DNA of 64,000 nucleotides from Martelella alba (GTDB lineage Bacteria > Pseudomonadota > Alphaproteobacteria > Rhizobiales > Rhizobiaceae): positions 124,001-188,000 of the forward strand of contig NZ_VHLG01000008.1 of the NCBI RefSeq assembly GCF_006516955.1. The letters are read 5' to 3'. Shown here piece after piece: positions 1-64,000 of the stretch. The notes beneath the pieces were generated by a model. The model saw only the letters and a program-made list of their open reading frames with translations, searched no databases and was not told where the DNA came from. The position numbers and the translations under genes were made by a program. Position 1 is the stretch's first letter, and each line of letters starts with the position of its first letter.

Positions 1-491
1 CCGCAGGTCAGCGCCAGGCCGCATCCGCGGCACCAAGCGGCGATGGATGGATCAGCGATCTCCTGCGCGCTGCAGCGCGTGAGGAAAGCGCCCCGCGCGG
101 CGTTCAGTCCGCACCGCGCCAGTCCGCCGCCGACCGCAAGCCGAATCAGGTGGTCGACTCGCTCAATTCGCTGTCGGTCGATATCGCCCGCGCCATTGAT
201 CATGATGCATCGGTTGATCTGTGGCGCCGTTATCAGCAGGGCGAACGCGACATCTTCACCCGCCGACTCTATACGCTGAAGGGTCAGCACACCTTTGACG
301 AGATCAAATCCAAATATGAGAGCGATCGCGACTTCCGCACGGCCGTGGACCGCTACATCGCCGATTTCGAGAAGCTGCTCGCTGATGTCATGGAGAAGCA
401 CCGTGACCGGGCCGTCGTCCAGACCTACCTGACCTCGGATACCGGCAAGGTCTACACCATGCTCGCCCATGCATCCGGGCGTCTTCGCTGA
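1..491 (+). CDS. C-terminal end of a large conserved protein (partial)
   Basis: The reading frame is open from base 3 and ends with TGA at 489-491, so the start lies outside the window. About 162 residues are visible. A low-complexity Ala/Pro/Gln/Arg stretch leads to a GWISDLL segment. A charged helical domain follows, containing DLWRRYQQGE, a TLKGQ-TFDEIKSKYE segment and a YLTSDTGKVYTMLAHASGRL-type end. This tail resembles the C-terminus of very large coiled-coil-like (sometimes called kinesin-like) proteins of Rhizobiaceae and relatives. Their function is not established, and I infer none. The stop is followed 30 bases later by a strong terminator hairpin. Confidence 0.75.
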   Translation, partial: AGQRQAASAAPSGDGWISDLLRAAAREESAPRGVQSAPRQSAADRKPNQVVDSLNSLSVDIARAIDHDASVDLWRRYQQGERDIFTRRLYTLKGQHTFDEIKSKYESDRDFRTAVDRYIADFEKLLADVMEKHRDRAVVQTYLTSDTGKVYTMLAHASGRLR

Positions 492-520
492 AGCTCAAAG
501 CGGGCAATAAACGTGAAAGA

Positions 521-541
521 GGCGCCCCGGGCGCCTTTTTT
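521..541 (+). terminator. Rho-independent terminator, proximal copy
   Basis: The hairpin GGCGCCCCGGGCGCC is followed by six T. It lies 30 bases after the stop of the upstream gene. A near-identical hairpin recurs at 746-760, and the repeat element lies between the two. Confidence 0.85.
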
Positions 542-745
542 ATTGCTGACAAAGTCCTTCAATTTGTCTGTTTGAGCGAAGAACCACCCCTCAGTCGTCA
601 TCCCCGTGCTCCTCACGGGGACCCAGGCTCTTCAGGGCATTGGATTAAAATACTCTTTCACCGTGCAGACGTACGGCGGCTGGATGCCTGCGGACCAAGC
701 ACAGGCATGACGTCAGCGAAGGGGGAAGCTTGTCAGCAGTCAGGA
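536..745 (+). repeat. Terminator-associated repeat element, copy 1 (about 210 bp)
   Basis: This element lies between two terminator hairpins (521-535 and 746-760). The left end contains GCTGACAAAGTCC and the right end contains GCTTGTCAGCAGTCAGG, so the ends are imperfect inverted repeats. The body has CGTCATCCCCGTGC near 597-610, GCGGCTGGATGCC near 676-688 and CCAAGCACAGGCATGACGTC near 695-714. It matches copies at 8.9, 34.7 and 59.4 kb in order and spacing. It has no coding potential. Relative to the gene transcribed into it, it has the same orientation as the other copies. Confidence 0.8.
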
Positions 746-766
746 GGCGCCCCTGGCGCCTTTTTT
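746..766 (+). terminator. Rho-independent terminator, distal copy
   Basis: The hairpin GGCGCCCCTGGCGCC plus six T and ATTG is almost the same as the hairpin at 521. It looks like a duplication that arose when the repeat element entered. Confidence 0.8.
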
Positions 767-807
767 ATTGCCGGTCTATCACGCATGACGGCCGGGGCTG
801 GCAAACG

Positions 808-832
808 CAAAAAGCGGCCCGAAAGCCGCTTT
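808..832 (-). terminator. Terminator of the mla-type operon
   Basis: The arms AAAGCGGC (811-818) and GCCGCTTT (825-832) form a hairpin. Read on the minus strand it is followed by TTTTTGCGTTT, so it ends the operon that stops at 905. A second imperfect hairpin (871-902, CCGATCCCGGC with GCCGGATCGG) lies between it and the stop codon. Confidence 0.7.
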
Positions 833-904
833 CATCAGACGATTGCATTCACATAAAGAACATCCGCCAACCGATCCCGGCCTCACTGAGAAGCCGGATC
901 GGTG

Positions 905-1540
905 CTAAAGAATCGAGACCGCCCAGGCCACGATCTCAGCGGTTGCCTGGGCCGAGGCCTGATCCAGCGCACTCACAAGCACACCATTGCTGGCCGTCGG
1001 ATTGACGCCGACCTTGGTATCAAAGACCTTCTGCGCCTTGACGACACCACTGCGATCATCGACCAGCTTGACCGCGAATGAAACATTGGCGGCACCGCCA
1101 CCGGCAGCATCGATCGAGAAATCACGAATTTCCACGACAAGCTGATAATCGATCGCCAGTCCCTGCCCCGGCATGCCGACACCGCCAAATGCTCCCGTCC
1201 GCTCAAGTCCAGCGACAAGATTGGCCTGGACGAGATTTGGCAGATTATCGCCCCATTGCGCCTTGGAAAGGTAGCGGATCTCCGAGCCGGGGAGCCGCAC
1301 CACGATATCCTGGCCGGCCAATGCCTGCATTGCGCCGGGCGTTGGCACCAGAATCTGAAGCTTCTTTCTGGCGGCCGTCGTGGCACTCACCGCTGCAATT
1401 TCGGACGTTGCCGAAAGCGCAAAAGTGTCATTGGTAGGACGAACGGCGCAGCCTGAAACAAGAACAGCACCAAGCATTACCGCAAGCGCGGGCCGAGCCA
1501 TTCGATACAGTCCTTGCCTTGTCGCCTTCACGTTTCTCAT
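905..1540 (-). CDS. ABC-type transport auxiliary lipoprotein (Mla/Mce system)
   Basis: A 211-residue lipoprotein. The signal peptide ends in the lipobox LVSGC, followed by a small beta/alpha domain typical of the ABC_trans_aux (PqiC-like) family. Family members sit in the periplasm or outer membrane and partner MCE proteins that shuttle lipids between membranes. It is the last gene of the four-gene operon. The frame stays open up to the mlaD-like stop, where a TTG at 1664-1666 overlaps that stop. The ATG at 1538-1540 gives a normal signal peptide and is preferred; an ATG at 1499-1501 is also possible. The family assignment rests on the lipobox, the size and the operon position. Confidence 0.85.
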   Translation of the reverse strand: MRNVKATRQGLYRMARPALAVMLGAVLVSGCAVRPTNDTFALSATSEIAAVSATTAARKKLQILVPTPGAMQALAGQDIVVRLPGSEIRYLSKAQWGDNLPNLVQANLVAGLERTGAFGGVGMPGQGLAIDYQLVVEIRDFSIDAAGGGAANVSFAVKLVDDRSGVVKAQKVFDTKVGVNPTASNGVLVSALDQASAQATAEIVAWAVSIL

Positions 1541-1662
1541 CAGTCCCACCGATCCGCTTTCCGGTTGCCCTTCCAGCTTTGCACTCAATCGAAAATTATA
1601 AAACATTTCAAGTTCGTGGCGCGCGATTGCGACACTATTCGTGATCCCCGGCCCGTCATCCG

Positions 1663-3033
1663 TCAATAGCGGCTGCGCCCGTCATAGGGTTTAACCGTCT
1701 GGCCACCGAAGATAAGCTGCTGCGGATCACGCGCTATCCCGGAAACCGTCCGGTCAAGCGTCGTAATGGTCGTGCGCAACTGCTCGATAAGCGCGTTGAC
1801 ATTCCGAAGCCCTGAGCCGGAGAAACTGTCGAGATTGTCAGCAATCGGTCCGATGCGGCTATTCAGCGTCTCTGCCACCTGCCGGACCGATTCCAGGGTC
1901 TCACGCGCCTCGACGGAGAGCGACTTGGTATCGTCGGAACCGAGCAGCGTATCAACCTTGGTCAGGATCGTATCGACCCGCGTCGAGGCATCATTCAGCT
2001 TCTTCGACAATTCACTCAGATTGGTGAGCGTGCTGTCAATCTGATCGCTGTGGGCGTTGACGTTGTCGGCCACTGATTTGATCGAGTTCACCGCAGCCTT
2101 GGCATCATTCATGGTCGAGGCCAGGTCATCCACCGAGCTGCCAACCTTTTCCGGATCAATCGCCGCCATGATATCGTTGATCTGCATGAAGGCCGACTGA
2201 GCCTGCGTGGCCATGCCCTTATAGGTTTCCACCGTCTTGCTGAACTGGTCGATCACTTCGTTCAGATGTTCCGAAGAAACGGCAACATTCTCGGTGATCT
2301 TGTCGGCGTTCGACACGATATTGCCGACCTGATCCGGGTTGACGGCGGCAATGACCTTATCAAGTCCGGTCAGCGTCTCGTCCAGTTTTCCGGACAATTG
2401 CTTGACCGTGCCGGACAACTCGCCAACGGTAGACAGGAAAGAATTGATATTATCCGAATTCTTGCTGAGGACGGTGGTGAAGTCCTGAATATTGTTCACC
2501 GTCTGGGTGAGCGGCGTGTTGACCGTGTTGATCATCCCCTGAACCTGGCTAATCGTGTCATCGACCCGCTTCATGATCTGATCAGCTGTTGCCAGAAGAT
2601 TGGCCAAACTCGATTTGTCGGCCGTCAACGTGGCATAGGTGTCTTTATCAAGCGCTTCCTGCAAAATGTTGGGACCGCTTTCGCCGCCTGCCGAAAGCTC
2701 GATATAGCCGGAACCGGTCAGTCCTGACAGTTCCAGCTTGGCAACGGTTGATTTGTGCACCGGTGTATCAGCCTTCACCACTGTTTCGGCAATGGTAAAT
2801 CGCGGATCCTGTGGGTCAATCCTGAGCTTGTTGATCGAACCGACCTGAATGCCATTGAACCGCACGGCAGAGCCGACGCTCAGCCCGTTGGCGGATCCGG
2901 GAATGCGCACCACCAGTTCGGCCATCGGCCCCTGCCGTCCGTATTGCTCGATCCAGTAGATGAAGCCGGCGCCGGCCACGAGCACGATCAGAACGAAAAT
3001 ACCGACGATGGAATAGTTAGCTTTGGTTTCCAT
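1663..3033 (-). CDS. mlaD: MCE-family lipid-binding protein (MlaD-like)
   Basis: A 456-residue protein. One N-terminal membrane anchor (about residues 7-28) is followed by a single MCE/MlaD domain (about 38-120, with GSANGLSVGSAVRFNGI and the TGLTGSGYIEL segment). After this comes a long helical region rich in Asn, Asp, Thr and Val (about 140-440), predicted to form an extended alpha-helical barrel or needle. MCE proteins form hexamers that carry phospholipids across the periplasm. E. coli MlaD is about 180 residues, so this is the longer Mce/PqiB-like form common in Alphaproteobacteria. It lies between the ATPase gene (9-bp gap) and the lipoprotein gene. Confidence 0.93.
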   Translation of the reverse strand: METKANYSIVGIFVLIVLVAGAGFIYWIEQYGRQGPMAELVVRIPGSANGLSVGSAVRFNGIQVGSINKLRIDPQDPRFTIAETVVKADTPVHKSTVAKLELSGLTGSGYIELSAGGESGPNILQEALDKDTYATLTADKSSLANLLATADQIMKRVDDTISQVQGMINTVNTPLTQTVNNIQDFTTVLSKNSDNINSFLSTVGELSGTVKQLSGKLDETLTGLDKVIAAVNPDQVGNIVSNADKITENVAVSSEHLNEVIDQFSKTVETYKGMATQAQSAFMQINDIMAAIDPEKVGSSVDDLASTMNDAKAAVNSIKSVADNVNAHSDQIDSTLTNLSELSKKLNDASTRVDTILTKVDTLLGSDDTKSLSVEARETLESVRQVAETLNSRIGPIADNLDSFSGSGLRNVNALIEQLRTTITTLDRTVSGIARDPQQLIFGGQTVKPYDGRSRY

Positions 3034-3042
3034 ATTTATCCG

Positions 3043-3873
3043 TCAACTGCTCTGGCCACTGGCCGTATTCTGGAAAATCGCCCGGGACCGCTTGCCCCGG
3101 AAGTAACTTTTGACCCAGGGATCATCATATTGAAGCATGGTGTCCAGCGTTCCCTCGACAAGAACCCGCTTCTTTCCGAGCACCGCAATACGGTCGCAGA
3201 CGGCGCTGATACTGTCCAGATCGTGGGTCACCATATAGACTGTCAGCCCGAGCGTATCACGCAGACGCGCGATAAGGTCATCAAATTCGGCAGCGCCGAT
3301 CGGGTCAAGGCCTGATGTCGGCTCATCGAGAAAAACGAGATCTGGGTCAAGCGCCAGGGCGCGGGCCAGCGCCGCACGCTTGATCATGCCGCCGGAAAGC
3401 TCTGAAGGATAGCGGCTTGCTGCTTCGGGCCGCAAACCAACCATTTCAATCTTCAGCCGCGCCAGATCATCCATCAGCGATTTGGGAAGATCGAGATATT
3501 CGCGCATCGGCACCTGGATATTTTCCAGGACAGTGAGCCCGGAAAACAGCGCGCCCTGCTGAAACAGAACGCCGAGCCGCATTTCAATCGCCAGACGCTG
3601 TTCAACGCCGATTTCATCGAAATCCCCGCCGAAGATCTTGATACTGCCGGCCTTGCGCTGGTTGAGCCGCAAAATCGTGCGCATCAGCACAGACTTGCCG
3701 GTCCCCGACCCGCCGACAAAGCCGAGGATCTCGCCGCGATAGACATCCAGATCGAGATTTTCGAGCACATTTGACGCGCTGCCAAAACCCACGGTCAGGC
3801 CCCGGACCGTCAGAATGGTCTCCCGCGTCTCTTCTCTTGTGCCGTTCTGGTCCTGATCCAACTGAGCCCTCAA
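3043..3873 (-). CDS. mlaF: ABC transporter ATP-binding protein (MlaF-like)
   Basis: A 276-residue ATPase of the lipid importer/exporter. Walker A is GGSGTGKS (about residue 54). The Q-loop is in LFQQGALFSGLTV, the signature is LSGGM (about 159), Walker B is LVFLDEPTSGLDP (about 181), and the switch His is in VTHDLDS. The LSGGM signature and the GALF Q-loop are typical of the MlaF subfamily. The start overlaps the stop of the permease gene by 4 bases, indicating translational coupling. It should act on the cytoplasmic face of the inner membrane with the MlaE-like permease. Confidence 0.95.
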   Translation of the reverse strand: MRAQLDQDQNGTREETRETILTVRGLTVGFGSASNVLENLDLDVYRGEILGFVGGSGTGKSVLMRTILRLNQRKAGSIKIFGGDFDEIGVEQRLAIEMRLGVLFQQGALFSGLTVLENIQVPMREYLDLPKSLMDDLARLKIEMVGLRPEAASRYPSELSGGMIKRAALARALALDPDLVFLDEPTSGLDPIGAAEFDDLIARLRDTLGLTVYMVTHDLDSISAVCDRIAVLGKKRVLVEGTLDTMLQYDDPWVKSYFRGKRSRAIFQNTASGQSS

Positions 3874-5033
3874 AAATCGATTGCCGCATAGAACATGGCG
3901 AAAATACCATCAACCACGATCACAATGAAAATTGCCTTCACCACGGCAGCAGTCACCTTCTTACCAAGCGATTCGGCGCTGCCGCCAACCTTCATGCCCT
4001 CCATCGAGGCGACAATGGCAATGATAAGCGCCATGAAGGGCGCTTTGGCCATGCCGGAGATCACGGTCGACAGCGTCACTGCCTCATGCAGGCGCTGCAT
4101 GAAGGTCTGGAAGGTGATGCCGCAATAAATGTCGACGACGATGGCCGCACCTGCAAGGGCGCTGAAATTGGCGACGATGGTCAACAGCGGAAGCGCGATC
4201 AGAAGCGCCAGCATGCGCGGGAAAACCAGCACCGCAATCGCATCGAAGCCCATCACCCGGAGAGCATCGATCTCCTCACGCATCTTCATCGCGCCGATTT
4301 CGGCCGTGATCGCACTGCCCGATCGCCCGGCAATCATGATCGCTGTCAAGAGGACACCGATCTCGCGCAGCTGCAGAATGCCAACCAGATCGACCACGAA
4401 AAGCTCGGCACCGAAATAACGCAGCTGGAACGCGCCCTGCTGCGCAATGATGCCACCGACGAGAAAGGACATCAGCGCGATGATCGGAACAGCACGCACG
4501 CCCATGTGATCAAGCTGCGAGGTTATGGACGCAAAATTCACACCGGAACGCCGGGTGAAAACATTGTAGAGCCCTACGAAAAGCGCGCCGAAATAGCCAA
4601 TACCATCATAGATATCATGACCGGCGGCAACGGTGGAGCGACCGATCCGCTCGACGAAGCGATGGCCAAGGCTGCGATTGTCGACCGGCGGTTTTTCGGG
4701 CTCGGGAAGCTTGTCCGGGATCGCTTCCATCAGTTCCGCAATGCGGTCATTCATCTGACTGAGCTCAGGTTCAAGCCCGGCGTCCCGGCAATCATCCTGA
4801 AGCAGCCGGATCAGCCAGGCACCCGCCGTATCGACCTGGCCGATACCGGACAGATCGACAATCGCGTAAGAACCACCGGCGGATTTGAGCTCCGCTATCC
4901 GTTTCTTTCTCAGATCGAAAAACTGCCTTGAAGCGTGAACGGTCCACGCGCCTTTGAGGTTCAGCCGAACCTTACCCTCGGGGGCAGCCGTATCGATCTC
5001 GAATATAGCCTGCGCTTCTTCCGCCAATCGCAA
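3870..5033 (-). CDS. mlaE: MlaE-like permease with N-terminal STAS domain
   Basis: A 387-residue protein and the first gene of the operon. Residues about 1-110 form a STAS-like domain, with the VDLSGIGQVDTAGAWLI core. Residues about 150-385 form the MlaE permease, with VLLTAIMIAGRSGSAITAEIG, REEIDALRVMG and several membrane segments. In E. coli the STAS protein MlaB is separate; here it is fused to the permease, a layout also known in other Alphaproteobacteria and in plastid TGD1-type systems. The protein should form the inner-membrane channel for phospholipids. The TTG/ATG choice at the extreme N-terminus is not certain. Confidence 0.93.
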   Translation of the reverse strand: MRLAEEAQAIFEIDTAAPEGKVRLNLKGAWTVHASRQFFDLRKKRIAELKSAGGSYAIVDLSGIGQVDTAGAWLIRLLQDDCRDAGLEPELSQMNDRIAELMEAIPDKLPEPEKPPVDNRSLGHRFVERIGRSTVAAGHDIYDGIGYFGALFVGLYNVFTRRSGVNFASITSQLDHMGVRAVPIIALMSFLVGGIIAQQGAFQLRYFGAELFVVDLVGILQLREIGVLLTAIMIAGRSGSAITAEIGAMKMREEIDALRVMGFDAIAVLVFPRMLALLIALPLLTIVANFSALAGAAIVVDIYCGITFQTFMQRLHEAVTLSTVISGMAKAPFMALIIAIVASMEGMKVGGSAESLGKKVTAAVVKAIFIVIVVDGIFAMFYAAIDF

Positions 5034-5300
5034 CTTCCATCCCTGCCCGGTCCGGTCTGGCCAACGGCCTGCCGCAGTCTCCGGTAATCCTCATATTCTG
5101 GCCAGCATCCGCCCGCCTATGCCTGTGTCAGCGGACAACAAGCCTGGCAGAGAGAATACGAACAATTGGGGCCGCGACCCGTGCGGCTACCTATCGGCCT
5201 ATAAAGATAAGGCTTTTCATGGAGAAGGCAGGAATGCAAGCCCCTTTAGGAACCTGTCATTGTTTAATTTTCCGGCGTTGCTTCGATGTCGCTCCTGCAC
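5034..5300. other. Intergenic region upstream of the lipid-transport operon
   Basis: These 267 bases separate the LpxH-like gene from the mlaE-like gene on the same strand and should hold the operon promoter. I see no convincing coding sequence or strong hairpin. Confidence 0.5.
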
Positions 5301-6134
5301 TCAGGCTGCTTTGCCAGCCGCCTTTAGAACCTGCTCGATCACCTCGCCACCGTCGAGAACAGAAGGCTCTTCCTCCGTCTCACCGGCTTCGCCGCGTATC
5401 TCATTCCAGGTAATCAGTTCGAAAGTGCCGTCGAAATGCTCGGCAATCGCGGTACAGCTTTCAACCCAGTCACCGGTATTGATATAGGCAATCCCGTCCA
5501 TGTCCTCCATCACGGCATGGTGGATATGGCCGCAGATCACGCCATCAACCTCCTGCTTGCGCGCCTCTTCAACGACAACGCGCTGAAACTCGCCGATGAA
5601 ATTGACCGCATGTTTGACCTGCAGCTTGGCCCAGGCCGAGAAAGACCAGTAGGAAAAACCGAGTTTGCGGCGCACAGCGGCAAGAACCACATTGATGGCG
5701 ATTGCCGCGTCATAGGCCCAGTCGCCCAGATAGGCCAGCACGCGGGCATGGCGCACGACAACGTCAAATTCATCACCATGAATGACGAGATATTTCCGGC
5801 CATCCCCCGCCTCGAAGATCATCTTCTGCGCCACCTCGACACCGCCGAAATGCATGCCGGGAAAGTCCCGCAGAAACTCATCGTGATTGCCGGGAATATA
5901 GATGATGCGTGCGCCCTTTCGCGCCTTGCGCAAAAGTTTCTGAACCACATCGTTGAAAGGCTGCGGCCAGTACCAGCTGCGCTTGAGCCGCCAACCGTCA
6001 ACGATATCGCCGACCAGAATGATCGTCTCCGCCTCATGATGGCGCATGAAGTCCAGGAGATAGTCGGCCTTTGCGGCCTTCGATCCAAGATGGACATCGG
6101 ATATGAAAAGCGTTCTGAACTGTCTGGGTTCCAT
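5301..6134 (-). CDS. Metallophosphoesterase, LpxH-like (UDP-2,3-diacylglucosamine diphosphatase family)
   Basis: A 277-residue calcineurin-type phosphoesterase. The metal-binding motifs appear in order: SDVHLGS (about residue 11), GDIVDGW (about 44), GNHDE (about 83), HGDEFD (about 119) and GHIHHA (about 202). The closest well-known family is LpxH and its relatives, which hydrolyse UDP-2,3-diacylglucosamine in lipid A synthesis. Many Hyphomicrobiales also carry LpxI next to lpxA/lpxB for that step. This gene is not in a lipid A cluster, so its substrate may differ. The ATG at 6132-6134 follows GGGGACAGG and is preferred over a start 45 bases upstream. Confidence 0.8.
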   Translation of the reverse strand: MEPRQFRTLFISDVHLGSKAAKADYLLDFMRHHEAETIILVGDIVDGWRLKRSWYWPQPFNDVVQKLLRKARKGARIIYIPGNHDEFLRDFPGMHFGGVEVAQKMIFEAGDGRKYLVIHGDEFDVVVRHARVLAYLGDWAYDAAIAINVVLAAVRRKLGFSYWSFSAWAKLQVKHAVNFIGEFQRVVVEEARKQEVDGVICGHIHHAVMEDMDGIAYINTGDWVESCTAIAEHFDGTFELITWNEIRGEAGETEEEPSVLDGGEVIEQVLKAAGKAA

Positions 6135-6294
6135 TGACCTGTCCCCGGCCGCATGATCATGGCGGCATCTATCGCTCAAAGGATAGGCACGTAAAAACAG
6201 AGTCGTGTTTCACCTTGATGACACGCGGCGGCCATGGCGGTGTTCTGTTGCGAAGAAGGCACAAAACCGCGTTAAATCGGCTACGCAGGCAGGC

Positions 6295-7125
6295 TCAGAC
6301 GGGAAAATAGCGCACATAGGCGAAGGCGTGGCCATCCGGCGCCCAGTTGGGTGAATTCATCGTGCCCTGACCGCCATAAAGGCCGAACAGCGTTTTCAGA
6401 TTGCCGCCATCCATATCCATCATCCGGATCTCGACCTTCTGGTCGCGCGGGTGATCGAAGACATCCGGCGCATAGGAGATCAGGATAACCCGGTCATTGG
6501 TGGGCGATGGGTGGGCAAACCAGTTGCCGTAATTGTCGGAGGTGATCTGCTCAAGCGCGGTACCGTCCGGATGGATGCGCCAGATCTGCATCAGCCCCGT
6601 GCGCGAGGAATTGAAATAGATCCATTGCCCGTCATACGAATAGTCCGGCCCGTCATTGCGCCCCTCGCCATGGGTCAGCCGGGTTTCCTCGCCGCCGGTG
6701 GCAGCGATCGTATAGATATCGAAGAGGTCGTCGCGGATGCCGCAATAGGCAAAGTGGCTGCCATCCGGTGACCAGCCATGCCAATAGGACGGCAGGTTCC
6801 TGGTTACCAGTTTCGGCGAGCCGCCTTCGACCGGCAGGGTATAGATCGCAGACTTGCCAAATTCGCACTTGTCCGAAATGGCGATTGTCCGGCCATCCGG
6901 GGAGATGCCATGGTCGTTGTTACATCTGACGGCGAAGCCCGTATCCATCGGCAGCAGCGTCGGATTGGCCTCGCCAAGCGAAAGGCAGAACAGACGGCCA
7001 TCGCTGTTGAGCATGAGCCATCGCCCATCCGGCGACCAGTTGGGTGCCTCGATCAGATCCTCGGACTGAAACACCACCCGGGACTGTCCGCTCGCCAGAT
7101 CGTAAATTTCAACGGAACTGCGCAT
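6295..7125 (-). CDS. TolB-like beta-propeller protein (PD40 repeats)
   Basis: A 276-residue protein made of repeated WSPDG or SPDG units: APNWSPDGRW, ISPDGRTIA, HGWSPDGSHFA, YSYDGQWIYFN, HPSPTNDR and PNWAPDGHAFAYV. These are TolB/WD40-like PD40 blades. No signal peptide is visible, so unlike true TolB it is probably cytoplasmic. Similar proteins are annotated as TolB family or translocation protein TolB-like, with no proven role. It begins 27 bases after the NAD synthetase stop and is probably co-transcribed with it. Confidence 0.8.
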   Translation of the reverse strand: MRSSVEIYDLASGQSRVVFQSEDLIEAPNWSPDGRWLMLNSDGRLFCLSLGEANPTLLPMDTGFAVRCNNDHGISPDGRTIAISDKCEFGKSAIYTLPVEGGSPKLVTRNLPSYWHGWSPDGSHFAYCGIRDDLFDIYTIAATGGEETRLTHGEGRNDGPDYSYDGQWIYFNSSRTGLMQIWRIHPDGTALEQITSDNYGNWFAHPSPTNDRVILISYAPDVFDHPRDQKVEIRMMDMDGGNLKTLFGLYGGQGTMNSPNWAPDGHAFAYVRYFPV

Positions 7126-7152
7126 CGCTACTCCCCTTCCGTAAAATCACGC

Positions 7153-8817
7153 TTAGCGATCTCTGAACCGGTTGGTAATCGGGTAACGCCGGTCACGGCC
7201 GAAATTCTTCTTGGTGATTTTCACGCCCGGCGCGGACTGGCGACGCTTGTATTCGGCGATATAGAGCAAATGCTCGATCCGGTGCACGGTCGCCGCGTCA
7301 TGACCGCGCGCGACGATCGCATCAACCGCCATTTCCTTTTCCACCAGGCATTCAAGCATGTCATCAAGCGCCGGATAAGGCGGCAGCGAATCCTGATCGG
7401 TCTGGTTCGGGCGCAATTCAGCAGAGGGTTTCTTATCAATGATATTCTGCGGGATAAGGTTCAGCGCCGGACCTTTCATGCCGTCCAGCTGATGCCTGTT
7501 GCGCCAGTCGGAAATCGAATAGACCTGCATCTTGTAGAGGTCCTTGATCGGGTTGAAGCCGCCATTCATGTCGCCGTAAAGCGTTGCGTAACCGACCGAC
7601 ATTTCCGATTTGTTGCCCGTGGTGACAACCATGAAGCCGAACTTGTTGGAGATCGCCATCAGGATCGTGCCGCGCGTGCGGCTCTGAAGGTTCTCCTCGG
7701 TGATCCCTTCCTCCGTGCCTTCAAACATATCGGAAAGCGTCGCCATGAAACCGGTGACCGGCTCCTCGATCGGCACGATATCGTAGCGGCAGCCAATCGC
7801 CTTCGCACAGTCAGCCGCATCTTTGAGCGAATCATCGGAGGTATAGCGATAGGGCAGCATGACGCAATGCACCCGCTCAGGCCCCAGCGCATCCACCGCC
7901 ATGGCAGCACAGAGCGCAGAATCAATGCCGCCGGAAAGCCCCAGCACCACACCTTTGAAGCCATTTTTATTCACATAGTCACCAAGACCAAGCACACAGG
8001 CGCGGTAGTCAGCCTCCTCGCCCGTCGGGATCGGCGCAAAGCCGCCATTGACGATCTTCCAGCCTTCATCGCCGCGTTGCCATTCCGACATGATGATCTC
8101 TGTGGCAAATTCGCTCGCCTGGAAAGCCAGGGTCCGATCAGTATTGAAGCCGAAGCTGGCGCCGTCATAGACCAGCTCGTCCTGACCGCCGACCGTATTG
8201 AGATAGACCAGCGGCAGCCCCGTCTCGATCACCTGTTTCAGAACCACCTGATGGCGGATATCCACCTTGCCGCGATAATAGGGCGAACCATTGGGTGAAA
8301 GCAGCAGTTCCGCTCCGCTTTCGGCCAGCGTCTCGCAGACACCGAGATCGCCCCAGATATCCTCGCAGATCGGAATACCAATTCGCACACCGCGAAAATT
8401 GACAGGGCCCGGCATCGCTCCCGGAACGAAGACGCGCTTCTCGTCAAACTCACCGTAATTCGGAAGATCGACCTTGTCGCGAATGGCAATGATGGCACCT
8501 CCGTCGAGCACAGCGACCGCATTGTGCCGTCCCGCTTCCCCCTGACGCGGGAAACCGACAATCATGCCCGGGCCGCCATCGGCCGTCAGCGCCGCCAGTT
8601 CTTCAACGCCCTTCAGGCAGGCTGCCAGAAAAGACGGTTTCATCACCAGATCTTCGGGCTGATAACCGGAAATGAAAAGCTCGGTCGAAACAATGAGATC
8701 GGCACCGGCCGCAGCGGCCTTTTCGCGCGCGGCCTTCAGCTTTTCGACATTGCCCGCCACATCCCCGACAGTCGGGTTGAGCTGTGCGAGCGCGATTTTC
8801 ATATGGTCGGTGATCAT
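7153..8817 (-). CDS. nadE: Glutamine-dependent NAD(+) synthetase
   Basis: About 554 residues in two domains. The N-terminal nitrilase-type glutaminase (about 1-250) carries the Glu (STELFISGY), Lys (RDKVDLPNYGEFDEKR) and Cys (GIPICEDIWGD) of the catalytic triad. The C-terminal ATP-pyrophosphatase domain has the loop LGLSGGIDSAL. The enzyme makes NAD from deamido-NAD using glutamine as the nitrogen donor. The ATG at 8815-8817 follows GGGCGA at a normal distance. An ATG 18 bases upstream and one 15 bases downstream (MKIALAQ) are alternatives. It leads a probable two-gene unit with the beta-propeller gene. Confidence 0.96.
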   Translation of the reverse strand: MITDHMKIALAQLNPTVGDVAGNVEKLKAAREKAAAAGADLIVSTELFISGYQPEDLVMKPSFLAACLKGVEELAALTADGGPGMIVGFPRQGEAGRHNAVAVLDGGAIIAIRDKVDLPNYGEFDEKRVFVPGAMPGPVNFRGVRIGIPICEDIWGDLGVCETLAESGAELLLSPNGSPYYRGKVDIRHQVVLKQVIETGLPLVYLNTVGGQDELVYDGASFGFNTDRTLAFQASEFATEIIMSEWQRGDEGWKIVNGGFAPIPTGEEADYRACVLGLGDYVNKNGFKGVVLGLSGGIDSALCAAMAVDALGPERVHCVMLPYRYTSDDSLKDAADCAKAIGCRYDIVPIEEPVTGFMATLSDMFEGTEEGITEENLQSRTRGTILMAISNKFGFMVVTTGNKSEMSVGYATLYGDMNGGFNPIKDLYKMQVYSISDWRNRHQLDGMKGPALNLIPQNIIDKKPSAELRPNQTDQDSLPPYPALDDMLECLVEKEMAVDAIVARGHDAATVHRIEHLLYIAEYKRRQSAPGVKITKKNFGRDRRYPITNRFRDR

Positions 8818-8917
8818 GGCAATGTCGCCCATCATGCAAATTGTTCAAAAAACGGTTCGGCGAACCGATACCATGCACACCATGTTTTGCAATCAAGCTC
8901 AAGCCGCGAAAAGAAAA

Positions 8918-8938
8918 CGGGGCCACAAAGGGCCCCGC
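8918..8938 (-). terminator. Terminator hairpin, copy distal to aroG
   Basis: The core GGGGCCACAAAGGGCCCC forms a 7-bp stem. Read on the minus strand it is followed by TTTTCTTTT. It is an exact 21-bp copy of 9146-9166. In the direction of aroG transcription it comes after the repeat element and carries the T tract. Confidence 0.75.
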
Positions 8939-9145
8939 CAGACTGCAGACAACCCTAGCCCCTTCTCTAACGTCATGCCTGTGCTTGGTCCACAGACATC
9001 CAGCCGACGCGCGTCCGCGCGGCGAAAGAAACTGCCTATTCAGATCTTTAAGACTATGGATCCCCGTGACAAGCACGGGGATGACGACGCAGCGGTGGTT
9101 ATGACCCCCGAACAGACAAGCTGAATGACTTTGTCAACAGTCTGA
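8939..9145 (-). repeat. Terminator-associated repeat element, copy 2 (207 bp)
   Basis: Flanked on both sides by the same 21-bp hairpin sequence (8918-8938 and 9146-9166). It is in the minus orientation, as is the upstream aroG gene. The plus strand reads CAGACTGCAGACAACCC at one end and GACTTTGTCAACAGTCTGA at the other, which are inverted ends. The body contains CGTCATGCCTGTGCTTGG near 8972-8989 and CACGGGGATGACGACG near 9075-9090. It shows the same order of blocks as copies 1, 3 and 4. Confidence 0.85.
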
Positions 9146-9166
9146 CGGGGCCACAAAGGGCCCCGC
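9146..9166 (-). terminator. Terminator hairpin, copy proximal to aroG
   Basis: The core GGGGCCACAAAGGGCCCC lies 22 bases after the aroG stop. On the minus strand it is followed by the repeat element end instead of a T tract. Confidence 0.7.
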
Positions 9167-9188
9167 TTCAAAGCATCGCCGGCAACGA

Positions 9189-10568
9189 TTACTCGTTGAT
9201 CGCCAGTTTCTTTTCCTCGTAAGCGCTCTTCATCCGCTCGGCCATCAGGAAGGCCAGTTCCAGCGCCTGGTCGGCATTGAGACGCGGATCGCAATGGGTG
9301 TGATAGCGGTCGTGAAGATCGTCGCCGGTCAGCGCCCAGGCGCCACCGGTGCACTCCGTCACATCCTTGCCGGTCATCTCCACATGCACGCCGCCCGGAT
9401 AGGAACCTTCGGACCGGTGGATCTGGAAGAAGGCCTCGACCTCCGCCAGGATACGCTCGAAGGGGCGCGTCTTGTAGGAGTTGAGCGTGATCGTGTTGCC
9501 ATGCATCGGGTCGCAGGACCAGACCACCTTCTTGCCCTCACGCTCGACAGCGCGAATAAGGCGCGGCAGATGTTCAGCAACCTTGTCGTGGCCGAAGCGG
9601 CAGATCAGCGTCAGCCGGCCGGCTTCATTGTCAGGGTTGAGAATATCCGTCAGACGCAGAAGATCGTCTTCAGCAAGCGAGGGACCACATTTCAGCCCGA
9701 TCGGGTTCTTGATGCCGCGGCAATATTCGACATGGGCATGATCGGCCTGGCGCGTGCGGTCGCCGATCCAGATCATGTGGCCGGAGGTGGCATACCAGTC
9801 ACCCGAGGTCGAATCGACGCGTGTCAGCGCTTCTTCATAGCCAAGCAGCAATGCCTCGTGGCTGGTGAAGAAATCGGTTTCGCTCAGCGCATGGTTGGAA
9901 TCGGCGGTAATACCGATCGCCCGCATGAAGGACATGGTTTCCGAAAGGCGATCAGCCAGCTTCTTGTAACGTTCGCCCTGGGGGCTGTCCTTGACGAAGC
10001 CAAGCATCCACTGATGCACATTTTCCAGATTGGCATAGCCACCCATGGAAAAGGCGCGCAGCAGGTTCAGCGTTGCCGCCGACTGGCGATAGGCCATCAG
10101 CTGACGCTGCGGATCGGGAATACGGGCTTCCTCGGTAAAATCGATGCCATTGATGATGTCACCGCGATAGCTCGGCAGCGTCACACCATTGATGGTCTCA
10201 TTCGGATTGGAACGCGGCTTGGCGAACTGTCCGGCAATACGGCCAACCTTAACCACAGGCTGCTGGGCGCCAAAGGTCAGGACAACGGCCATCTGCAAAA
10301 AGGCACGGAAAAAGTCGCGGATCGTGTCCGCGCCATGTTCCGCAAAGCTCTCGGCACAATCGCCGCCCTGCAGCAGAAAGCCCTTGCCCTCGCAGACATT
10401 GGCCAGCGCCGATTTCAGACGGCGGGCCTCGCCGGCAAAGACGAGCGGCGGATATTTCGCAAGCGATGCCTCAGCTTCGGCAAGCTTTTCCTTATCCGGG
10501 TATTCCGGCACCTGCAGAATGGGCTTCTTGCGCCAGCTTCCCGGTGTCCAGTTTGTTGCTCTATCCAT
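9189..10568 (-). CDS. aroG: 3-deoxy-7-phosphoheptulonate synthase, class II
   Basis: A 459-residue class II (plant/Mycobacterium type) DAHP synthase. It joins phosphoenolpyruvate and erythrose-4-phosphate in the first step of the shikimate pathway. Visible family segments are GDCAESF (about residue 68), the [13 protein letters not shown] motif, YRGD, the [10 protein letters not shown] segment, [14 protein letters not shown] and GVHVEMTG. The length matches the family. It is a single gene with its own terminator (hairpin at 9146). A LysR-type gene ends 110 bases upstream of its start on the same strand. Confidence 0.96.
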
Positions 10569-10678
10569 TGTCTTTTCTACCTGTCCTAACGGTCCGGAAC
10601 GCCCGAACCGGCCTCTCTCCCTGGATCGGGGGCTTATAGACGCTTCAGGCCGGTTTGTATACCCAAACGGGCAAACGC

Positions 10679-11548
10679 CTAGCTGACCCCGCCAACGCCT
10701 GTCAGGCGCGGCTCCAGCGCCTTCAAAAGCGCCGCAAGGCGCTCGATCACCAGACGGATTTCCGGGCGGTGGCGGTCATCATCATGGGCGACGATAAAGA
10801 GCGGATGCGTCAATGTTTCGATCACGTCGCTCTCCCGCATCAGTTTCCCGTTTCTGTCTCCCTCATGCACCGGCAGGATTGAGCGCCCTGCCCCCTGCTC
10901 GATCAGGCGCGGCACCAAATGGCGATCCTCGGTCCAGATCATGATGCCCGGCTCGTGGTTTTCAAACACATAGCGGTCGGCTGCCGTCTCGGCGATCGAG
11001 GTGCCGAGCGAAATCCAGGGGAGATCATGATTGCCGCGCTCGGAACGCGCCCGATAGACGGCATAGGCCATCCTGACGCTGCGCCTGACCGCCAGATTGC
11101 CGCTTTCAGGGGCAGAAAACAACACCGCCACATCGGCGCCACGGAAGGTCAGATCCAGCCCCTGGCGCACGGAATTGCAGCAGATGCGGAACGGGTCCTC
11201 GGCGCTACGGATCTGACCGACATGATCCGTCACCAGGCCCGAAAGCCATGTTTCGATGGAAACCGCGACAATCGGCAGCGCGAAGGCATCCTTGTGCCAG
11301 TCGGCAATGCCATTGGCTGCCTCACGCATGATCTTGACCCGCTCAAACAGGATCTCACCATCATGGGCCAGCCGGTAGCCGCGCTGCGAGCGGAAAAACA
11401 GCGAGCGGCCGAGCGTGCGCTCCAGCGCCAGCATCTTGCGCCCGATGGTCGGCGCGCTCTGCCCGGTACGCTGCGATGCACCGCTCAAGCCCCCGGTTTC
11501 GGCCACCTCGAAAAAGAGCTGGAGGTCGTCCCAGCTTGCATCCGCCAT
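10679..11548 (-). CDS. LysR-family transcriptional regulator
   Basis: About 289 residues. An N-terminal winged helix-turn-helix ([38 protein letters not shown] read as separate segments, about residues 5-45) is followed by a LysR substrate-binding domain. The ATG at 11546-11548 (MADASWDD) gives the usual LysR start; a start 27 bases upstream is possible. LysR regulators often control the gene transcribed away from them. Here that neighbour, from 11707, appears truncated, so the target is unknown. No link to aroG downstream can be shown. Confidence 0.9.
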
Positions 11549-11706
11549 TATCACCACTCCCGCAACACGCTCCATAGCCTTTTACCGGAGCATCTCACCG
11601 GCGGAACGTTCGAAAATGAAAAGCGCCTTTCATCGAAGACCACTACAGCGCAGACCCCGGAGCGCCTAGCTTTGTGTCATCCAGAAGACAAGGTCAGGAG
11701 ATCATT

Positions 11707-11857
11707 ATGCTTTACGACTGGCTTGCCGCAACCCCGCCGCGGCCGGAGCGATGCCGCCCGCCCTTTGCCGACCCGCTGGAAGCGCCCGAATGGCGCGAAC
11801 TCACGCTCACAGCCGGGCTGATCGCCCGGCTGCTGCGTCTTGACGGCGCGGCGCTCT
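11707..11857 (+). pseudogene. 5' remnant of a gene divergent from the LysR gene
   Basis: A frame starting with ATG at 11707 has a good ribosome site (CAGGAG at 11695-11700) and strong G/C at third codon positions for about 50 codons. It begins MLYDWLAATPPRPE and continues through EWRELTLTAGLIARLLRLDG. At about 11858 it runs into the 3' end of the convergent gor gene. From there the frame continues only as antisense of gor until 12063 and loses coding character. I do not recognise the family. It looks like a gene whose body was deleted, but a short real protein cannot be excluded. Confidence 0.4.
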
Positions 11858-13246
11858 TCAGACGCGTACGCCATTCTTCACCCGATAGCTCGGGCTGTAC
11901 ATCGTCACCAGCTCTTCCGACGCGGTCGGATGAACGGCCATGGTACGGTCGAAATCATCCTTGGTGGCGCCGCTCTTCAGCACAATGCCAAGCAGCTGCG
12001 CCATCTCACCGGCATCATGCCCCAGAATATGCGCACCCACGACCTTGCGGTCCGCCGCATTGACGATCAGCTTCATCACCGTGCGTTCGGAACGCCCGGA
12101 AAGCGTCGCCTTCATCGGCCGGAACTTGGCGAGATAGACTTCAAGCTCATCATATTTCTTCGCCGCCGCATCCTCGGGCAGACCAACCGTGCCGATTTCC
12201 GGCTGGGAAAACACCGCTGTCGCGATGAGATCATGATCCGGAATGGTCGGATTGTCCTTGTATTCCGTCTCGATGAAACACATCGCCTCATGGATCGCCA
12301 CCGGCGTCAGCTGGATCCGATCGGTGACATCGCCCAGCGCGAAAATGCCCGGTACATTGGTGCGCGAATAGTCGTCGACCAGAATGGCACCCTTGTCATT
12401 CACGGCAACGCCAGCGGCCTCAAGGCCGAGTCCGGTCGTATTGGGCAAACGCCCCAGTGCCAGCATGACCTGCCCCGCCTCAAGCGTGCCATTCTTGCCG
12501 GTCTGCGCATGCAACGTGCCATCTTCGGCCTTGGAAATACCGGTGATCACGTCTTCGAGGATGATGCGGATCCCTTTTTCTTCCATCGCCTCATGCAGTG
12601 CAGACCGAAGATCCATATCAAATCCGCGCAGAATTTCCTCTCCGCGATAGATCAGCGTCGTCTCGACACCCAGCCCATGGAAGATGTTGGCAAACTCGAC
12701 CGCGATATAACCACCGCCAGCAATCACGATCTTTTCCGGCAGCTGCGCGAGATGGAAGGCCTCGTTGGAGGAGATGGCGAATTCAGCCCCCGGCAATTCG
12801 CCATGATGGTTCGGCGCACCGCCAACGGCAATCAGGATCTTTTCAGCGGTCACCTCGCGCCCGGTGGCGACCAGCTTGACTGTGTGCGGTCCTGTCAGAA
12901 CGGCCCGCGTTTCCAGAATATCGGCGCCGTTATTTTCAAGACCCTTGCGATAAAGCCCTTCAAGGCGGGCGATTTCCTTATCCTTCGCCGCCATCAGGCT
13001 TGACCAGTCAAAGCGGCTTTCGCCGACATTCCAGCCATAGCCTTTCGCATCCTCAAAATGCTCGGGATATTGCGAGGCATAGACGAACAGCTTTTTCGGC
13101 ACGCAGCCGCGGATGACACAGGTGCCGCCAAAGCGATATTCCTCGGCGATCGCGACCTTTTTGCCCATTGAGGCGGCAAGCCGGCCGGCCCTGACACCAC
13201 CGGAACCGCCGCCAATCACAAACAGGTCATAGTCATAGGTGTCCAT
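11858..13246 (-). CDS. gor: Glutathione-disulfide reductase
   Basis: A 462-residue FAD flavoprotein that reduces oxidised glutathione with NADPH. The N-terminal FAD loop is VIGGGSGGVRAGR (about residue 10). The redox-active disulfide is GGTCVIRGCVPKK (about 40-52). The NADPH-binding loop is VIAGGGYIAVEFA (about 172), with Arg residues after it. The C-terminal dimer segment ends with HPTASEELVTMYSPSYR, including the catalytic His-Pro-Thr. Length and motifs match bacterial Gor, and lipoamide dehydrogenase or mercuric reductase are less likely. It is transcribed alone. Confidence 0.95.
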   Translation of the reverse strand: MDTYDYDLFVIGGGSGGVRAGRLAASMGKKVAIAEEYRFGGTCVIRGCVPKKLFVYASQYPEHFEDAKGYGWNVGESRFDWSSLMAAKDKEIARLEGLYRKGLENNGADILETRAVLTGPHTVKLVATGREVTAEKILIAVGGAPNHHGELPGAEFAISSNEAFHLAQLPEKIVIAGGGYIAVEFANIFHGLGVETTLIYRGEEILRGFDMDLRSALHEAMEEKGIRIILEDVITGISKAEDGTLHAQTGKNGTLEAGQVMLALGRLPNTTGLGLEAAGVAVNDKGAILVDDYSRTNVPGIFALGDVTDRIQLTPVAIHEAMCFIETEYKDNPTIPDHDLIATAVFSQPEIGTVGLPEDAAAKKYDELEVYLAKFRPMKATLSGRSERTVMKLIVNAADRKVVGAHILGHDAGEMAQLLGIVLKSGATKDDFDRTMAVHPTASEELVTMYSPSYRVKNGVRV

Positions 13247-13317
13247 CCATCCGCTCCTTGCTGCAATGCATCAATCAATAGGTCTTCCGCCATATGGCGA
13301 TTGGCCGCGCAAAAATA

Positions 13318-13339
13318 AAGCCCGGCAAGCCGGGCTTTA
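13318..13339 (-). terminator. Terminator after the rpiA/DUF2059 unit
   Basis: AAAGCCCGGC and GCCGGGCTTT form a perfect 10-bp stem with loop AA. On the minus strand it is followed by ATTTTTG. It lies 36 bases past the DUF2059 stop. Confidence 0.85.
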
Positions 13340-13374
13340 CATGACAAATGACAGTCAACCCTTTCGGGGACCGA

Positions 13375-13914
13375 TTAATTCGCGGGTTCAGGCGCCGGTG
13401 CACCGCCGGCAGAGCCGATCTTTTTGGTCAGCTCGGCCATGGCCTGCTGGTTGAGATCACGGGCAATGCCCTGCGCCCAGGTATCGCCAGCCTGAGAGAG
13501 CTCGCGCGAGGCGATCGGGCCATACTGAATGAACTTCTTGCCAACATCGGAAGCGTAGAAGGCGGTCAGCTGCTTCAATTCGTCAACCGTAAAGACCTTG
13601 GCATAGATCTGGGCTGCTTCCTGCTCCAGATCGTTGCGTCGCGAGGCAAGCGAAACCGCCACATTGGTCACGACATCATCAATCTCATCGGCATAGTTCG
13701 GATAGACCTGCAGCAACTGTGCCTCCACAAGCCCGGCCTGATCCGGCAAAATCGAATTGAACTGTTCGGTGATGCCGAGCGCATCAAGCGCGCCACGTGC
13801 GGCCTGCAACTGCTCCGGCGAAACCTCCTGGGCGGAGGCGACCGAGCAAAAACCAATGCCGAGAGCGGCAACAGCAACCGCGATGGAACGACCGACCTTC
13901 GCTTTGACAAGCAT
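13375..13914 (-). CDS. DUF2059-domain exported protein
   Basis: A 179-residue protein with a clear signal peptide (about 1-29, ending VASAQE). The mature helical domain matches DUF2059: QAGLVEAQLLQVYPNYADEIDDV, then IYAKVFTVDELKQLTAFYASDVGKKFIQY, a pattern diagnostic of the family. The end is a short Ala/Pro-rich tail. Function is unknown; the protein should be periplasmic. It starts 13 bases after the rpiA stop, so the two are co-transcribed, an arrangement common in Hyphomicrobiales. Confidence 0.9.
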   Translation of the reverse strand: MLVKAKVGRSIAVAVAALGIGFCSVASAQEVSPEQLQAARGALDALGITEQFNSILPDQAGLVEAQLLQVYPNYADEIDDVVTNVAVSLASRRNDLEQEAAQIYAKVFTVDELKQLTAFYASDVGKKFIQYGPIASRELSQAGDTWAQGIARDLNQQAMAELTKKIGSAGGAPAPEPAN

Positions 13915-13927
13915 TCAAAAACTCCTG

Positions 13928-14626
13928 TTACTGGCTTGCTTCGAGTGTGCGCACGCCATCCGCTCCCGCGACAATGGCCAGCGTTGCAATATTGATAAAA
14001 AGCCCATGCTCCACCACGCCCGGAATGGCGTGCAAGGCATCGGACAATGCCTGTGCATCGGGAATGCGGCCAAAAGATGCATCAAGAATGTAATGTCCGC
14101 CATCAGTCATGAAGACCCCGTCACCGGAACGACGCAGATCCATGCCTCCAGAAAGGCCGAGTCGCGTCGCAGCTTTCTCGATGGCGAGGCGAGTCGCACC
14201 CGAGCCGAAGGGATTGATTTCGATCGGCAGCGGAAAGGCGCCCAGCGTCTCAACGACCTTGGTTTCGTCGGCAATGACAATCATGCGATGCGAAGAGGAA
14301 GCAACGATCTTCTCGCGCAAAAGCGCACCGCCGCCACCCTTGATAAGGGTCAGCGCCGGGTCAATTTCATCGGCGCCATCAATGGTCAGATCAAGCTCAA
14401 GCACTTCATCAAGCGACTTGAGCGGAATTCCGAGCTCCAGGCACTGCCGCGCCGTACTCTCGGAGGTCGGCACACCGATGATCTCAAAACCTTCGGCAAC
14501 CTTTTCACCAAGCAGGGCGACGAATTCCCGTGCGGTACTTCCCGTCCCGATACCAAGCCGCATCCCGTTCTCGACATAGCCAAGGGCCGTTTCAGCAGCT
14601 TTCACTTTCAACTGACGCGCGTCCAT
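13928..14626 (-). CDS. rpiA: Ribose-5-phosphate isomerase A
   Basis: A 232-residue isomerase of the pentose phosphate pathway, converting ribose-5-phosphate and ribulose-5-phosphate. Family motifs are [12 protein letters not shown] near the N-terminus, DGADEID (about 85) and the [15 protein letters not shown] segment (about 95) with the catalytic Glu and Lys. The ATG at 14624-14626 follows AGGAG at a proper distance. The open frame continues upstream without family similarity. It leads the two-gene unit with the DUF2059 gene. Confidence 0.96.
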
Positions 14627-14884
14627 GCGTCCAGTGCTCCTCTTTTTCGTATCTGGCTTAGTACACGCCAAGAACGACAAACAAAAGACCCTTTGCACCA
14701 ATTCCCATTGATCTCTTATCTTCCAGACAAGAGCGAAGGCCTGACGAAGGTGCCTCCCGCCCGCAAGACTGGTGACATAGCACCACCTGCGAGCGGCCGT
14801 ATAGGTCGCCTGAAAGCAGGAGATTTACGTTTTCTGCCAAAATGGCAGGAATCCGATCACCAATTGCAGAAAAACAGTCCGATA
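14627..14884. other. Intergenic region, rpiA upstream
   Basis: A 258-base spacer between rpiA and the minus-strand glycosyltransferase-like gene. It should hold the rpiA promoter. I see no coding sequence or strong hairpin. Confidence 0.4.
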
Positions 14885-15847
14885 TCACGCAATGAGCCTG
14901 TAGACGATACGCAACAATCGCATATATTTCCTGCGCCAGCGCAGCGTTCGGCGCTGTCTGCCTGTGTGCGGTGGCGCATGCTCGGCCAGGCTGTTGTGAT
15001 TGACCAATGCGCTGTCGACAAACAGCCGGCCACCATTTGCGCAGATCATTTTGTTGAAGGCCACATGCTCGCAGATCTGGTCATTATCCTCATCCATGCC
15101 GATATATCGGCAGCCGCGGATTGCCGACAAGCGGTACAACCCCAGCCCCCCGAAAGCACTTTCAACTTCGAGACGCCCATGATCACGGGGCAGAGAGAAA
15201 CATATGCTATCGATGCTCGATAAGGCAGCATGCTTGTTTCCTTTTCCCGGCAGCGACGAAGCCCGTTTCTTCCAGACATCGGTCGGGCAGATGAGGGGAT
15301 GCCTCAGAGCCCATAAATCGTAATAGGCATCGGGCTGATTGGCAAACAGACCGGCCCAGCTGCCGTCATCGGTCTCAATCAGATGCGTGAGGTAGTCAAT
15401 GTCGATCTCTGAATTCACATTGTCGAGATCAAGCAGCAGGTAGTAGGCTTTCTCCGGTGCCGCGACAGCCTCTTCCGCCAGCGAAACAAGGTGATTCCGC
15501 AGAAAAGCAAGCCGGTCGCATCGTTTCCAATGCCGCACCTCAATGAGACGAAAGCTCTTGAAGATGCAATTCTGTTGCACCTGTGCGAATTGCGTGAGAA
15601 TGCGCTTCGTGTCATCGACGGAACTGTTTTCCAGGAAAATGAAGTGCGATCGCTCAAACCGCGCGGCCAACGCAGTGAGCTTCGGCAGGAGCGAAGTCAG
15701 CGAATGCGCGCAATCCCGGGCCAGTCCGGCGATAACAAGCTCCTGCCCTCTGCCGACATGGATCGAATCCTGAAACCCTCGTTGTTTACAGACCTTTTCG
15801 AGCAATCTAGCCTCTAGTACAATTTCGATTTTCGAAACAACACCCAT
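14885..15847 (-). CDS. Glycosyltransferase-like protein, copy A of a divergent pair
   Basis: Up to 320 residues. A central domain resembles the CAP59/CMT1-type mannosyltransferase-like family: ELVIAGLARDCAHSL, then SHFIFLENSSVDDTKRIL, RLAFLRNHLV and an acidic YYLLLDLDNVNSEID motif that could bind a metal-nucleotide sugar. SAFGGLGLYRLSAI and VDSALVNHNSL follow. Family assignment is by pattern and is tentative. The protein is closely related to the gene at 16092. The ATG at 15845-15847 has no visible Shine-Dalgarno in its A+T-rich leader; the first 35 residues are not shared with the paralogue, so the true start may be downstream. No signal peptide is seen. Confidence 0.7.
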   Translation of the reverse strand: MGVVSKIEIVLEARLLEKVCKQRGFQDSIHVGRGQELVIAGLARDCAHSLTSLLPKLTALAARFERSHFIFLENSSVDDTKRILTQFAQVQQNCIFKSFRLIEVRHWKRCDRLAFLRNHLVSLAEEAVAAPEKAYYLLLDLDNVNSEIDIDYLTHLIETDDGSWAGLFANQPDAYYDLWALRHPLICPTDVWKKRASSLPGKGNKHAALSSIDSICFSLPRDHGRLEVESAFGGLGLYRLSAIRGCRYIGMDEDNDQICEHVAFNKMICANGGRLFVDSALVNHNSLAEHAPPHTGRQRRTLRWRRKYMRLLRIVYRLIA

Positions 15848-16035
15848 GAAATATGAATATTCATAGGTGTTATTTTTTTAATTATATTTCTACAAAACAT
15901 CAGTCAAAAATATATTTCGATTATTTTTTAAAAGTATAATTTATAATTATATTTATATTTATTTTCATCATGAAATAATTCGAAATGATTTAATTATCGA
16001 AATTATAATTATAATATACTAGACAAATCGGCCAG
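15848..16035. promoter_or_regulatory. Extremely A+T-rich divergent promoter region
   Basis: About 180 bases almost entirely of A and T in a roughly 60% G+C genome, between two divergent paralogues. It contains the 14-bp palindrome TATGAATATTCATA (15852-15865), flanked by AACACC (15838-15843) and GGTGTT (15866-15871). This larger inverted repeat covers the start codon of copy A. Runs of AATTATAATTATAAT lie near 16000-16015. Such tracts are typical targets of MucR/Ros or other H-NS-like silencers in Alphaproteobacteria; that link is inference. Confidence 0.6.
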
Positions 16036-16091
16036 CCGTTCCTTTGTGTCACAGTACAAGGCGCATTTTTCAGCCATGAAGGAGAGCAGGC

Positions 16092-17015
16092 TTGCCGAAT
16101 CAAGCTTTGCAGGAGCCACCGGAAACCCCACCGATCACTCAGGACAGGCCGCAGGAACTGGTGATCGCCGGACTGGCCCGCGACTGTGCACATTCCCTTG
16201 TGACCCTGCTACCCAAGCTCACTGCCCTGTCGGCGCAGTTTGCCCGGTCACATTTCATTTTCCTGGAAAACAGTTCCGTCGATGACACCAGGCGCATTCT
16301 CACGCAATTCGCACAGGTGCAACAGAATTGCATCTTCAAGACCTACCCCCTTGTCGATGCACGTTACTGGAAACGCTCGGACCGGGTCGCCCATCTGCGC
16401 AACCGCCTGATGAACCTCGCGGAGAAAACGGTTACGAACCCGGAAAACGCCTATTATCTCCAGCTCGATCTCGATGACGTCAATGCAGAGCTCGATATCG
16501 ATTACATCGCCCAGCGCATCAAGAGCGACGACCACAGCTGGGCAGGCCTATTCCCCAATCAGCCCGGCTTCTACTATGACCTCTGGGCCCTCAGGCATCC
16601 GGAATACTGCCCATATGACATATGGGAACGGATAAGACGACGCCCCGCAGACATGAGCAGGGAAGAAGCCTACAAACGCTTCGTCACAGACAACACCTTA
16701 CAATTGCCGCGCGACAAGGGTCTTGTGGAAGTGTGGAGCGCCTTCGGCGGCCTGGGAATCTATCGCTTCACCACCATCCGCGGTCTCCGCTATAGAGGCC
16801 TTGCCGCAGACGGCCGTGAAATATGCGAGCATGTGCCTTTCAACGCGGCGGTCCGGGAACGCGGCGGGCGGCTTTTCATTGACTGCGCAATGGTGAACCA
16901 TTGGGGGCCAATCACACATGAACCGCCGCACTCCCCTGAACAGAAGAAACGCTCCCGCCGAAACAAGAAGCTGGCGCATATGCTCAATGCTTTTTTCCGG
17001 GTCCTTCGCCTGTGA
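16092..17015 (+). CDS. Glycosyltransferase-like protein, copy B of a divergent pair
   Basis: A 307-residue paralogue of copy A, on the order of two thirds identical by eye over residues about 22-180. It shares ELVIAGLARDCAHSL, SHFIFLENSSVDDT, YYLQLDLDDVNAELD, SWAGLFPNQPGFYYDLWALR and SAFGGLGIYRFTTIRG. The acidic DLDDVN may be the nucleotide-sugar/metal motif. It probably starts at TTG 16092, since AAGGAG ends 7 bases upstream and no ATG fits. The C-terminus is basic (KKRSRRNKK). No membrane segment is clear. Transfer of a sugar to a surface glycan is plausible for the family but not shown. Confidence 0.7.
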   Translation: MPNQALQEPPETPPITQDRPQELVIAGLARDCAHSLVTLLPKLTALSAQFARSHFIFLENSSVDDTRRILTQFAQVQQNCIFKTYPLVDARYWKRSDRVAHLRNRLMNLAEKTVTNPENAYYLQLDLDDVNAELDIDYIAQRIKSDDHSWAGLFPNQPGFYYDLWALRHPEYCPYDIWERIRRRPADMSREEAYKRFVTDNTLQLPRDKGLVEVWSAFGGLGIYRFTTIRGLRYRGLAADGREICEHVPFNAAVRERGGRLFIDCAMVNHWGPITHEPPHSPEQKKRSRRNKKLAHMLNAFFRVLRL

Positions 17016-17290
17016 TCAAGCATCCAGATCCGCCACGACGTCGCCCGCCATTTTCATGATGGCAGATTTTGCCTGCGCCGTTTGATCCAGGCCACAACGT
17101 CTCAACAAAGACCGCGCTAGAGAGAATGCTGTCGCGGAGGCACCCGCCGGTAGATACGTCCTGCGGAAGGAATTTTCTTGCTGAAATTCGCTGCCGCAAG
17201 CACTTCCCTCGCCGATATTTCAGGCGATATCCTCGGCTTCAGACAATTTAGCGGCATTTTGCCGAAAAGCCGGAGCAAAAAGGAGACACA

Positions 17291-17959
17291 ATGCCATCGA
17301 CACTGGTCATCTTCGACCTTGACGGAACGCTGGTCGACACAGCACCGGACCTCATCGAAAGCCTCAACCACGCCATCGAAGCAGCAGAACTGCCGCCCTT
17401 TTCCCTTGAACAGGTCAATATCCTCGTCGGACGCGGCGTCCGCGTGATGATTGAGCGCGCTTTTGCCTTTCATCAAAAACCGCTCGATCCGGAAATGTTC
17501 GAGCTCTGCTTCAACCGCTTCACCGAGCATTACATCGCCAATATGCCGGGGCAGAGCAAACCCTATCCCGGCATTGAGGCAGCGCTCGACCGCCTTGAAG
17601 CGGCCGGTTTTGACCTCGCCGTATGCACAAACAAGCGCGATGAACTGACGGACCGGCTGCTATCCGGCCTCGCACTGAAGAACCGTTTCAGAACCATCAT
17701 CGGCGGTGATTTCCCCAACCGCAAACCCGATCCCCGCCACATCCTGGCAACGATCGAAAAGGCTGGCGCGACAAAGGAGAACAGCGTCATGATCGGCGAC
17801 AGTTCCAACGATATCGGCGCGGCAAAATCAGCGGGCGTCGCCACCATCGCCGTCAGTTTCGGCTATACGGACAAGCCAGTCAGGGAATATGGCCCGGACC
17901 GGATCATCGACCATTATGATGAACTGACGGTCGATCTGATCAACAGGCTGATCGGCTGA
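17291..17959 (+). CDS. gph: Phosphoglycolate phosphatase (HAD family)
   Basis: A 222-residue HAD hydrolase, subfamily IA. Motif I is FDLDGTLVDTAPDL (about residues 8-21), motif II is in AVCTNK (about 113), the Lys of motif III is in FPNRKPDP, and motif IV is MIGDSSNDIGAAKSAG. These match Gph, which removes phosphate from 2-phosphoglycolate arising from DNA repair or oxygenation. Related HAD enzymes with other substrates cannot be excluded. The start follows AAAAAGGAGACACA. It lies 275 bases after copy B and near a shared convergent terminator. Confidence 0.88.
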   Translation: MPSTLVIFDLDGTLVDTAPDLIESLNHAIEAAELPPFSLEQVNILVGRGVRVMIERAFAFHQKPLDPEMFELCFNRFTEHYIANMPGQSKPYPGIEAALDRLEAAGFDLAVCTNKRDELTDRLLSGLALKNRFRTIIGGDFPNRKPDPRHILATIEKAGATKENSVMIGDSSNDIGAAKSAGVATIAVSFGYTDKPVREYGPDRIIDHYDELTVDLINRLIG

Positions 17960-17996
17960 GACGTTCAGGCCGTTGCCTCAGCCGGATGAAAAACGA

Positions 17997-18026
17997 AAAG
18001 GCACGCTCCAGAAGGAACGCGCCTTT
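17997..18026. terminator. Bidirectional terminator between gph and the L,D-transpeptidase gene
   Basis: AAAGGCACGCTCC and GGAACGCGCCTTT pair with few mismatches around the loop AGAA. It lies between two convergent genes and can serve both, although T tracts are short. Confidence 0.7.
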
Positions 18027-18051
18027 CGGTTAATCACAGATGATCGAAAGA

Positions 18052-19998
18052 TCAGCTGGTTTCCCGGACATCCGTCGTCGCCTTGAGGGCGCGGTCGAGA
18101 TACATGTCGCGGTCATAGACATCGTTGTAATACTGGACCTCACCATTGGCGTCCGGCCAGGCCGTGAAATAGGTCAGGTAGACCGGGAACTGCTGCGGCA
18201 CATCAACCTGGTGGTTCTCGCCCTCGGCAATATTCGCCTCGACATCACTCACCGGAACGCCAAGAACGGCAGCGGCCATCTTGTTTGGATCAGACAGACG
18301 CACGCAACCATGGCTGAGTGCGCGCATGTCACGCGAGAAATATTCCTTCTGCGGCGTGTCATGCATGTAGATTGCATGGCTGTTGGGGAAGAGGATCTTC
18401 AGATCCCCCAGTGCATTGCGTTCGCCCGGCGGCTGGCGGACATCGACCATCGGCGCGGCCGCCCAGTTGACCGACGCAGAGGAAATCCGCTTGCCGCCGA
18501 TGCTGACTTCATAGCCAATCTGATCGAAATAGGCCGGATTCGCCCGCAGCTTCGGCAGATATTCGTTGATGATGATCGAACGCGGAATGCCCCAGTAAGG
18601 GTTGAATTCGACCGTCTCGATCTTGTCCATGAAGAAGTTGGTCTGATGCCGCGGGCTGCCGACAACAACGCCCATGTCGAAATTCTGACCATGATCATCA
18701 TGGTAATAGACACGGAAGGCCGGCTGATTGATGAAGACGTAACGCGCGCCCAGATCATCCGGCAACCAGCGGCGGCGCTCCATGGCATCGACGACCTTGC
18801 CGATTTTTTCCGCATTGGTCTCAACATCAAGCGCGCGGACAGTCGCAGGACCGACCACACCATCCGGCGAAAGATTATTCGCGGTCTGGAAATCCTTCAC
18901 CAGCGCAACAAGCTCGGGCGAATAGACCGGCTCATCCGCATATTGGGCGAAGACATCGGCATGGTCGTTGCGGAACTCGGTCGGGCTCTTGCGCCAGATC
19001 GCCTTGACAAGCTTGGGCACCTGATCATCCGTTTTGCCCGGATAGATCATCGTACCTGGCGCGAAAACGATCGGCATGACACCATCTTCCGCATGGCGCA
19101 GCTTTTTCAATTCATTCTGAAGCGCTGCAAACTGGGCATCCTGCGGGTTCTGCTCCAGCAGGAAAGCTGCCTGATCATCACTCGTCGAAAGCGCATCGAG
19201 CTTGGCAACGAAATCGATCTTCTTGCGATCCATATCATGATAGTCGGAAATATTGTCCGGGATGATCCGGCCGCGATAGGCATCTGATGCATAGTCCAGC
19301 GCGCGCGCGGACAGGGCCAGTTCAAACTGCATCAGCGCCTGATTATCGGCCTCGCCATCGTCAGTCAGACTGGAAAGCTCCGGCAGGGCAACGGCATAAT
19401 CAGCCGGGTCAAGACCAACCGCCTGCGCCTTCGCGAAGAGATCGAGAACAGCCTTGGCCTGATCGGTAACCGCGCCGTCCTTGACCCAGAGCAGCGCACC
19501 GCCATTGCTGTAATAATCTTCCAGCGCATTGGCCACCTCTTTGGTGGCGCGCACCTTTGCCGTGGTCAGGGCCTGACGCGGATCGTCGGCAGAGATGGAA
19601 ACCGTCTGATCGATCGAATTGGCGGCATCGCTTGCGACAGGGGAGCCTGCAGAAATCGACGCAACCTCGGTCTGCGGCTGCGGACCGACCATCTGGTCAT
19701 CAGCAGGAATAGATCCCGTCACGACCGGATCACGGATATCCTTGATCGCAACCCGCGTCAGCGCCTCCGGCTTGTAGGTAAAGTATTGGGGAACCTTGAC
19801 CTTGGGCGTATAGACCGGCTTTTTCTGTTCGGTGATTACCGGAACGGTCGGGTTGACCACGGGCCGTTCGGCCTCCTTGCTGCGCCCGCGTATAATGTCC
19901 ATCAGCGTCAAGGCGTTGGCGCTGGACGGCACGAAGGCGGCCGATATGGAAAGCGCCAGTGCGAGCGATGATACGCGAGTAGCCAGATTAATGCGCAA
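18052..19998 (-). CDS. L,D-transpeptidase, YcbB/LdtD-like
   Basis: About 648 residues. A signal peptide (SLALALSISAAFVPSSANA) is followed by a variable region and a scaffold domain (about 190-350). A peptidoglycan-binding domain (LVALVKDFQTANNLSPDGVVGPATVRALDV, read in segments) comes next, then a YkuD catalytic domain with MHDTPQKEYF and ALSHGCVRLSDP, whose Cys is the nucleophile. Such enzymes make 3-3 cross-links in peptidoglycan in the periplasm. The TTG at 19996-19998 after GGGGAAG gives a normal signal peptide; the upstream open frame is not typical of an N-terminus. Confidence 0.9.
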   Translation of the reverse strand: MRINLATRVSSLALALSISAAFVPSSANALTLMDIIRGRSKEAERPVVNPTVPVITEQKKPVYTPKVKVPQYFTYKPEALTRVAIKDIRDPVVTGSIPADDQMVGPQPQTEVASISAGSPVASDAANSIDQTVSISADDPRQALTTAKVRATKEVANALEDYYSNGGALLWVKDGAVTDQAKAVLDLFAKAQAVGLDPADYAVALPELSSLTDDGEADNQALMQFELALSARALDYASDAYRGRIIPDNISDYHDMDRKKIDFVAKLDALSTSDDQAAFLLEQNPQDAQFAALQNELKKLRHAEDGVMPIVFAPGTMIYPGKTDDQVPKLVKAIWRKSPTEFRNDHADVFAQYADEPVYSPELVALVKDFQTANNLSPDGVVGPATVRALDVETNAEKIGKVVDAMERRRWLPDDLGARYVFINQPAFRVYYHDDHGQNFDMGVVVGSPRHQTNFFMDKIETVEFNPYWGIPRSIIINEYLPKLRANPAYFDQIGYEVSIGGKRISSASVNWAAAPMVDVRQPPGERNALGDLKILFPNSHAIYMHDTPQKEYFSRDMRALSHGCVRLSDPNKMAAAVLGVPVSDVEANIAEGENHQVDVPQQFPVYLTYFTAWPDANGEVQYYNDVYDRDMYLDRALKATTDVRETS

Positions 19999-20187
19999 TT
20001 TTCTTCCCCGTAGTTGAAGGAAACAATGATGGGTCACCTTACCCCGTCCTACCAATAGCCTCCAATAACATTTCTGCTACCTGTCAATCATATCAAGGGT
20101 TGTGTTGAACTTTAACAACACCTGACTGTCGGCGGAGGATACGGTATTTCAGGCGACCTTAACCAAGTGCAATTAACAGGCTGTTAA

Positions 20188-20853
20188 TCACCTCTTGCGC
20201 GCAGCAAGGAATATCGCGCTGCAATAATGGCCGGCAAAGCCACCCAAAAACTGGAAAAGAATGAAGGGCAGAACATCTTGCGGGCGAATGCCGGCATAGG
20301 TGTCGGAAAAGGCACGGGCAAAGGTAACAGCCGGATTTGCAAAGGATGTCGAGGCTGTGAACCAGCATGCCGACGCGATATAGAGCGCAACAGCCGCAGC
20401 CACCGAATCAGGTTTGCTGACGCGTACACACAGGATGGTGAGCATCAGCCCGAAGGTCGCCACCCATTCGCCGAGCCACTGGCCCGGGCCGCTACGGACA
20501 TGATCGGAGACCTGAAGGAGAGACAGATCGAACATGGCATGGGCAATCCAGACGCCAAACACGGCACCAGCGCATTGCATGACGACATAGATGGTGGCGT
20601 CGACAACGCCGATTTCGCCGCGCTTGAGAAAGACACTCGTCACAACGGGATTGAAATGCGCCCCGGAGACCGGCCCCAATGCGAGAATCAGAACGTAGAG
20701 GATCGCAGCCGTCGGGATGACATTGCCGAACAATGCCGTACCCGCCGCCCCTACCGACAACGTATCCGCCATGATGCCGGAACCGATCACCGTTGCCAGC
20801 AGCGCGGCTGTTCCCACAAATTCGGCCGCCGCGCGACTTACACGTTCATTCAT
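20188..20853 (-). CDS. MIP-family channel (aquaporin / AqpS-like)
   Basis: About 221 residues with six predicted membrane helices. The first pore loop is SGAHFNPVV, where Asn-Pro-Val replaces the usual Asn-Pro-Ala. The second is SFANPAVTFAR with a canonical NPA and the Arg of the selectivity filter. Rhizobial AqpS channels that conduct arsenite are in this broad group. No ars genes are nearby here, so the solute is open (water, glycerol, metalloid). The ATG at 20851-20853 follows GGGAGAG. Transcription is divergent from the fumC region. Confidence 0.85.
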   Translation of the reverse strand: MNERVSRAAAEFVGTAALLATVIGSGIMADTLSVGAAGTALFGNVIPTAAILYVLILALGPVSGAHFNPVVTSVFLKRGEIGVVDATIYVVMQCAGAVFGVWIAHAMFDLSLLQVSDHVRSGPGQWLGEWVATFGLMLTILCVRVSKPDSVAAAVALYIASACWFTASTSFANPAVTFARAFSDTYAGIRPQDVLPFILFQFLGGFAGHYCSAIFLAARKR

Positions 20854-21393
20854 ACTACTCTCCCGAAATGCCATGCCCTCCCCGGACACGAATCAAGAAC
20901 CAGACCGGCACGGAGCGCCTCGACGCTGATTTTTGATTTACGTACATCAACACCATTTCACTTTGATCTCAATCGAATTCCGCAACGAAATTGTGTTTGG
21001 TGATGGAGAAGCGGCGCGCAACGCGGCTTCTGAACCTTCAGGAGACAAAAGGTCGCAGGGTTTGACTGACTTGCGCAGGCAGGATTGGCGGCCGGACCTG
21101 TCCGGCAGTTTCCTGGCAATTATTAGTCCGCAAGAACGCAACAAAATGCGGACAATTGCATAATGACAGGATGCAGAATTCGCCAAGGGACGTGATTCCA
21201 GCCGCCAACGATCGCACTTGCCAACGCCGAAGGGCGCTCATCCAGCTTTCTGCATCCCTTAAACCGAATAAGTTCGGCATGATTATTGACAGATCACACG
21301 TTGGCGCGCGATTGCATGTTGCAACGTCATTTGACCGGATTTTTGATGAACTGCATGGCGCATAACGCCATTGCCGAGAGAGGTAGAGGAAAC
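20854..21393. other. Long intergenic region upstream of fumC
   Basis: 540 bases between the divergent aquaporin and fumC genes. Short frames exist but none has a good start site or codon bias. A small hairpin GCCGGAC-CT-GTCCGGC lies near 21092-21107. A TTGACA-like hexamer is at 21286-21291, but no good -10 follows at 17 bases. A long 5' leader or small RNA is possible but not supported. Confidence 0.4.
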
Positions 21394-22785
21394 ATGACTT
21401 CAACCCGTATCGAAACCGACACCTTTGGCCCGATCGAGGTCGCAAGCGATCGCTACTGGGGTGCCCAGGCCCAGCGTTCGCTCGGCAACTTCAAAATCGG
21501 CTGGGAAAAGCAGCCGTTGTCGATCGTGCGTGCGCTTGGTGTTGTCAAGCAATCGGCCGCCCGCGCCAATATGGCACTCGGCCGCCTCGATCCGAAGATT
21601 GGCGAAGCCATTGTTGCCGCCGCCCAGGAAGTCATCGACGGCAAGCTCAACGACCATTTTCCGCTCGTTGTCTGGCAGACCGGTTCGGGCACCCAGTCGA
21701 ACATGAACGCCAATGAGGTGATCTCCAACCGCGCAATCGAAATGCTCGGCGGCGAGATGGGTTCGAAGAAGCCGGTCCATCCGAATGACCATGTCAATAT
21801 GAGCCAGTCGTCGAACGACACCTATCCGACAGCCATGCATATTGCCTGCGCGGAACAGATTGCCCACCACCTGCTGCCGAACCTGAAGCACCTGCAGCAG
21901 GCCCTGGCGGCCAAGGAAAAGGAATTCGCAGCGATCATCAAGATCGGCCGCACCCACACCCAGGACGCCACGCCGCTGACGCTGGGACAGGAATTCTCCG
22001 GCTATGCCGCGCAAGTTGCCTCCGCTATCAAGCGCATCGAACTGTCGATGACCGGTCTTTACGAGCTCGCCCAGGGCGGAACCGCTGTCGGCACCGGCCT
22101 GAACGCCCCGATCGGCTTTGCCGAAAAGGTTGCCGAGGAAGCAGCCAAGATCACCGGTCTGCCCTTCGTCACCGCGCCGAACAAGTTTGAGGCACTTGCC
22201 GCTCACGACGCCATGGTCTTTGCCCACGGCGCCATCAACGCCGCTGCAGCCGCCTGCTTCAAGATCGCCAACGACATCCGCTATCTTGCCTCGGGTCCGC
22301 GTTCCGGCCTCGGCGAACTGGCGCTACCGGAAAACGAGCCGGGCTCATCGATCATGCCGGGCAAGGTCAACCCGACCCAGAACGAAGCCATGACCCAGGT
22401 CTGCGCCCATATCTTCGGCAATCAGGCAGCACTCACCTTTGCCGGCAGCCAGGGCCAGTTCGAGCTCAATGTCTACAATCCGATGATGGCCTACAACTTC
22501 CTGCAGTCGGTGCAGCTCTTGGGCGACGCCGCCCTCTCCTTCACTGACAACTGCGTCGTTGGCATCAAGGCCCGCGAAGACAACATCAAGGCAGGTCTGG
22601 AACGCTCGCTGATGCTGGTCACGGCACTTGCGCCGAAGATCGGCTACGACGCTGCCGCCAAGATCGCCAAGACCGCGCACAAGAACAACACCACGCTGCG
22701 CGAGGAAGCTCTTGCCACCGGCCTCGTCACCGAAGCCGAATATGACGAACTGGTCCGTCCGGAGCTGATGATTGCGCCGCACTGA
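21394..22785 (+). CDS. fumC: Fumarate hydratase, class II
   Basis: A 463-residue tetrameric fumarase without an iron-sulfur cluster. It interconverts fumarate and malate in the citric acid cycle. Family motifs are [14 protein letters not shown] (about 98-111), [14 protein letters not shown] (about 128), [16 protein letters not shown] and the signature [15 protein letters not shown] (about 318-332). The ATG at 21394 follows GAGGTAGAGGAAAC. A longer frame upstream lacks family similarity. It is transcribed alone and followed by a strong terminator. Confidence 0.97.
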
Positions 22786-22811
22786 TCGGATCTGCATCTG
22801 ATGGAATGATG

Positions 22812-22840
22812 ATCCCGGCCGGAAACGGCCGGGATTTTTC
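22812..22840 (+). terminator. Terminator of fumC
   Basis: ATCCCGGCC and GGCCGGGAT form a perfect 9-bp stem with loop GGAAAC, followed by TTTTTC. It lies 27 bases after the fumC stop. Confidence 0.9.
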
Positions 22841-22846
22841 ATGGTC

Positions 22847-23467
22847 TCAGACCTTCAGCGCCGCCGCCACCGCGACCATGCCGAAACCGATCAGAACGCC
22901 GCCGGAGACGCGCGCGACCCAGTGGGCGAAGCTTTCCGGCAGGCGGTGCCGGACGATGGCGACGAGGCCGGACAGAAACAGCCACCATAAAAGCGAGCCG
23001 CAGAAAATGCCAAAAACGACGACCAGTGCCGCCTGGCCGCGTCCGACATCGGCAAGGCCGAAGCCGGCAAAGATCGCGGCAAAGGACAGGATCGTCGCCG
23101 GATTGGCAATCGTCAGAAGATAGGTCGTGGCGAAGGTCTTGACGAGATCATTGCCCGCCGTGTCCGGTGCAGCCTCGACACCGCTGCGCCGCATATCACG
23201 CCAGCCGAGAAAGATCAAAAACGCCCCGCCCGCAACCGCGAGCGGCATGGAAACCACCGCCAGCACGGATGAAAAGGCGGAAAAGCCGAACGCCGCCAGC
23301 GCACCATAGGTGGCATCCGCAAGAGCGGTCCCGAACCCGCCGGAAAAGCCGGCAAAAAATCCGCGCCTGAGTGTCCGGTTGATGCAGAGCGTACCGATCG
23401 GCCCGAGCGGTGCGGCAATGGCAAGGCCGATGACCAGGGATTTGAGAAAGAGGGGCATCAGCATCAT
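22847..23467 (-). CDS. LysE/RhtB-family amino acid exporter
   Basis: A 206-residue membrane protein with about six hydrophobic helices. The N-terminal family pattern is GLAIAAPLGPIGTLCINRTL, and an internal TIANPATILSFAAIFAGFG segment is typical of LysE. The substrate is unknown. Its start overlaps the stop of the Lrp-type gene by 4 bases (ATGA), so the two are translated together. The regulator very likely controls the exporter in response to its amino acid. Confidence 0.9.
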   Translation of the reverse strand: MMLMPLFLKSLVIGLAIAAPLGPIGTLCINRTLRRGFFAGFSGGFGTALADATYGALAAFGFSAFSSVLAVVSMPLAVAGGAFLIFLGWRDMRRSGVEAAPDTAGNDLVKTFATTYLLTIANPATILSFAAIFAGFGLADVGRGQAALVVVFGIFCGSLLWWLFLSGLVAIVRHRLPESFAHWVARVSGGVLIGFGMVAVAAALKV

Positions 23468-23919
23468 GACGGATCTCCATCATCTCGAAATGAACGTTCT
23501 CGTGCGGTGGAGAGCGTGATGATTGTCTCGCTGGCGGCGATGTAGCCAGCCCTTTTGAGTTCGCCCAGAAAGGCCTCGACATCGCCGAGCACGGCGAAGC
23601 GCAGTTTCAGAAGATACGACCAGCGACCCGACACATGATGACATTCCAGCACATCCGGATGGCGTGCCATCGCCCTGCGGAACGCCTCCTCATCGGTATC
23701 AGCTGCCAGCAGAAGCTGGATGAAGACCAATACGCTTTCGTCCAGCGCGCGATGACTGACCTCGACGGTAAAGCGCCGGATCACGCCGGTCGCCTGCAGC
23801 TTGCGAATACGCTCGTTGACCGCCGATTGCGACAGACCGACCGCCGCCCCGATATCGGCAAGCGAACGGCGCGCGTCGGCGCCAAGCAGGTTGATGATCT
23901 TGCGGTCTGTGCGGTCCAT
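23464..23919 (-). CDS. Lrp/AsnC-family transcriptional regulator
   Basis: About 151 residues. An N-terminal helix-turn-helix (MDRTDRKIINLLGADARR, then SQSAVNERIRKLQATGVIRRF) is followed by the RAM ligand-binding domain with the VLECHHVSGRWSYLLKLRF segment. These regulators form dimers to octamers and wrap DNA with amino acid ligands. The ATG at 23917-23919 fits the family start. It is the first gene of the pair with the LysE exporter. Two matching palindromes 84-131 bases upstream are probable binding sites. Confidence 0.92.
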   Translation of the reverse strand: MDRTDRKIINLLGADARRSLADIGAAVGLSQSAVNERIRKLQATGVIRRFTVEVSHRALDESVLVFIQLLLAADTDEEAFRRAMARHPDVLECHHVSGRWSYLLKLRFAVLGDVEAFLGELKRAGYIAASETIITLSTARERSFRDDGDPS

Positions 23920-23995
23920 GATGATCCGTTCCACCCGATGGCACGAGCACTGACACGCCTCAGCGCCAATGACAAGAAATTCAGTCGGTGGAATA

Positions 23996-24023
23996 CAAAA
24001 AGACCGCAAATTTTGCGGTCTTT
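23996..24023 (-). terminator. Terminator of the suf operon, overlapping a palindrome
   Basis: AAAGACCGCAAA (23999-24010) and TTTGCGGTCTTT (24012-24023) form an almost perfect hairpin. Read on the minus strand after sufA it is followed by TTTTTGTATT. It also contains the first of two regulatory-looking palindromes. Confidence 0.75.
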
Positions 24024-24050
24024 CATATGTCTGACCGCTGAATTTGCGGT
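24003..24050. promoter_or_regulatory. Paired palindromes, probable Lrp-type operator
   Basis: ACCGCAAATTTTGCGGT (24003-24019) and ACCGCTGAATTTGCGGT (24034-24050) share the form ACCGC-N7-GCGGT. Their centres are 31 bases apart, close to three DNA turns. They lie upstream of the Lrp-LysE operon. Binding by that regulator is inferred. Confidence 0.6.
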
Positions 24051-24099
24051 ACAATCAAAGAAACTGACTTCGGAGCAGACGTCAGGCGGGCACGTAGGC

Positions 24100-24483
24100 T
24101 CAATGTGCCGCTTCGCGCGCCTTGGCTAGTTCCGCCAGATCGGCGGCCTTGAGTTCGACGGATTCGCCGCAGCCGCAGGCAGATGTTTGGTTCGGATTGT
24201 TGAAGACAAAGCCGGTTTTCAGCTTGGTGACTTCGAAATCCATTTCGGTACCGAGCAGATAAAGCGAGGCAGCCGGATCGACCCAGACGGAAGCGCCATC
24301 GCGCTCGGTAAGGTCGTCGCGCGGGTTCGGCTCGCTCACCAGCGCCACTTCATATTCCATGCCAGCACAGCCGCCCTTCTTGATCGAAACGCGGATGCCC
24401 TTGGCATCGGGGCCGGAAGCGGCAACGATCTCACGCACGCGGGCCGCGGCGGCATCTGTAAGGGTAATGACCTGAAAGCCCAT
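24100..24483 (-). CDS. sufA: Iron-sulfur cluster assembly protein SufA (A-type carrier)
   Basis: A 127-residue A-type carrier (HesB/IscA family). The conserved cysteines are in GGCAGMEY (about 42) and ACGCGES (about 108-114), the three-Cys pattern that holds a cluster. It receives Fe-S clusters from SufBCD and passes them to target proteins. The ATG at 24481-24483 follows AAGGAGAAG. It is the last gene of the suf operon, 71 bases after sufT. Confidence 0.95.
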   Translation of the reverse strand: MGFQVITLTDAAAARVREIVAASGPDAKGIRVSIKKGGCAGMEYEVALVSEPNPRDDLTERDGASVWVDPAASLYLLGTEMDFEVTKLKTGFVFNNPNQTSACGCGESVELKAADLAELAKAREAAH

Positions 24484-24554
24484 ATTCTTCTCCTTCAACA
24501 TCCGGGTTCAAGGCCCGGCGTCCAGGTTCAATGTGTGTGCTGAAAGCCGGCCGG

Positions 24555-24935
24555 TCAATACCAGCCGACGGCAACCTTGGCTTCTTCCGACATACGGTCC
24601 GGCGTCCACGGCGGGTCAAAGGTCATCTCGACCTCGACACCGGACACGCCTTCGACGGCACCAACGGCATTTTCGACCCAGGCCGGCATTTCACCGGCAA
24701 CCGGGCAACCGGGCGCGGTCAGCGTCATGGCGATCTTCACCATGCGGTCGTCCTCGATATCGATCTTGTAGATCAGGCCAAGCTCGAAGATATCGGCAGG
24801 AATTTCCGGGTCATAGACCGTCTTCAGCGCCGAGACGATATCATCGCCAAGGCGTGCCAGTTCCTCGGCCGGGATTGCCGATCCATTGTCTTCAAGCTTC
24901 AACTCTTCCCGATGATCGGGCTCTTCAACTGCCAT
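24555..24935 (-). CDS. sufT: SUF-system assembly protein SufT (DUF59/MIP18 family)
   Basis: A 126-residue DUF59 protein. The core reads DIVSALKTVYDPEIPADIFELGLIY in segments, then LTAPGCPVAGEMPAWVENAV with the conserved Cys, and a DPPWTPDRMSEEAK end. In rhizobia the gene at this place is called sufX or sufT. Homologues help Fe-S protein maturation, but the exact step is not settled. The ATG at 24933-24935 follows GAGGAGC. It begins 10 bases after sufS. Confidence 0.92.
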   Translation of the reverse strand: MAVEEPDHREELKLEDNGSAIPAEELARLGDDIVSALKTVYDPEIPADIFELGLIYKIDIEDDRMVKIAMTLTAPGCPVAGEMPAWVENAVGAVEGVSGVEVEMTFDPPWTPDRMSEEAKVAVGWY

Positions 24936-24945
24936 GAAATGCTCC

Positions 24946-26196
24946 TCAGGCGAAGAAAGATCGCGCATAGTCGAGAGCCTCGACCAATGCATCGACCTCG
25001 GCCTTTGTATTATACATGCCGAAAGATGCGCGGCATGTCGAGGTCACACCGAAACGGGTGAGCAACGGCTGGGCGCAATGGGTACCGGCCCTGACAGCCA
25101 CGCCGCGCCGGTCAATAATCGTGGAAATGTCATGCGCATGAATGCCTTCAATGGCGAAGGAAAAGATGCCGCCCTTGTCCGGCGCATTGCCGAAAACCTT
25201 CAGCGCATTCACATGCGACAGCTGCTCGCGCGCATAGGCGGTCAGCGAAGCCTCGTGTTCAGCAATCGCAGCGCGGCCGACGCCTTCCATGTAATCAAGC
25301 GCGACACCAAGCCCGATCGCCTGGACGATTGGCGGCGTTCCCGCTTCGAAGCGATGCGGCGGCTCCGCATAGGTAATACGATCAAGCGAAACCTCGCCGA
25401 TCATCTCGCCGCCACCCTGAAACGGACGCATCGATGCCAGTCGCTCGGCCTTGCCGTAAAGCACGCCAATGCCGGAGGGACCGTAGAGCTTGTGACCGGT
25501 CACCGCGTACCAGTCGCAATCGATATCCTGCACATCGACCGGCATGTGAACCGCGCCCTGCGACCCGTCGATCAGCACCGGAATGCCACGTTCATGGGCG
25601 ATACGGCAGACTTCCTTGACATCGACGACCGTGCCGAGCGCGTTCGACATATGCGTCAGCGCGACGAGCTTGGTCCGCTCCGTCAGGCACTTCTCGAAAT
25701 CCTCGATATGGAACACGCCCTCATCATCGACCGGCGCCCAGACGAGCTTGGCACCCTTGCGCTCGCGCACAAAATGCCACGGCACGATATTGGCGTGATG
25801 CTCCATGATCGAGATGACGATCTCGTCGCCCTCTCCGATATTGTCCATCGCCCAGCCATAGGCGACCGTGTTGATCGCTTCGGTGGACGACTTGGTAAAG
25901 ACGATATCATCAACGGATGGCGCATTGAGGAAACGGCGCACCTTCTCGCGCGCCGCCTCATAGGCATCGGTTGCCGCATTGGACAGAAAATGCAGGCCGC
26001 GATGCACATTGGCATATTCGTGGGCATAGGCATTGGACACCGCGTCAATCACAGCCTGCGGCTTCTGTGCGGATGCGCCGTTGTCGAGATAGACCAGCGG
26101 CTTGCCATAGACCTCGCGCGCAAGGATCGGAAAATCCGCCCGGATCGCCTCAACATCATAGGCGGGTGACCCCGCCTTTAAAACAGCCTCATTCAT
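24946..26196 (-). CDS. sufS: Cysteine desulfurase SufS
   Basis: A 416-residue PLP enzyme, group II desulfurase. It takes sulfur from cysteine to feed SufBCD. Family segments are YLDNGASAQKPQAVID (about 31-46), VTGHKLYGPSGIGVLYG with the PLP Lys (about 225), and the active-site Cys in RAGTHCAQPL (about 365). Canonical SufS has RAGHHCAQPL, so one His is Thr here. The ATG at 26194-26196 overlaps the sufD end by 8 bases. It is the second desulfurase of the operon, the other being sufS2 at 31626. Confidence 0.95.
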   Translation of the reverse strand: MNEAVLKAGSPAYDVEAIRADFPILAREVYGKPLVYLDNGASAQKPQAVIDAVSNAYAHEYANVHRGLHFLSNAATDAYEAAREKVRRFLNAPSVDDIVFTKSSTEAINTVAYGWAMDNIGEGDEIVISIMEHHANIVPWHFVRERKGAKLVWAPVDDEGVFHIEDFEKCLTERTKLVALTHMSNALGTVVDVKEVCRIAHERGIPVLIDGSQGAVHMPVDVQDIDCDWYAVTGHKLYGPSGIGVLYGKAERLASMRPFQGGGEMIGEVSLDRITYAEPPHRFEAGTPPIVQAIGLGVALDYMEGVGRAAIAEHEASLTAYAREQLSHVNALKVFGNAPDKGGIFSFAIEGIHAHDISTIIDRRGVAVRAGTHCAQPLLTRFGVTSTCRASFGMYNTKAEVDALVEALDYARSFFA

Positions 26197-27463
26197 GACG
26201 CTCCAGCCAATCCGCGATGATCGCCTCGACAGCCTCGGAGATCGCTTCGCTTTCCAGTTCCTCGACGATCTCTGCCAGGAAGGCATTGATCAACAGGCCG
26301 CGGGCCACCTTTTCCGGGATACCGCGCGCCATCATGTAATAGAGGTGAACGGGATCCAGATCGGTGACGGTCGCGCCATGGCCGCACTGCACGTCATCGG
26401 CAAAGATTTCCAACTCCGGCTTGGCGGAGAAGGAACCGTCATCGGTCATCAGCAGCGTGTTGCAGGCCATCTTGGCATCAACCTTCTGCGCATCGGGCGC
26501 CACCCGGATCATGCCCTGGAAGACGCCGCGGGCACGGTCGAACACCACATTGCGGATCGTCTCGGTCGAGGTCGTGTTGGGCACGTTGTGGCCGAGCGTG
26601 AAGGTGATGTCGGTATGGGTATCGCCACCGAGCAGATTGACGCCGCGCAGCATCAGATCGGCCCCCTCGCCCACCACATCGCAATCAATCTCCTGGCGCA
26701 CCAGCTTGCCGCCGGCATTGACCACCAGAAGCTTCAGCTTCGCGTTGTCGCCAAGCGAAATCTTCAGCTTGCCGAGATGCGTATCGGCTGCGCCCTGACG
26801 TTGCAGGATGATATAGGTCACCTCGGTGTCCTTGCCGAGGGTAAGCGCTGTTACGGCGCTGACAAGCGCCGGGGCATCCCCCGGTGCAAAATGCTGTTCC
26901 ACCAGCGTTGCAGAAGCGCCGTCGCCAATGGTCACCGCATTGCGGGTATGGGTCTGGCCGCCGCTGTGAACCGCCTGAATTTCCACCGGCGTGGCAAGTG
27001 CTGCCCCTTCCGGCACGTCGACGACATAGCCATCGCTGACCAATGCGCCATTGATCATCGAAATCGCATCATCGCGACGCGAGACAGCGAGCGCCTCGGC
27101 ATAGCCGCCCTCGCCGATAACATCGGCAAGCGTCTTCACCGAGACACCGCCCTCAAGGGCTGTTTCGCGGGCGGCGCCATTGTTGAGCTTCAGCACGGAA
27201 GCGCCTTGCAGCAGCGGCGCAACACCACCGACACTCTCGCCATCGGCTTCGGGAATGGCGCGCAGCAGGCTTTTCAGATCCGTGTAATGCCAGGCCTCGA
27301 CACGCCGTGTCGGCAGACCGGTGGTGGAAAGCGCACTGACAAGACGGTCGCGCGCCGTAGTGACGTCGGCATCGCCCGGCAGTTCACCGAGCTTTGCGCC
27401 GAAAGAGGCGATCAATGCCTGTTCGGCCGCCGTCAGCGTCGTGGTTTTCTGCATATTCATCAC
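26189..27463 (-). CDS. sufD: Fe-S cluster assembly protein SufD
   Basis: A 424-residue scaffold partner of SufB and SufC. The beta-helix core shows RNAVTIGDGASATLVEQHF, HTDITFTLGHNVPNTTSTETIRNVVFD in segments, and a C-terminal GHGATVTDLDPVHLYYMMARGIPE with the conserved Cys just before (DVQCGHG). These match SufD. It lies 11 bases after sufC. Two near ATG codons (codons 1, 2 and 4) are possible starts. Confidence 0.95.
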   Translation of the reverse strand: MMNMQKTTTLTAAEQALIASFGAKLGELPGDADVTTARDRLVSALSTTGLPTRRVEAWHYTDLKSLLRAIPEADGESVGGVAPLLQGASVLKLNNGAARETALEGGVSVKTLADVIGEGGYAEALAVSRRDDAISMINGALVSDGYVVDVPEGAALATPVEIQAVHSGGQTHTRNAVTIGDGASATLVEQHFAPGDAPALVSAVTALTLGKDTEVTYIILQRQGAADTHLGKLKISLGDNAKLKLLVVNAGGKLVRQEIDCDVVGEGADLMLRGVNLLGGDTHTDITFTLGHNVPNTTSTETIRNVVFDRARGVFQGMIRVAPDAQKVDAKMACNTLLMTDDGSFSAKPELEIFADDVQCGHGATVTDLDPVHLYYMMARGIPEKVARGLLINAFLAEIVEELESEAISEAVEAIIADWLERHE

Positions 27464-27474
27464 GCCCTCCCGGC

Positions 27475-28230
27475 TCAGGCCGCAGCACCAATGATATCGG
27501 CATAGCCATTGGCTTCCAGTTCCAGCGCCAGGCTCTTGTCGCCGGTCTTGATGATCTGACCCTTGTAGAGAACATGGACCGTGTCCGGCACGATGTAATC
27601 GAGCAGGCGCTGATAATGGGTAATCACCATGGTCGAGCGGGTCGGCGAGCGCAGCGCATTCACACCGTCAGCGACGATCTTCAGCGCGTCGATATCGAGG
27701 CCCGAATCGGTTTCGTCAAGCACGCAGAGCTTCGGCTCCAGAAGCGCCATCTGCAGGATTTCGGCGCGCTTCTTCTCGCCGCCGGAAAAGCCGACATTGA
27801 GCGGACGCTTCAGCATGTCGAAATCGATTTTCAGTTCAGCGGCACCGGCCTTGACCTTGCGGATGAAGTCCGGCGTCGAAAGCTCGGCCTCGCCGCGTGC
27901 CTTGCGCTGTTCGTTGATCGCCACCTTGAGGAACTGCATGGTGGCAACACCCGGGATCTCGACCGGATACTGGAAGGCCAGGAAAATGCCCTTGGCGGCG
28001 CGCTCAGCGGCGTCCAGTTCAAGGATGTTTTCGCCGTTGAACAGGATCTCCCCCTCGGTCACCTCATAGTCATCGCGACCGGAGAGGATGTAGGAGAGTG
28101 TCGACTTGCCGGAGCCGTTCGGCCCCATGATGGCGGCAACCTCGCCGTCCTGAATGGTGAGGCTCAGGCCACGGATGATTTCGGTGCCTTCATCGGCAAT
28201 ACGGGCATGCAGGTTCTTGATCTCAAGCAT
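27475..28230 (-). CDS. sufC: Fe-S cluster assembly ATPase SufC
   Basis: A 251-residue ABC-type ATPase that powers the SufBCD scaffold in the cytoplasm. Walker A is GPNGSGKST (about 36), the signature is FSGGEKKRAEI (about 145), and Walker B is LCVLDETDSGLDID. The ETDSGLD form is diagnostic for SufC. The protein starts MLEIKNLHARIADEGTEI. It lies between the cupin gene and sufD. Confidence 0.97.
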   Translation of the reverse strand: MLEIKNLHARIADEGTEIIRGLSLTIQDGEVAAIMGPNGSGKSTLSYILSGRDDYEVTEGEILFNGENILELDAAERAAKGIFLAFQYPVEIPGVATMQFLKVAINEQRKARGEAELSTPDFIRKVKAGAAELKIDFDMLKRPLNVGFSGGEKKRAEILQMALLEPKLCVLDETDSGLDIDALKIVADGVNALRSPTRSTMVITHYQRLLDYIVPDTVHVLYKGQIIKTGDKSLALELEANGYADIIGAAA

Positions 28231-28243
28231 GGTTAAAGTCCTG

Positions 28244-28726
28244 TCAAATCTCGCCGTCGAAATAATCGAGGCTGGCGGCCTTGCGGCCGATGAATCTAAA
28301 GGGTTCGTCTGAACCGTCCTGACGCGAGCTCACCAGAAACTTGTCAGAGTCCGGGTACTCGCAAAGGTCGGGTTCTTGCATCGTCGAAACACAGAGATAT
28401 TTCAGGTCCTGTGTTCCGGTATTGATCAGATGGTGCGCCGTTTCGCGGCCACCGGCCGGGGCAGAGAGAATATCACCGGCGCGAACCGGGAAATGTTCAC
28501 CGCCATAACGATAGGTCCCTTCCCCTGAAAGGATGAAAAACATCTCTTCCCGGGTATGGTGGTTATGAAACGGGCAGCAGCGCTTTCCCGGGGGAACGAT
28601 CGTCAGGTTATAGCCCAGCTTCCTTGCGCCGATGACACTGCCGAGAGGCGCGTATCGCTCGGCAAACAACGTGCCGGCTGAAGCCTCGATGAGCGGAACC
28701 TCATCGATATTGACGACCGGCCTCAT
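28244..28726 (-). CDS. Cupin-domain protein inside the suf operon
   Basis: A 160-residue single-domain cupin. Motif 1 has the metal-binding pattern PFHNHHTREEMFFILSGEGTYRYGG in segments (His, His, Glu), and motif 2 has GDILSAPAGGRETAHHLINTG with a His. Function is unknown; metal binding is likely from the residues. Its start overlaps the sufB stop by one base and it ends 14 bases before sufC, so it is translated as part of the operon. Its presence between sufB and sufC suggests a link to Fe-S assembly or iron sensing, which is inference. Confidence 0.85.
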   Translation of the reverse strand: MRPVVNIDEVPLIEASAGTLFAERYAPLGSVIGARKLGYNLTIVPPGKRCCPFHNHHTREEMFFILSGEGTYRYGGEHFPVRAGDILSAPAGGRETAHHLINTGTQDLKYLCVSTMQEPDLCEYPDSDKFLVSSRQDGSDEPFRFIGRKAASLDYFDGEI

Positions 28727-30216
28727 CAGCCGACACTCCCTTCCAGCGAGATGCCAATCAGCTTCTGCGCTTCGACGGCGAATTCCATCGGCAGCTCCTG
28801 AATAACCTCGCGGACGAAGCCGTTGACGATCAGCGCGATCGCCTCTTCTTCGGGAATGCCGCGCTGCATGCAGTAAAACAGCTGATCCTCGGAAATCTTC
28901 GACGTCGTCGCCTCATGCTCGAAGCGCGCGGATGCATTGCCGGCCTCGATATAGGGAACCGTATGCGCGCCGCATTTGTCACCGATCAGCAGGCTGTCGC
29001 ACTGGGTGAAATTGCGGGCATTCTCCGCCCGGCGGTGGGCCGAAACCTGACCGCGATAGGTATTGTTGGAAAAACCCGCCGAAATACCCTTGGAGATGAT
29101 GCGGCTCGACGTGTTCTTGCCGAGATGGATCATCTTGGTGCCGCTGTCGATCTGCTGATGGCCGTTGGAAACGGCGATCGAGTAGAATTCGCCGCGCGAA
29201 TTGTCGCCGCGCAGGATGCAGGACGGGTATTTCCAGGTAATCGCCGAACCGGTTTCCACCTGGGTCCAGGAAATCTTGGAGTTCTTGCCGCGGCAATCAC
29301 CGCGCTTGGTGACGAAATTATAGATACCGCCCTTGCCGTCCTTGTCGCCCGGATACCAGTTCTGGACGGTGGAATATTTGATCTCGGCATCATCAAGCGC
29401 GATCAGCTCGACCACGGCGGCATGAAGCTGGTTCTCGTCGCGCTGCGGCGCCGTGCAGCCCTCGAGATAGGAGACATAGGCCCCTTCTTCGGCAATGATC
29501 AGCGTGCGCTCGAACTGGCCGGTGTTCTTCTCATTGATGCGGAAATAGGTCGACAGCTCCATCGGGCAGCGAACGCCCTTGGGCACGAAGACGAAGGACC
29601 CATCGGTAAAGACGGCCGAATTCAGCGTCGCATAGAAATTATCGGTCTGCGGAACGACCGAGCCGAGATATTTCCTCACCAGATCGGGATATTCCCGGAT
29701 CGCCTCGGAGATCGACATGAAGATCACGCCGGCCTTGGCGAGTTCCTTCTTGAAGGTGGTGACAACAGAGACCGAATCGAACACCGCATCGACAGCAACC
29801 TTGCCTGTTGTCGACTGGTGCTGCGGCTGCTGCACGCCGGCCAGGATCTCCTGCTCCTTCAGCGGGATGCCGAGTTTCTCATAGGTCGCGAGAAGCTCCG
29901 GATCGACTTCATCCAGCGTCTTCGGCCCGGTCACGGATTTCGGCGCGGCATAGTAGTAATAGTCGTTGAAATCGATTTTCGGATAATCGACGCGCGCCCA
30001 GCTGGGTTCTTCCATCGACAGCCAGCGCTGATAGGCTTCCAGCCGCCATTCCAGCATCCAGTCCGGCTCGCTTTTCTTGTGCGAGATGAAGCGGATAATG
30101 TCTTCGGACAGGCCCTTGGGGGCCTTGTCCACCTCGATCATGGTCTCAAAACCATACTTATATTGATCAACGTCGATCTGTTTGACCTGATCGACGGTCT
30201 CCTTCACGGCAGCCAT
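28726..30216 (-). CDS. sufB: Fe-S cluster assembly protein SufB
   Basis: A 496-residue scaffold subunit on which new clusters form. Visible family segments are [85 protein letters not shown] and the C-terminal [19 protein letters not shown]. The length is usual for SufB. It starts 243 bases after sufS2, a larger gap than elsewhere in the operon, so an internal promoter is possible. Confidence 0.96.
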
Positions 30217-30459
30217 ATCATCACTCCACTTTATACCGGATTCAAGGTCCGGCGGCTTCTCGTGTTTCTTGCATAATCATCCGGTTGGACGAAATCGCCC
30301 ACCCACCCCGGAATGCTGCGCAAAGTCTTAACTATTCGAGCGTGTTCCCGCGTCATCTGCAAAGCCACGCGGCGCTCCAAGCGGTGCCTACCGCTTCATT
30401 TAATGAGACAAGTGATAATTGTTAACCCCTTGCCGCATCGCATTCAGACGTTTTGGCCC
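30217..30459. other. Spacer between sufS2 and sufB
   Basis: 243 bases without coding sequence inside an otherwise tight operon. A small perfect hairpin AAGCGGT-GCCT-ACCGCTT lies at 30379-30396, without a T tract on the operon strand. It could be an internal promoter or processing site; nothing decides. Confidence 0.4.
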
Positions 30460-31626
30460 TCAGGCTGCCTTCCCGGACGGTTTCAGCCGCCCGGCAATGC
30501 GCGTGAAAGCCGCAATCGCTGCATCGACATCATCATCGCCGGTCTCCCAACCGAGCGAAATTCGTAGCGCGCCCTGGCGCGCATCCTCGCCCATGGCCTT
30601 CAGAACATGGCTCTCGCCGACCTTGCCGGATGAGCAGGCCGAACCTGCCGAAAGCGCAATCCCTTCGAGATCAAAGGCGATCTGCCCCGTTTCAGCCTTC
30701 AGGCCCGGCAGTGTGAAATAGCTGGTATTGGCCACGCGCGGACTGGCCGCGCCATGGATCACCAGATCCGGCGCCAGGTCACGCATAGCCGCTTCCAGCC
30801 GGTTTCGCAGACCTTCGATGCGCTGATTGCGCGCATCAAGCCCCACTGCCGCAAATTCGGCAGCAGCACCGAAACCGAGTATCGCCGGGACATTTTCCGT
30901 ACCGGAATGATGGCCCTTTTCCTGTCCACCGCCACGCACCAGCGGTGCGGGCATCAGCGTCTCGCCACGGCTGACCAGCGCGCCAATTCCCTTAGGCCCG
31001 CCGATCTTGTGGCTCGACAGGATCAGGAAATCTGCACCGATATCTTCAATCGAAACCGGAATACGCCCGACCGCCTGAACCGCATCGACGACCAGAAGCC
31101 CGCCATGGGCGTGAACGATTTCGGCCGCCTTTTTCACCGGCTGGATAACGCCCGTCTCGTTGGAGACCAGCATGATTGCCACCATGGCCAGCCCCTTCGA
31201 CCTGTCATGGGTCGCCAGCAGCGCCTCAAGGGCAGCAAGATCCACGCGGCCATCAGCCAGAACCGGTATTTCATGACGCTGATCACCGCCGAAACGGCCA
31301 CCTTCGAAAATCGCCGGATGCTCGATCGCCGAAACATAAACGCCGCCAAGGCGGACCGGCGAGCGCCCCATGCGAAAATCGGGTGTCAAAACAAGGTTCG
31401 ATGCTTCCGTGGCACCGGCGGTAAAAATGACATGTGCGGAATCAGCCTCCACCAACTCACCGACCGCCCGCCGGGCCGCTTCAACCCGCGCCCGAACGGC
31501 TCGTCCCTCGCGATGGACCGAGGATGCATTGCCGGCAAGATCGAGACCTTCAATGGCAGCCGCGCGCGCTTCCGGTAAAAGCATCGCCGTTGCATTCCAG
31601 TCGAGATAGGTTCGCGACATGCTCAT
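30460..31626 (-). CDS. sufS2: Cysteine desulfurase, NifS/IscS-like (SufS2)
   Basis: A 388-residue PLP enzyme of group I (IscS/NifS type), unlike the SufS further down the operon. Segments are YLDWNATAMLLPEA, FTAGATEASNLVL, VDAVQAVGRIPV, LSSHKIGGPKGIGALVSRG with the PLP Lys (about 205), HSGTENVPAILGFGAA and the active-site Cys in SAGSACSSGKVGESHVL (about 325). Rhizobial suf operons characteristically begin with sufS2. An Irr-type iron-control element lies about 100 bases upstream. Confidence 0.93.
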   Translation of the reverse strand: MSMSRTYLDWNATAMLLPEARAAAIEGLDLAGNASSVHREGRAVRARVEAARRAVGELVEADSAHVIFTAGATEASNLVLTPDFRMGRSPVRLGGVYVSAIEHPAIFEGGRFGGDQRHEIPVLADGRVDLAALEALLATHDRSKGLAMVAIMLVSNETGVIQPVKKAAEIVHAHGGLLVVDAVQAVGRIPVSIEDIGADFLILSSHKIGGPKGIGALVSRGETLMPAPLVRGGGQEKGHHSGTENVPAILGFGAAAEFAAVGLDARNQRIEGLRNRLEAAMRDLAPDLVIHGAASPRVANTSYFTLPGLKAETGQIAFDLEGIALSAGSACSSGKVGESHVLKAMGEDARQGALRISLGWETGDDDVDAAIAAFTRIAGRLKPSGKAA

Positions 31627-31725
31627 TTTGTCCGATTTCCAGTCTTCAGAACGGAGATATGGCGCATTTTCCTTGATATTACCATGCCGCCTGTCCTATG
31701 TGAGCCATGGCGCTTGCGCCAGACT

Positions 31726-31742
31726 TTTTGAATTGTTCTAAA
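31726..31742. promoter_or_regulatory. Iron-control element (Irr-binding ICE-like)
   Basis: TTTTGAATTGTTCTAAA differs at one position from TTTAGAA-N3-TTCTAAA, the ICE motif bound by rhizobial Irr. It lies 100 bases upstream of sufS2 and 87 bases upstream of the divergent hydrolase gene. The context (suf operon) fits known iron control in rhizobia. Confidence 0.65.
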
Positions 31743-31759
31743 CTGATTTGTAGAAAAGA

Positions 31760-31774
31760 TGACCATCACAGTCA
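31760..31774. promoter_or_regulatory. Possible RirA (IRO-box-like) site
   Basis: TGACCATCACAGTCA fits the loose TGA-N9-TCA form of RirA boxes. Only six bases are fixed, so chance is quite possible. It is upstream of the Irr-like element with respect to sufS2. Confidence 0.25.
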
Positions 31775-31828
31775 AGTCAACTTTCCTGCTAACCGGTTCG
31801 AAACAAGAGAACCCTTTCCGGAGAGCCA

Positions 31829-32506
31829 ATGCCTGAAGTGATTTTCAACGGTCCGGCCGGTCGCCTTGAGGGCCGTTACCAGCCGTCCAAGGAGAAGAAC
31901 GCGCCGATTGCCATCGTCCTGCACCCGCATCCGCGGTTTGGCGGTACGATGAACAATCCGATCGTCTACGAGCTCTTCTACATGTTCCAGAAGCGCGGTT
32001 TTACCACGCTGCGCTTCAATTTCCGCGGCATCGGCCGCAGCCAGGGCGAGTTCGACCACGGTCTTGGCGAATTGTCGGATGCCGCTGCCGCGCTCGACTG
32101 GGTGCAGAGCCTGCATCCTGATTCGAAGACCTGCTGGGTCGCCGGCTATTCCTTCGGTTCCTGGATCGGCATGCAGCTCTTGATGCGCCGCCCGGAAATC
32201 GAAGGCTTCATGTCGATTGCGCCGCAGCCCAATATCTATGACTTCTCCTTCCTGGCGCCCTGCCCGTCTTCGGGCCTGATCATCCACGGCGATGCCGACA
32301 AGGTCGCGCCGCAGCGTGATGTCAACGGGCTTGTGGAAAAGCTGAAGGCGCAGAAGGGCATTCTCATCACCCAGAAGGTGATCACCGGTGCCAACCACTT
32401 CTTCGCCGGCAAGAGCGACGAGCTGCTGTCTGAATGCGAGGATTATCTCGACCGCCGGCTTGATGGCGAACTGACGCCCGAACCTGCGCCGAAGCGCATC
32501 CGCTGA
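31829..32506 (+). CDS. Alpha/beta hydrolase, dienelactone-hydrolase-like
   Basis: A 225-residue cytoplasmic alpha/beta hydrolase. The oxyanion segment is LHPHPRFGGTMNN (about 32-44), RFNFRGIGRSQGEFD follows, and the nucleophile elbow is GYSFGS (about 110) with Ser. The acid is probably in IHGDADKVAP and the base His in TGANHFFAG. This pattern is typical of a conserved alphaproteobacterial family with unknown substrate. It is transcribed away from sufS2. Confidence 0.85.
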   Translation: MPEVIFNGPAGRLEGRYQPSKEKNAPIAIVLHPHPRFGGTMNNPIVYELFYMFQKRGFTTLRFNFRGIGRSQGEFDHGLGELSDAAAALDWVQSLHPDSKTCWVAGYSFGSWIGMQLLMRRPEIEGFMSIAPQPNIYDFSFLAPCPSSGLIIHGDADKVAPQRDVNGLVEKLKAQKGILITQKVITGANHFFAGKSDELLSECEDYLDRRLDGELTPEPAPKRIR

Positions 32507-32530
32507 GACGAAGGCAACAGATGATTTGAC

Positions 32531-32556
32531 ACGGCCGGCTCTGCCCGGCCGTTTTC
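32531..32556 (+). terminator. Terminator after the hydrolase gene
   Basis: ACGGCCGG and CCGGCCGT form a perfect 8-bp stem around CTCTGC, followed by TTTCATTT. The convergent acetyltransferase gene ends at 32559. Confidence 0.85.
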
Positions 32557-32558
32557 AT

Positions 32559-33101
32559 TTATTGCGCAGCCAGATCACCGCGCGTCATCTCAAAGCTGGT
32601 GCAGACGATCCCCTTGACGGTCAGTGGCGCGGTCTCGCGCATGCCGATCCTGCGCAAGACCGCGACCGAGGGCGCGTTTTCCGGCACGGCGAAAGCGATG
32701 AAACGCTCGCCGCAGCCATGGGCCAGGAACCATCGTGCCAGCGCCGCTGCAGCTTCGCGCGCATAGCCATTCCCCCATTGTGCCTTTGCAATCGTGTAGC
32801 CGAGCTCGGCAACGCCTTCATCTTCGAGATAGCCGAAACCGGCGCGCCCGACAAAGGCCCCGTCCGCTTTCCGGATAATCTTGAACTTGCTGTAGCCGTG
32901 ATCGATAAAGGTCTGACGCCACTTGGCAATTTCAGATGCCGCATAATCTTCGCTCCAGATCATGCCATCGCGAAACAGATAGCGCTCCCCCTCAGGATCT
33001 GAGTGGAGACCAGCCAGCATCGCGGCATCCTCCGGCGCAAAAACCGCGTAGCAGAAGCGTTCGCTTTGAAGAACGGGATGGTCGGGAATCACAAAGGGCA
33101 T
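32559..33101 (-). CDS. GNAT-family N-acetyltransferase (RimJ/RimL-like)
   Basis: A 180-residue acetyltransferase. The RimL-type start TERxx is represented by [11 protein letters not shown] (about 11). The acetyl-CoA region is [26 protein letters not shown] in segments (about 98-125), then [21 protein letters not shown], a classic GNAT pattern. The substrate could be a ribosomal protein, another protein N-terminus or a small molecule. The ATG at 33099-33101 fits. It is divergent from tyrS. Confidence 0.85.
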
Positions 33102-33241
33102 GGGAGGTCTGCTTTGGCTGGACTGAATGCGACAGCAATAGCCCAAGTTTCGCCCGTAAAACAGGTGCACAGCATGGGAAAACCGTGCTAAAGCGCGGCG
33201 GTTCCGCACCAAACAGGACACATCAACGAAAAGATTGGGCC

Positions 33242-34495
33242 ATGTCGACGTTTAAATCCGAATTCCTGCACACGCTATCAGAGCGCGGCTTCGTTCATCA
33301 GATCTCCGATGAAAGCGGCCTTGATGACCTTCTGGCGAAGGAGCAGGTCACGGCCTATATCGGCTTCGACCCGACGGCGCCAAGCCTGCATGCCGGGTCG
33401 CTGATCCAGATCATGCTGCTGCACTGGTTCCAGAAGAGCGGCCACCAGCCGATCTCGCTGATGGGCGGTGGTACCGGCATGGTCGGCGATCCCTCCTTCA
33501 AGGATGAGGCACGCAAGCTGATGACCATCGATATGATCGAGGACAATATCGCTTCGATCAAACGGGTCTTCGCCAATTACCTCGACTATGACCGCAGCGA
33601 CAGCCCGGCACTGATGATCAATAATGCCGACTGGCTGCGCGAGATCAACTATCTCGAATTCCTGCGCGATGTCGGACGCCATTTCTCTGTCAACCGCATG
33701 CTGTCCTTCGACAGCGTCAAGACGCGCCTTGACCGCGAACAGTCACTGTCCTTCCTGGAATTCAACTACATGATCCTCCAGGCCTATGACTTCGTCGAGC
33801 TCTACCAGCGCACCGGCTGCAGGCTGCAGATGGGCGGCTCTGATCAGTGGGGCAATATCGTCAATGGTATCGACCTTGGCCACCGGATGGATACGCCGCA
33901 GCTCTACGCGCTGACGGCGCCGCTTTTGACCACCTCGTCGGGCGCCAAGATGGGCAAGTCGGCCTCCGGTGCTGTCTGGCTCAACCCCGACATGCTCTCC
34001 GCCTACGATTTCTGGCAGTTCTGGCGTAACACCGAAGACGCCGATGTGTCGCGCTTCCTGAAGCTCTATACGACGCTGCCGATGGACGAGATTGCCCGTC
34101 TTTCTGCCCTTGGCGGTGCGGAAATCAACGAGGTCAAGAAGATCCTGGCCACGGAAGTCACCGCCATGCTGCATGGCCGCGACGCCGCCGAACAGGCTGC
34201 CGAAACCGCGCGCAAAACCTTCGAAGAAGGCGCGCATGGCGACAACCTGCCGACAATCGAGGTTGCGGCAGGCGAACTCGAAGGCGGCCTCGGCATTCTG
34301 ACGCTTCTGGTTCAGGCCGAGCTTGCCGCCTCCAATGGCGAAGCGCGCCGCCACATCAAGGGCGGTGCGGTCAAGCTCAACGACAAGCCTGTCTCCGATG
34401 ACCGCCTGATGGTCGGTACCGGCGAAGTGACCGGCGAAGGGGTGATCAAGATCTCGCTGGGCAAGAAGAAGCATGTGCTGATCAAACCGGTCTGA
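33242..34495 (+). CDS. tyrS: Tyrosyl-tRNA synthetase
   Basis: A 417-residue class I synthetase that charges tRNA-Tyr. The HIGH-type motif is SLHAG (about 50-54), the KMSKS-type loop is KMGKS (about 238), and the tyrosine-binding residues are in [10 protein letters not shown] and [12 protein letters not shown] with [11 protein letters not shown]-terminal S4 RNA-binding domain ([21 protein letters not shown] in segments) is present. The ATG at 33242 is in the usual position before [10 protein letters not shown] hairpin terminator at 34522 follows. Confidence 0.97.
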
Positions 34496-34521
34496 GTTTC
34501 AGACATCGCACAAATCGTAAA

Positions 34522-34540
34522 GGGGCGCCGCAAGCGCCCC
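34522..34540 (+). terminator. Terminator hairpin of tyrS, proximal copy
   Basis: GGGGCGCCGCAAGCGCCCC forms a 7-bp stem. It is followed by TTCAGCGTGTTGACAAA, the end of the repeat element, rather than by a T tract. A diverged copy lies at 34939-34957. Confidence 0.75.
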
Positions 34541-34730
34541 TTCAGCGTGTTGACAAATCTCGTTCCCGTTCGCTGCCGTCATGCTCGGGCTTGTCCCGAG
34601 CATCCAAGCACACAATCACACGAGACGTCGCCTCGGATAAAAGCCGTTAAAAAAACAATAATTTGTGCAACGAACGCGCCAACCGTGTGGAACGGTGATC
34701 AGATCCTCGGCGCAAGGCCGAGGATGACGC
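34541..34730. repeat. Terminator-associated repeat, variant unit (copy 3a)
   Basis: About 190 bases. The left end TTCAGCGTGTTGACAAATC is like the ends of the other copies. The body is different: CGTCATGCTCGGGCTTGTCC near 34577-34596 and TCCTCGGCGCAAGGCCGAGG near 34704-34723, each a hairpin, then ATGACGCC. It is a related but distinct subtype joined directly to copy 3b. Confidence 0.65.
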
Positions 34731-34938
34731 CTGACAAAGCCACTCATATTGCATGTTTGAGGTGGAGTAGCCCCTCCCTCCGTCGTCATCCCCGTGCTTG
34801 GTCCACGGGGATCCAGATCCATAAGGCATAGAATAGACAGAGTCTTTCGCCGCGCAGACGCACGGCGGCTGGATACCTGTGGACCAAGCACAGGCATGAC
34901 GTCAGAAAAAAAGGGAGGCGGTTTGTCAGCAGCCTGAA
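34731..34938 (+). repeat. Terminator-associated repeat element, copy 3b (208 bp)
   Basis: Begins CTGACAAAGCCACTCATATT and ends GGTTTGTCAGCAGCCTGAA, with the body CGTCATCCCCGTGCTTGGTC, CACGGCGGCTGGATACC and GACCAAGCACAGGCATGACG. Same length and block order as copies 1, 2 and 4. Together with 3a it lies between two terminator-like hairpins. Confidence 0.8.
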
Positions 34939-34957
34939 GGGGCACGGAAAGCGCCTT
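34939..34957 (+). terminator. Diverged distal hairpin next to copy 3b
   Basis: GGGGCACGGAAAGCGCCTT resembles the tyrS hairpin at 34522 but pairs imperfectly and has no clear T tract (TTACTTCTTG follows). It fits as the decayed second copy of the target hairpin. Confidence 0.5.
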
Positions 34958-34986
34958 ACTTCTTGAACGGCACCGCCACTCAGCGC

Positions 34987-37900
34987 CTACTGAAATTCGA
35001 ATATCTTGCGGAACACGCCTGGCGCAATCGCCGAGAGCGGGTTGATCACCAGCTGCGGCTTCTCGCTCTTGCCGGTGAGCTTGAAGGTAATCCCGAACAG
35101 GCCCTTGTCATTGCCATTGCCAAGGATTGGCCCGATGATCGGAATTTCTGCAAAGATCCGGTTCAAGCCATAGGCCGGCATGAATGTACCGGTCATGTCG
35201 ATATTGCCCGCAGCATCGCGCGCCACCCCCTTGAAGGTTGCCCCAACCTGCTCGCCACGCAATACGCCATTGTTGATTTGCAGCACGCCCTGCGCATAGA
35301 CCAGATCGATCGAAGCACGCTGAAAATGCTGATTGCTGCTATTGATCCGATTGTTGAAGCGCGCATTGAGGCTCTGCCCGTTACGGCCGGACGGCGCGGA
35401 CAGGAAAGTCTTCAGCTGGTCATCATCGATAATGCGAAAATCCTCGATTTCAACATTGCCGCTCCAGTTCCCGCCGGCCTCGATCATATTGAGGGCAAGC
35501 TGCCCGCCGCTCATCTTGGGATAGACACCAAGAAAGCGCAGCAATGAACCCGCCCCGTCAGTGTTGAGTTTGACGACGTGCCGTCCATCCCCGGTTGGCG
35601 CCACCTGCAGGGACACGGACTTGCCCGTGGCAGTAAGTGCGCCCAATGCAGCCGTATCAACGTCGCCGTTCACGACGGAAAGCGAGCCCTTTGACTGGTC
35701 AATATAGCGCCCGCCAAGCCCCATGATGCGGTCAAGTGCAATTGACACCGAGACATTATCCGTAGCGGAACTGCCAGCGGCACCGTTCTTGCGCTTGGCA
35801 TCACCGCTACCGCCATCAGTCGGCAGATGGCCGTCCTTTTTGATGGTGGACAACATCGGCTCAGCCGAAAACCGCTTGCCGGATACATTGACGACCAGAT
35901 TGCCTTCCACCCGCTTGATGCTGACGTTGAAGTCATCATCCGCAGTAAGGCTGACATGCGACAAGTCGAGCGAGCTGAGGCCCTCCTTGTCCAGGGTGAT
36001 CGTACCGGCCGCAGCAAGGCCGCTGCCCGACAATTGTAGATCGCTCAGCTGGTTCACGCCGCCATCGCCAGCCTTGAGCGTGAAGCGCAGTTTTGCGCTC
36101 TGGCCCGCAGGTTTCTGCCAACCGATCCAGGGCAGCACCATGGTTGACTTGGTCAGGTCAAGCGAGACCACCTGGCCGTCATTCCCCTTGCTGCTCGCTT
36201 CTATGGAAACAGGCCCCTTCAGGATCGTCGACAGGCCGGGATACATCGCTTCGCGCTGCGCCTCGCTCAGCGTCCCGCCAATATTGAGCGAGGCTGAGCC
36301 CGCCTCGCTATCCAGTGGCAGGCTCCAGTCGATATCAATTGCAACGCCATCGACCGCAGCCTTCCCCTTCAGCGCCAGCTTGCCCGGAACGATAGAAAGC
36401 TTGCCATCGATATTGCTGACGGTGTGGCCATCAATCGGCTTTGCCACGGCAACATCAGTGAGATCGGCGTCAACACTCCATGAACGCGGCAACTGACCAT
36501 CATCCGGCTCGGACGTGCCGTCATCGATCGTGATTGGCAATTCGGCGCGCACCCTCGCGCTGCCCGTTCCGGTAAAATCGGCAGGCGTGAAATCGGTCTT
36601 GTCCAGTGCATTGATCGGCGGATCGGCAGCCAACTGCACGATCGCGCGTGCCTGCCCGCTCAAAAGCGCATCGACCCTGCCCACCGGTGGATGCAGAGAT
36701 GTGTCGGCAATCTCAAAAGTCCCGTCACTGATGGCTACTGTTCCCTGATTGCCCAGATCAAAATAGCCCGATCGGATGGCAACATTCAGCCTTTCCCCAT
36801 CGATCAGCACATGGGCGGAGGCACCGATGACATCAGGAAATGTCGGTTTGATCGTCAGGCGCGACTTGTCAATATCAAAGTCGATCTTCAACTCGTCGCT
36901 GCCGAGATTGAGCGGGATGCCCTCACCCTCTATCCGGCCGGCAGGAATATCGACCATGATCGTGCCGTTGGAAATCCGCCCTCCGCCGATATTGGCCGTC
37001 ACCCATTCGCGCGGTTTGCGCGCAATCCAGAACGGCCACATCTGCTTCACGGCCTCGGTATCCATCGCATCGATGGAGGCGTTGAAGGTCAAGGCCGGGC
37101 TTGCATCGCCGAAGACTGCGGTAAAGGCTCCATCCATATTGCCCTGCGGGCTTGTCACCATGATGCGGTCAAGATCAAGCGCCTTCTCATCGGCACGATA
37201 GGCACCACTGACCTGCGCATCGAAAAGCAGCGGCGGAAGCCCCGGCTCACGGGATTTGAACTGTCCCCCGCTGACCAGAAAATCGACGCCGAAAGCACCG
37301 GCCGCATCCGGTTTTATGTGGTCCAGATCGATGATACCGCCCGAAAACGGGAAATAGCTACCATCAAAATTGATCGAAGAATCAGAGAGTTCGAATGACT
37401 TCTTGTTATTGTCGAAGCTTAAGTTCAGCTGAGCATTGCTAAAGGGACGAGCGATCCGATCGGCAACGAAACGCCCGCTTTTGACATGAAGTCCAACCAG
37501 AGCATCGGATTTTTTGTCCCCGTCAGCGCGCTTGAGCTGAACCGCAACATCGGTGGTCGCCTCAACCCCGATATCCGGTTCTCCCTCTTTATTCTTCCTC
37601 AAAAGAAACGGCGTGACGAGAAGATTGGTGACCTCGGCCTGAAGTGTTTCGGTGCGTCCGTCCCTTGCGACTGCTTCCGCAGTCACACCGGACACGGTGC
37701 CATCCAGCGCGACCTGGCCGTCAACACGCAGCACACCGCCGGCCATAAGCTGGATTTCCACCTGGCGCAGATTGATATCGACACTCTGATCAGGTGTGGC
37801 GCTGGGAAGCGGAAAGCGCAGATCGCTTATGGCGATTTCCTGCGTTTCCGCTGTTTCCAGAACACCGCGAATCAAATCTGTCTGATCGAAAATCTGCTCG

Positions 37901-38469
37901 ACCAGCACGGGAAACCCGTCAACCCGGTGGTCGGTCAGGCGAAAGGGACCGGCCTCAGGCAGAGCTGATGGATCGAAACGCACGCCTTTTACAGAAACGG
38001 AATTGATCGACAGCTGGCCGATCAGGAGACGCAGCGGATTGATGGCCAGCGCGATTTCCTGAACATCGGCAACACGCTCATGCGCAGCCGAGCGGATCGA
38101 GACACCGTTGACCGTGAGCTCCAGCTTCAACCCCTCACCGAGTCTCAGCGTCGAGGCTTCAAGCTCTGCATGATAAACGGGCGAGATCGCGCGGCCGATC
38201 TGCTGGCGCGCCTTTTCGGTGAGATAGCGGTCAACACTGCCGCTTTCTATCACATAGACAATGGCGGCAATCAGGATAACGAGCGCAAGCGTGATGTGCG
38301 CCATATAGCGCGCGCAGGCATGTGCTATCCCGCGACGCGGACGGGAGCGAACGATGAGCGGCTTTTCTGCCCGTGCAGAGGGAAAATGATGCAGGGCGGG
38401 CCTTTCACGACGCGAAAAATGCGTCTTCTCCCCCCGTATAAATCTATCGTCGCCCCGTTTTTTACCCAA
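34987..38469 (-). CDS. AsmA/YhdP-family large periplasmic protein (DUF3971-like)
   Basis: About 1160 residues. A basic cytoplasmic N-terminus leads to one membrane segment (HITLALVILIAAIVYVI, about 58-74). A very long beta-rich periplasmic part follows, with many repeats of short strands, and an AsmA-type C-terminal domain (about 900-1130: GTFMPAYGLNRIFAEIPIIG, GNGNDKGLFGITFKLTG). This layout matches YhdP/DUF3971 proteins, bridge-like proteins tied to phospholipid transport to the outer membrane. The start is unsure: TTG at 38469 or ATG at 38304. The first would keep the basic tail. Confidence 0.85.
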   Translation of the reverse strand: MGKKRGDDRFIRGEKTHFSRRERPALHHFPSARAEKPLIVRSRPRRGIAHACARYMAHITLALVILIAAIVYVIESGSVDRYLTEKARQQIGRAISPVYHAELEASTLRLGEGLKLELTVNGVSIRSAAHERVADVQEIALAINPLRLLIGQLSINSVSVKGVRFDPSALPEAGPFRLTDHRVDGFPVLVEQIFDQTDLIRGVLETAETQEIAISDLRFPLPSATPDQSVDINLRQVEIQLMAGGVLRVDGQVALDGTVSGVTAEAVARDGRTETLQAEVTNLLVTPFLLRKNKEGEPDIGVEATTDVAVQLKRADGDKKSDALVGLHVKSGRFVADRIARPFSNAQLNLSFDNNKKSFELSDSSINFDGSYFPFSGGIIDLDHIKPDAAGAFGVDFLVSGGQFKSREPGLPPLLFDAQVSGAYRADEKALDLDRIMVTSPQGNMDGAFTAVFGDASPALTFNASIDAMDTEAVKQMWPFWIARKPREWVTANIGGGRISNGTIMVDIPAGRIEGEGIPLNLGSDELKIDFDIDKSRLTIKPTFPDVIGASAHVLIDGERLNVAIRSGYFDLGNQGTVAISDGTFEIADTSLHPPVGRVDALLSGQARAIVQLAADPPINALDKTDFTPADFTGTGSARVRAELPITIDDGTSEPDDGQLPRSWSVDADLTDVAVAKPIDGHTVSNIDGKLSIVPGKLALKGKAAVDGVAIDIDWSLPLDSEAGSASLNIGGTLSEAQREAMYPGLSTILKGPVSIEASSKGNDGQVVSLDLTKSTMVLPWIGWQKPAGQSAKLRFTLKAGDGGVNQLSDLQLSGSGLAAAGTITLDKEGLSSLDLSHVSLTADDDFNVSIKRVEGNLVVNVSGKRFSAEPMLSTIKKDGHLPTDGGSGDAKRKNGAAGSSATDNVSVSIALDRIMGLGGRYIDQSKGSLSVVNGDVDTAALGALTATGKSVSLQVAPTGDGRHVVKLNTDGAGSLLRFLGVYPKMSGGQLALNMIEAGGNWSGNVEIEDFRIIDDDQLKTFLSAPSGRNGQSLNARFNNRINSSNQHFQRASIDLVYAQGVLQINNGVLRGEQVGATFKGVARDAAGNIDMTGTFMPAYGLNRIFAEIPIIGPILGNGNDKGLFGITFKLTGKSEKPQLVINPLSAIAPGVFRKIFEFQ

Positions 38470-38681
38470 GACTCACAATCCAGAACTTGTTTCTATCAGT
38501 CGCCGCCGAAACTGATTCCACGCCCATGACCTAAGGCATGGCCGCAATGATGCCAAATATAAATGACCAGATTTAAGTCCGGCATGTGATTCAGGCCTCG
38601 AAACGATAATCCGAAACCCGACGTTCAGCGTAACATTTTTTGAACATTGAAATTGAATGCAGCCTGAACAGGAGACATTTT

Positions 38682-39146
38682 ATGACAGAATTGAAGCCGA
38701 ACGATGTTGCCCCCGACTTTTCCGTGCCGCTGGCTGAGGGAAGCTTCAGCCTCAAGGATGCGCAAGGCAAATACCTGGTGCTCTATTTTTACCCCAAAGA
38801 CAACACAAAGGGCTGCACAATTGAGGCCATCGATTTCACCGCCAGAGCCGATGCCTTTGCGGCAGCCAATGCGGTGGTGCTCGGCATATCGCCCGACAGC
38901 GCCAGGAGCCACGCCCGCTTTGCTGACAAGCATGCGCTCACCGTCCTGCTCGGTGCCGATGAGGACCATGCCGTAGCCCAGGCCTATGGTGTTTGGAAAC
39001 AGAAAAGCATGTATGGCAAAACCTATATGGGCATTGAACGCTCGACCTTTCTCATCTCGCCAGAGGGCAGGATCGTCAAGGTCTTCGCCAAGGTGAAGGT
39101 CGATGGTCATGCAGATGCCGTTCTGGCTGCCATCACCGAAGGATAA
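38682..39146 (+). CDS. Peroxiredoxin, BCP/PrxQ type
   Basis: A 154-residue thioredoxin-fold peroxidase. The active site is YFYPKDNTKGCTIEA (about 34-48) with the peroxidatic Cys. In many BCP proteins the sequence continues EAC with a resolving Cys five residues on; here it is EAIDF, so this is a 1-Cys form or uses another thiol. The domain is AhpC/TSA-like with FADKHALTVLLGADEDHAV and RSTFLISPEGRI. The ATG at 38682 follows AGGAGAC. It reduces peroxides in the cytoplasm. Confidence 0.9.
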   Translation: MTELKPNDVAPDFSVPLAEGSFSLKDAQGKYLVLYFYPKDNTKGCTIEAIDFTARADAFAAANAVVLGISPDSARSHARFADKHALTVLLGADEDHAVAQAYGVWKQKSMYGKTYMGIERSTFLISPEGRIVKVFAKVKVDGHADAVLAAITEG

Positions 39147-39296
39147 CGCCAGTAAAGCAAGCCGGCGGTACGCGCCTGCTGACACTGTAGCCAGCCTGCC
39201 GCACACAAGCAGCTATCTGACAGCCAGATAAAGCGAAGCCGCCGACTTTCCTTGACTTTACGGTGATTTGATAATAAGCCGCGCTGGTGAATTCGC

Positions 39297-40790
39297 ATGG
39301 CGGTAGTCCTTATCCGTCAGGTTTGTGACAAACAGCACGGAACACGTTTCCCTTTGACCTCATTTTCGGAACTTGGGCTCAGCCCCAAAGTATTGTCTGC
39401 CGTGGCCGATGCCGGCTACACCGATCCGACGCCGATCCAGGCGGGCGCCATCCCTGTTGCGCTTGAGCGCCGCGATGTCTGTGGCATCGCGCAGACAGGC
39501 ACGGGTAAAACCGCCTCCTTCGTTTTGCCGATGCTGACGCTGCTTGAGCGCGGCCGGGCAAGGGCACGCATGCCCCGCACGCTCATCCTTGAGCCGACGC
39601 GCGAACTGGCTGCCCAGGTTGCCGAGAATTTCGACAAATACGGCAAGAACCACAAGCTGAACGTTGCGCTTCTGATCGGCGGCGTGTCCTTCGATGAACA
39701 GGACCGCAAGCTTGAGCGCGGCGCCGATGTGCTGATCTGCACACCTGGCCGCCTGCTTGACCACGCCGAACGCGGCAAACTTTTGATGACCGGCGTCGAA
39801 ATCCTCGTCATTGATGAAGCTGACCGCATGCTTGACATGGGCTTTATTCCTGACATCGAGCGCATCGCCAAGATGATCCCGTTCACGCGGCAAACCTTGT
39901 TCTTTTCTGCGACGATGCCGCCGGAAATTCAGGGCCTTGCCGACCGCTTCCTGCAGAATCCGACCCGCATCGAGGTCGCTCCGCCGTCCTCGACAGCCGC
40001 AACGGTAGAGCAGAAGGTCGTGGCTTCCGGTGTCAAGGATTACGAAAAGCGTTCAACCCTGCGCTCGCTGATCGACACCCAAAGCGAACTCAAGAACGCC
40101 ATCATTTTCTGCAACCGTAAGAAATCGGTTGCCGATCTCCTGCGCTCGCTTCAGCGCCACGGCTATTCGGCCGGCGCGCTCCATGGCGACATGGATCAGC
40201 ATTCGCGAACCACGATCCTGCAGAATTTCCGTGACGGGAAACTGCCATTGCTGGTCGCATCCGATGTCGCCGCCCGTGGTCTCGATATCCCCGATGTCAG
40301 CCACGTCTTCAATTTCGATGTTCCCATTCATGCCGAAGACTATGTGCACCGGATTGGCCGCACCGGCCGCGCGGGACGCAAGGGCTCGGCGTTTACCATC
40401 GTCACCCGCAAGGATGTGAAGCCGTTGGATGCAATTGAGAAACTGATCGACCGCAAGATCGACTGGCTGGATGGCGACCTCTCGACACTTGGTGCCGAAG
40501 AGGAAGAGGCCCCCAAGCCCCGGACCCGCCGTGGCAAAGGCGCAGACAAATCCGCCAAGACACCCGAAAGCACCGAGAAGAAGGCGAGCAAGGCAGCAGC
40601 CCCCAAACAGGCTGAAGCCGAGGAGAAATCCGTGACACGACAGAAATCATCTGAAACGCGCAGCAGCAAAGCGCGCGCAGCAAATGATGACCGCAGCCGT
40701 TCGCGCCGCCGCGATCGCGATGACGAGCCGACACCGGTCGGCTTTGGCGACGATATCCCCGCCTTCATGCTGATCGGCGCCAAGGCCTGA
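39297..40790 (+). CDS. DEAD-box RNA helicase (RhlE-like)
   Basis: Up to 497 residues. Motifs in order are PTPIQ (Q motif), AQTGTGKT (I), PTRELA (Ia), TPGR (Ib), DEAD (II), SAT (III), ASDVAARGLDIP (V) and HRIGRTGRAG (VI). After residue about 390 comes a 100-residue Lys/Arg/Ser/Glu-rich tail that should bind RNA. It unwinds RNA in ribosome assembly or decay. Two starts are possible: ATG at 39297 or TTG at 39354. The latter gives the usual RhlE start (MTSFSELGLSP), but neither has a strong ribosome site. Confidence 0.93.
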   Translation: MAVVLIRQVCDKQHGTRFPLTSFSELGLSPKVLSAVADAGYTDPTPIQAGAIPVALERRDVCGIAQTGTGKTASFVLPMLTLLERGRARARMPRTLILEPTRELAAQVAENFDKYGKNHKLNVALLIGGVSFDEQDRKLERGADVLICTPGRLLDHAERGKLLMTGVEILVIDEADRMLDMGFIPDIERIAKMIPFTRQTLFFSATMPPEIQGLADRFLQNPTRIEVAPPSSTAATVEQKVVASGVKDYEKRSTLRSLIDTQSELKNAIIFCNRKKSVADLLRSLQRHGYSAGALHGDMDQHSRTTILQNFRDGKLPLLVASDVAARGLDIPDVSHVFNFDVPIHAEDYVHRIGRTGRAGRKGSAFTIVTRKDVKPLDAIEKLIDRKIDWLDGDLSTLGAEEEEAPKPRTRRGKGADKSAKTPESTEKKASKAAAPKQAEAEEKSVTRQKSSETRSSKARAANDDRSRSRRRDRDDEPTPVGFGDDIPAFMLIGAKA

Positions 40791-40874
40791 TCAAGCATTG
40801 CCGAGAGCATCCGTTTGGCGAAAAACCGGCGTCTACCTTTTCGCCCGATGCTCCCAATTGCACAGACACAAGAA

Positions 40875-40907
40875 AGAACCGCCATTCTGGGAGCGAATGG
40901 CGGTTCT
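40875..40907 (+). terminator. Terminator of the DEAD-box helicase gene
   Basis: AGAACCGCCATTC and GAATGGCGGTTCT form a perfect 13-bp stem with loop TGGGAGC, 85 bases after the stop. The T tract is weak (TAATTG). Confidence 0.7.
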
Positions 40908-41035
40908 AATTGCATGGTCAAATAGGATGCAGGCGATGCAATATTGCTAGAATAGGCCTAGCTTCATCAAAAAGGCGATAGAAACAGACATATTTGTTAC
41001 TCGTTGTAATATGCCCCGATCTTAAAACTCGCCTC

Positions 41036-41065
41036 TTTTTTGGTCAAGTCTATTTTTTGACCAAA
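41036..41065. repeat. A+T-rich inverted repeat
   Basis: TTTTGGTCAA and TTGACCAAAA arms are separated by about 9 bases, downstream of the flavin reductase gene (ends 41089). It lacks a typical terminator G+C stem. It could still end transcription or bind a protein. Confidence 0.5.
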
Positions 41066-41088
41066 ATCAGCCAACAAAATGACGATCA

Positions 41089-41589
41089 TCAAATTACCAA
41101 CCGGCGATAGGCCCGACCAAAGTAAAGAAGCGGCTCGCGATCCGAACCGATCCGCACATCCTGAACAGCACCGAACAGCACAAAATGGGTCGCCATTTCC
41201 CGGGCTTCGATCAACTGGCAGTCGAATGTGGCCATGGTGCCTGCAAGGATCGGCGCACCGGAAACGCCATATTCCCAGACCGCATGATCAAAGCGTTCGT
41301 CATTTTCGACACCTGTGCGCCCGGAAAAGAGATCAGCCAATGGCTGCTGTTCACTCGACAGGCTATTGACGGCAAAATTGCCACTCTCCTGAAAGATCAC
41401 ATTGCGGGCATTGTGACGATTGACACAGGCCAGCACGGTGGGCGGATCATCGGATACGGAACAGCAGGCCGTTGCCGTCACCCCGCGCAATGCCCCGCCG
41501 GATGCCGTGGTAACAACCTGAACATGCCCGGCGTAATGCGCCATGGCATCCCGATAACGGCTGGAAAGCGACGATGTGTCGTTGGTCAA
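41089..41589 (-). CDS. Flavin reductase (NADH:FMN oxidoreductase), HpaC/RutF-like
   Basis: A 166-residue flavin reductase domain. Segments are YAGHVQVVTTASGGALRGVTATACCSVSDDPPTVLACVN, FAVNSLSSEQQPLADLFSG and a C-terminal GAVQDVRIGSDREPLLYFGRAYRRL, read in parts. Such proteins supply reduced FMN to a monooxygenase partner, but no oxygenase gene is adjacent. The partner is unknown. It is divergent from the periplasmic binding protein gene. Confidence 0.9.
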   Translation of the reverse strand: MTNDTSSLSSRYRDAMAHYAGHVQVVTTASGGALRGVTATACCSVSDDPPTVLACVNRHNARNVIFQESGNFAVNSLSSEQQPLADLFSGRTGVENDERFDHAVWEYGVSGAPILAGTMATFDCQLIEAREMATHFVLFGAVQDVRIGSDREPLLYFGRAYRRLVI

Positions 41590-41758
41590 GATTTCACTCC
41601 GCTGGAAGCTTGAAAACTTCGTCTTGTCATTTCTAGTCGCCCGTTCGGCCGGCGCTTTGACGTGGCTGGCCTACTTACGGCGTTGCTCCCGGCCATGGCA
41701 AGGGGTATGACAGAAACGAACCGGAAGATGAACAGCACGCTTGAGCAAGACGGCCCGT

Positions 41759-42865
41759 ATGATGAAATCCAGTCGCGCCCTGTTTCACACCTGCTGGTTG
41801 CTTGCCATGACGCTGTCGGCCGGCCCGCAGGCATTCGCCGCCCAGAACCAGACCGTGATTGGCGTCGTTGCACCGCAATCGGGGCCCTATGCCATTCTTG
41901 GTCAGCAGATTGAAGACGGCGCACGCCTTCAGGCCGCACAATCCGGCGTCAAACTCGCCTTCATTGACGAACCCTGCGACAATAGCGGTACCGACGTGGC
42001 GCCCGCACTGATCAAGGCCGGCGCGGAGATCGCAATCGGCTTTCTCTGTTCCGAAACGCTTGATGCTGCCTTGCCCGGCCTTGCCCAAGCGAAAATCCCG
42101 GCCATTACCGTTTCAGTGCGCTCATCGCCGTTAATGAATGATGCCAGAAAGAATGGCTGGCCGATGTTTCGTCTGGCACCCGACGAGCAGGAGCAGCCCG
42201 CAGCCATCGCCCAGCTTCTTCTGAAACGCTGGGCCGGCAAGCCGGTAGCCCTTCTGGATGATGGAACAATTTCCTATCGCGAAAGCGTCAACACCATTCG
42301 CAACACGCTGGAAAGTGCTGGCCTGAAGCCAGTCCTGATTGACACATTCCGCCCGGCACAGGAGCAACAGCGCTCGCTCGTCAGACGTCTCGCCCAGGTC
42401 GGAGCAACCAATATCTTCATCGGCGGAGACCGCAATGATATTGCAATCATCGCTCGCGACGCGCGGAACGCCGGGGCGGATCTGACCATTATGGGAGGCG
42501 ATTCCATGCGCGCCCAGAATGAACCGGTTGCCCTTGAGAACGGCGTGCAGGCGATGGCGCTGCCCGTCTATGCTCAGCTGCCACCGGCAAAAACGATCGC
42601 CGCTGCGGCGGAAAAAGCCAATATCGTCGTCGAAGGCTATGTCATTCCCGCAGCCGCAGCGGTGGAGATTGCCGCCAAGACAGCTCAGGCGGCAAAAGGC
42701 AAGCCTGACGCCCTCACCCCGATCCTGGCCAATGGCACATTCGATACTGCCATGGGCAAAGTTGTCTTTGGCGAGGACAGCGATCTCAACCGCAATTCCT
42801 TCACGCTGCAGCAATGGCAAAACGACCATTTCGTGCCCGTTGCCAGCGGCAAAAATCAGCAGTAA
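41759..42865 (+). CDS. ABC transporter substrate-binding protein (branched-chain amino acid type)
   Basis: About 368 residues. Signal peptide (ending [10 protein letters not shown]) and then a Peripla_BP_6-type fold: [59 protein letters not shown]-like segments. It resembles LivJ/urea or amide binding proteins. No permease or ATPase genes adjoin it, so it is an orphan. It is followed closely by rpe (52 bases). An ATG one codon downstream is an equal start candidate. Confidence 0.85.
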
Positions 42866-42917
42866 GGCTCGCCGGCTTCGGACCGGAAAGAGCCCTATCC
42901 ACCTCTGGAGTGCCAAG

Positions 42918-43583
42918 ATGAAACGCCCGACCTATATTGCCCCGTCGATCCTTTCGGCGGATTTCGCCCGCCTTGGCGATGAAGTAAAAACCGTCATCGA
43001 TCAGGGCGCCGACTGGGTTCATCTCGATATCATGGACGGCCATTTCGTTCCCAACATCACTTTCGGTCCTGCGGTCATCAAAGCGCTGCGCCCCTATACA
43101 GATGCGGTGTTTGACTGCCATTTGATGATCGCACCTGCCGATCCCTATATCGAAGCCTTTGCCAAGGCTGGCTGCGACTACATCACAGTCCACGCCGAGG
43201 CCGGCCCGCATCTGCACCGCTCGTTGCAGACCGTGCGACAGCTCGGCAAGAAGGCCGGCGTCGCGCTGAACCCGGCCACGCCGGTTTCAGCGATCGAGAA
43301 TGTGATTGATGACGTCGACCTGATCCTGATCATGACCGTCAATCCCGGTTTCGGTGGCCAGAAATTCATTCCGGCAACGCTGGAAAAGATCCGTCAGGCC
43401 AATGCACTGATCGGTGACCGGCCGATCGATCTCGAGGTTGATGGCGGCATTGCGCCCGATACGGCCGGTGCCGTTACCGAGGCTGGTGCCAACGCGCTTG
43501 TCGCCGGCTCGGCCATTTTCGGCCGCCCGGAAAATGGCAGCTACGCCCCCGCCATTGAGGCGATCCGGGCCGCCTGCCGCTAA
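42918..43583 (+). CDS. rpe: Ribulose-phosphate 3-epimerase
   Basis: A 221-residue TIM-barrel enzyme of the pentose phosphate pathway, converting ribulose-5-phosphate and xylulose-5-phosphate. Motifs are [47 protein letters not shown] and EVDGGI with the catalytic Asp residues and metal-binding His. The ATG at 42918 follows CTGGAG. It pairs in pathway with rpiA at 14 kb. Confidence 0.97.
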
Positions 43584-43589
43584 GGCGGC

Positions 43590-43623
43590 TGCCTTTTTGC
43601 CTTAACCTTAGCGCAAAAAGGCA
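43590..43623 (+). terminator. Stem-loop after rpe
   Basis: GCCTTTTTGC and GCAAAAAGGC form a perfect 10-bp stem around a 12-base loop. A T run lies in the stem instead of after it, so termination efficiency is unsure. Confidence 0.5.
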
Positions 43624-43758
43624 AGGAAACGGACGCAGCAGGCGGGAAACATGCGTGATTTCCGCCTGCTGACCGGCCGGGCATGGCTTCTCGCGTTGAA
43701 AGCATGGCCCGACTTTGCTAAGCGCAACGCAAAGAAGCTGCTGACAAGGACAAGACCC

Positions 43759-45066
43759 ATGATCCCGCGCTATTCCCGCCCCCAAATGACCGCGATCTGG
43801 TCTCCGGAAACCAAGTTCCGGATCTGGTTCGAGATCGAGGCGCATGCCTGTACTGCACTTGCCGAGATCGGCGTCATCCCCGAAAGCGCGGCGAAGACGA
43901 TCTGGGAAAAGGGAAATGCTGCGACCTTCGATGTTGCCCGCATTGACGAGATCGAGGCCGTCACCAAGCATGATGTCATCGCCTTCCTCACCCATCTGGC
44001 AGAGATCGTCGGTCCCGATGCCCGCTTTGTCCATCAGGGCATGACCTCGTCGGATGTGCTCGACACCTGCTTCAATGTGCAGCTGGTGCGCGCCAGCGAC
44101 CTGCTGCTGGAAGATCTCGACGGGCTGCTTGCAGCCCTCAAGCGCCGCGCGTTTGAACACAAGGATACTGTCACCATTGGCCGTTCGCACGGTATTCATG
44201 CCGAGCCGACGACCTTCGGCGTCAAGCTGGCCCAGGCCTATGCAGAATTTTCCCGCTGCCGGGACCGTCTGGTCGCTGCCCGCGAGGAAATTGCCACCTG
44301 CGCGATTTCGGGCGCTGTCGGCACCTTCGCCAATATCGATCCGCGTGTCGAGGAACATGTCGCCGAAGCCCTGGGGCTGAAGGCCGAGCCGGTTTCCACC
44401 CAGGTCATTCCGCGCGACCGCCACGCCATGTTCTTCGCAACGCTTGGCGTCATCGCATCTTCGGTTGAACGTCTCTCCATCGAGATCCGCCATTTGCAGC
44501 GCACCGAAGTGCTGGAAGCGGAGGAATATTTCTCGCCGGGCCAGAAGGGCTCGTCAGCCATGCCGCACAAGCGCAATCCGGTGCTGACCGAAAACCTGAC
44601 CGGCCTTGCGCGCATGGTCCGCGGCTATGCCCTGCCAGCTATGGAAAATGTCGCATTGTGGCATGAACGCGATATCTCGCATTCTTCCGTCGAACGCATG
44701 ATCGGCCCGGATGCGACCGTTACGCTTGATTTCGCGCTGGCGCGACTCACCGGCGTCATCGACAAGCTGCTGGTCTATCCCGAGCATATGATGCAGAACC
44801 TCAACAAGTTCCGCGGCCTTGTCCATTCCCAGCGCGTGCTTCTCGCACTGACCCAGGCCGGTGTCTCGCGTGAGGACGCCTATCGCCTGGTTCAGCGCAA
44901 CGCCATGAAGGTCTGGGAACAGGGCAAGGATTTCCTCGAAGAACTGCTGGCAGACGAAGATGTGCGCAAGGCGCTGAGCGAAGAGGTGATCCGCGAAAAG
45001 TTCGACCTCGGTTATCATACCAAGCATGTCGACACGATTTTCCGTCGTGTCTTCGGTGAGGCGTGA
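43759..45066 (+). CDS. purB: Adenylosuccinate lyase
   Basis: A 435-residue enzyme of purine synthesis that cleaves SAICAR and adenylosuccinate. Family segments are MIPRYSRPQMTAIWSPETKFRIW (in parts), HDVIAFLTHLAE, MTSSDVLDT, GRSHGIHAEPTTFG and the signature GSSAMPHKRNPVLTENL (about 262-279). The ATG at 43759 gives the usual MIPRY start; the frame extends upstream without similarity. It is preceded by a 170-base spacer. Confidence 0.97.
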   Translation: MIPRYSRPQMTAIWSPETKFRIWFEIEAHACTALAEIGVIPESAAKTIWEKGNAATFDVARIDEIEAVTKHDVIAFLTHLAEIVGPDARFVHQGMTSSDVLDTCFNVQLVRASDLLLEDLDGLLAALKRRAFEHKDTVTIGRSHGIHAEPTTFGVKLAQAYAEFSRCRDRLVAAREEIATCAISGAVGTFANIDPRVEEHVAEALGLKAEPVSTQVIPRDRHAMFFATLGVIASSVERLSIEIRHLQRTEVLEAEEYFSPGQKGSSAMPHKRNPVLTENLTGLARMVRGYALPAMENVALWHERDISHSSVERMIGPDATVTLDFALARLTGVIDKLLVYPEHMMQNLNKFRGLVHSQRVLLALTQAGVSREDAYRLVQRNAMKVWEQGKDFLEELLADEDVRKALSEEVIREKFDLGYHTKHVDTIFRRVFGEA

Positions 45067-45158
45067 CAGCCAGAACCGACTGATTAAAAGTCAGTAGGGG
45101 CGGTCTCAGCACGCCGCCCCACACTGAATGGCAACAGAAAACCAAAGCATTCGACATC

Positions 45159-45713
45159 ATGAAAGTCTCAGAAGCGGAAATCCTCATCGTTCCAGGTTAC
45201 ACCAATTCCGGCCCCGGACATTGGCAGACACGATGGCAGAACAGGCTTTCGACCGCCCGGCGCGTTGAGCAGGAAGCCTGGTCGAAGCCCGTCTTTGAAG
45301 ACTGGACGGCAAAACTTGTCGAGGAGGTCAATCGCGCTGAACGGCCCGTCGTGCTGGTGGCCCACTCACTCGGCATCCCGACCGTGGTTCATTCCATCCC
45401 TGCTTTTGAGAAAAAAATCGCAGGCGCCTTTCTGGTCGCACCGCCGGAGACGGACAATCCGAAAATCCGTCCGAAACACCTGATGACCTTCGGTCCCTAC
45501 CCGCGCGATCCCCTGCCCTTTCCGAGCATCCTGATTGCCAGCCGCAATGATCCCTTCGGCGCTTTCGACCATGCGGGCGCGCTCGCCAATGCCTGGGGTT
45601 CGCAATTTCACGATGTCGGCGACGCCGGACACGTCAATGAGCAGGCCGGTTTTGGTCCCTGGCCCGAAGGAACGTTGATGTTCGCCCGCTTCCTAGCCAG
45701 CCTGCCTGCTTGA
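45159..45713 (+). CDS. RBBP9/YdeN-family alpha/beta hydrolase
   Basis: A 184-residue serine hydrolase. The start segment is ILIVPGYTNSGPGHWQTRW (about 9-27). The nucleophile elbow is VAHSLGI (about 68), with Ser, the Asp in ASRNDPFG and the base His in GDAGHVNE. These fit the DUF1749/RBBP9-like family. The substrate is unknown. It is downstream of purB and could be read through from it. Confidence 0.85.
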   Translation: MKVSEAEILIVPGYTNSGPGHWQTRWQNRLSTARRVEQEAWSKPVFEDWTAKLVEEVNRAERPVVLVAHSLGIPTVVHSIPAFEKKIAGAFLVAPPETDNPKIRPKHLMTFGPYPRDPLPFPSILIASRNDPFGAFDHAGALANAWGSQFHDVGDAGHVNEQAGFGPWPEGTLMFARFLASLPA

Positions 45714-45781
45714 TCTTTCGGCATAAGCGGCAAAAAAACCCACAATTGACTTCCGTTGCCAATTCGGCTCCACTACTTTGA

Positions 45782-45799
45782 CCAATTGCGTACAATTGG
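45782..45799. promoter_or_regulatory. Perfect palindrome upstream of the GGDEF-EAL gene
   Basis: CCAATTGCGTACAATTGG has 7-bp arms around CGTA and lies about 50 bases before the start codon. Position and symmetry fit a repressor or activator site. The protein is unknown. Confidence 0.45.
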
Positions 45800-45850
45800 C
45801 GAAGGGCGGGGCGACCTGCCGATTTATACTGTTGGTATCATCCCTTGCGG

Positions 45851-48526
45851 ATGGCGAACTTTTTTGGCCTTGCCCTTTTCCGGGAACGAAAGCCAGTCAT
45901 GTTCGTTTACTCCGAAGGGATAAAAGCGGGTGTTCTGGCCGGAGAAACTGTGATCACGTCATCGATTGCCGAACCGTTGGAGGATTTTCTGCGCGACAAT
46001 CTCGGTTTCGCAGAGGTTATACTTGGGCGCTCGCCAATCGGATTTGCCCTTATTGATGCTGATTCGCTGGATGTTCTCGGTGCCAACACGGCCTTTACCT
46101 ACCTGTTTCAACCGGTCAAGGACGAGGTCATAGGACTTGCCGCAGCAGTCCATCCCGAGGACCGTGTTGCCTTTACCAGCTTTCTTCGCAGGATCGGACG
46201 GCGCGATGAGAAGGCCCGCTACATCATCACCCGCCTCGACAGGCCGGCGCAGAACAGCCGCTCGGTGCTGGCCCTTGCCGCCCCGCTGAGCCTTTCCGGT
46301 ACAACAGCCCCGCAACGCCGCATTTTGCTGCATATCTGCGAACTCGACGCCGAGGGCATTCTGGAGCGGGACGCGACCAAGCGCGCCAAACGCTGGAACT
46401 TTGCCCTTATGTCTTCCGGCCTCGGGGTATGGGACCACAACTACCGCACCGGCGAAAAATACTATTCACCAACCTGGCACCAGATGCGTGGCCTCACCGC
46501 TTTGTCGAGCACGATGCCCTTTGCCACGACCGAAGACTGGCTCAACCAGCTTCACCCTGACGACAGGGTGCGGGTTCGCTATGCCATTCAGCAGCAGCAG
46601 ATCGGCAACCCTGCCTTTATGAATTTCGAATATCGCGAGAAGCATGCCGACGGCCACTACATCTGGATCGAGTGTCGCGGCGATGCGGTGGAATTCTACG
46701 ATGACGGTCGCCCTTCGCGGATCATCGGCACCGACAGGGACATCACGGAGCGTAAGGAAGCAGAAGCCCTGCTGCAAAACACCACGCGCAAGCTCGAACT
46801 GGCGCTGGAAACCTCACAGATCGGCATCTTTGACATTGATGCCATGAGCCGTGACGGTTTCTGGGACGAACGTATGCTGACAATTTACGGCATCGACGAT
46901 CACCCCGATACCGTCAGCCACACGCGCTGGCGCAGTCTGACCCTTCCCGAAGATGTTGCCCGCATTGAACGCCACGGCCATGACGGCGAGCCCTTTGACG
47001 TGACAATCTCCGATGACTATCGGATCTATCGCGAGAACGACAAGGCGCTACGCCACATTCACTCGCGCATGCGGCGCTACCGCGGTGAAGATGGCCAGGA
47101 GCGCGTTATCGGCGTCAATTGGGACGTGACCGAGGAGGCGCGCCTGCGCCAGGAACTGCTGACGGCGAAGCAGCTGGCAGAAGCCCGCAATTTCGAGCTT
47201 GATCGCGCCCGCTCCGACGTTGAACACGCCGTTCTGCATGACTACCTCACCGGCCTTCCCAATCGCAATTATCTTGAGGCTGAGCTACAGCGCCGGCTTG
47301 AGATTGCCACAGCCAATACCACTGGTGTCGCCTTGCTGCACATCGACATTTTCGGCTTCAAGTCGATCAACGACACCCATGGCCATGTGACTGGCGACAA
47401 TATCTTGCGCAGTGCGGCATCGATGCTGCGTTTCCTCTGCCGCCACAATGATTTCGTAGCCCGCGTCAGCGGCGACGAGTTCATCATGATTGCCAGCTAC
47501 AAGGATGACAGTACAGCACTTATCGCCCTGGCACGGCGTATCATTGCTGAATTGTCCAAGCCCGTGCTGACTGGCGATGGTGAAGAGCGGCCTGGCGGCA
47601 GCATCGGGATTGCGCTCAGCGAAGTGCCGGTCACCCTCAGCGCGACCGAGCTAATGCAGAATGCCGATATCGCCTTGCTGCGGGCGAAATCCATGGGGCG
47701 AAACTGCGTCGCGCTCTACGACAGCACCGAGCGCCAGCGCGCGGCGCAGGACAAGGCGCGGGCCGATGCGCTCTTGCGCGCCATCGACCGTGACGAATTC
47801 ATACCCTTCTACCAGCCGCAATTTGACGCCCGAACCGGACGCATCAGCGGCGTTGAAGTGCTGGCCCGCTGGCAGAAGCCCGATGGAACGATTGCCAGTG
47901 CCGACAGTTTCATTCCGCTTGCCGATAGGCTCAATGTAACGAGCATGATTGATGCGCGTATCCTCGAAAGCACGGTAAAAGACTACCAGCGCTTTGTGGC
48001 TGGCGGTCTCAAGCCACCACGCATGTCCGTCAATCTTACTCCGCGTCGCCTCAGCGATCCGGCACTGATCGACTCCCTGATTGCACTTGGCGTAACGCCG
48101 GGCATGCTGACATTCGAGCTGCTGGAATCAACCTTCCTTGATCGCTACGACGATATCTGTGCTTTCAACCTCAAAGAATTCGGACACCTTGGCGTCAATA
48201 TCGAGGTTGACGATTTCGGCACCGGCTACACCTCGATCGTCAGCCTGCTGAAAGTCGCCCCGTCAGCGCTGAAAATTGCCCGCGAGCTTATTTTCCCGCT
48301 GGTGGCAAAACCCGATCAACGACAGATCGTCAAGGCAATCATCGATATCGCCCAGGCGCTCAATATCCGCGTTATCGCTGAAGGCGTCGAGACGGAAGAA
48401 CACGCAGAGATCCTGCGCGCACTTGGCTGCGATGCGCTGCAGGGCTTTGCGCTTGCAAGACCGGTTTCAGCCGGCACGCTCGCAGAATTGCTCAGAAGCG
48501 AGGCTTCTGCTTTGCCAACGCCGTGA
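45851..48526 (+). CDS. PAS-GGDEF-EAL cyclic-di-GMP protein
   Basis: About 891 residues without clear membrane segments. Two or three PAS/PAC sensor domains (about 50-440, with WIECRGDAVEFYDDGRPSRI and ITERKEAE) precede a GGDEF domain (about 460-610). Its signature is SGDEF, with an inhibitory-site RxxD (RHND) five residues before. An EAL domain (about 640-880) keeps EVLARW, NLTPRRL, FELLEST, VDDFGTGY, the Lys of ALKIA, AEGVETEEHA and LQGF. So the phosphodiesterase residues look complete and the cyclase side is plausible. Start: ATG 45851 or TTG 45845. Confidence 0.92.
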   Translation: MANFFGLALFRERKPVMFVYSEGIKAGVLAGETVITSSIAEPLEDFLRDNLGFAEVILGRSPIGFALIDADSLDVLGANTAFTYLFQPVKDEVIGLAAAVHPEDRVAFTSFLRRIGRRDEKARYIITRLDRPAQNSRSVLALAAPLSLSGTTAPQRRILLHICELDAEGILERDATKRAKRWNFALMSSGLGVWDHNYRTGEKYYSPTWHQMRGLTALSSTMPFATTEDWLNQLHPDDRVRVRYAIQQQQIGNPAFMNFEYREKHADGHYIWIECRGDAVEFYDDGRPSRIIGTDRDITERKEAEALLQNTTRKLELALETSQIGIFDIDAMSRDGFWDERMLTIYGIDDHPDTVSHTRWRSLTLPEDVARIERHGHDGEPFDVTISDDYRIYRENDKALRHIHSRMRRYRGEDGQERVIGVNWDVTEEARLRQELLTAKQLAEARNFELDRARSDVEHAVLHDYLTGLPNRNYLEAELQRRLEIATANTTGVALLHIDIFGFKSINDTHGHVTGDNILRSAASMLRFLCRHNDFVARVSGDEFIMIASYKDDSTALIALARRIIAELSKPVLTGDGEERPGGSIGIALSEVPVTLSATELMQNADIALLRAKSMGRNCVALYDSTERQRAAQDKARADALLRAIDRDEFIPFYQPQFDARTGRISGVEVLARWQKPDGTIASADSFIPLADRLNVTSMIDARILESTVKDYQRFVAGGLKPPRMSVNLTPRRLSDPALIDSLIALGVTPGMLTFELLESTFLDRYDDICAFNLKEFGHLGVNIEVDDFGTGYTSIVSLLKVAPSALKIARELIFPLVAKPDQRQIVKAIIDIAQALNIRVIAEGVETEEHAEILRALGCDALQGFALARPVSAGTLAELLRSEASALPTP

Positions 48527-49952
48527 CCAGAGCGGCCTCGTCGGAAGACGGTGACGGTGCTTTGAGCAAGGCAATCACACGAAACGCCGCGATGACCCCC
48601 GGCACGGCCAGAAATGCCGCAAAGCCATAGAGACCGAGCGCCGCCACCCTGAGCGTGGCATGATCAGCATCGGCAGCAAAACCCAGCGCATTGACAACAA
48701 TGCCGGCAAAGGCAGCCCCGAAGGCAAAGCCGACCGATTGCAATGTCGGCAGGAAAACCGAGGTCCGGTCACGCGAGGATTCGGGTGAAATATCCATCAT
48801 CGCCTGACTGAGATAGCCCCAGCTAAGCCCGAAGGCAGCACCGAGAAAGATCTGGCCAAGCCCGATCAACACCAGACTTTCCTGCCACCAGGCAAGCAGC
48901 ATGACCAGGCTTCCGCCAAGCAGAACCAGCGGACCGATGGCGATCAGACGGCGCTGCCAGTCGCGATCGGCGATCCCCGAGACAATAATTGCGGCAAGGC
49001 TCCAGGACAGCGACATCAGTGCGTTCATCCCGCCAGCGCCAAGCGGGCTCAACCCCTTCAGCTCCTGCAGCAGAAACACGACATAGACCGTATTGCCTGA
49101 CAGCGCGAGCGGCATGAGAACCACGGTCCAGAGACCGAGGCCAAGCGGCGTTGTGAGATAAAAAGCCTGATCCGGCAGGACCGGAAAGCGCGAGCGCCGA
49201 TCCAGCACAAAGACAAGCGCAATGACCACAAGGGCGGCGACCAGCAGCCCGATCTTGGCAAGCGGCTGTCCATCCAGCCCGATCAGACTGACGAGCAGCA
49301 TGCCGATACCAAGCAATCCCAGGCGCAGGAAGGGTGGCGGAACGGGATCACCAGCCTCTTCATCCTGCTGGCGCGGAGCCATGAGGACAAGCCCGATCAG
49401 GATCAGAGCGGCCGGGACATTGATCAGAAAGGCGAAGCGCCATGACACCCATTCGGTGAGCGCTCCGGCCACGAAGGGCCCGGAAAAGCCGCAAAATGCC
49501 CAGACCAGCGCTTCCGTGGCGAAAACCCGCGGAATCAGCCGGGAGGGAAAATAGGCGGGAATCAGCGCATAGGAAATGCCGGCAATGATCCCCTCGCCTG
49601 CGCCCTGCAACACGCGCCCCAGAAGGATCACCTCCATGGAGGGCGCAAAACCGGCCAGCAGGGTACCAAGGATGAAAAGGAAGGCGGCGGCGATCAGAGA
49701 GCGGCGCGCCCCGAAACGGCGCTTGACCAGTGCAGAGCCTGCGCCAGCCACAATCGAAAATACAAGATAAAGCGTGATCGACCACGACATCAGCGCCGCG
49801 CCGCCAACTTCCTCCACCGCACTTGGCAGTGCCGTCGACACAAGGAAACTGTTAAAGGCCAGAAGGCCAATACCTAGCGAAATCATCGTCGTGACCGCCA
49901 GATAAGGCGGGCGGGCAAGATCCAGCCAGCGAGCATTGTCGCTCTCGAACAT
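48492..49952 (-). CDS. MFS transporter (multidrug-type)
   Basis: A 486-residue major facilitator with about 14 membrane segments, like the DHA2 drug exporter group. Family signals are LVKRRFGARRSLIAAAF (loop 2-3, about 77) and LGRVLQGAGEGIIAGISYALIPAYFPSRL (about 110-135), near the LDRTIVNVALP-type start of related proteins. The substrate is unknown. Its 3' end overlaps the convergent GGDEF-EAL gene by 35 bases. Confidence 0.88.
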   Translation of the reverse strand: MFESDNARWLDLARPPYLAVTTMISLGIGLLAFNSFLVSTALPSAVEEVGGAALMSWSITLYLVFSIVAGAGSALVKRRFGARRSLIAAAFLFILGTLLAGFAPSMEVILLGRVLQGAGEGIIAGISYALIPAYFPSRLIPRVFATEALVWAFCGFSGPFVAGALTEWVSWRFAFLINVPAALILIGLVLMAPRQQDEEAGDPVPPPFLRLGLLGIGMLLVSLIGLDGQPLAKIGLLVAALVVIALVFVLDRRSRFPVLPDQAFYLTTPLGLGLWTVVLMPLALSGNTVYVVFLLQELKGLSPLGAGGMNALMSLSWSLAAIIVSGIADRDWQRRLIAIGPLVLLGGSLVMLLAWWQESLVLIGLGQIFLGAAFGLSWGYLSQAMMDISPESSRDRTSVFLPTLQSVGFAFGAAFAGIVVNALGFAADADHATLRVAALGLYGFAAFLAVPGVIAAFRVIALLKAPSPSSDEAALVTALAKQKPRF

Positions 49953-50146
49953 GTGTCAGTCTTCCATCTCGTCTCAAACGCCCCGTAAAGAAGCGTTTCC
50001 CGCGCGTGGCGCACCGGCAAGGGGAGTGGCAATGGCCGGAGATGAGGGGTCAGGCAGGAAGGCGCTGATAGCCTCGAGCCCCTTTTCACCATCGCTGCTG
50101 CGAAAACACAAGGGGCCAGATCAAATCACCGCGCGCCGGACACGAA

Positions 50147-50172
50147 AAAGCCCGGCACAGCGGCCGGGCTTT
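50147..50172 (-). terminator. Terminator of pyrG
   Basis: AAAGCCCGGC and GCCGGGCTTT arms pair around ACAGCG. On the minus strand TTTTTCGTG follows. It lies 28 bases after the pyrG stop. Confidence 0.9.
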
Positions 50173-50199
50173 CATGCACGTAGAGCGGTGCAAAAGCCG

Positions 50200-51852
<1,653 letters not shown>

Positions 51853-51976
51853 TTATCCCGATTCCGCTAGGGCCAAAAATCATTTCAGCCCGGCTTACAC
51901 ACATCAAATGACAAACAGGCGTCATGCCGCGCACCATCCCCAAGGAAGATGCACCCCGTAGCGCCTCTGTTTGCCC

Positions 51977-52009
51977 AAAGAAAATCCGGCGGGCTTTGGA
52001 CCCGCCGGA
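51977..52009 (-). terminator. Terminator of secG
   Basis: TCCGGCGGG and CCCGCCGGA arms pair; on the minus strand TTTTCTTT follows. It lies 25 bases after the secG stop, so pyrG has its own promoter in the 202-base spacer. Confidence 0.88.
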
Positions 52010-52033
52010 GGAAATCCGTTTATCGATCGGCGA

Positions 52034-52510
52034 TCAGTCGCCTGTCGGAACGCCGGTCGCGTTCGAATTCTGCGCCGGAACGCTGACGGCAGGCTGTCCG
52101 CTGTCGGCAGGTGCAGCCGTTGCGCCATCTGCCGGAGCTGCCGTACCATCGGTCGTCGGCACCGCGGTACCATCCGCCGCCGGAGCCGCGTCCGTACCGG
52201 TCGCCGAACCGCCGAGCTGGTTGAGGATACCCTGACCATTGTCGCTCTGCGTGCTCTGCTCGATCCGATCAAGAATATCGGAAGGCGTGCCCTGATAACG
52301 GGCCAGAACGCTGAGGCCCAGCGACGTCACGAAGAACAGTGCGGCGAGGATAGCCGTGGTGCGGGTCAGTGCATTGGCTGTGCCGCGTGCGGTCATGAAA
52401 CCGGAGCCGCCGCCAATGCCGAGGCCGCCGCCTTCCGAACGCTGGATAAGGATCACGCCGACAAGTGCCAGCACAATGATCAGGTGGATAACAATCAATA
52501 CCGTCTGCAT
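52034..52510 (-). CDS. secG: Preprotein translocase subunit SecG
   Basis: A 158-residue inner-membrane protein. Two membrane helices (about 3-24 and 52-70) flank the conserved IQRSEGGGLGIGGGSG and ARGTANALTRTTAILAALFF segments of SecG. After residue about 95 comes a low-complexity Ala/Pro/Thr/Asp-rich tail (many AAPADG-like units) that has no counterpart in short SecG such as that of E. coli (110 residues). It works with SecYE in protein export. Confidence 0.93.
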   Translation of the reverse strand: MQTVLIVIHLIIVLALVGVILIQRSEGGGLGIGGGSGFMTARGTANALTRTTAILAALFFVTSLGLSVLARYQGTPSDILDRIEQSTQSDNGQGILNQLGGSATGTDAAPAADGTAVPTTDGTAAPADGATAAPADSGQPAVSVPAQNSNATGVPTGD

Positions 52511-52726
52511 GAAGGTCCAATCCGGCTCCGCAACTGGCGGAGCTTTGCAACTTTCTTTGGCGCCTCTCTACATGAGGCGCGCACGCAATCCAACCCTTTT
52601 TTGCAATCAAACCGGCGGTTCGCGCCCGCATGTGGCCAACAGGCAAGCCAAAGGTCCCAAGACTTCGCCAAGATAGGCGCTCTCGCCCTGCGCTTCAATA
52701 GAACAGGTAAGCCCGATGGATACCGG

Positions 52727-53500
52727 TCAGGCCAGCAGGCGATCATAAACCTGATAGATTGCCAGGAAATCTGCCGCCTTGAGACTGGCCCCGCCGATCA
52801 GCGCGCCATTGACATCCGGCACACTCAGAAGTTCCGGCGCGTTGGAGGGCTTGACCGAGCCGCCATAGAGCAGGCGGATTCTGCTTCCCTTTTCGCCGAA
52901 GCGGCTTTCCAGATCACGGCGCATGGCGGCATGAACCTTGGCCACCTCGTCCGCGCCCGGAGTCTGGCCCGTCCCGATCGCCCAGACCGGCTCATAAGCG
53001 ATCACCGTATTTTCCGGTGCGGCATCATCGGGCATTGATTCGAACAGCTGCTGATGAAGTACATCGAGTGTCCGCCCCTCGGAATGCTCCTCGCGGGTTT
53101 CGCCAATGCAGACAATCGCCGTCAGCCCCTGATCATAGGCAGCACGCGCCTTGGATGAGACGCGTGCATTGTCTTCGCCATGTTCGCTACGACGCTCAGA
53201 ATGGCCGACAATCACATGGGTCGCGAAGCAATCACGGATCATTTCGGCTGAGATATCACCGGTATGCGCACCCGTGCGGGCCTTCTGGTGGCAATCCTGC
53301 GCGCCCATCAGAAGATGGGTATCCACGGTCAGCGTCGTCGCGACATAAAGAAGTGTCGAAGGCGGGCAGATCAGAGCATCGACCTTCTTTGAAAGAGGGC
53401 CGCTCACACCATGCGCAATGGCACGGATCTGATCAAGCGAGGACCGCGTCCCGTTCATCTTCCAATTGCCTGCGACCATCGGACGGAGCTGAAATGTCAT
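52727..53500 (-). CDS. tpiA: Triosephosphate isomerase
   Basis: A 257-residue TIM barrel of glycolysis. Motifs are GNWKMNG (about 10-16), [10 protein letters not shown] (about 95) with the electrophilic His, [14 protein letters not shown] with the catalytic Glu, and [10 protein letters not shown]. The ATG at 53498-53500 (MTFQLRP) follows GGGAGAAACCGGGA; a longer frame upstream is not typical. It lies 216 bases upstream of secG on the same strand. Confidence 0.97.
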
Positions 53501-53948
53501 TCCCGGTTTCTCCCGTGGCTTCATGCCCTTATCGGCAGCCATTACAAATTGAATGCATCCGCAAGCGCTGAAGCGGAACGCACCGTCGTTCTATCTTAGC
53601 CGGCCAACGTCAAACAAGCTTGGCTCTTTCAACTGCGCGGCCCGAGGCGGAGCTCTAGGAGAAGCCCTCGGGCGCTTCCTTGTTCTGGCGCAAACCAAAA
53701 GCTGCATTTGCAATCCCGCCGCTAAATCGGTTAGAGATCGATTGAAATGTTCCAGGACCGAAAACACGCACCCCGGCTACGCATCAGATGCCGCCACGGA
53801 AACGGACCGGATCGGAACAGGATGCAGGCCTGGCTGCGACAATTTGGCGCATGCTCGCTCCGCAAGCAAATATTTGTCAAAATGGCGACGTGATTCGGTG
53901 ATGAACCCGTCACACCCGTTTGGCTGACAGTCTGGAAAACCGCGACCC
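53501..53948. other. Intergenic region between divergent tpiA and parE
   Basis: 448 bases that should hold the tpiA and parE promoters. No convincing coding frame, tRNA or strong terminator was found. Confidence 0.4.
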
Positions 53949-56012
53949 ATGGACGACAAGAACGATCTTTTTGCTGAAATTTCCGGAACGCAACCGTCTC
54001 GCCACCAGCAGGAACCGGCGCCGGTTTCAGCACCGGAGCCCGCGCCGGCCAGTACCAGACGCAGCGACGTATCCGAAAGCGATGGCAGCTATGGCGCATC
54101 CTCGATCCGCGTGCTGGAAGGGCTGGAGCCGGTGCGCATGCGCCCGGGCATGTATATCGGCGGAACCGACGACAAGGCGCTGCATCACCTCTTCGCCGAA
54201 GTGCTCGACAATTCCATGGACGAGGCCGTTGCAGGCCACGCGACGCTGATCGATGTCTATCTCGATGCGGACGGCTTTCTGACCGTCACCGATAATGGCC
54301 GTGGCATCCCAGTGGAAAACCATCCCCAGGTTCCCGGCAAATCGACACTCGAAGTCATCATGACCAAGCTGCATGCCGGCGGTAAATTCGACGGCAAGGC
54401 CTATGAAACCTCGGGCGGCCTTCATGGCGTCGGCGTTTCGGTGGTCAATGCGCTGTCTGATGTGCTCGAGGTTGAGGTCGCCCTTGATCGGCGGCTGTGG
54501 AAACAGACCTTTTCGCGCGGTATTCCGCAGGGCGGGCTTGAGGATCTCGGCCCGATCCAGAACCGGCGCGGCACGAGGGTACGCTTCCATCCTGATGCAG
54601 AGATTTTCGGGCCGCGCGCGAAATTCGATCCGGCGCGGATTTTCCGCATGGCCCGTTCCAAGGCCTATCTGTTTGGCGGCGTGAAGATCCGCTGGTCCTG
54701 CGATCCTTCTCTGGTCGAGGGCAAGGACGACCTGCCAGACAGGGCCGAGTTCCACTTCCCCGGCGGCCTGAAGGATTATCTCGCCGATCTCATCGGCAAG
54801 GATTTCACCGTCACCCGCGAAATCTTCACCGGCAGAACGGAAAAGACCGGCGGACACGGCGCCGTCGAATGGGCCGTTGCCTGGTATGGCGGCGATCCCA
54901 ATGTCCATTCCTATTGTAATACGGTTCCGACGCCGGAAGGTGGCACGCACGAGGCCGGGCTGCGTCAGGCCCTGATGCGCGGGCTGAAGAATTATGCCGA
55001 AATGATCGGCAACAAGCGCGGCGCCCAGATCACCACCGACGACGTGATGATCTCGGCCATCGGCATGCTGTCGGTTTTCATCCGCGAGCCGGAATTTGTC
55101 GGGCAGACCAAGGACAGGCTGGCAACCGTCGAAGCCCAGCGCATTGTCGAAAACACCCTGCGCGATCCCTTCGATCTCTACCTTTCGGCCAATCCGGCCG
55201 AAGCGGAAAAGCTGCTCGACTGGGTGGTCGAGCGCTCGGAAGAGCGTCTGCGCCGCCGCAAGGAGCGCGAGGTCAACCGCAAGACAGCGGTCAAGAAACT
55301 GCGTCTGCCGGGCAAGCTTGCCGACTGCTCGCAGAACTCGGCCGCCGGTGCCGAAATCTTCATCGTCGAAGGTGATTCGGCCGGTGGATCGGCCAAGCAG
55401 GCCCGCAACCGCACCAATCAGGCGATCCTGCCGCTGCGCGGCAAGATCCTCAATGTCGCATCGGCCGGACGGGAAAAGTTCTCTTCCAACCAGCTGCTTG
55501 CTGACCTCATTCAGGCGCTCGGCTGCGGCACACGCAACAAATATCGCGAGGAAGACCTGCGCTATGAGCGCATCATCGTGATGACCGATGCCGATGTCGA
55601 CGGCGCCCATATCGCCTCGCTGCTGATCACCTTTTTCTACAAGGAAATGCCGGAACTGATCCGTCAGGGCCACCTATTCCTCGCAGTACCGCCGCTTTAC
55701 AAGCTCTCCCAGGGCGGTAAAACCGCCTATGCCCGCGATGACAGCCACCGCGAGGAATTGATGAACACCATGTTCAAGGGCCGCAGCAAGGTCGAGGTCA
55801 GCCGCTTCAAGGGTCTTGGCGAAATGCTGCCGGCGCAGCTGAAGGAAACCACTATGGATCCTTCAAAGCGCACGCTGTTGCGGGTTAAGATCGATGAAAT
55901 CGATTTTGAAGGTACGCGCGAAACGGTGGAAGAACTGATGGGGACAAAGGCCGACGCCCGCTTCCGCTTCATCCAGGAGAATGCCGCCTTCGCCGAGAAT
56001 CTCGATATTTAG
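53949..56012 (+). CDS. parE: DNA topoisomerase IV subunit B
   Basis: A 687-residue type IIA topoisomerase ATPase subunit. After a 40-residue Pro/Ala-rich lead come SSIRVLEGLEPVRMRPGMYIGG, DNSMDEA, VTDNGRGIPVE, GLHGVGVSVVNAL (ATP lid) and the TOPRIM part with EGDSAGGSAKQARNRTNQAILPLRGKILNV in segments and TDADVDGAHI. The KQARNR sequence and length point to ParE rather than GyrB. With ParC it separates daughter chromosomes. Confidence 0.96.
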   Translation: MDDKNDLFAEISGTQPSRHQQEPAPVSAPEPAPASTRRSDVSESDGSYGASSIRVLEGLEPVRMRPGMYIGGTDDKALHHLFAEVLDNSMDEAVAGHATLIDVYLDADGFLTVTDNGRGIPVENHPQVPGKSTLEVIMTKLHAGGKFDGKAYETSGGLHGVGVSVVNALSDVLEVEVALDRRLWKQTFSRGIPQGGLEDLGPIQNRRGTRVRFHPDAEIFGPRAKFDPARIFRMARSKAYLFGGVKIRWSCDPSLVEGKDDLPDRAEFHFPGGLKDYLADLIGKDFTVTREIFTGRTEKTGGHGAVEWAVAWYGGDPNVHSYCNTVPTPEGGTHEAGLRQALMRGLKNYAEMIGNKRGAQITTDDVMISAIGMLSVFIREPEFVGQTKDRLATVEAQRIVENTLRDPFDLYLSANPAEAEKLLDWVVERSEERLRRRKEREVNRKTAVKKLRLPGKLADCSQNSAAGAEIFIVEGDSAGGSAKQARNRTNQAILPLRGKILNVASAGREKFSSNQLLADLIQALGCGTRNKYREEDLRYERIIVMTDADVDGAHIASLLITFFYKEMPELIRQGHLFLAVPPLYKLSQGGKTAYARDDSHREELMNTMFKGRSKVEVSRFKGLGEMLPAQLKETTMDPSKRTLLRVKIDEIDFEGTRETVEELMGTKADARFRFIQENAAFAENLDI

Positions 56013-56216
56013 CACGTACTAAAGTCAAGAATATCGGCGGCGAAATTACGCGCAGCCCATTGCCTTGACGAGGCGCAAGCTCTATATGAGGCGCATCGAC
56101 TATTGCTAGTGACTTTCTTCGTGTGTCCTTCGGGATGCCGCCAGATTTCCTTCAAGATCGATCCCACGCCGCAAAGTACCGCGGAGCCCAAAACGATTAC
56201 TTGAAAGGAAATCGTT
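56013..56216 (+). promoter_or_regulatory. cspA upstream region and 5' leader
   Basis: A 204-base non-coding region between parE and cspA. Cold-shock genes often have a long structured leader, and the length here would allow one. The ribosome site is GAAAGGAAATCGTT directly before ATG. No parE terminator of strong form is visible. Confidence 0.45.
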
Positions 56217-56426
56217 ATGTCGACTGGTACCGTTAAATGGTTCAACGCCACCAAGGGTTATGGTTTCATTCAGCCTGATGATGGTGGTGCTGATGTATTT
56301 GTTCATATTTCCGCTGTTGAGCGCGCTGGCATGCGTTCGCTCTCCGACGGTCAGAAGCTCACCTATGAGCTCGTTAAGGACAAGCGTTCGGGCAAGAGCT
56401 CGGCCGACAACCTTCAGGCTGAGTAA
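56217..56426 (+). CDS. cspA: Cold-shock domain protein (CspA family)
   Basis: A 69-residue single cold-shock domain. RNP1 is KGYGFIQPD (about 13-21) and RNP2 is DVFVHISAV (about 26-34). These bind single-stranded RNA or DNA and act as RNA chaperones. It is next to rpsU, a pairing found widely in Alphaproteobacteria. Cold induction is inferred from the family. Confidence 0.96.
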
Positions 56427-56436
56427 TCAGCCACTC

Positions 56437-56455
56437 CCTGCCTGATGGCAGGTTT
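56437..56455 (+). terminator. Short hairpin after cspA
   Basis: CCTGCC and GGCAGG form a 6-bp stem with loop TGAT followed by TTT. It lies 11 bases after the cspA stop and is a modest terminator. Confidence 0.55.
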
Positions 56456-56546
56456 CGAAATCATCGATCCCCCGGATTGATGGAAGCGCCGTGTTGTTCA
56501 TGCCAGTTTCGGCTGGCCACGGATTTATTGGCTGCGGCGCAGGAGA

Positions 56547-56575
56547 GGTCGGGGTTCACCCGGCCTTTTTGTTTT
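56547..56575 (+). terminator. Terminator in the rpsU leader region
   Basis: GGTCGGG and CCCGGCC pair (one G-U) around GTTCA, followed by TTTTTGTTTTT. It lies 121 bases after cspA and 116 bases before rpsU. It may be a second cspA terminator, the end of a small RNA, or an attenuator for rpsU. Confidence 0.7.
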
Positions 56576-56690
56576 TGGCCAACGCGGATTCCAACCGCCC
56601 TTCCCGGACCTGCTTCCGGGCCTCAAGATCGCATCAAACATGCTGTTTCGGTGGATCGGTTTCCGTGGAAAATCCAGAAAGGAGTATCTT

Positions 56691-56921
56691 TTGCAAGTCG
56701 TTGTACGAGACAACAATGTCGATCAGGCACTGCGTGTGCTGAAGAAGAAGATGCAAAGAGAGGGCCTTTTCCGTGAAATGCGGGCAAGGCGGTCCTATGA
56801 AAAGCCCTCGGAACGGCGCAATCGCCAGGCTGCCGAGGCTCAGCGTCGCCATCGCAAGATGCTGAAGAAGCTGGCACAGCGTGAAGGGCTCCTGCCCTCG
56901 GCCCGTCGGCGCAGCCGCTAA
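56691..56921 (+). CDS. rpsU: 30S ribosomal protein S21
   Basis: A 76-residue ribosomal protein with the usual [26 protein letters not shown] (in segments), [20 protein letters not shown] and a basic end. The start is TTG at 56691-56693: AAAGGAG at 56678-56684 is well placed, and translation from there gives MQVVVRDNN, the normal S21 start. An ATG 51 bases upstream adds residues unlike S21. A TTG start may tune its level. Confidence 0.95.
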
Positions 56922-57364
56922 AGGCAAAGCCTTGCGGCCCATGCGACACAAAGCAACTTGAAGGCCACAGGGCGACGTGAAGGATGGAGGCGAAAGCCTG
57001 CCTCCTTCCTCGGTTCACGGCCACGGCGAGCTATGTTTCTGACAGAAAATCTGCCCGAGATCGCAACCGCCTCATTGCCCGCAGGACCAGAGCAAAGGGG
57101 ACTGCCTGAATCATTGTTTCAGAGATTTTGATCTCTCCGGAGCCGGAGCGAAACCGTGATATTCCTGCCTGGCTCAGCCGATAAAAAGCTGAACAAATAT
57201 TAGCGCCAGACGATATCTCCCGGTAACTGCGATAATTTTGGCGACCCATTCGCAACACCTGAGAAAAAACGCACCCATTCGCGAACTTGTGACCATTTCT
57301 TGCGTTGACGGCTGGCTGACGGAAAGCAATGGCTGTCTGTAGTCAATCCTAACAAGAGGCGCGA
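56922..57364. other. Intergenic region between rpsU and the lipoprotein L,D-transpeptidase gene
   Basis: 443 bases. The rpsU terminator is near 56981-57010. The rest has no good coding frame. Confidence 0.4.
56981..57010 (+). terminator. Terminator of rpsU
   Basis: AGGATGGAGGC and GCCTCCTTCCT pair with one mismatch around GAAAGCCT. No long T run follows. Confidence 0.55.
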
Positions 57365-58117
57365 ATGCTGTTCGATATGAAAATGTCGCGCAGGGGTTTC
57401 CTGCTCGGCGCACTAGTCACCACAACTGCTCTCGCTGGGTGCGCAAGCACCGGCACTACGGTTGCCCCTCCAGAACCCAAAACCAACTATGCATTGATGT
57501 ATGGTCCGGAAACAGACGGCGGATTTGAAATCCCGGCTGTTCCGTGGCAGCAGATCGGTACGGAATATCTGCGCCAGCGTGTCAAGGACCCGACGGGCGA
57601 GCCTCCCGGCACACTCGTGGTCGATACGACAAACCGCTTCCTTTATCTGGTTGAAGACAATGGCACCGCCATGCGCTACGGCGTTGGTGTCGGTCGCGCC
57701 GGGTTTTCCTGGGGCGGAGAAGGCGTGATCCAGTGGAAGCAGGAATGGCCGAAGTGGTTCCCGCCGCAGGAAATGATTGCCCGCGATCCCGAACTGAAGA
57801 AATATTCGGAAAAGAACGGCGGCATGGAAGCTGGCCTGATGAACCCGCTCGGTGCCCGTGCTCTCTATATTTACGAGAACGGCAAGGACACGCTCTATCG
57901 CGTCCACGGCAATCCGGAATGGAATTCCATCGGCAAGGCCGTTTCGTCCGGCTGTATCCGCATGCTGAATCAGGACATTATCGATCTTTACAATCGCGTT
58001 CCCGCCGGCAGCCGCATCATCGTCAAGCAGCCGCCAGCAAGCACGATGCAGGTTTCAGCACCTGTCGCACCGCAGCCGCCAGCGAATCAGACGATCGCCG
58101 ACATCACCCGCGGGTGA
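57365..58117 (+). CDS. L,D-transpeptidase (ErfK/YbiS family), probable lipoprotein
   Basis: A 250-residue YkuD-domain enzyme. The N-terminus has SRRGFLLGALVTTTALAGC: a twin-arginine-like pair followed by a lipobox with Cys (about residue 26). The catalytic region is YRVHGNPEWNSIGKAVSSGCIRM (in segments; about 180-203), with the His and the nucleophile Cys. It probably acts in the periplasm to form 3-3 links or attach proteins to peptidoglycan. It ends with an Ala/Pro/Gln tail. It is one of two L,D-transpeptidases here. Confidence 0.9.
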   Translation: MLFDMKMSRRGFLLGALVTTTALAGCASTGTTVAPPEPKTNYALMYGPETDGGFEIPAVPWQQIGTEYLRQRVKDPTGEPPGTLVVDTTNRFLYLVEDNGTAMRYGVGVGRAGFSWGGEGVIQWKQEWPKWFPPQEMIARDPELKKYSEKNGGMEAGLMNPLGARALYIYENGKDTLYRVHGNPEWNSIGKAVSSGCIRMLNQDIIDLYNRVPAGSRIIVKQPPASTMQVSAPVAPQPPANQTIADITRG

Positions 58118-58122
58118 GATAT

Positions 58123-58150
58123 ATATCTGTCCGGAGCCGGACAGATATTT
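58123..58150 (+). terminator. First terminator after the L,D-transpeptidase gene
   Basis: ATATCTGTCCGG and CCGGACAGATAT pair perfectly around AG, followed by TT and TTGC. It is 6 bases after the stop. Confidence 0.8.
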
Positions 58151-58163
58151 TGCAAACACCCAG

Positions 58164-58190
58164 ATCGCCGGCACCAAGCCGGCGATTTGC
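58164..58190 (+). terminator. Second terminator, between convergent genes
   Basis: ATCGCCGGC and GCCGGCGAT form a 9-bp stem around ACCAA, followed by TTGCTTT. The HxlR gene ends at 58193 on the other strand. Confidence 0.8.
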
Positions 58191-58192
58191 TT

Positions 58193-58567
58193 TCAACGCT
58201 GATCGTAACGCTGACGCGCCTGGTCGATTTCATCGAGATGATCGAGGACCCAGTCACCAAGCGCCAGTACCGGAACGCTGAGAGAACGGCCAAGATCGGT
58301 CAGCTCATACTCCACCTGAGGCGGCGTCGTGGGATAAGTGGTGCGGTTGACCATGCCGTCGCGCTCCAGCGCTTTGAGCACCCGCGTCAGCATCTGCTGC
58401 GAGATCCCATCAACACTGCGCTTCAACGCGTTGAAACGCATTGGCCCGTTATGATCGAGCGAAACAATCACAAGCACGGTCCATTTGTCGCCGACGCGCT
58501 GCAGCACCGGTGCGACACGGCCGCAGGCGCCGCTCAGGCGGGTGGTTCTGGGGACAGTCAAATTCAT
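58193..58567 (-). CDS. HxlR-family transcriptional regulator
   Basis: About 124 residues with a winged helix. Segments are VLQRVGDKWTVLVIVSL, MRFNALKRSVDGISQQMLTRVLKALERDGMV and YELTDLGRSL, read in parts, all typical of HxlR. A Cys near residue 14 (SGACGRVAP) could sense redox, as in YodB-type members. It is divergent from an NAD(P)H reductase gene and very likely controls it. The ATG at 58565-58567 follows AAGGACCAGG; an ATG 42 bases upstream is possible. Confidence 0.9.
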   Translation of the reverse strand: MNLTVPRTTRLSGACGRVAPVLQRVGDKWTVLVIVSLDHNGPMRFNALKRSVDGISQQMLTRVLKALERDGMVNRTTYPTTPPQVEYELTDLGRSLSVPVLALGDWVLDHLDEIDQARQRYDQR

Positions 58568-58568
58568 A

Positions 58569-58633
58569 TGACCTGGTCCTTCAATTTTACGCTCTTGCGC
58601 ATGGTTCATACTACGCTTACTTACACCAGGTCA
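58569..58633. promoter_or_regulatory. Inverted repeat in the HxlR/reductase divergent region
   Basis: TGACCTGGT (58569-58577) and ACCAGGTCA (58625-58633) are 9-bp inverted arms about 47 bases apart, between the divergent genes. They might serve the HxlR protein, but spacing is large and the role is inferred. Confidence 0.35.
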
Positions 58634-58733
58634 CTTTTTTTGACCACCCCATGCGCCCCAGGGACCTCCCACCCTCAGGGGCTGTCCTCGGTGCCCCCTC
58701 CCAGCACCGGAACACGATCCAAGGAGTATGATT

Positions 58734-59321
58734 TTGAAACTGAACATTATTATCGGAAGCACGCGCCCCGGTCGCGTTGGCCCCACCATTGGCAAGTGGT
58801 TTGAGAAGTTCGCACGCGAAAACAGCGACTTCGAAGTTGAACTGGTTGATCTGGCCGATTTCAAGCTGCCGCTGCTTGACGAAGCCAACCACCCGGTCAT
58901 GCAGCAGTATGAGCATGAGCACACCAAGAAATGGAGCGCCAGCGTTGCATCTGCCGATGCTTTTGTCTTCCTGACACCGGAATATGACAGCTTCCCGCCC
59001 GCTTCTCTTCTGAACGCACTTCAGGCTCTGGTGAAGGAATGGGCCTACAAGCCCGCCGGCATCATGAGCTATGCTTTCGTTTCGGCTGGCCTGCGTGCCG
59101 CCATGCCGCTGCGCCTGCAGCTGAACGCGCTCAACATCCACGCCATTCCGCAGGGCGTTCCGATCCCGTTCTTCCCGCAGTTCATCAATGATCAGGGTGA
59201 ATTCACCCCGAATGAACTGACCGAACAGGGCGCCAAGGCGATGCTCGACGAGCTGGCCAAGTGGGCCCCTGCCCTGATCGCCATGCGCGAAGAAGAAAAG
59301 AAGGCCTCCCAGGCTGCCTGA
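58734..59321 (+). CDS. NAD(P)H-dependent FMN/quinone reductase
   Basis: A 195-residue flavodoxin-like reductase. The FMN loop is IIIGSTRPGRVGPTI (about 4-18). TPEYDSFPPASLLNALQAL (in parts) is the flavin/quinone site. Such enzymes reduce quinones or azo compounds with two electrons. TTG at 58734 sits 8 bases after AAGGAG and gives MKLNIIIGS. The ATG at 58728 is only one base after it, so the TTG is favoured. It is divergent from the HxlR gene. Confidence 0.92.
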   Translation: MKLNIIIGSTRPGRVGPTIGKWFEKFARENSDFEVELVDLADFKLPLLDEANHPVMQQYEHEHTKKWSASVASADAFVFLTPEYDSFPPASLLNALQALVKEWAYKPAGIMSYAFVSAGLRAAMPLRLQLNALNIHAIPQGVPIPFFPQFINDQGEFTPNELTEQGAKAMLDELAKWAPALIAMREEEKKASQAA

Positions 59322-59353
59322 TCTGCCGGTCCCGGTGATTGAAAACGATGAAA

Positions 59354-59374
59354 GCCGCCGGTGCTCCCGGCGGC
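59354..59374. terminator. Terminator hairpin, left copy at repeat 4
   Basis: GCCGCCGGTGCTCCCGGCGG plus C forms a strong hairpin. It is followed by TTCAGACTGTTGATAAACC, the end of the repeat. Minus-strand reading gives TTTCATCGTTTT after it. Confidence 0.8.
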
Positions 59375-59583
59375 TTCAGACTGTTGATAAACCTTGCCCC
59401 TTTTTCTGGCGTCATGCCTGTGCTTGGTCCACAGGCATCCAGCCGCCGCGCGTCCGCGCGGCGAAAGGACTTGTCTATTCAATGCCTTATCTGGATCCCC
59501 GTGACAAGCGCGGGGATGACGACGGAGGGAGGGTCAGTTCCATCTCAAACGTGCAATATGAATGGCTTTGTCAGCAGCCTGAA
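59375..59583 (-). repeat. Terminator-associated repeat element, copy 4 (209 bp)
   Basis: Flanked by hairpins at 59354 and 59584 that differ at one base. Left end TTCAGACTGTTGATAAACC, right end GGCTTTGTCAGCAGCCTGAA. The body has CGTCATGCCTGTGCTTGG, GCATCCAGCCGCCGCG, GATCCCCGTGACAAGC and GGGGATGACGACGGAGG. It has the orientation of the downstream minus-strand ABC transporter gene, which is transcribed into it. Confidence 0.85.
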
Positions 59584-59604
59584 GCCGCCGGCGCTCCCGG
59601 CGGC
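59584..59604. terminator. Terminator hairpin, right copy at repeat 4
   Basis: GCCGCCGGCGCTCCCGGCGG plus C, followed on the plus strand by TTTTGTCTT. It is 13 bases after the stop of the ABC transporter gene (59617) on the minus strand. Confidence 0.8.
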
Positions 59605-59616
59605 TTTTGTCTTGCC

Positions 59617-61350
59617 TCAGATATCCGCCCCGACGGCACCAAACTGAGCGGCATGGAGCCGTGCATAGGCACCACCGGCAGCGATCAGCGCTGCATGACT
59701 GCCGCTTTCAACAATCCGCCCGGCATCAACCACGACGATACGATCAGCATTGCGGATCGTCGCCAGCCGATGCGCGATCACCAGCGTGGTACGGCCTTTT
59801 GAAAGTGCTTCCAGCGATTGCTGGATCGCCCTTTCTGTCTCGCTGTCCAGTGCTGAAGTGGCCTCGTCAAGAATCAGAACCGGCGGGTTCTTCAGAAAGA
59901 TCCGCGCGATCGAAAGCCTCTGTTTCTGACCGCCGGAAAGCTTGACGCCGCGTTCGCCAATCACCGTATCGAGCCCGTCCGGCATGGCGTCAATGACGGT
60001 ATCAAGACGCGCCATGCGCGCGGCGTCCATGATTTCTGTATCCGTAGCATCAAGCCGGCCATAGGCGATATTCTCCCGCACCGTTCCGCCGAACAGAAAC
60101 ACATCCTGCTGAACAATGCCGATCGAGGCTCTGAGTGAGGCAAGCGTCATGGCGCGGATATCGGTTCCGTCAATGCTGATCGCCCCGCCGGTTGCCTCGT
60201 AAAAGCGCGGCAACAGCGAGCAGATCGTAGTCTTTCCAGCCCCTGACGGACCGACAAAGGCAATCGTTTCACCGGGTTCGATATCGAGGCTGATATCGAC
60301 AAGCGCCGGCCGTCCCTGGACCGAATAGGAAAAACCGACGCGATCATAACGGATAGCACCAGCAAGGCCGCTAATAGAAACAGCATCCGGTGCGTCGGCA
60401 ATATCAGGCTCCATATCAATGAGTTCGGTGAAACTTTTAAAGCCTGCCACACCCTTGGGATAAAGCTCCAGCATGGCGTTGATCTTGTCGATCGGCCGCA
60501 TGAACACATTGACCAGCAGCAGGAAGGAAACAAAGCCACCCTCCGAAAGCTGACCGGTGATCACGAACCAGGCGCCAGCAACCATCACCATCATCTGCAC
60601 CAGCCGTGTTCCCATATAGGAGAGCGACATGCCGGCAGACATGAACCAGTAGCCTTTCAGCTTGGTGAAGCGATAATTGCGATTGTCGCGATCAAACAGC
60701 CGCTCTTCGTGATTCTCATTGCCAAAGGCCTGAACCACACGCATGCCGCCGACATTTTCTTCAATCCGGGTATTGAAACCGCGCACCCGCTGGAAAATTT
60801 CAGAGGAATTGCGCGTCATGCGCATGCCGTAATGGGTAATGACCCAGCCGATCACCGGCCCAACCAGCGCCGTCATCAGCGCAAGCTGCCAGTTGGTCAA
60901 AGCCATCAGTGCAAAGGCACCAGCAAATGTCATCACGGCAAGGAACACGTCCTCCGGCCCGTGATGGGCAATCTCGCCAATATCTTCGAGATCCTTGGTC
61001 AACCGCCCGACAAGATGTCCGGTCTTGTTGTTATCGAAAAAGCGGAACGACATCTTCTGCACATGAGCAAAGGCAGCGCGGCGCATATCGGTTTCGATAT
61101 TGATGCCGAGGCGATGGCCGAAATAGGTCACCACCGCCATCAAACCGGTATTGAAGATGTAGATCCCGAGCAGTACGAAAGCGGCGATGACGACCAGCCC
61201 CCAGTCACGCGAAGGCAGTAGCCGGTCGATGAAAATCTGGATCGCAATCGGAAAGCCAAGCTCCAGCAGGCCAGACAGGATGGCGCTGCCGAAATCAAGG
61301 ATGAACAGACCCCGATAGGGACGGTAATAGGAAAAGAAACGGCGAAGCAT
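59617..61350 (-). CDS. ABC exporter, fused permease and ATPase
   Basis: A 577-residue MsbA/LmrA-type half transporter. Residues about 1-310 hold six membrane helices (EENVGGMRVVQAFGNE is the usual coupling region). Residues about 330-570 form the ATPase: Walker A GPSGAGKTT (about 362), signature LSGGQKQRLSIAR (about 468), Walker B PVLILDEATSALDSE and the switch VIAHRLATI. It works as a dimer. Lipid, drug or peptide export are all possible. Confidence 0.93.
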   Translation of the reverse strand: MLRRFFSYYRPYRGLFILDFGSAILSGLLELGFPIAIQIFIDRLLPSRDWGLVVIAAFVLLGIYIFNTGLMAVVTYFGHRLGINIETDMRRAAFAHVQKMSFRFFDNNKTGHLVGRLTKDLEDIGEIAHHGPEDVFLAVMTFAGAFALMALTNWQLALMTALVGPVIGWVITHYGMRMTRNSSEIFQRVRGFNTRIEENVGGMRVVQAFGNENHEERLFDRDNRNYRFTKLKGYWFMSAGMSLSYMGTRLVQMMVMVAGAWFVITGQLSEGGFVSFLLLVNVFMRPIDKINAMLELYPKGVAGFKSFTELIDMEPDIADAPDAVSISGLAGAIRYDRVGFSYSVQGRPALVDISLDIEPGETIAFVGPSGAGKTTICSLLPRFYEATGGAISIDGTDIRAMTLASLRASIGIVQQDVFLFGGTVRENIAYGRLDATDTEIMDAARMARLDTVIDAMPDGLDTVIGERGVKLSGGQKQRLSIARIFLKNPPVLILDEATSALDSETERAIQQSLEALSKGRTTLVIAHRLATIRNADRIVVVDAGRIVESGSHAALIAAGGAYARLHAAQFGAVGADI

Positions 61351-61590
61351 TGGGGAAATTTCCGAGGACGCAATAAGGACTGACGACCGACGACGAAACG
61401 CCGTCGCCTTTCACATTCTGACCGGCTCCGCAACGCCTTCCTAGCCGAAACCTGCCGAAATGGCAATTTCGGACGTTCAATGCCGCAAAACTGTCATATA
61501 GCAGTGGAAAGTCGGCGCGCACGATTGAACCCTGCTTACATTCAGGCATTCTCAGTCGCACTGACGGAAAAGCGGGATTGGAGCATCGGC
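61351..61590. other. Divergent promoter region
   Basis: 240 bases between the ABC exporter and CitE-like genes. The longer frame of the CitE-like gene extends into it but lacks a good start. No hairpin stands out. Confidence 0.35.
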
Positions 61591-62283
61591 ATGGATATCC
61601 GAGGCATGAAAGTCTGGCTCAAGAGCAGGCTGGTCAATGACGCAGCAGCACCGCTCGCCACTGACACAGTTCCAGACTGCATCTGTATTCCCGCAAAGGC
61701 GGAGGATAACGCCGACACGTTGCCAGCCCTTGTCCACGCGGCACGGATCCGCTTTTCCGGCCTTCCCGTCTTTCTCATCTGCGAACCAATCTCGCGGGCC
61801 TATAATGTTGCGCAGTTCTGCGAAGCTGCTGGTGCCGGTCCTGACGGGATCATCCTGCGCGGGGTTGAGAATGTCGCCCAGATTCAGATGGCGGAGACAC
61901 TGCTTCGCCTTGCGGAAGCACGCGCTGATCGCACCGAGGGCGCCATCGCCCTTATCGCCATGATCGGCGACAATGGCGCAGGGCTGCTCAATGCCGGTCA
62001 TTTCGTACGCCGTCCCGGCCGTGTCATCGCCCTCGGCTATGATGCCGCCAATCTTTGTTCCGGCCTCGCCGGAAGTGGCGATATCGGCCGCCATGGCGCT
62101 GTCGCCACCATGATGGCCGCACGCATGCTCGGCATTCCGGCGATCGACTTTACCCGCGACAACGGCATTGCCGAGACTTTTGACGATGCCTGCCGCTTCG
62201 CCGCCAATACCGGGTTTTCCGGCAAACTTGCCGAAAACAATGCGCATATCGGCGCCATCAAGGCCGCCTTTGCCGCCCCCTGA
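61591..62283 (+). CDS. CitE/HpcH-like protein with an altered active site
   Basis: About 230 residues. The C-terminal GFSGKLAENNAHIGAIKAAFA resembles the GFxGKxxIHPxQ end of citrate lyase beta-like (CitE/HpcH) enzymes, and ALGYDAANLCSGL matches their FGxDDL segment. The usual metal-binding ETA-GLxN segment reads IGDNGAGLLNA, so the conserved Glu is missing. Enzyme activity is therefore doubtful. The ATG at 61591 follows GGAG. It is divergent from the ABC exporter. Confidence 0.65.
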   Translation: MDIRGMKVWLKSRLVNDAAAPLATDTVPDCICIPAKAEDNADTLPALVHAARIRFSGLPVFLICEPISRAYNVAQFCEAAGAGPDGIILRGVENVAQIQMAETLLRLAEARADRTEGAIALIAMIGDNGAGLLNAGHFVRRPGRVIALGYDAANLCSGLAGSGDIGRHGAVATMMAARMLGIPAIDFTRDNGIAETFDDACRFAANTGFSGKLAENNAHIGAIKAAFAAP

Positions 62284-62289
62284 CGGGGA

Positions 62290-62892
62290 TTAGCCTCTGG
62301 TGACTGTCGGCCGGCGCATCTGGAAGGTCTCGCCGCCATCGCAATAATCAAGATAGCCCATCCGCGCCAGCGGCCGCACTTTCGCCATGTCAAGCAGGCC
62401 ATCCGTCAGTCCATCTTCACGGATATGAATACCGACAACCTGACCGAAGATGATCCGGTTCGGCGTCGGCGCATCATCAAGCGTCTTCGGCGTGATGATC
62501 TCGGTCAGCCGGCATTCAAGCGCGGCATAGGCCTCGCCGACGAAAGGCGCATCAACCAGCTGGCCATCAACCGCAGTCAGCCCGGCGAAATCAAACTCGC
62601 TCATACCGGCTTCCAGTGGCGCTGACGTCATATTCATGGCTTCGGCGAGTTCGCGACCGACCAGGCTGAGCGTGAAAACGCCCGTCGCCGCGATATTGTC
62701 ATGCGAATGCTTCATGCCGCTGGAGGAAAACATTACCAGCTTGGGCTGATCAGCAACAGCGTTGAAAAATGAATAGGGACCGAGATTGGCCCGGCCTTCA
62801 ACGTCGCGTGTCCCGACCCAGGCGATCGGCCGTGGCGAAACAATCGCCTTGAATGGATCATGCGGCAGGCCGTGGGCATTCGTGTCTGTCAT
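62290..62892 (-). CDS. Flavin reductase-like protein (DIM6/NTAB family)
   Basis: About 200 residues with a flavin reductase-like split barrel. Segments are FKAIVSPRPIAWVGTRDVEGRANLGPYSFFNAVADQPKLVMFSS (in parts) and MSAPLEAG-like TSAPLEAGMSEFDFAGL. This pattern is the DIM6/NTAB family that binds FMN. The gene starts 13 bases after the nitroreductase gene, so the two form an operon. Reduction of a flavin or oxidised metabolite is likely; the substrate is unknown. Confidence 0.88.
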   Translation of the reverse strand: MTDTNAHGLPHDPFKAIVSPRPIAWVGTRDVEGRANLGPYSFFNAVADQPKLVMFSSSGMKHSHDNIAATGVFTLSLVGRELAEAMNMTSAPLEAGMSEFDFAGLTAVDGQLVDAPFVGEAYAALECRLTEIITPKTLDDAPTPNRIIFGQVVGIHIREDGLTDGLLDMAKVRPLARMGYLDYCDGGETFQMRRPTVTRG

Positions 62893-62904
62893 GTAGAACA
62901 CCGT

Positions 62905-63489
62905 TCAGATCTCCCCGCGCCACGTGACGATTGCATCCATATCGGGACGGACACGCTCGAATGGCGGCTCGGTGCGGGTGCCGATATGAATGAAGCCAGC
63001 GACTTTCTCCTCCGCTCCCACGCCCAGAAGCGGGAAGGCACGCTCATCAAAGGCATACCATTCACTGAGCCAGGTTGCGCCATAGCCAAAGGCATTGGCG
63101 GCCAGGACCATGTTGTAGCAGGTAGCACCTGCCGACATGACCTGCTCCCAGACCGGGACTTTCGGATGAACCGCCGCGCAGCTTATAACGCCAACAACAA
63201 GCGGTGCACGGGTGAAACGGCTTCGCTCCAACGCCAGACGCTCTTCGCTGGCAGATGGATCATCGGCCTGGACAATCTCCGCCAGCCCCTCACCGACGTC
63301 ATCACGGGCTGTCCCCGCATAAACGACAAAACGCCAGGGCGAAAGCTTTCCGTGATCAGGCACACGGGCGGCAAGCCTGAGGATCGTACCAAGCTCCTCA
63401 CGCGATGGACCGGGTTCGGCAAGCTGCAAAACAGGCGTCGAACGACGGGCGGTCAAAAAACCGATGACGGCTTCGTTTCGGTCAGACAA
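62905..63489 (-). CDS. Nitroreductase-family protein (YdjA-like)
   Basis: A 194-residue FMN-dependent nitroreductase fold. Segments are LTARRSTPVLQLAEPGPSREELG, AARVPDHGKLSPWRFVVYAG, AGATCYNMVLAANAFGYGATWLSEW and ERVRPDMDAIVTWRGE, read in parts. These match the YdjA subgroup. It is the first gene of a two-gene operon with the flavin reductase-like gene. Confidence 0.92.
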   Translation of the reverse strand: MSDRNEAVIGFLTARRSTPVLQLAEPGPSREELGTILRLAARVPDHGKLSPWRFVVYAGTARDDVGEGLAEIVQADDPSASEERLALERSRFTRAPLVVGVISCAAVHPKVPVWEQVMSAGATCYNMVLAANAFGYGATWLSEWYAFDERAFPLLGVGAEEKVAGFIHIGTRTEPPFERVRPDMDAIVTWRGEI

Positions 63490-63594
63490 GGGGAATACCT
63501 CACGGGATTAGGCAAAACGAATGGGAACTTCTTGAAAAGGCCTTTAACTTGCTTTTCAAGTGGGCTTCCACAGGAACAGAGTCAACCGGCAGAC

Positions 63595-64000
63595 ATGATG
63601 CAGCGGCTTAATCGACATATTTCGGCCCTTGGTGCGGCCGCTATCGCGCTTTCACTCATCGCGCTTTCACTGACGCTCGCCAGCCCGGTCGCGGCCAAGA
63701 ACCCCTTTTCCAGCCAGCCAGGCGTCAACGCGGAACCGCTGAAACTTGAGGCGCGGCTGACCGATTCCGGCGCACCGATCTCGACCGGTATTACCTGGCG
63801 CATTTTCCGCACCGCACCAAAGGGTGGCAAGCTGGATCTGGTCGCCACGGCGGAGGGCGGCTCGGCAACGCTTTCCATCCCCCCCGGCGAATATTACATC
63901 AATTGCGCCTTCGGCCATGCCACGGTCACACGCAAGGTCGTCATCCCGGAAGGCGGCATGAAGGATACCCAGACCCTTGTTCTCAATGCCGGTGGCCTGG
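63595..64000 (+). CDS. Exported protein of unknown function (partial, N-terminal part)
   Basis: The frame is open from ATG 63595 to the window end, 135 residues. It starts MMQRLNRHISALGAAAIALS and has a signal peptide with a probable cut after SPVAAK or nearby. A mature part with LKLEARLTDSGAPISTGITW and TLSIPPGEYYINCAFGHATV follows, which looks like a carboxypeptidase-regulatory-like beta sandwich. Similar exported proteins exist in rhizobia, without known function. The signal peptide holds a tandem 15-bp repeat (63643-63672) encoding IALSL twice. Confidence 0.8.
   Translation, partial: MMQRLNRHISALGAAAIALSLIALSLTLASPVAAKNPFSSQPGVNAEPLKLEARLTDSGAPISTGITWRIFRTAPKGGKLDLVATAEGGSATLSIPPGEYYINCAFGHATVTRKVVIPEGGMKDTQTLVLNAGGL

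Follow-up and report, generated by a model that had tools for sequence, protein, structure and literature searches.

Duplication of a whole terminator hairpin as the target site of a 206-bp MITE with IS1182-type ends in Martelella alba

Our central observation is that a 206-bp element lying next to aroG in the window (the whole 64,000-nucleotide stretch of Martelella alba DNA analyzed here) entered a pre-existing terminator, and that its target-site duplication is the entire terminator hairpin; the same is true of dozens of sister copies and of the autonomous ISs that were sampled. The explanation that best accounts for the data jointly, and that we regard as very probable, is that the element is a MITE belonging to a clade of the IS1182 family with CAGACTG ends, that it takes whole hairpins as the targets to be duplicated, and that strand transfer takes place at the feet of a cruciform. 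Hairpin-targeting transposition in the IS1182 family is already known, and duplication of the whole hairpin is a new variant of it. Length and position of the duplication follow DNA structure, and a natural record of this is preserved at dozens of independent sites. The observations suggest how a mobile element can invade terminators without breaking them, and they point to a candidate mobilizer for the CGTC-tagged palindromes of one genome. Compared with the preliminary description of this locus, which was made from the letters of the window, the new elements are the IS1182-type driver, the variation in duplication size and the spread outside the genome.

The genome is a draft of 4.99 Mb in 55 contigs, and the window lies on contig C51. 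Two perfect copies of a 22-nt direct repeat, ACGGGGCCACAAAGGGCCCCGC, are present with a start-to-start spacing of 228, each consisting of the hairpin GGGGCCACAAAGGGCCCC plus two bases per side (Table 1). Between them lies the element, with inverted ends CAGACTG...CAGTCTG. This arrangement had been described beforehand and stands apart from a one-base correction: the element measures 206 bp (8939-9144) instead of 207 bp (8939-9145), and the duplication 22 bp instead of 21 bp. The T tract, TTTTCTTTT (8917-8909, minus strand), follows only the aroG-distal hairpin copy, again as first noted; on the minus strand, the aroG-proximal copy is followed by the element, with no T tract. Both neighboring genes are encoded on the minus strand, aroG with its end at 9189 and the following gene with its start at 8835. 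The two gene names are presumptive, aroG being taken from the preliminary description and from general features of the family, and NAD+ synthase-like from the look of the sequence.

Table 1. Positions in the window of the element, its parts, the duplicated hairpin and the neighboring genes
Feature	Position	Strand	Remarks
Downstream gene, presumably NAD+ synthase-like	7153..8835	-	Open reading frame
Target-site duplication, aroG-distal copy (terminator hairpin)	8917..8938	.	T tract on minus strand; single hairpin here in G005
Non-coding 206-bp MITE with IS1182-type terminal inverted repeats	8939..9144	+	41 genome matches; ends common to autonomous IS
Left terminal inverted repeat, CAGACTGCAGACAAC	8939..8953	+	13/15 against CAGAYTGCTGACAAA
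Inner CGTC-tagged palindrome 1, diverged	8971..9002	+	Read from sequence
Inner CGTC-tagged palindrome 2, CGTCATCCCCGTGCTTGTCACGGGGATCCA	9057..9086	-	C51:133057-133086
Right terminal inverted repeat	9130..9144	-	14/15; listed as C51:133129-133144, minus
Target-site duplication, aroG-proximal copy (hairpin without T tract)	9145..9166	.	
Owner of the targeted terminator, presumably aroG	9189..10568	-	Open reading frame

The 3' flank of aroG was found in all 12 congeners searched. In the closest one (G005, 95% identity) it reads as an A tract, then ACGGGGCCACAAAGGGCCCCG, unrelated bases and aroG; that is, a single hairpin, not two, sits directly at the aroG T tract, and the element is absent. The earlier proposal that a mobile element had duplicated the whole hairpin as its target site is sustained by this empty site and by the sister copies. 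In the other congeners the intergenic sequence has diverged, and a single, different hairpin was recognized by eye in two of them (G003 and G012). Flanks of 14 MITE copies were sought in G005, and 13 had a counterpart there (L002 had none). At eight of these 13 further sites the element is cleanly absent and a single hairpin is present (L003, L007, L008, L009, L010, L014, L016 and L026), and three are filled (L022; L013, with the element inverted; and L024, at a contig edge). The remaining two were not counted as clean: at L029 the element is absent and one hairpin is present, but with about 550 bp of other sequence, and at L006 only one flank aligns. Empty sites were also found for the autonomous ISs, three of the four left flanks tried leading to a related plasmid with an empty site and one hairpin each; for the fourth (L141), an alignment was obtained on just one side. 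As a separate observation, one orthologous site is filled in both congeners with the element in opposite orientations (L013 and L236). Flipping in place and two independent insertions are both possible, the former because the flanking palindromes are direct as well as inverted repeats.

The element has 41 matches in the genome, of which 40 are near full length and one is a fragment. A strict duplication was defined as one immediately outside the inverted repeats that scores at least 12, the score being its length minus 3 per mismatch. It was found in 30 of the 40 near-full copies, nine times without any mismatch, at 30 different hairpin sequences and with lengths of 18 to 30 bp. Given 41 genome matches and a score of 12 or more in 30 of 40 copies, against 0 of 1,560 when flanks were swapped between copies, the flanking duplication is not due to chance. 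Most other copies thus do carry duplicated hairpins, as the preliminary description implied, although over a wider size range than the 20 to 22 bp it had anticipated. Among the ten copies that fail, seven have hairpin pairs that differ by indels or several changes when compared by eye (L012, L015, L018, L027, L029, L030 and L032). Of the other three, L038 is flanked by two unlike hairpins, L019 by a hairpin on its left alone, and L040 gave no strict flanking duplication.

The duplications are centered on the palindromes that they contain. Over 58 MITE and IS sites, the center of the palindrome coincides exactly with that of the duplication in 43, and to within 0.5 nt in 55. When the exact duplications, 30 in number, are read in register, their seven outer bases are self-complementary at 185 of 210 positions (88%), and at only 34 to 65 of 210 (16-31%) when the frame is shifted by 1 to 3 nt. 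With inexact duplications included, the in-register values are 155/210 (74%) for the MITE, 175/196 (89%) for the IS and 87/119 (73%) for sister MITEs of the genus, and shifts of 1 to 2 give 20 to 44%. Duplications range from 17 to 30 bp over MITE, IS and plasmid loci (mean 22.6, s.d. 2.8 at the 58 sites), and they usually extend beyond the GC stem by one or two bases, up to the margin of an A/T tract. Length is correlated with stem size (Spearman 0.67 and Pearson 0.36 for the 58 sites; Pearson 0.60 with a slope of 0.58 for the 30 exact ones), by a stem-edge rule that is crude and blurred because pairing extends inside the A/T tracts. This only moderate correlation counts against a perfect ruler. 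At least three A in the six bases before the hairpin, or at least three T in the six after it, were present at 30/30 MITE, 28/28 IS and 14/17 sister sites, and both together at 16, 19 and 8 sites, respectively; these are raw counts with no control.

The window element has the attributes of a MITE: it is 206 bp long, is devoid of a transposase, shares its ends with an IS, and has many intergenic copies. Among 151 genomes of the family, 41 contain PF13751, the transposase domain of that IS, and the candidate driver was found in other genera only: neither the source genome (as a 55-contig draft) nor G005 gave a PF13751 match at E <= 0.001. Of 30 PF13751 loci inspected, five have the MITE ends on both sides and one (L137) on one side. 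Two of these with whole reading frames, L111 and L112, have exact flanking duplications of 21 and 24 bp; in L110, whose frame is broken, the hairpins on the two sides differ by one base. Two other PF13751 loci (L131 and L132) showed a repeat of about 5 bp, obtained by a generic end search most of whose answers were unconvincing. The transposase belongs to the IS1182 family by NCBIfam model NF033551 (478.1 and 475.9 bits for a cut-off of 270), with PF13751 and PF05598 both present, and the autonomous IS is about 1.53 kb long (mostly 1,512 to 1,542 bp) with matching terminal inverted repeats. This is the organization of IS1182 members, which measure about 1.3 to 1.9 kb and in which a single transposase gene lies between terminal inverted repeats. 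Because PF13751 is missing from the source genome and G005, and because MITE and IS have only some 15 to 18 bp of end sequence in common, it is by inference that we assign mobilization of the MITE in trans to a transposase from the CAGACTG-end clade of the IS1182 family.

A scan of 84,980 species yielded 101 relatives of the transposase, the best 80 of which were kept as 78 loci, from rhizobial and related genera according to their titles. The 39 loci in which both ends were likely to be present were examined, and the other 39 dropped. A strict duplication of 18 to 28 bp flanks 28 of the 39 IS copies, exactly in 21 of them, against 2 of 1,482 in the swapped control; since L180 and L184 are apparently one site assembled twice, these amount to 27 distinct duplication sequences. 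Exact duplications are thus rarer in the MITE (9/30) than in the IS (21/28). The 11 failing copies comprise five in which, by eye, the hairpins on the two sides differ from each other (L143, L146, L158, L181 and L183), two with diverged pairs (L170 and L186), two at contig ends (L153 and L155) and two whose right end was not found (L182 and L191).

Within the genus, the end motif CAGAYTGCTGACAAA is present in 12 of 13 genomes, source genome included, and 40 regions from six congeners contain other short elements with the same ends. These sister MITEs, 96 to 219 bp long, have a strict duplication of 21 to 32 bp at 17 of 42 exact ends, with 1 of 1,718 in the swapped control; the other 25 ends fail, often because no good partner end is present. 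The two palindromes inside the window element are of the CGTC-tagged kind. The pattern CGTCAT-N7-CTTG-N8-ATCCA has 97 matches in the source genome. For at least 86 of these, a listed IS1182-type element or end is no more than 190 bp away, and the windows around these ends and elements represent at most 1.3% of the genome. In the source genome, CGTC palindromes ride in IS1182-type MITEs. The statement is limited to that genome because no hairpin duplication was seen at 24 CGTC palindrome loci in other genomes, taken from the series L043-L069 and lying in 21 cases beyond the genus, and the idea that this palindrome always travels in hairpin-duplicating elements is not supported. The window element thus resembles the CGTC-tagged palindromic repeats (REPs) of Alphaproteobacteria in holding two such palindromes, but those repeats showed no hairpin duplication at these 24 loci and are described, in the part of the source available to us, as having no dedicated transposase (PMC3733652). 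The only Rfam match, to WsnRNA46 (8954-9105, minus strand), is weak, with 26 bits where the gathering score is 65.3; it may be due to a palindrome common to Alphaproteobacteria, and was left unused.

To see how far the behavior extends, plasmid loci were read. A tblastn search of a plasmid collection with the transposase gave 267 records at E <= 1e-100 and 1,040 at 1e-40, and the flanks of 19 loci, hand-picked to span organisms, were inspected. Eleven of the first 12 are flanked by exact hairpin duplications of 17 to 28 bp, in Alphaproteobacteria, Gammaproteobacteria and Bacillota (Rhizobium, Sphingobium, two Aminobacter, Salinivibrio, Vibrio, Providencia, Klebsiella, Alkalihalophilus with an element of the ISBspe1 family, Bacillus subtilis and Brevibacillus), and in the twelfth, from Exiguobacterium, the hairpins on the two sides are not the same. 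In Bacillota the duplicated hairpins are AT-rich and 19 to 20 bp long; as this applies to Bacillus and Alkalihalophilus, the common factor is structure and not GC content. Among the last seven loci, an ISEfa7 copy of E. faecium has an exact, AT-rich hairpin duplication of 23 bp, and the two other Enterococcus loci, also with CAGACTG-type ends, have no hairpin duplication (judged by eye, a hairpin borders L264 on a single side, and L265 has a different one at either end). CAGACTG-type ends are in this way associated with hairpin duplication in 12 of 15 sampled plasmid loci. Three loci about 30% identical to the rhizobial IS1182-type transposase P0002 (L266, L267 and L269) have other ends and repeats of 4 to 6 bp; L268, with indistinct ends, was left out of this comparison. 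The elements annotated ISBspe1 and ISEfa7, which are IS1182-like, have the same ends as the window element, proteins 56% and 40% identical to P0002, and exact hairpin duplications at copies L257 and L263, but they carry a transposase whereas the window element has none. ISfinder gives direct repeats of 0 to 60 bp for IS1182, and hairpin repeats may already be familiar to its curators. Hairpin duplication is not general to the IS1182 family, as indicated by the short repeats of the loci with about 30% identity and of Paracoccus members, for which the portions of the sources at hand give 4-bp repeats (PMC3281130, PMC11578231). One of these, MITEPye1 of Paracoccus yeei, is likewise a MITE with IS1182-type ends, but the direct repeats given for it in the text at our disposal are of 4 bp and not hairpins (PMC11578231).

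The mechanism that we favor would begin with extrusion of the terminator palindrome as a cruciform; strand transfer would then occur at the two 5' feet of the extruded structure, and repair of the gaps after joining would copy the whole palindrome. The duplications made by DDE transposases are as a rule constant, or almost constant, in length; on linear DNA the cut points considered here would be 17 to 30 bp apart with a varying helical phase, unlike those of an ordinary transposase. That relatives of the element in distant bacteria likewise duplicate whole hairpins suggests an enzyme that cuts according to the folded shape of DNA and not its sequence. We infer the cruciform step, a role for supercoiling and movement of the MITE in trans. 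Taken more widely, it seems somewhat probable to us that an IS1182-family DDE clade reaching from rhizobia to Bacillota uses a four-way junction as both target and ruler, with the stagger set by the length of the extruded palindrome. Among the closest precedents is IS1272/TnSha1, whose transposase is of the same family and which targets hairpins, some of them terminators, irrespective of sequence, according to the sections of PMC4923244 and PMC5678879 that we could draw on. There, however, the hairpin is partly deleted or replaced, whereas here it is kept and duplicated whole. In the available text of Wan et al. (PMC5678879), joining by IS1272 takes place at the 3' feet, with loss of the hairpin, and duplication of a whole stem-loop is drawn as a hypothetical pathway b, with no example in that text; the corresponding text of Furi et al. 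(PMC4923244) describes blunt, partial hairpin deletion and reports no duplication. The many natural sites found here fit pathway b, and provide this hypothetical duplication branch with natural examples that agree with it. Cruciform-directed transposition can be tested directly with short synthetic targets.

Other explanations have to be weighed against this one. Tandem terminators exist in bacteria, and an element might have landed between two hairpins that were already there; none of the sites tested here had such a pair, a single hairpin being present at the focal site, at eight of 13 further sites (three being filled, and L029 and L006 uncounted) and at three IS sites. For the tested sites this explanation is refuted, and we give it practically no weight. 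An ordinary stagger fixed at about 22 bp, combined with a mere preference for hairpin-rich DNA, would agree with the narrow length distribution around 22.6 bp and with a length-stem correlation that is only moderate; against it, exact duplications vary from 18 to 28 bp, each remains in register with its own axis (88% versus 16-31% at shifts of 1 to 3 nt), and the AT-rich hairpins of Bacillota, 19 to 20 bp long, act alike. A fixed stagger is accordingly quite improbable.

It is just as improbable, in our judgment, that another transposase, one recognizing similar ends, mobilizes the MITE, the link to IS1182 being a coincidence. The lack of IS1182-type domain matches in the source genome and G005, and the restriction of common sequence to the terminal 15 to 18 bp, speak for this possibility, but MITE and IS have in common both their ends and the unusual duplication of a whole hairpin. 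The most serious contender, although still unlikely, is that the hairpin is recognized in single-stranded DNA or in a transcription bubble and not in a double-stranded cruciform. The targets resemble transcription terminators, so that hairpins may be favored during transcription or replication, and A- or T-rich hexamers flank all 30 MITE and all 28 IS sites, in counts that have no control. A symmetric duplication, however, needs both strands to be cut at matching feet, which a cruciform would give directly.

As for the host, aroG still meets a hairpin followed by a T tract, now 228 bp further on. With a full hairpin-plus-tract terminator kept beyond the element, the insertion should be nearly neutral for termination, and the arrangement suggests little loss of aroG termination. 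Such a small cost would help explain why there are many old copies, the MITE duplications being exact in only 9 of 30 cases compared with 21 of 28 for the IS. If the four-way junction reading is true, termination would be preserved for the neighbors, and the element would be wrapped between two hairpins.

Two minor observations concern composite structures. In congener G007, two regions of 1.37 kb with MITE ends (L098:929-2301 and L101:964-2331), tried as autonomous parents, were rejected: they contain a nearly identical inner sequence, an element which we take to be IS110-like from its ORF, inserted in the inner palindrome of two different MITEs, and the window element is thus not an IS110 member with a DEDD transposase as its own enzyme. 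Finally, different hairpins on the two sides were seen by eye in IS copies L143, L146, L158, L181, L183, L259 and L265; this is as expected if two IS copies recombined, and such copies could mark old rearrangements.
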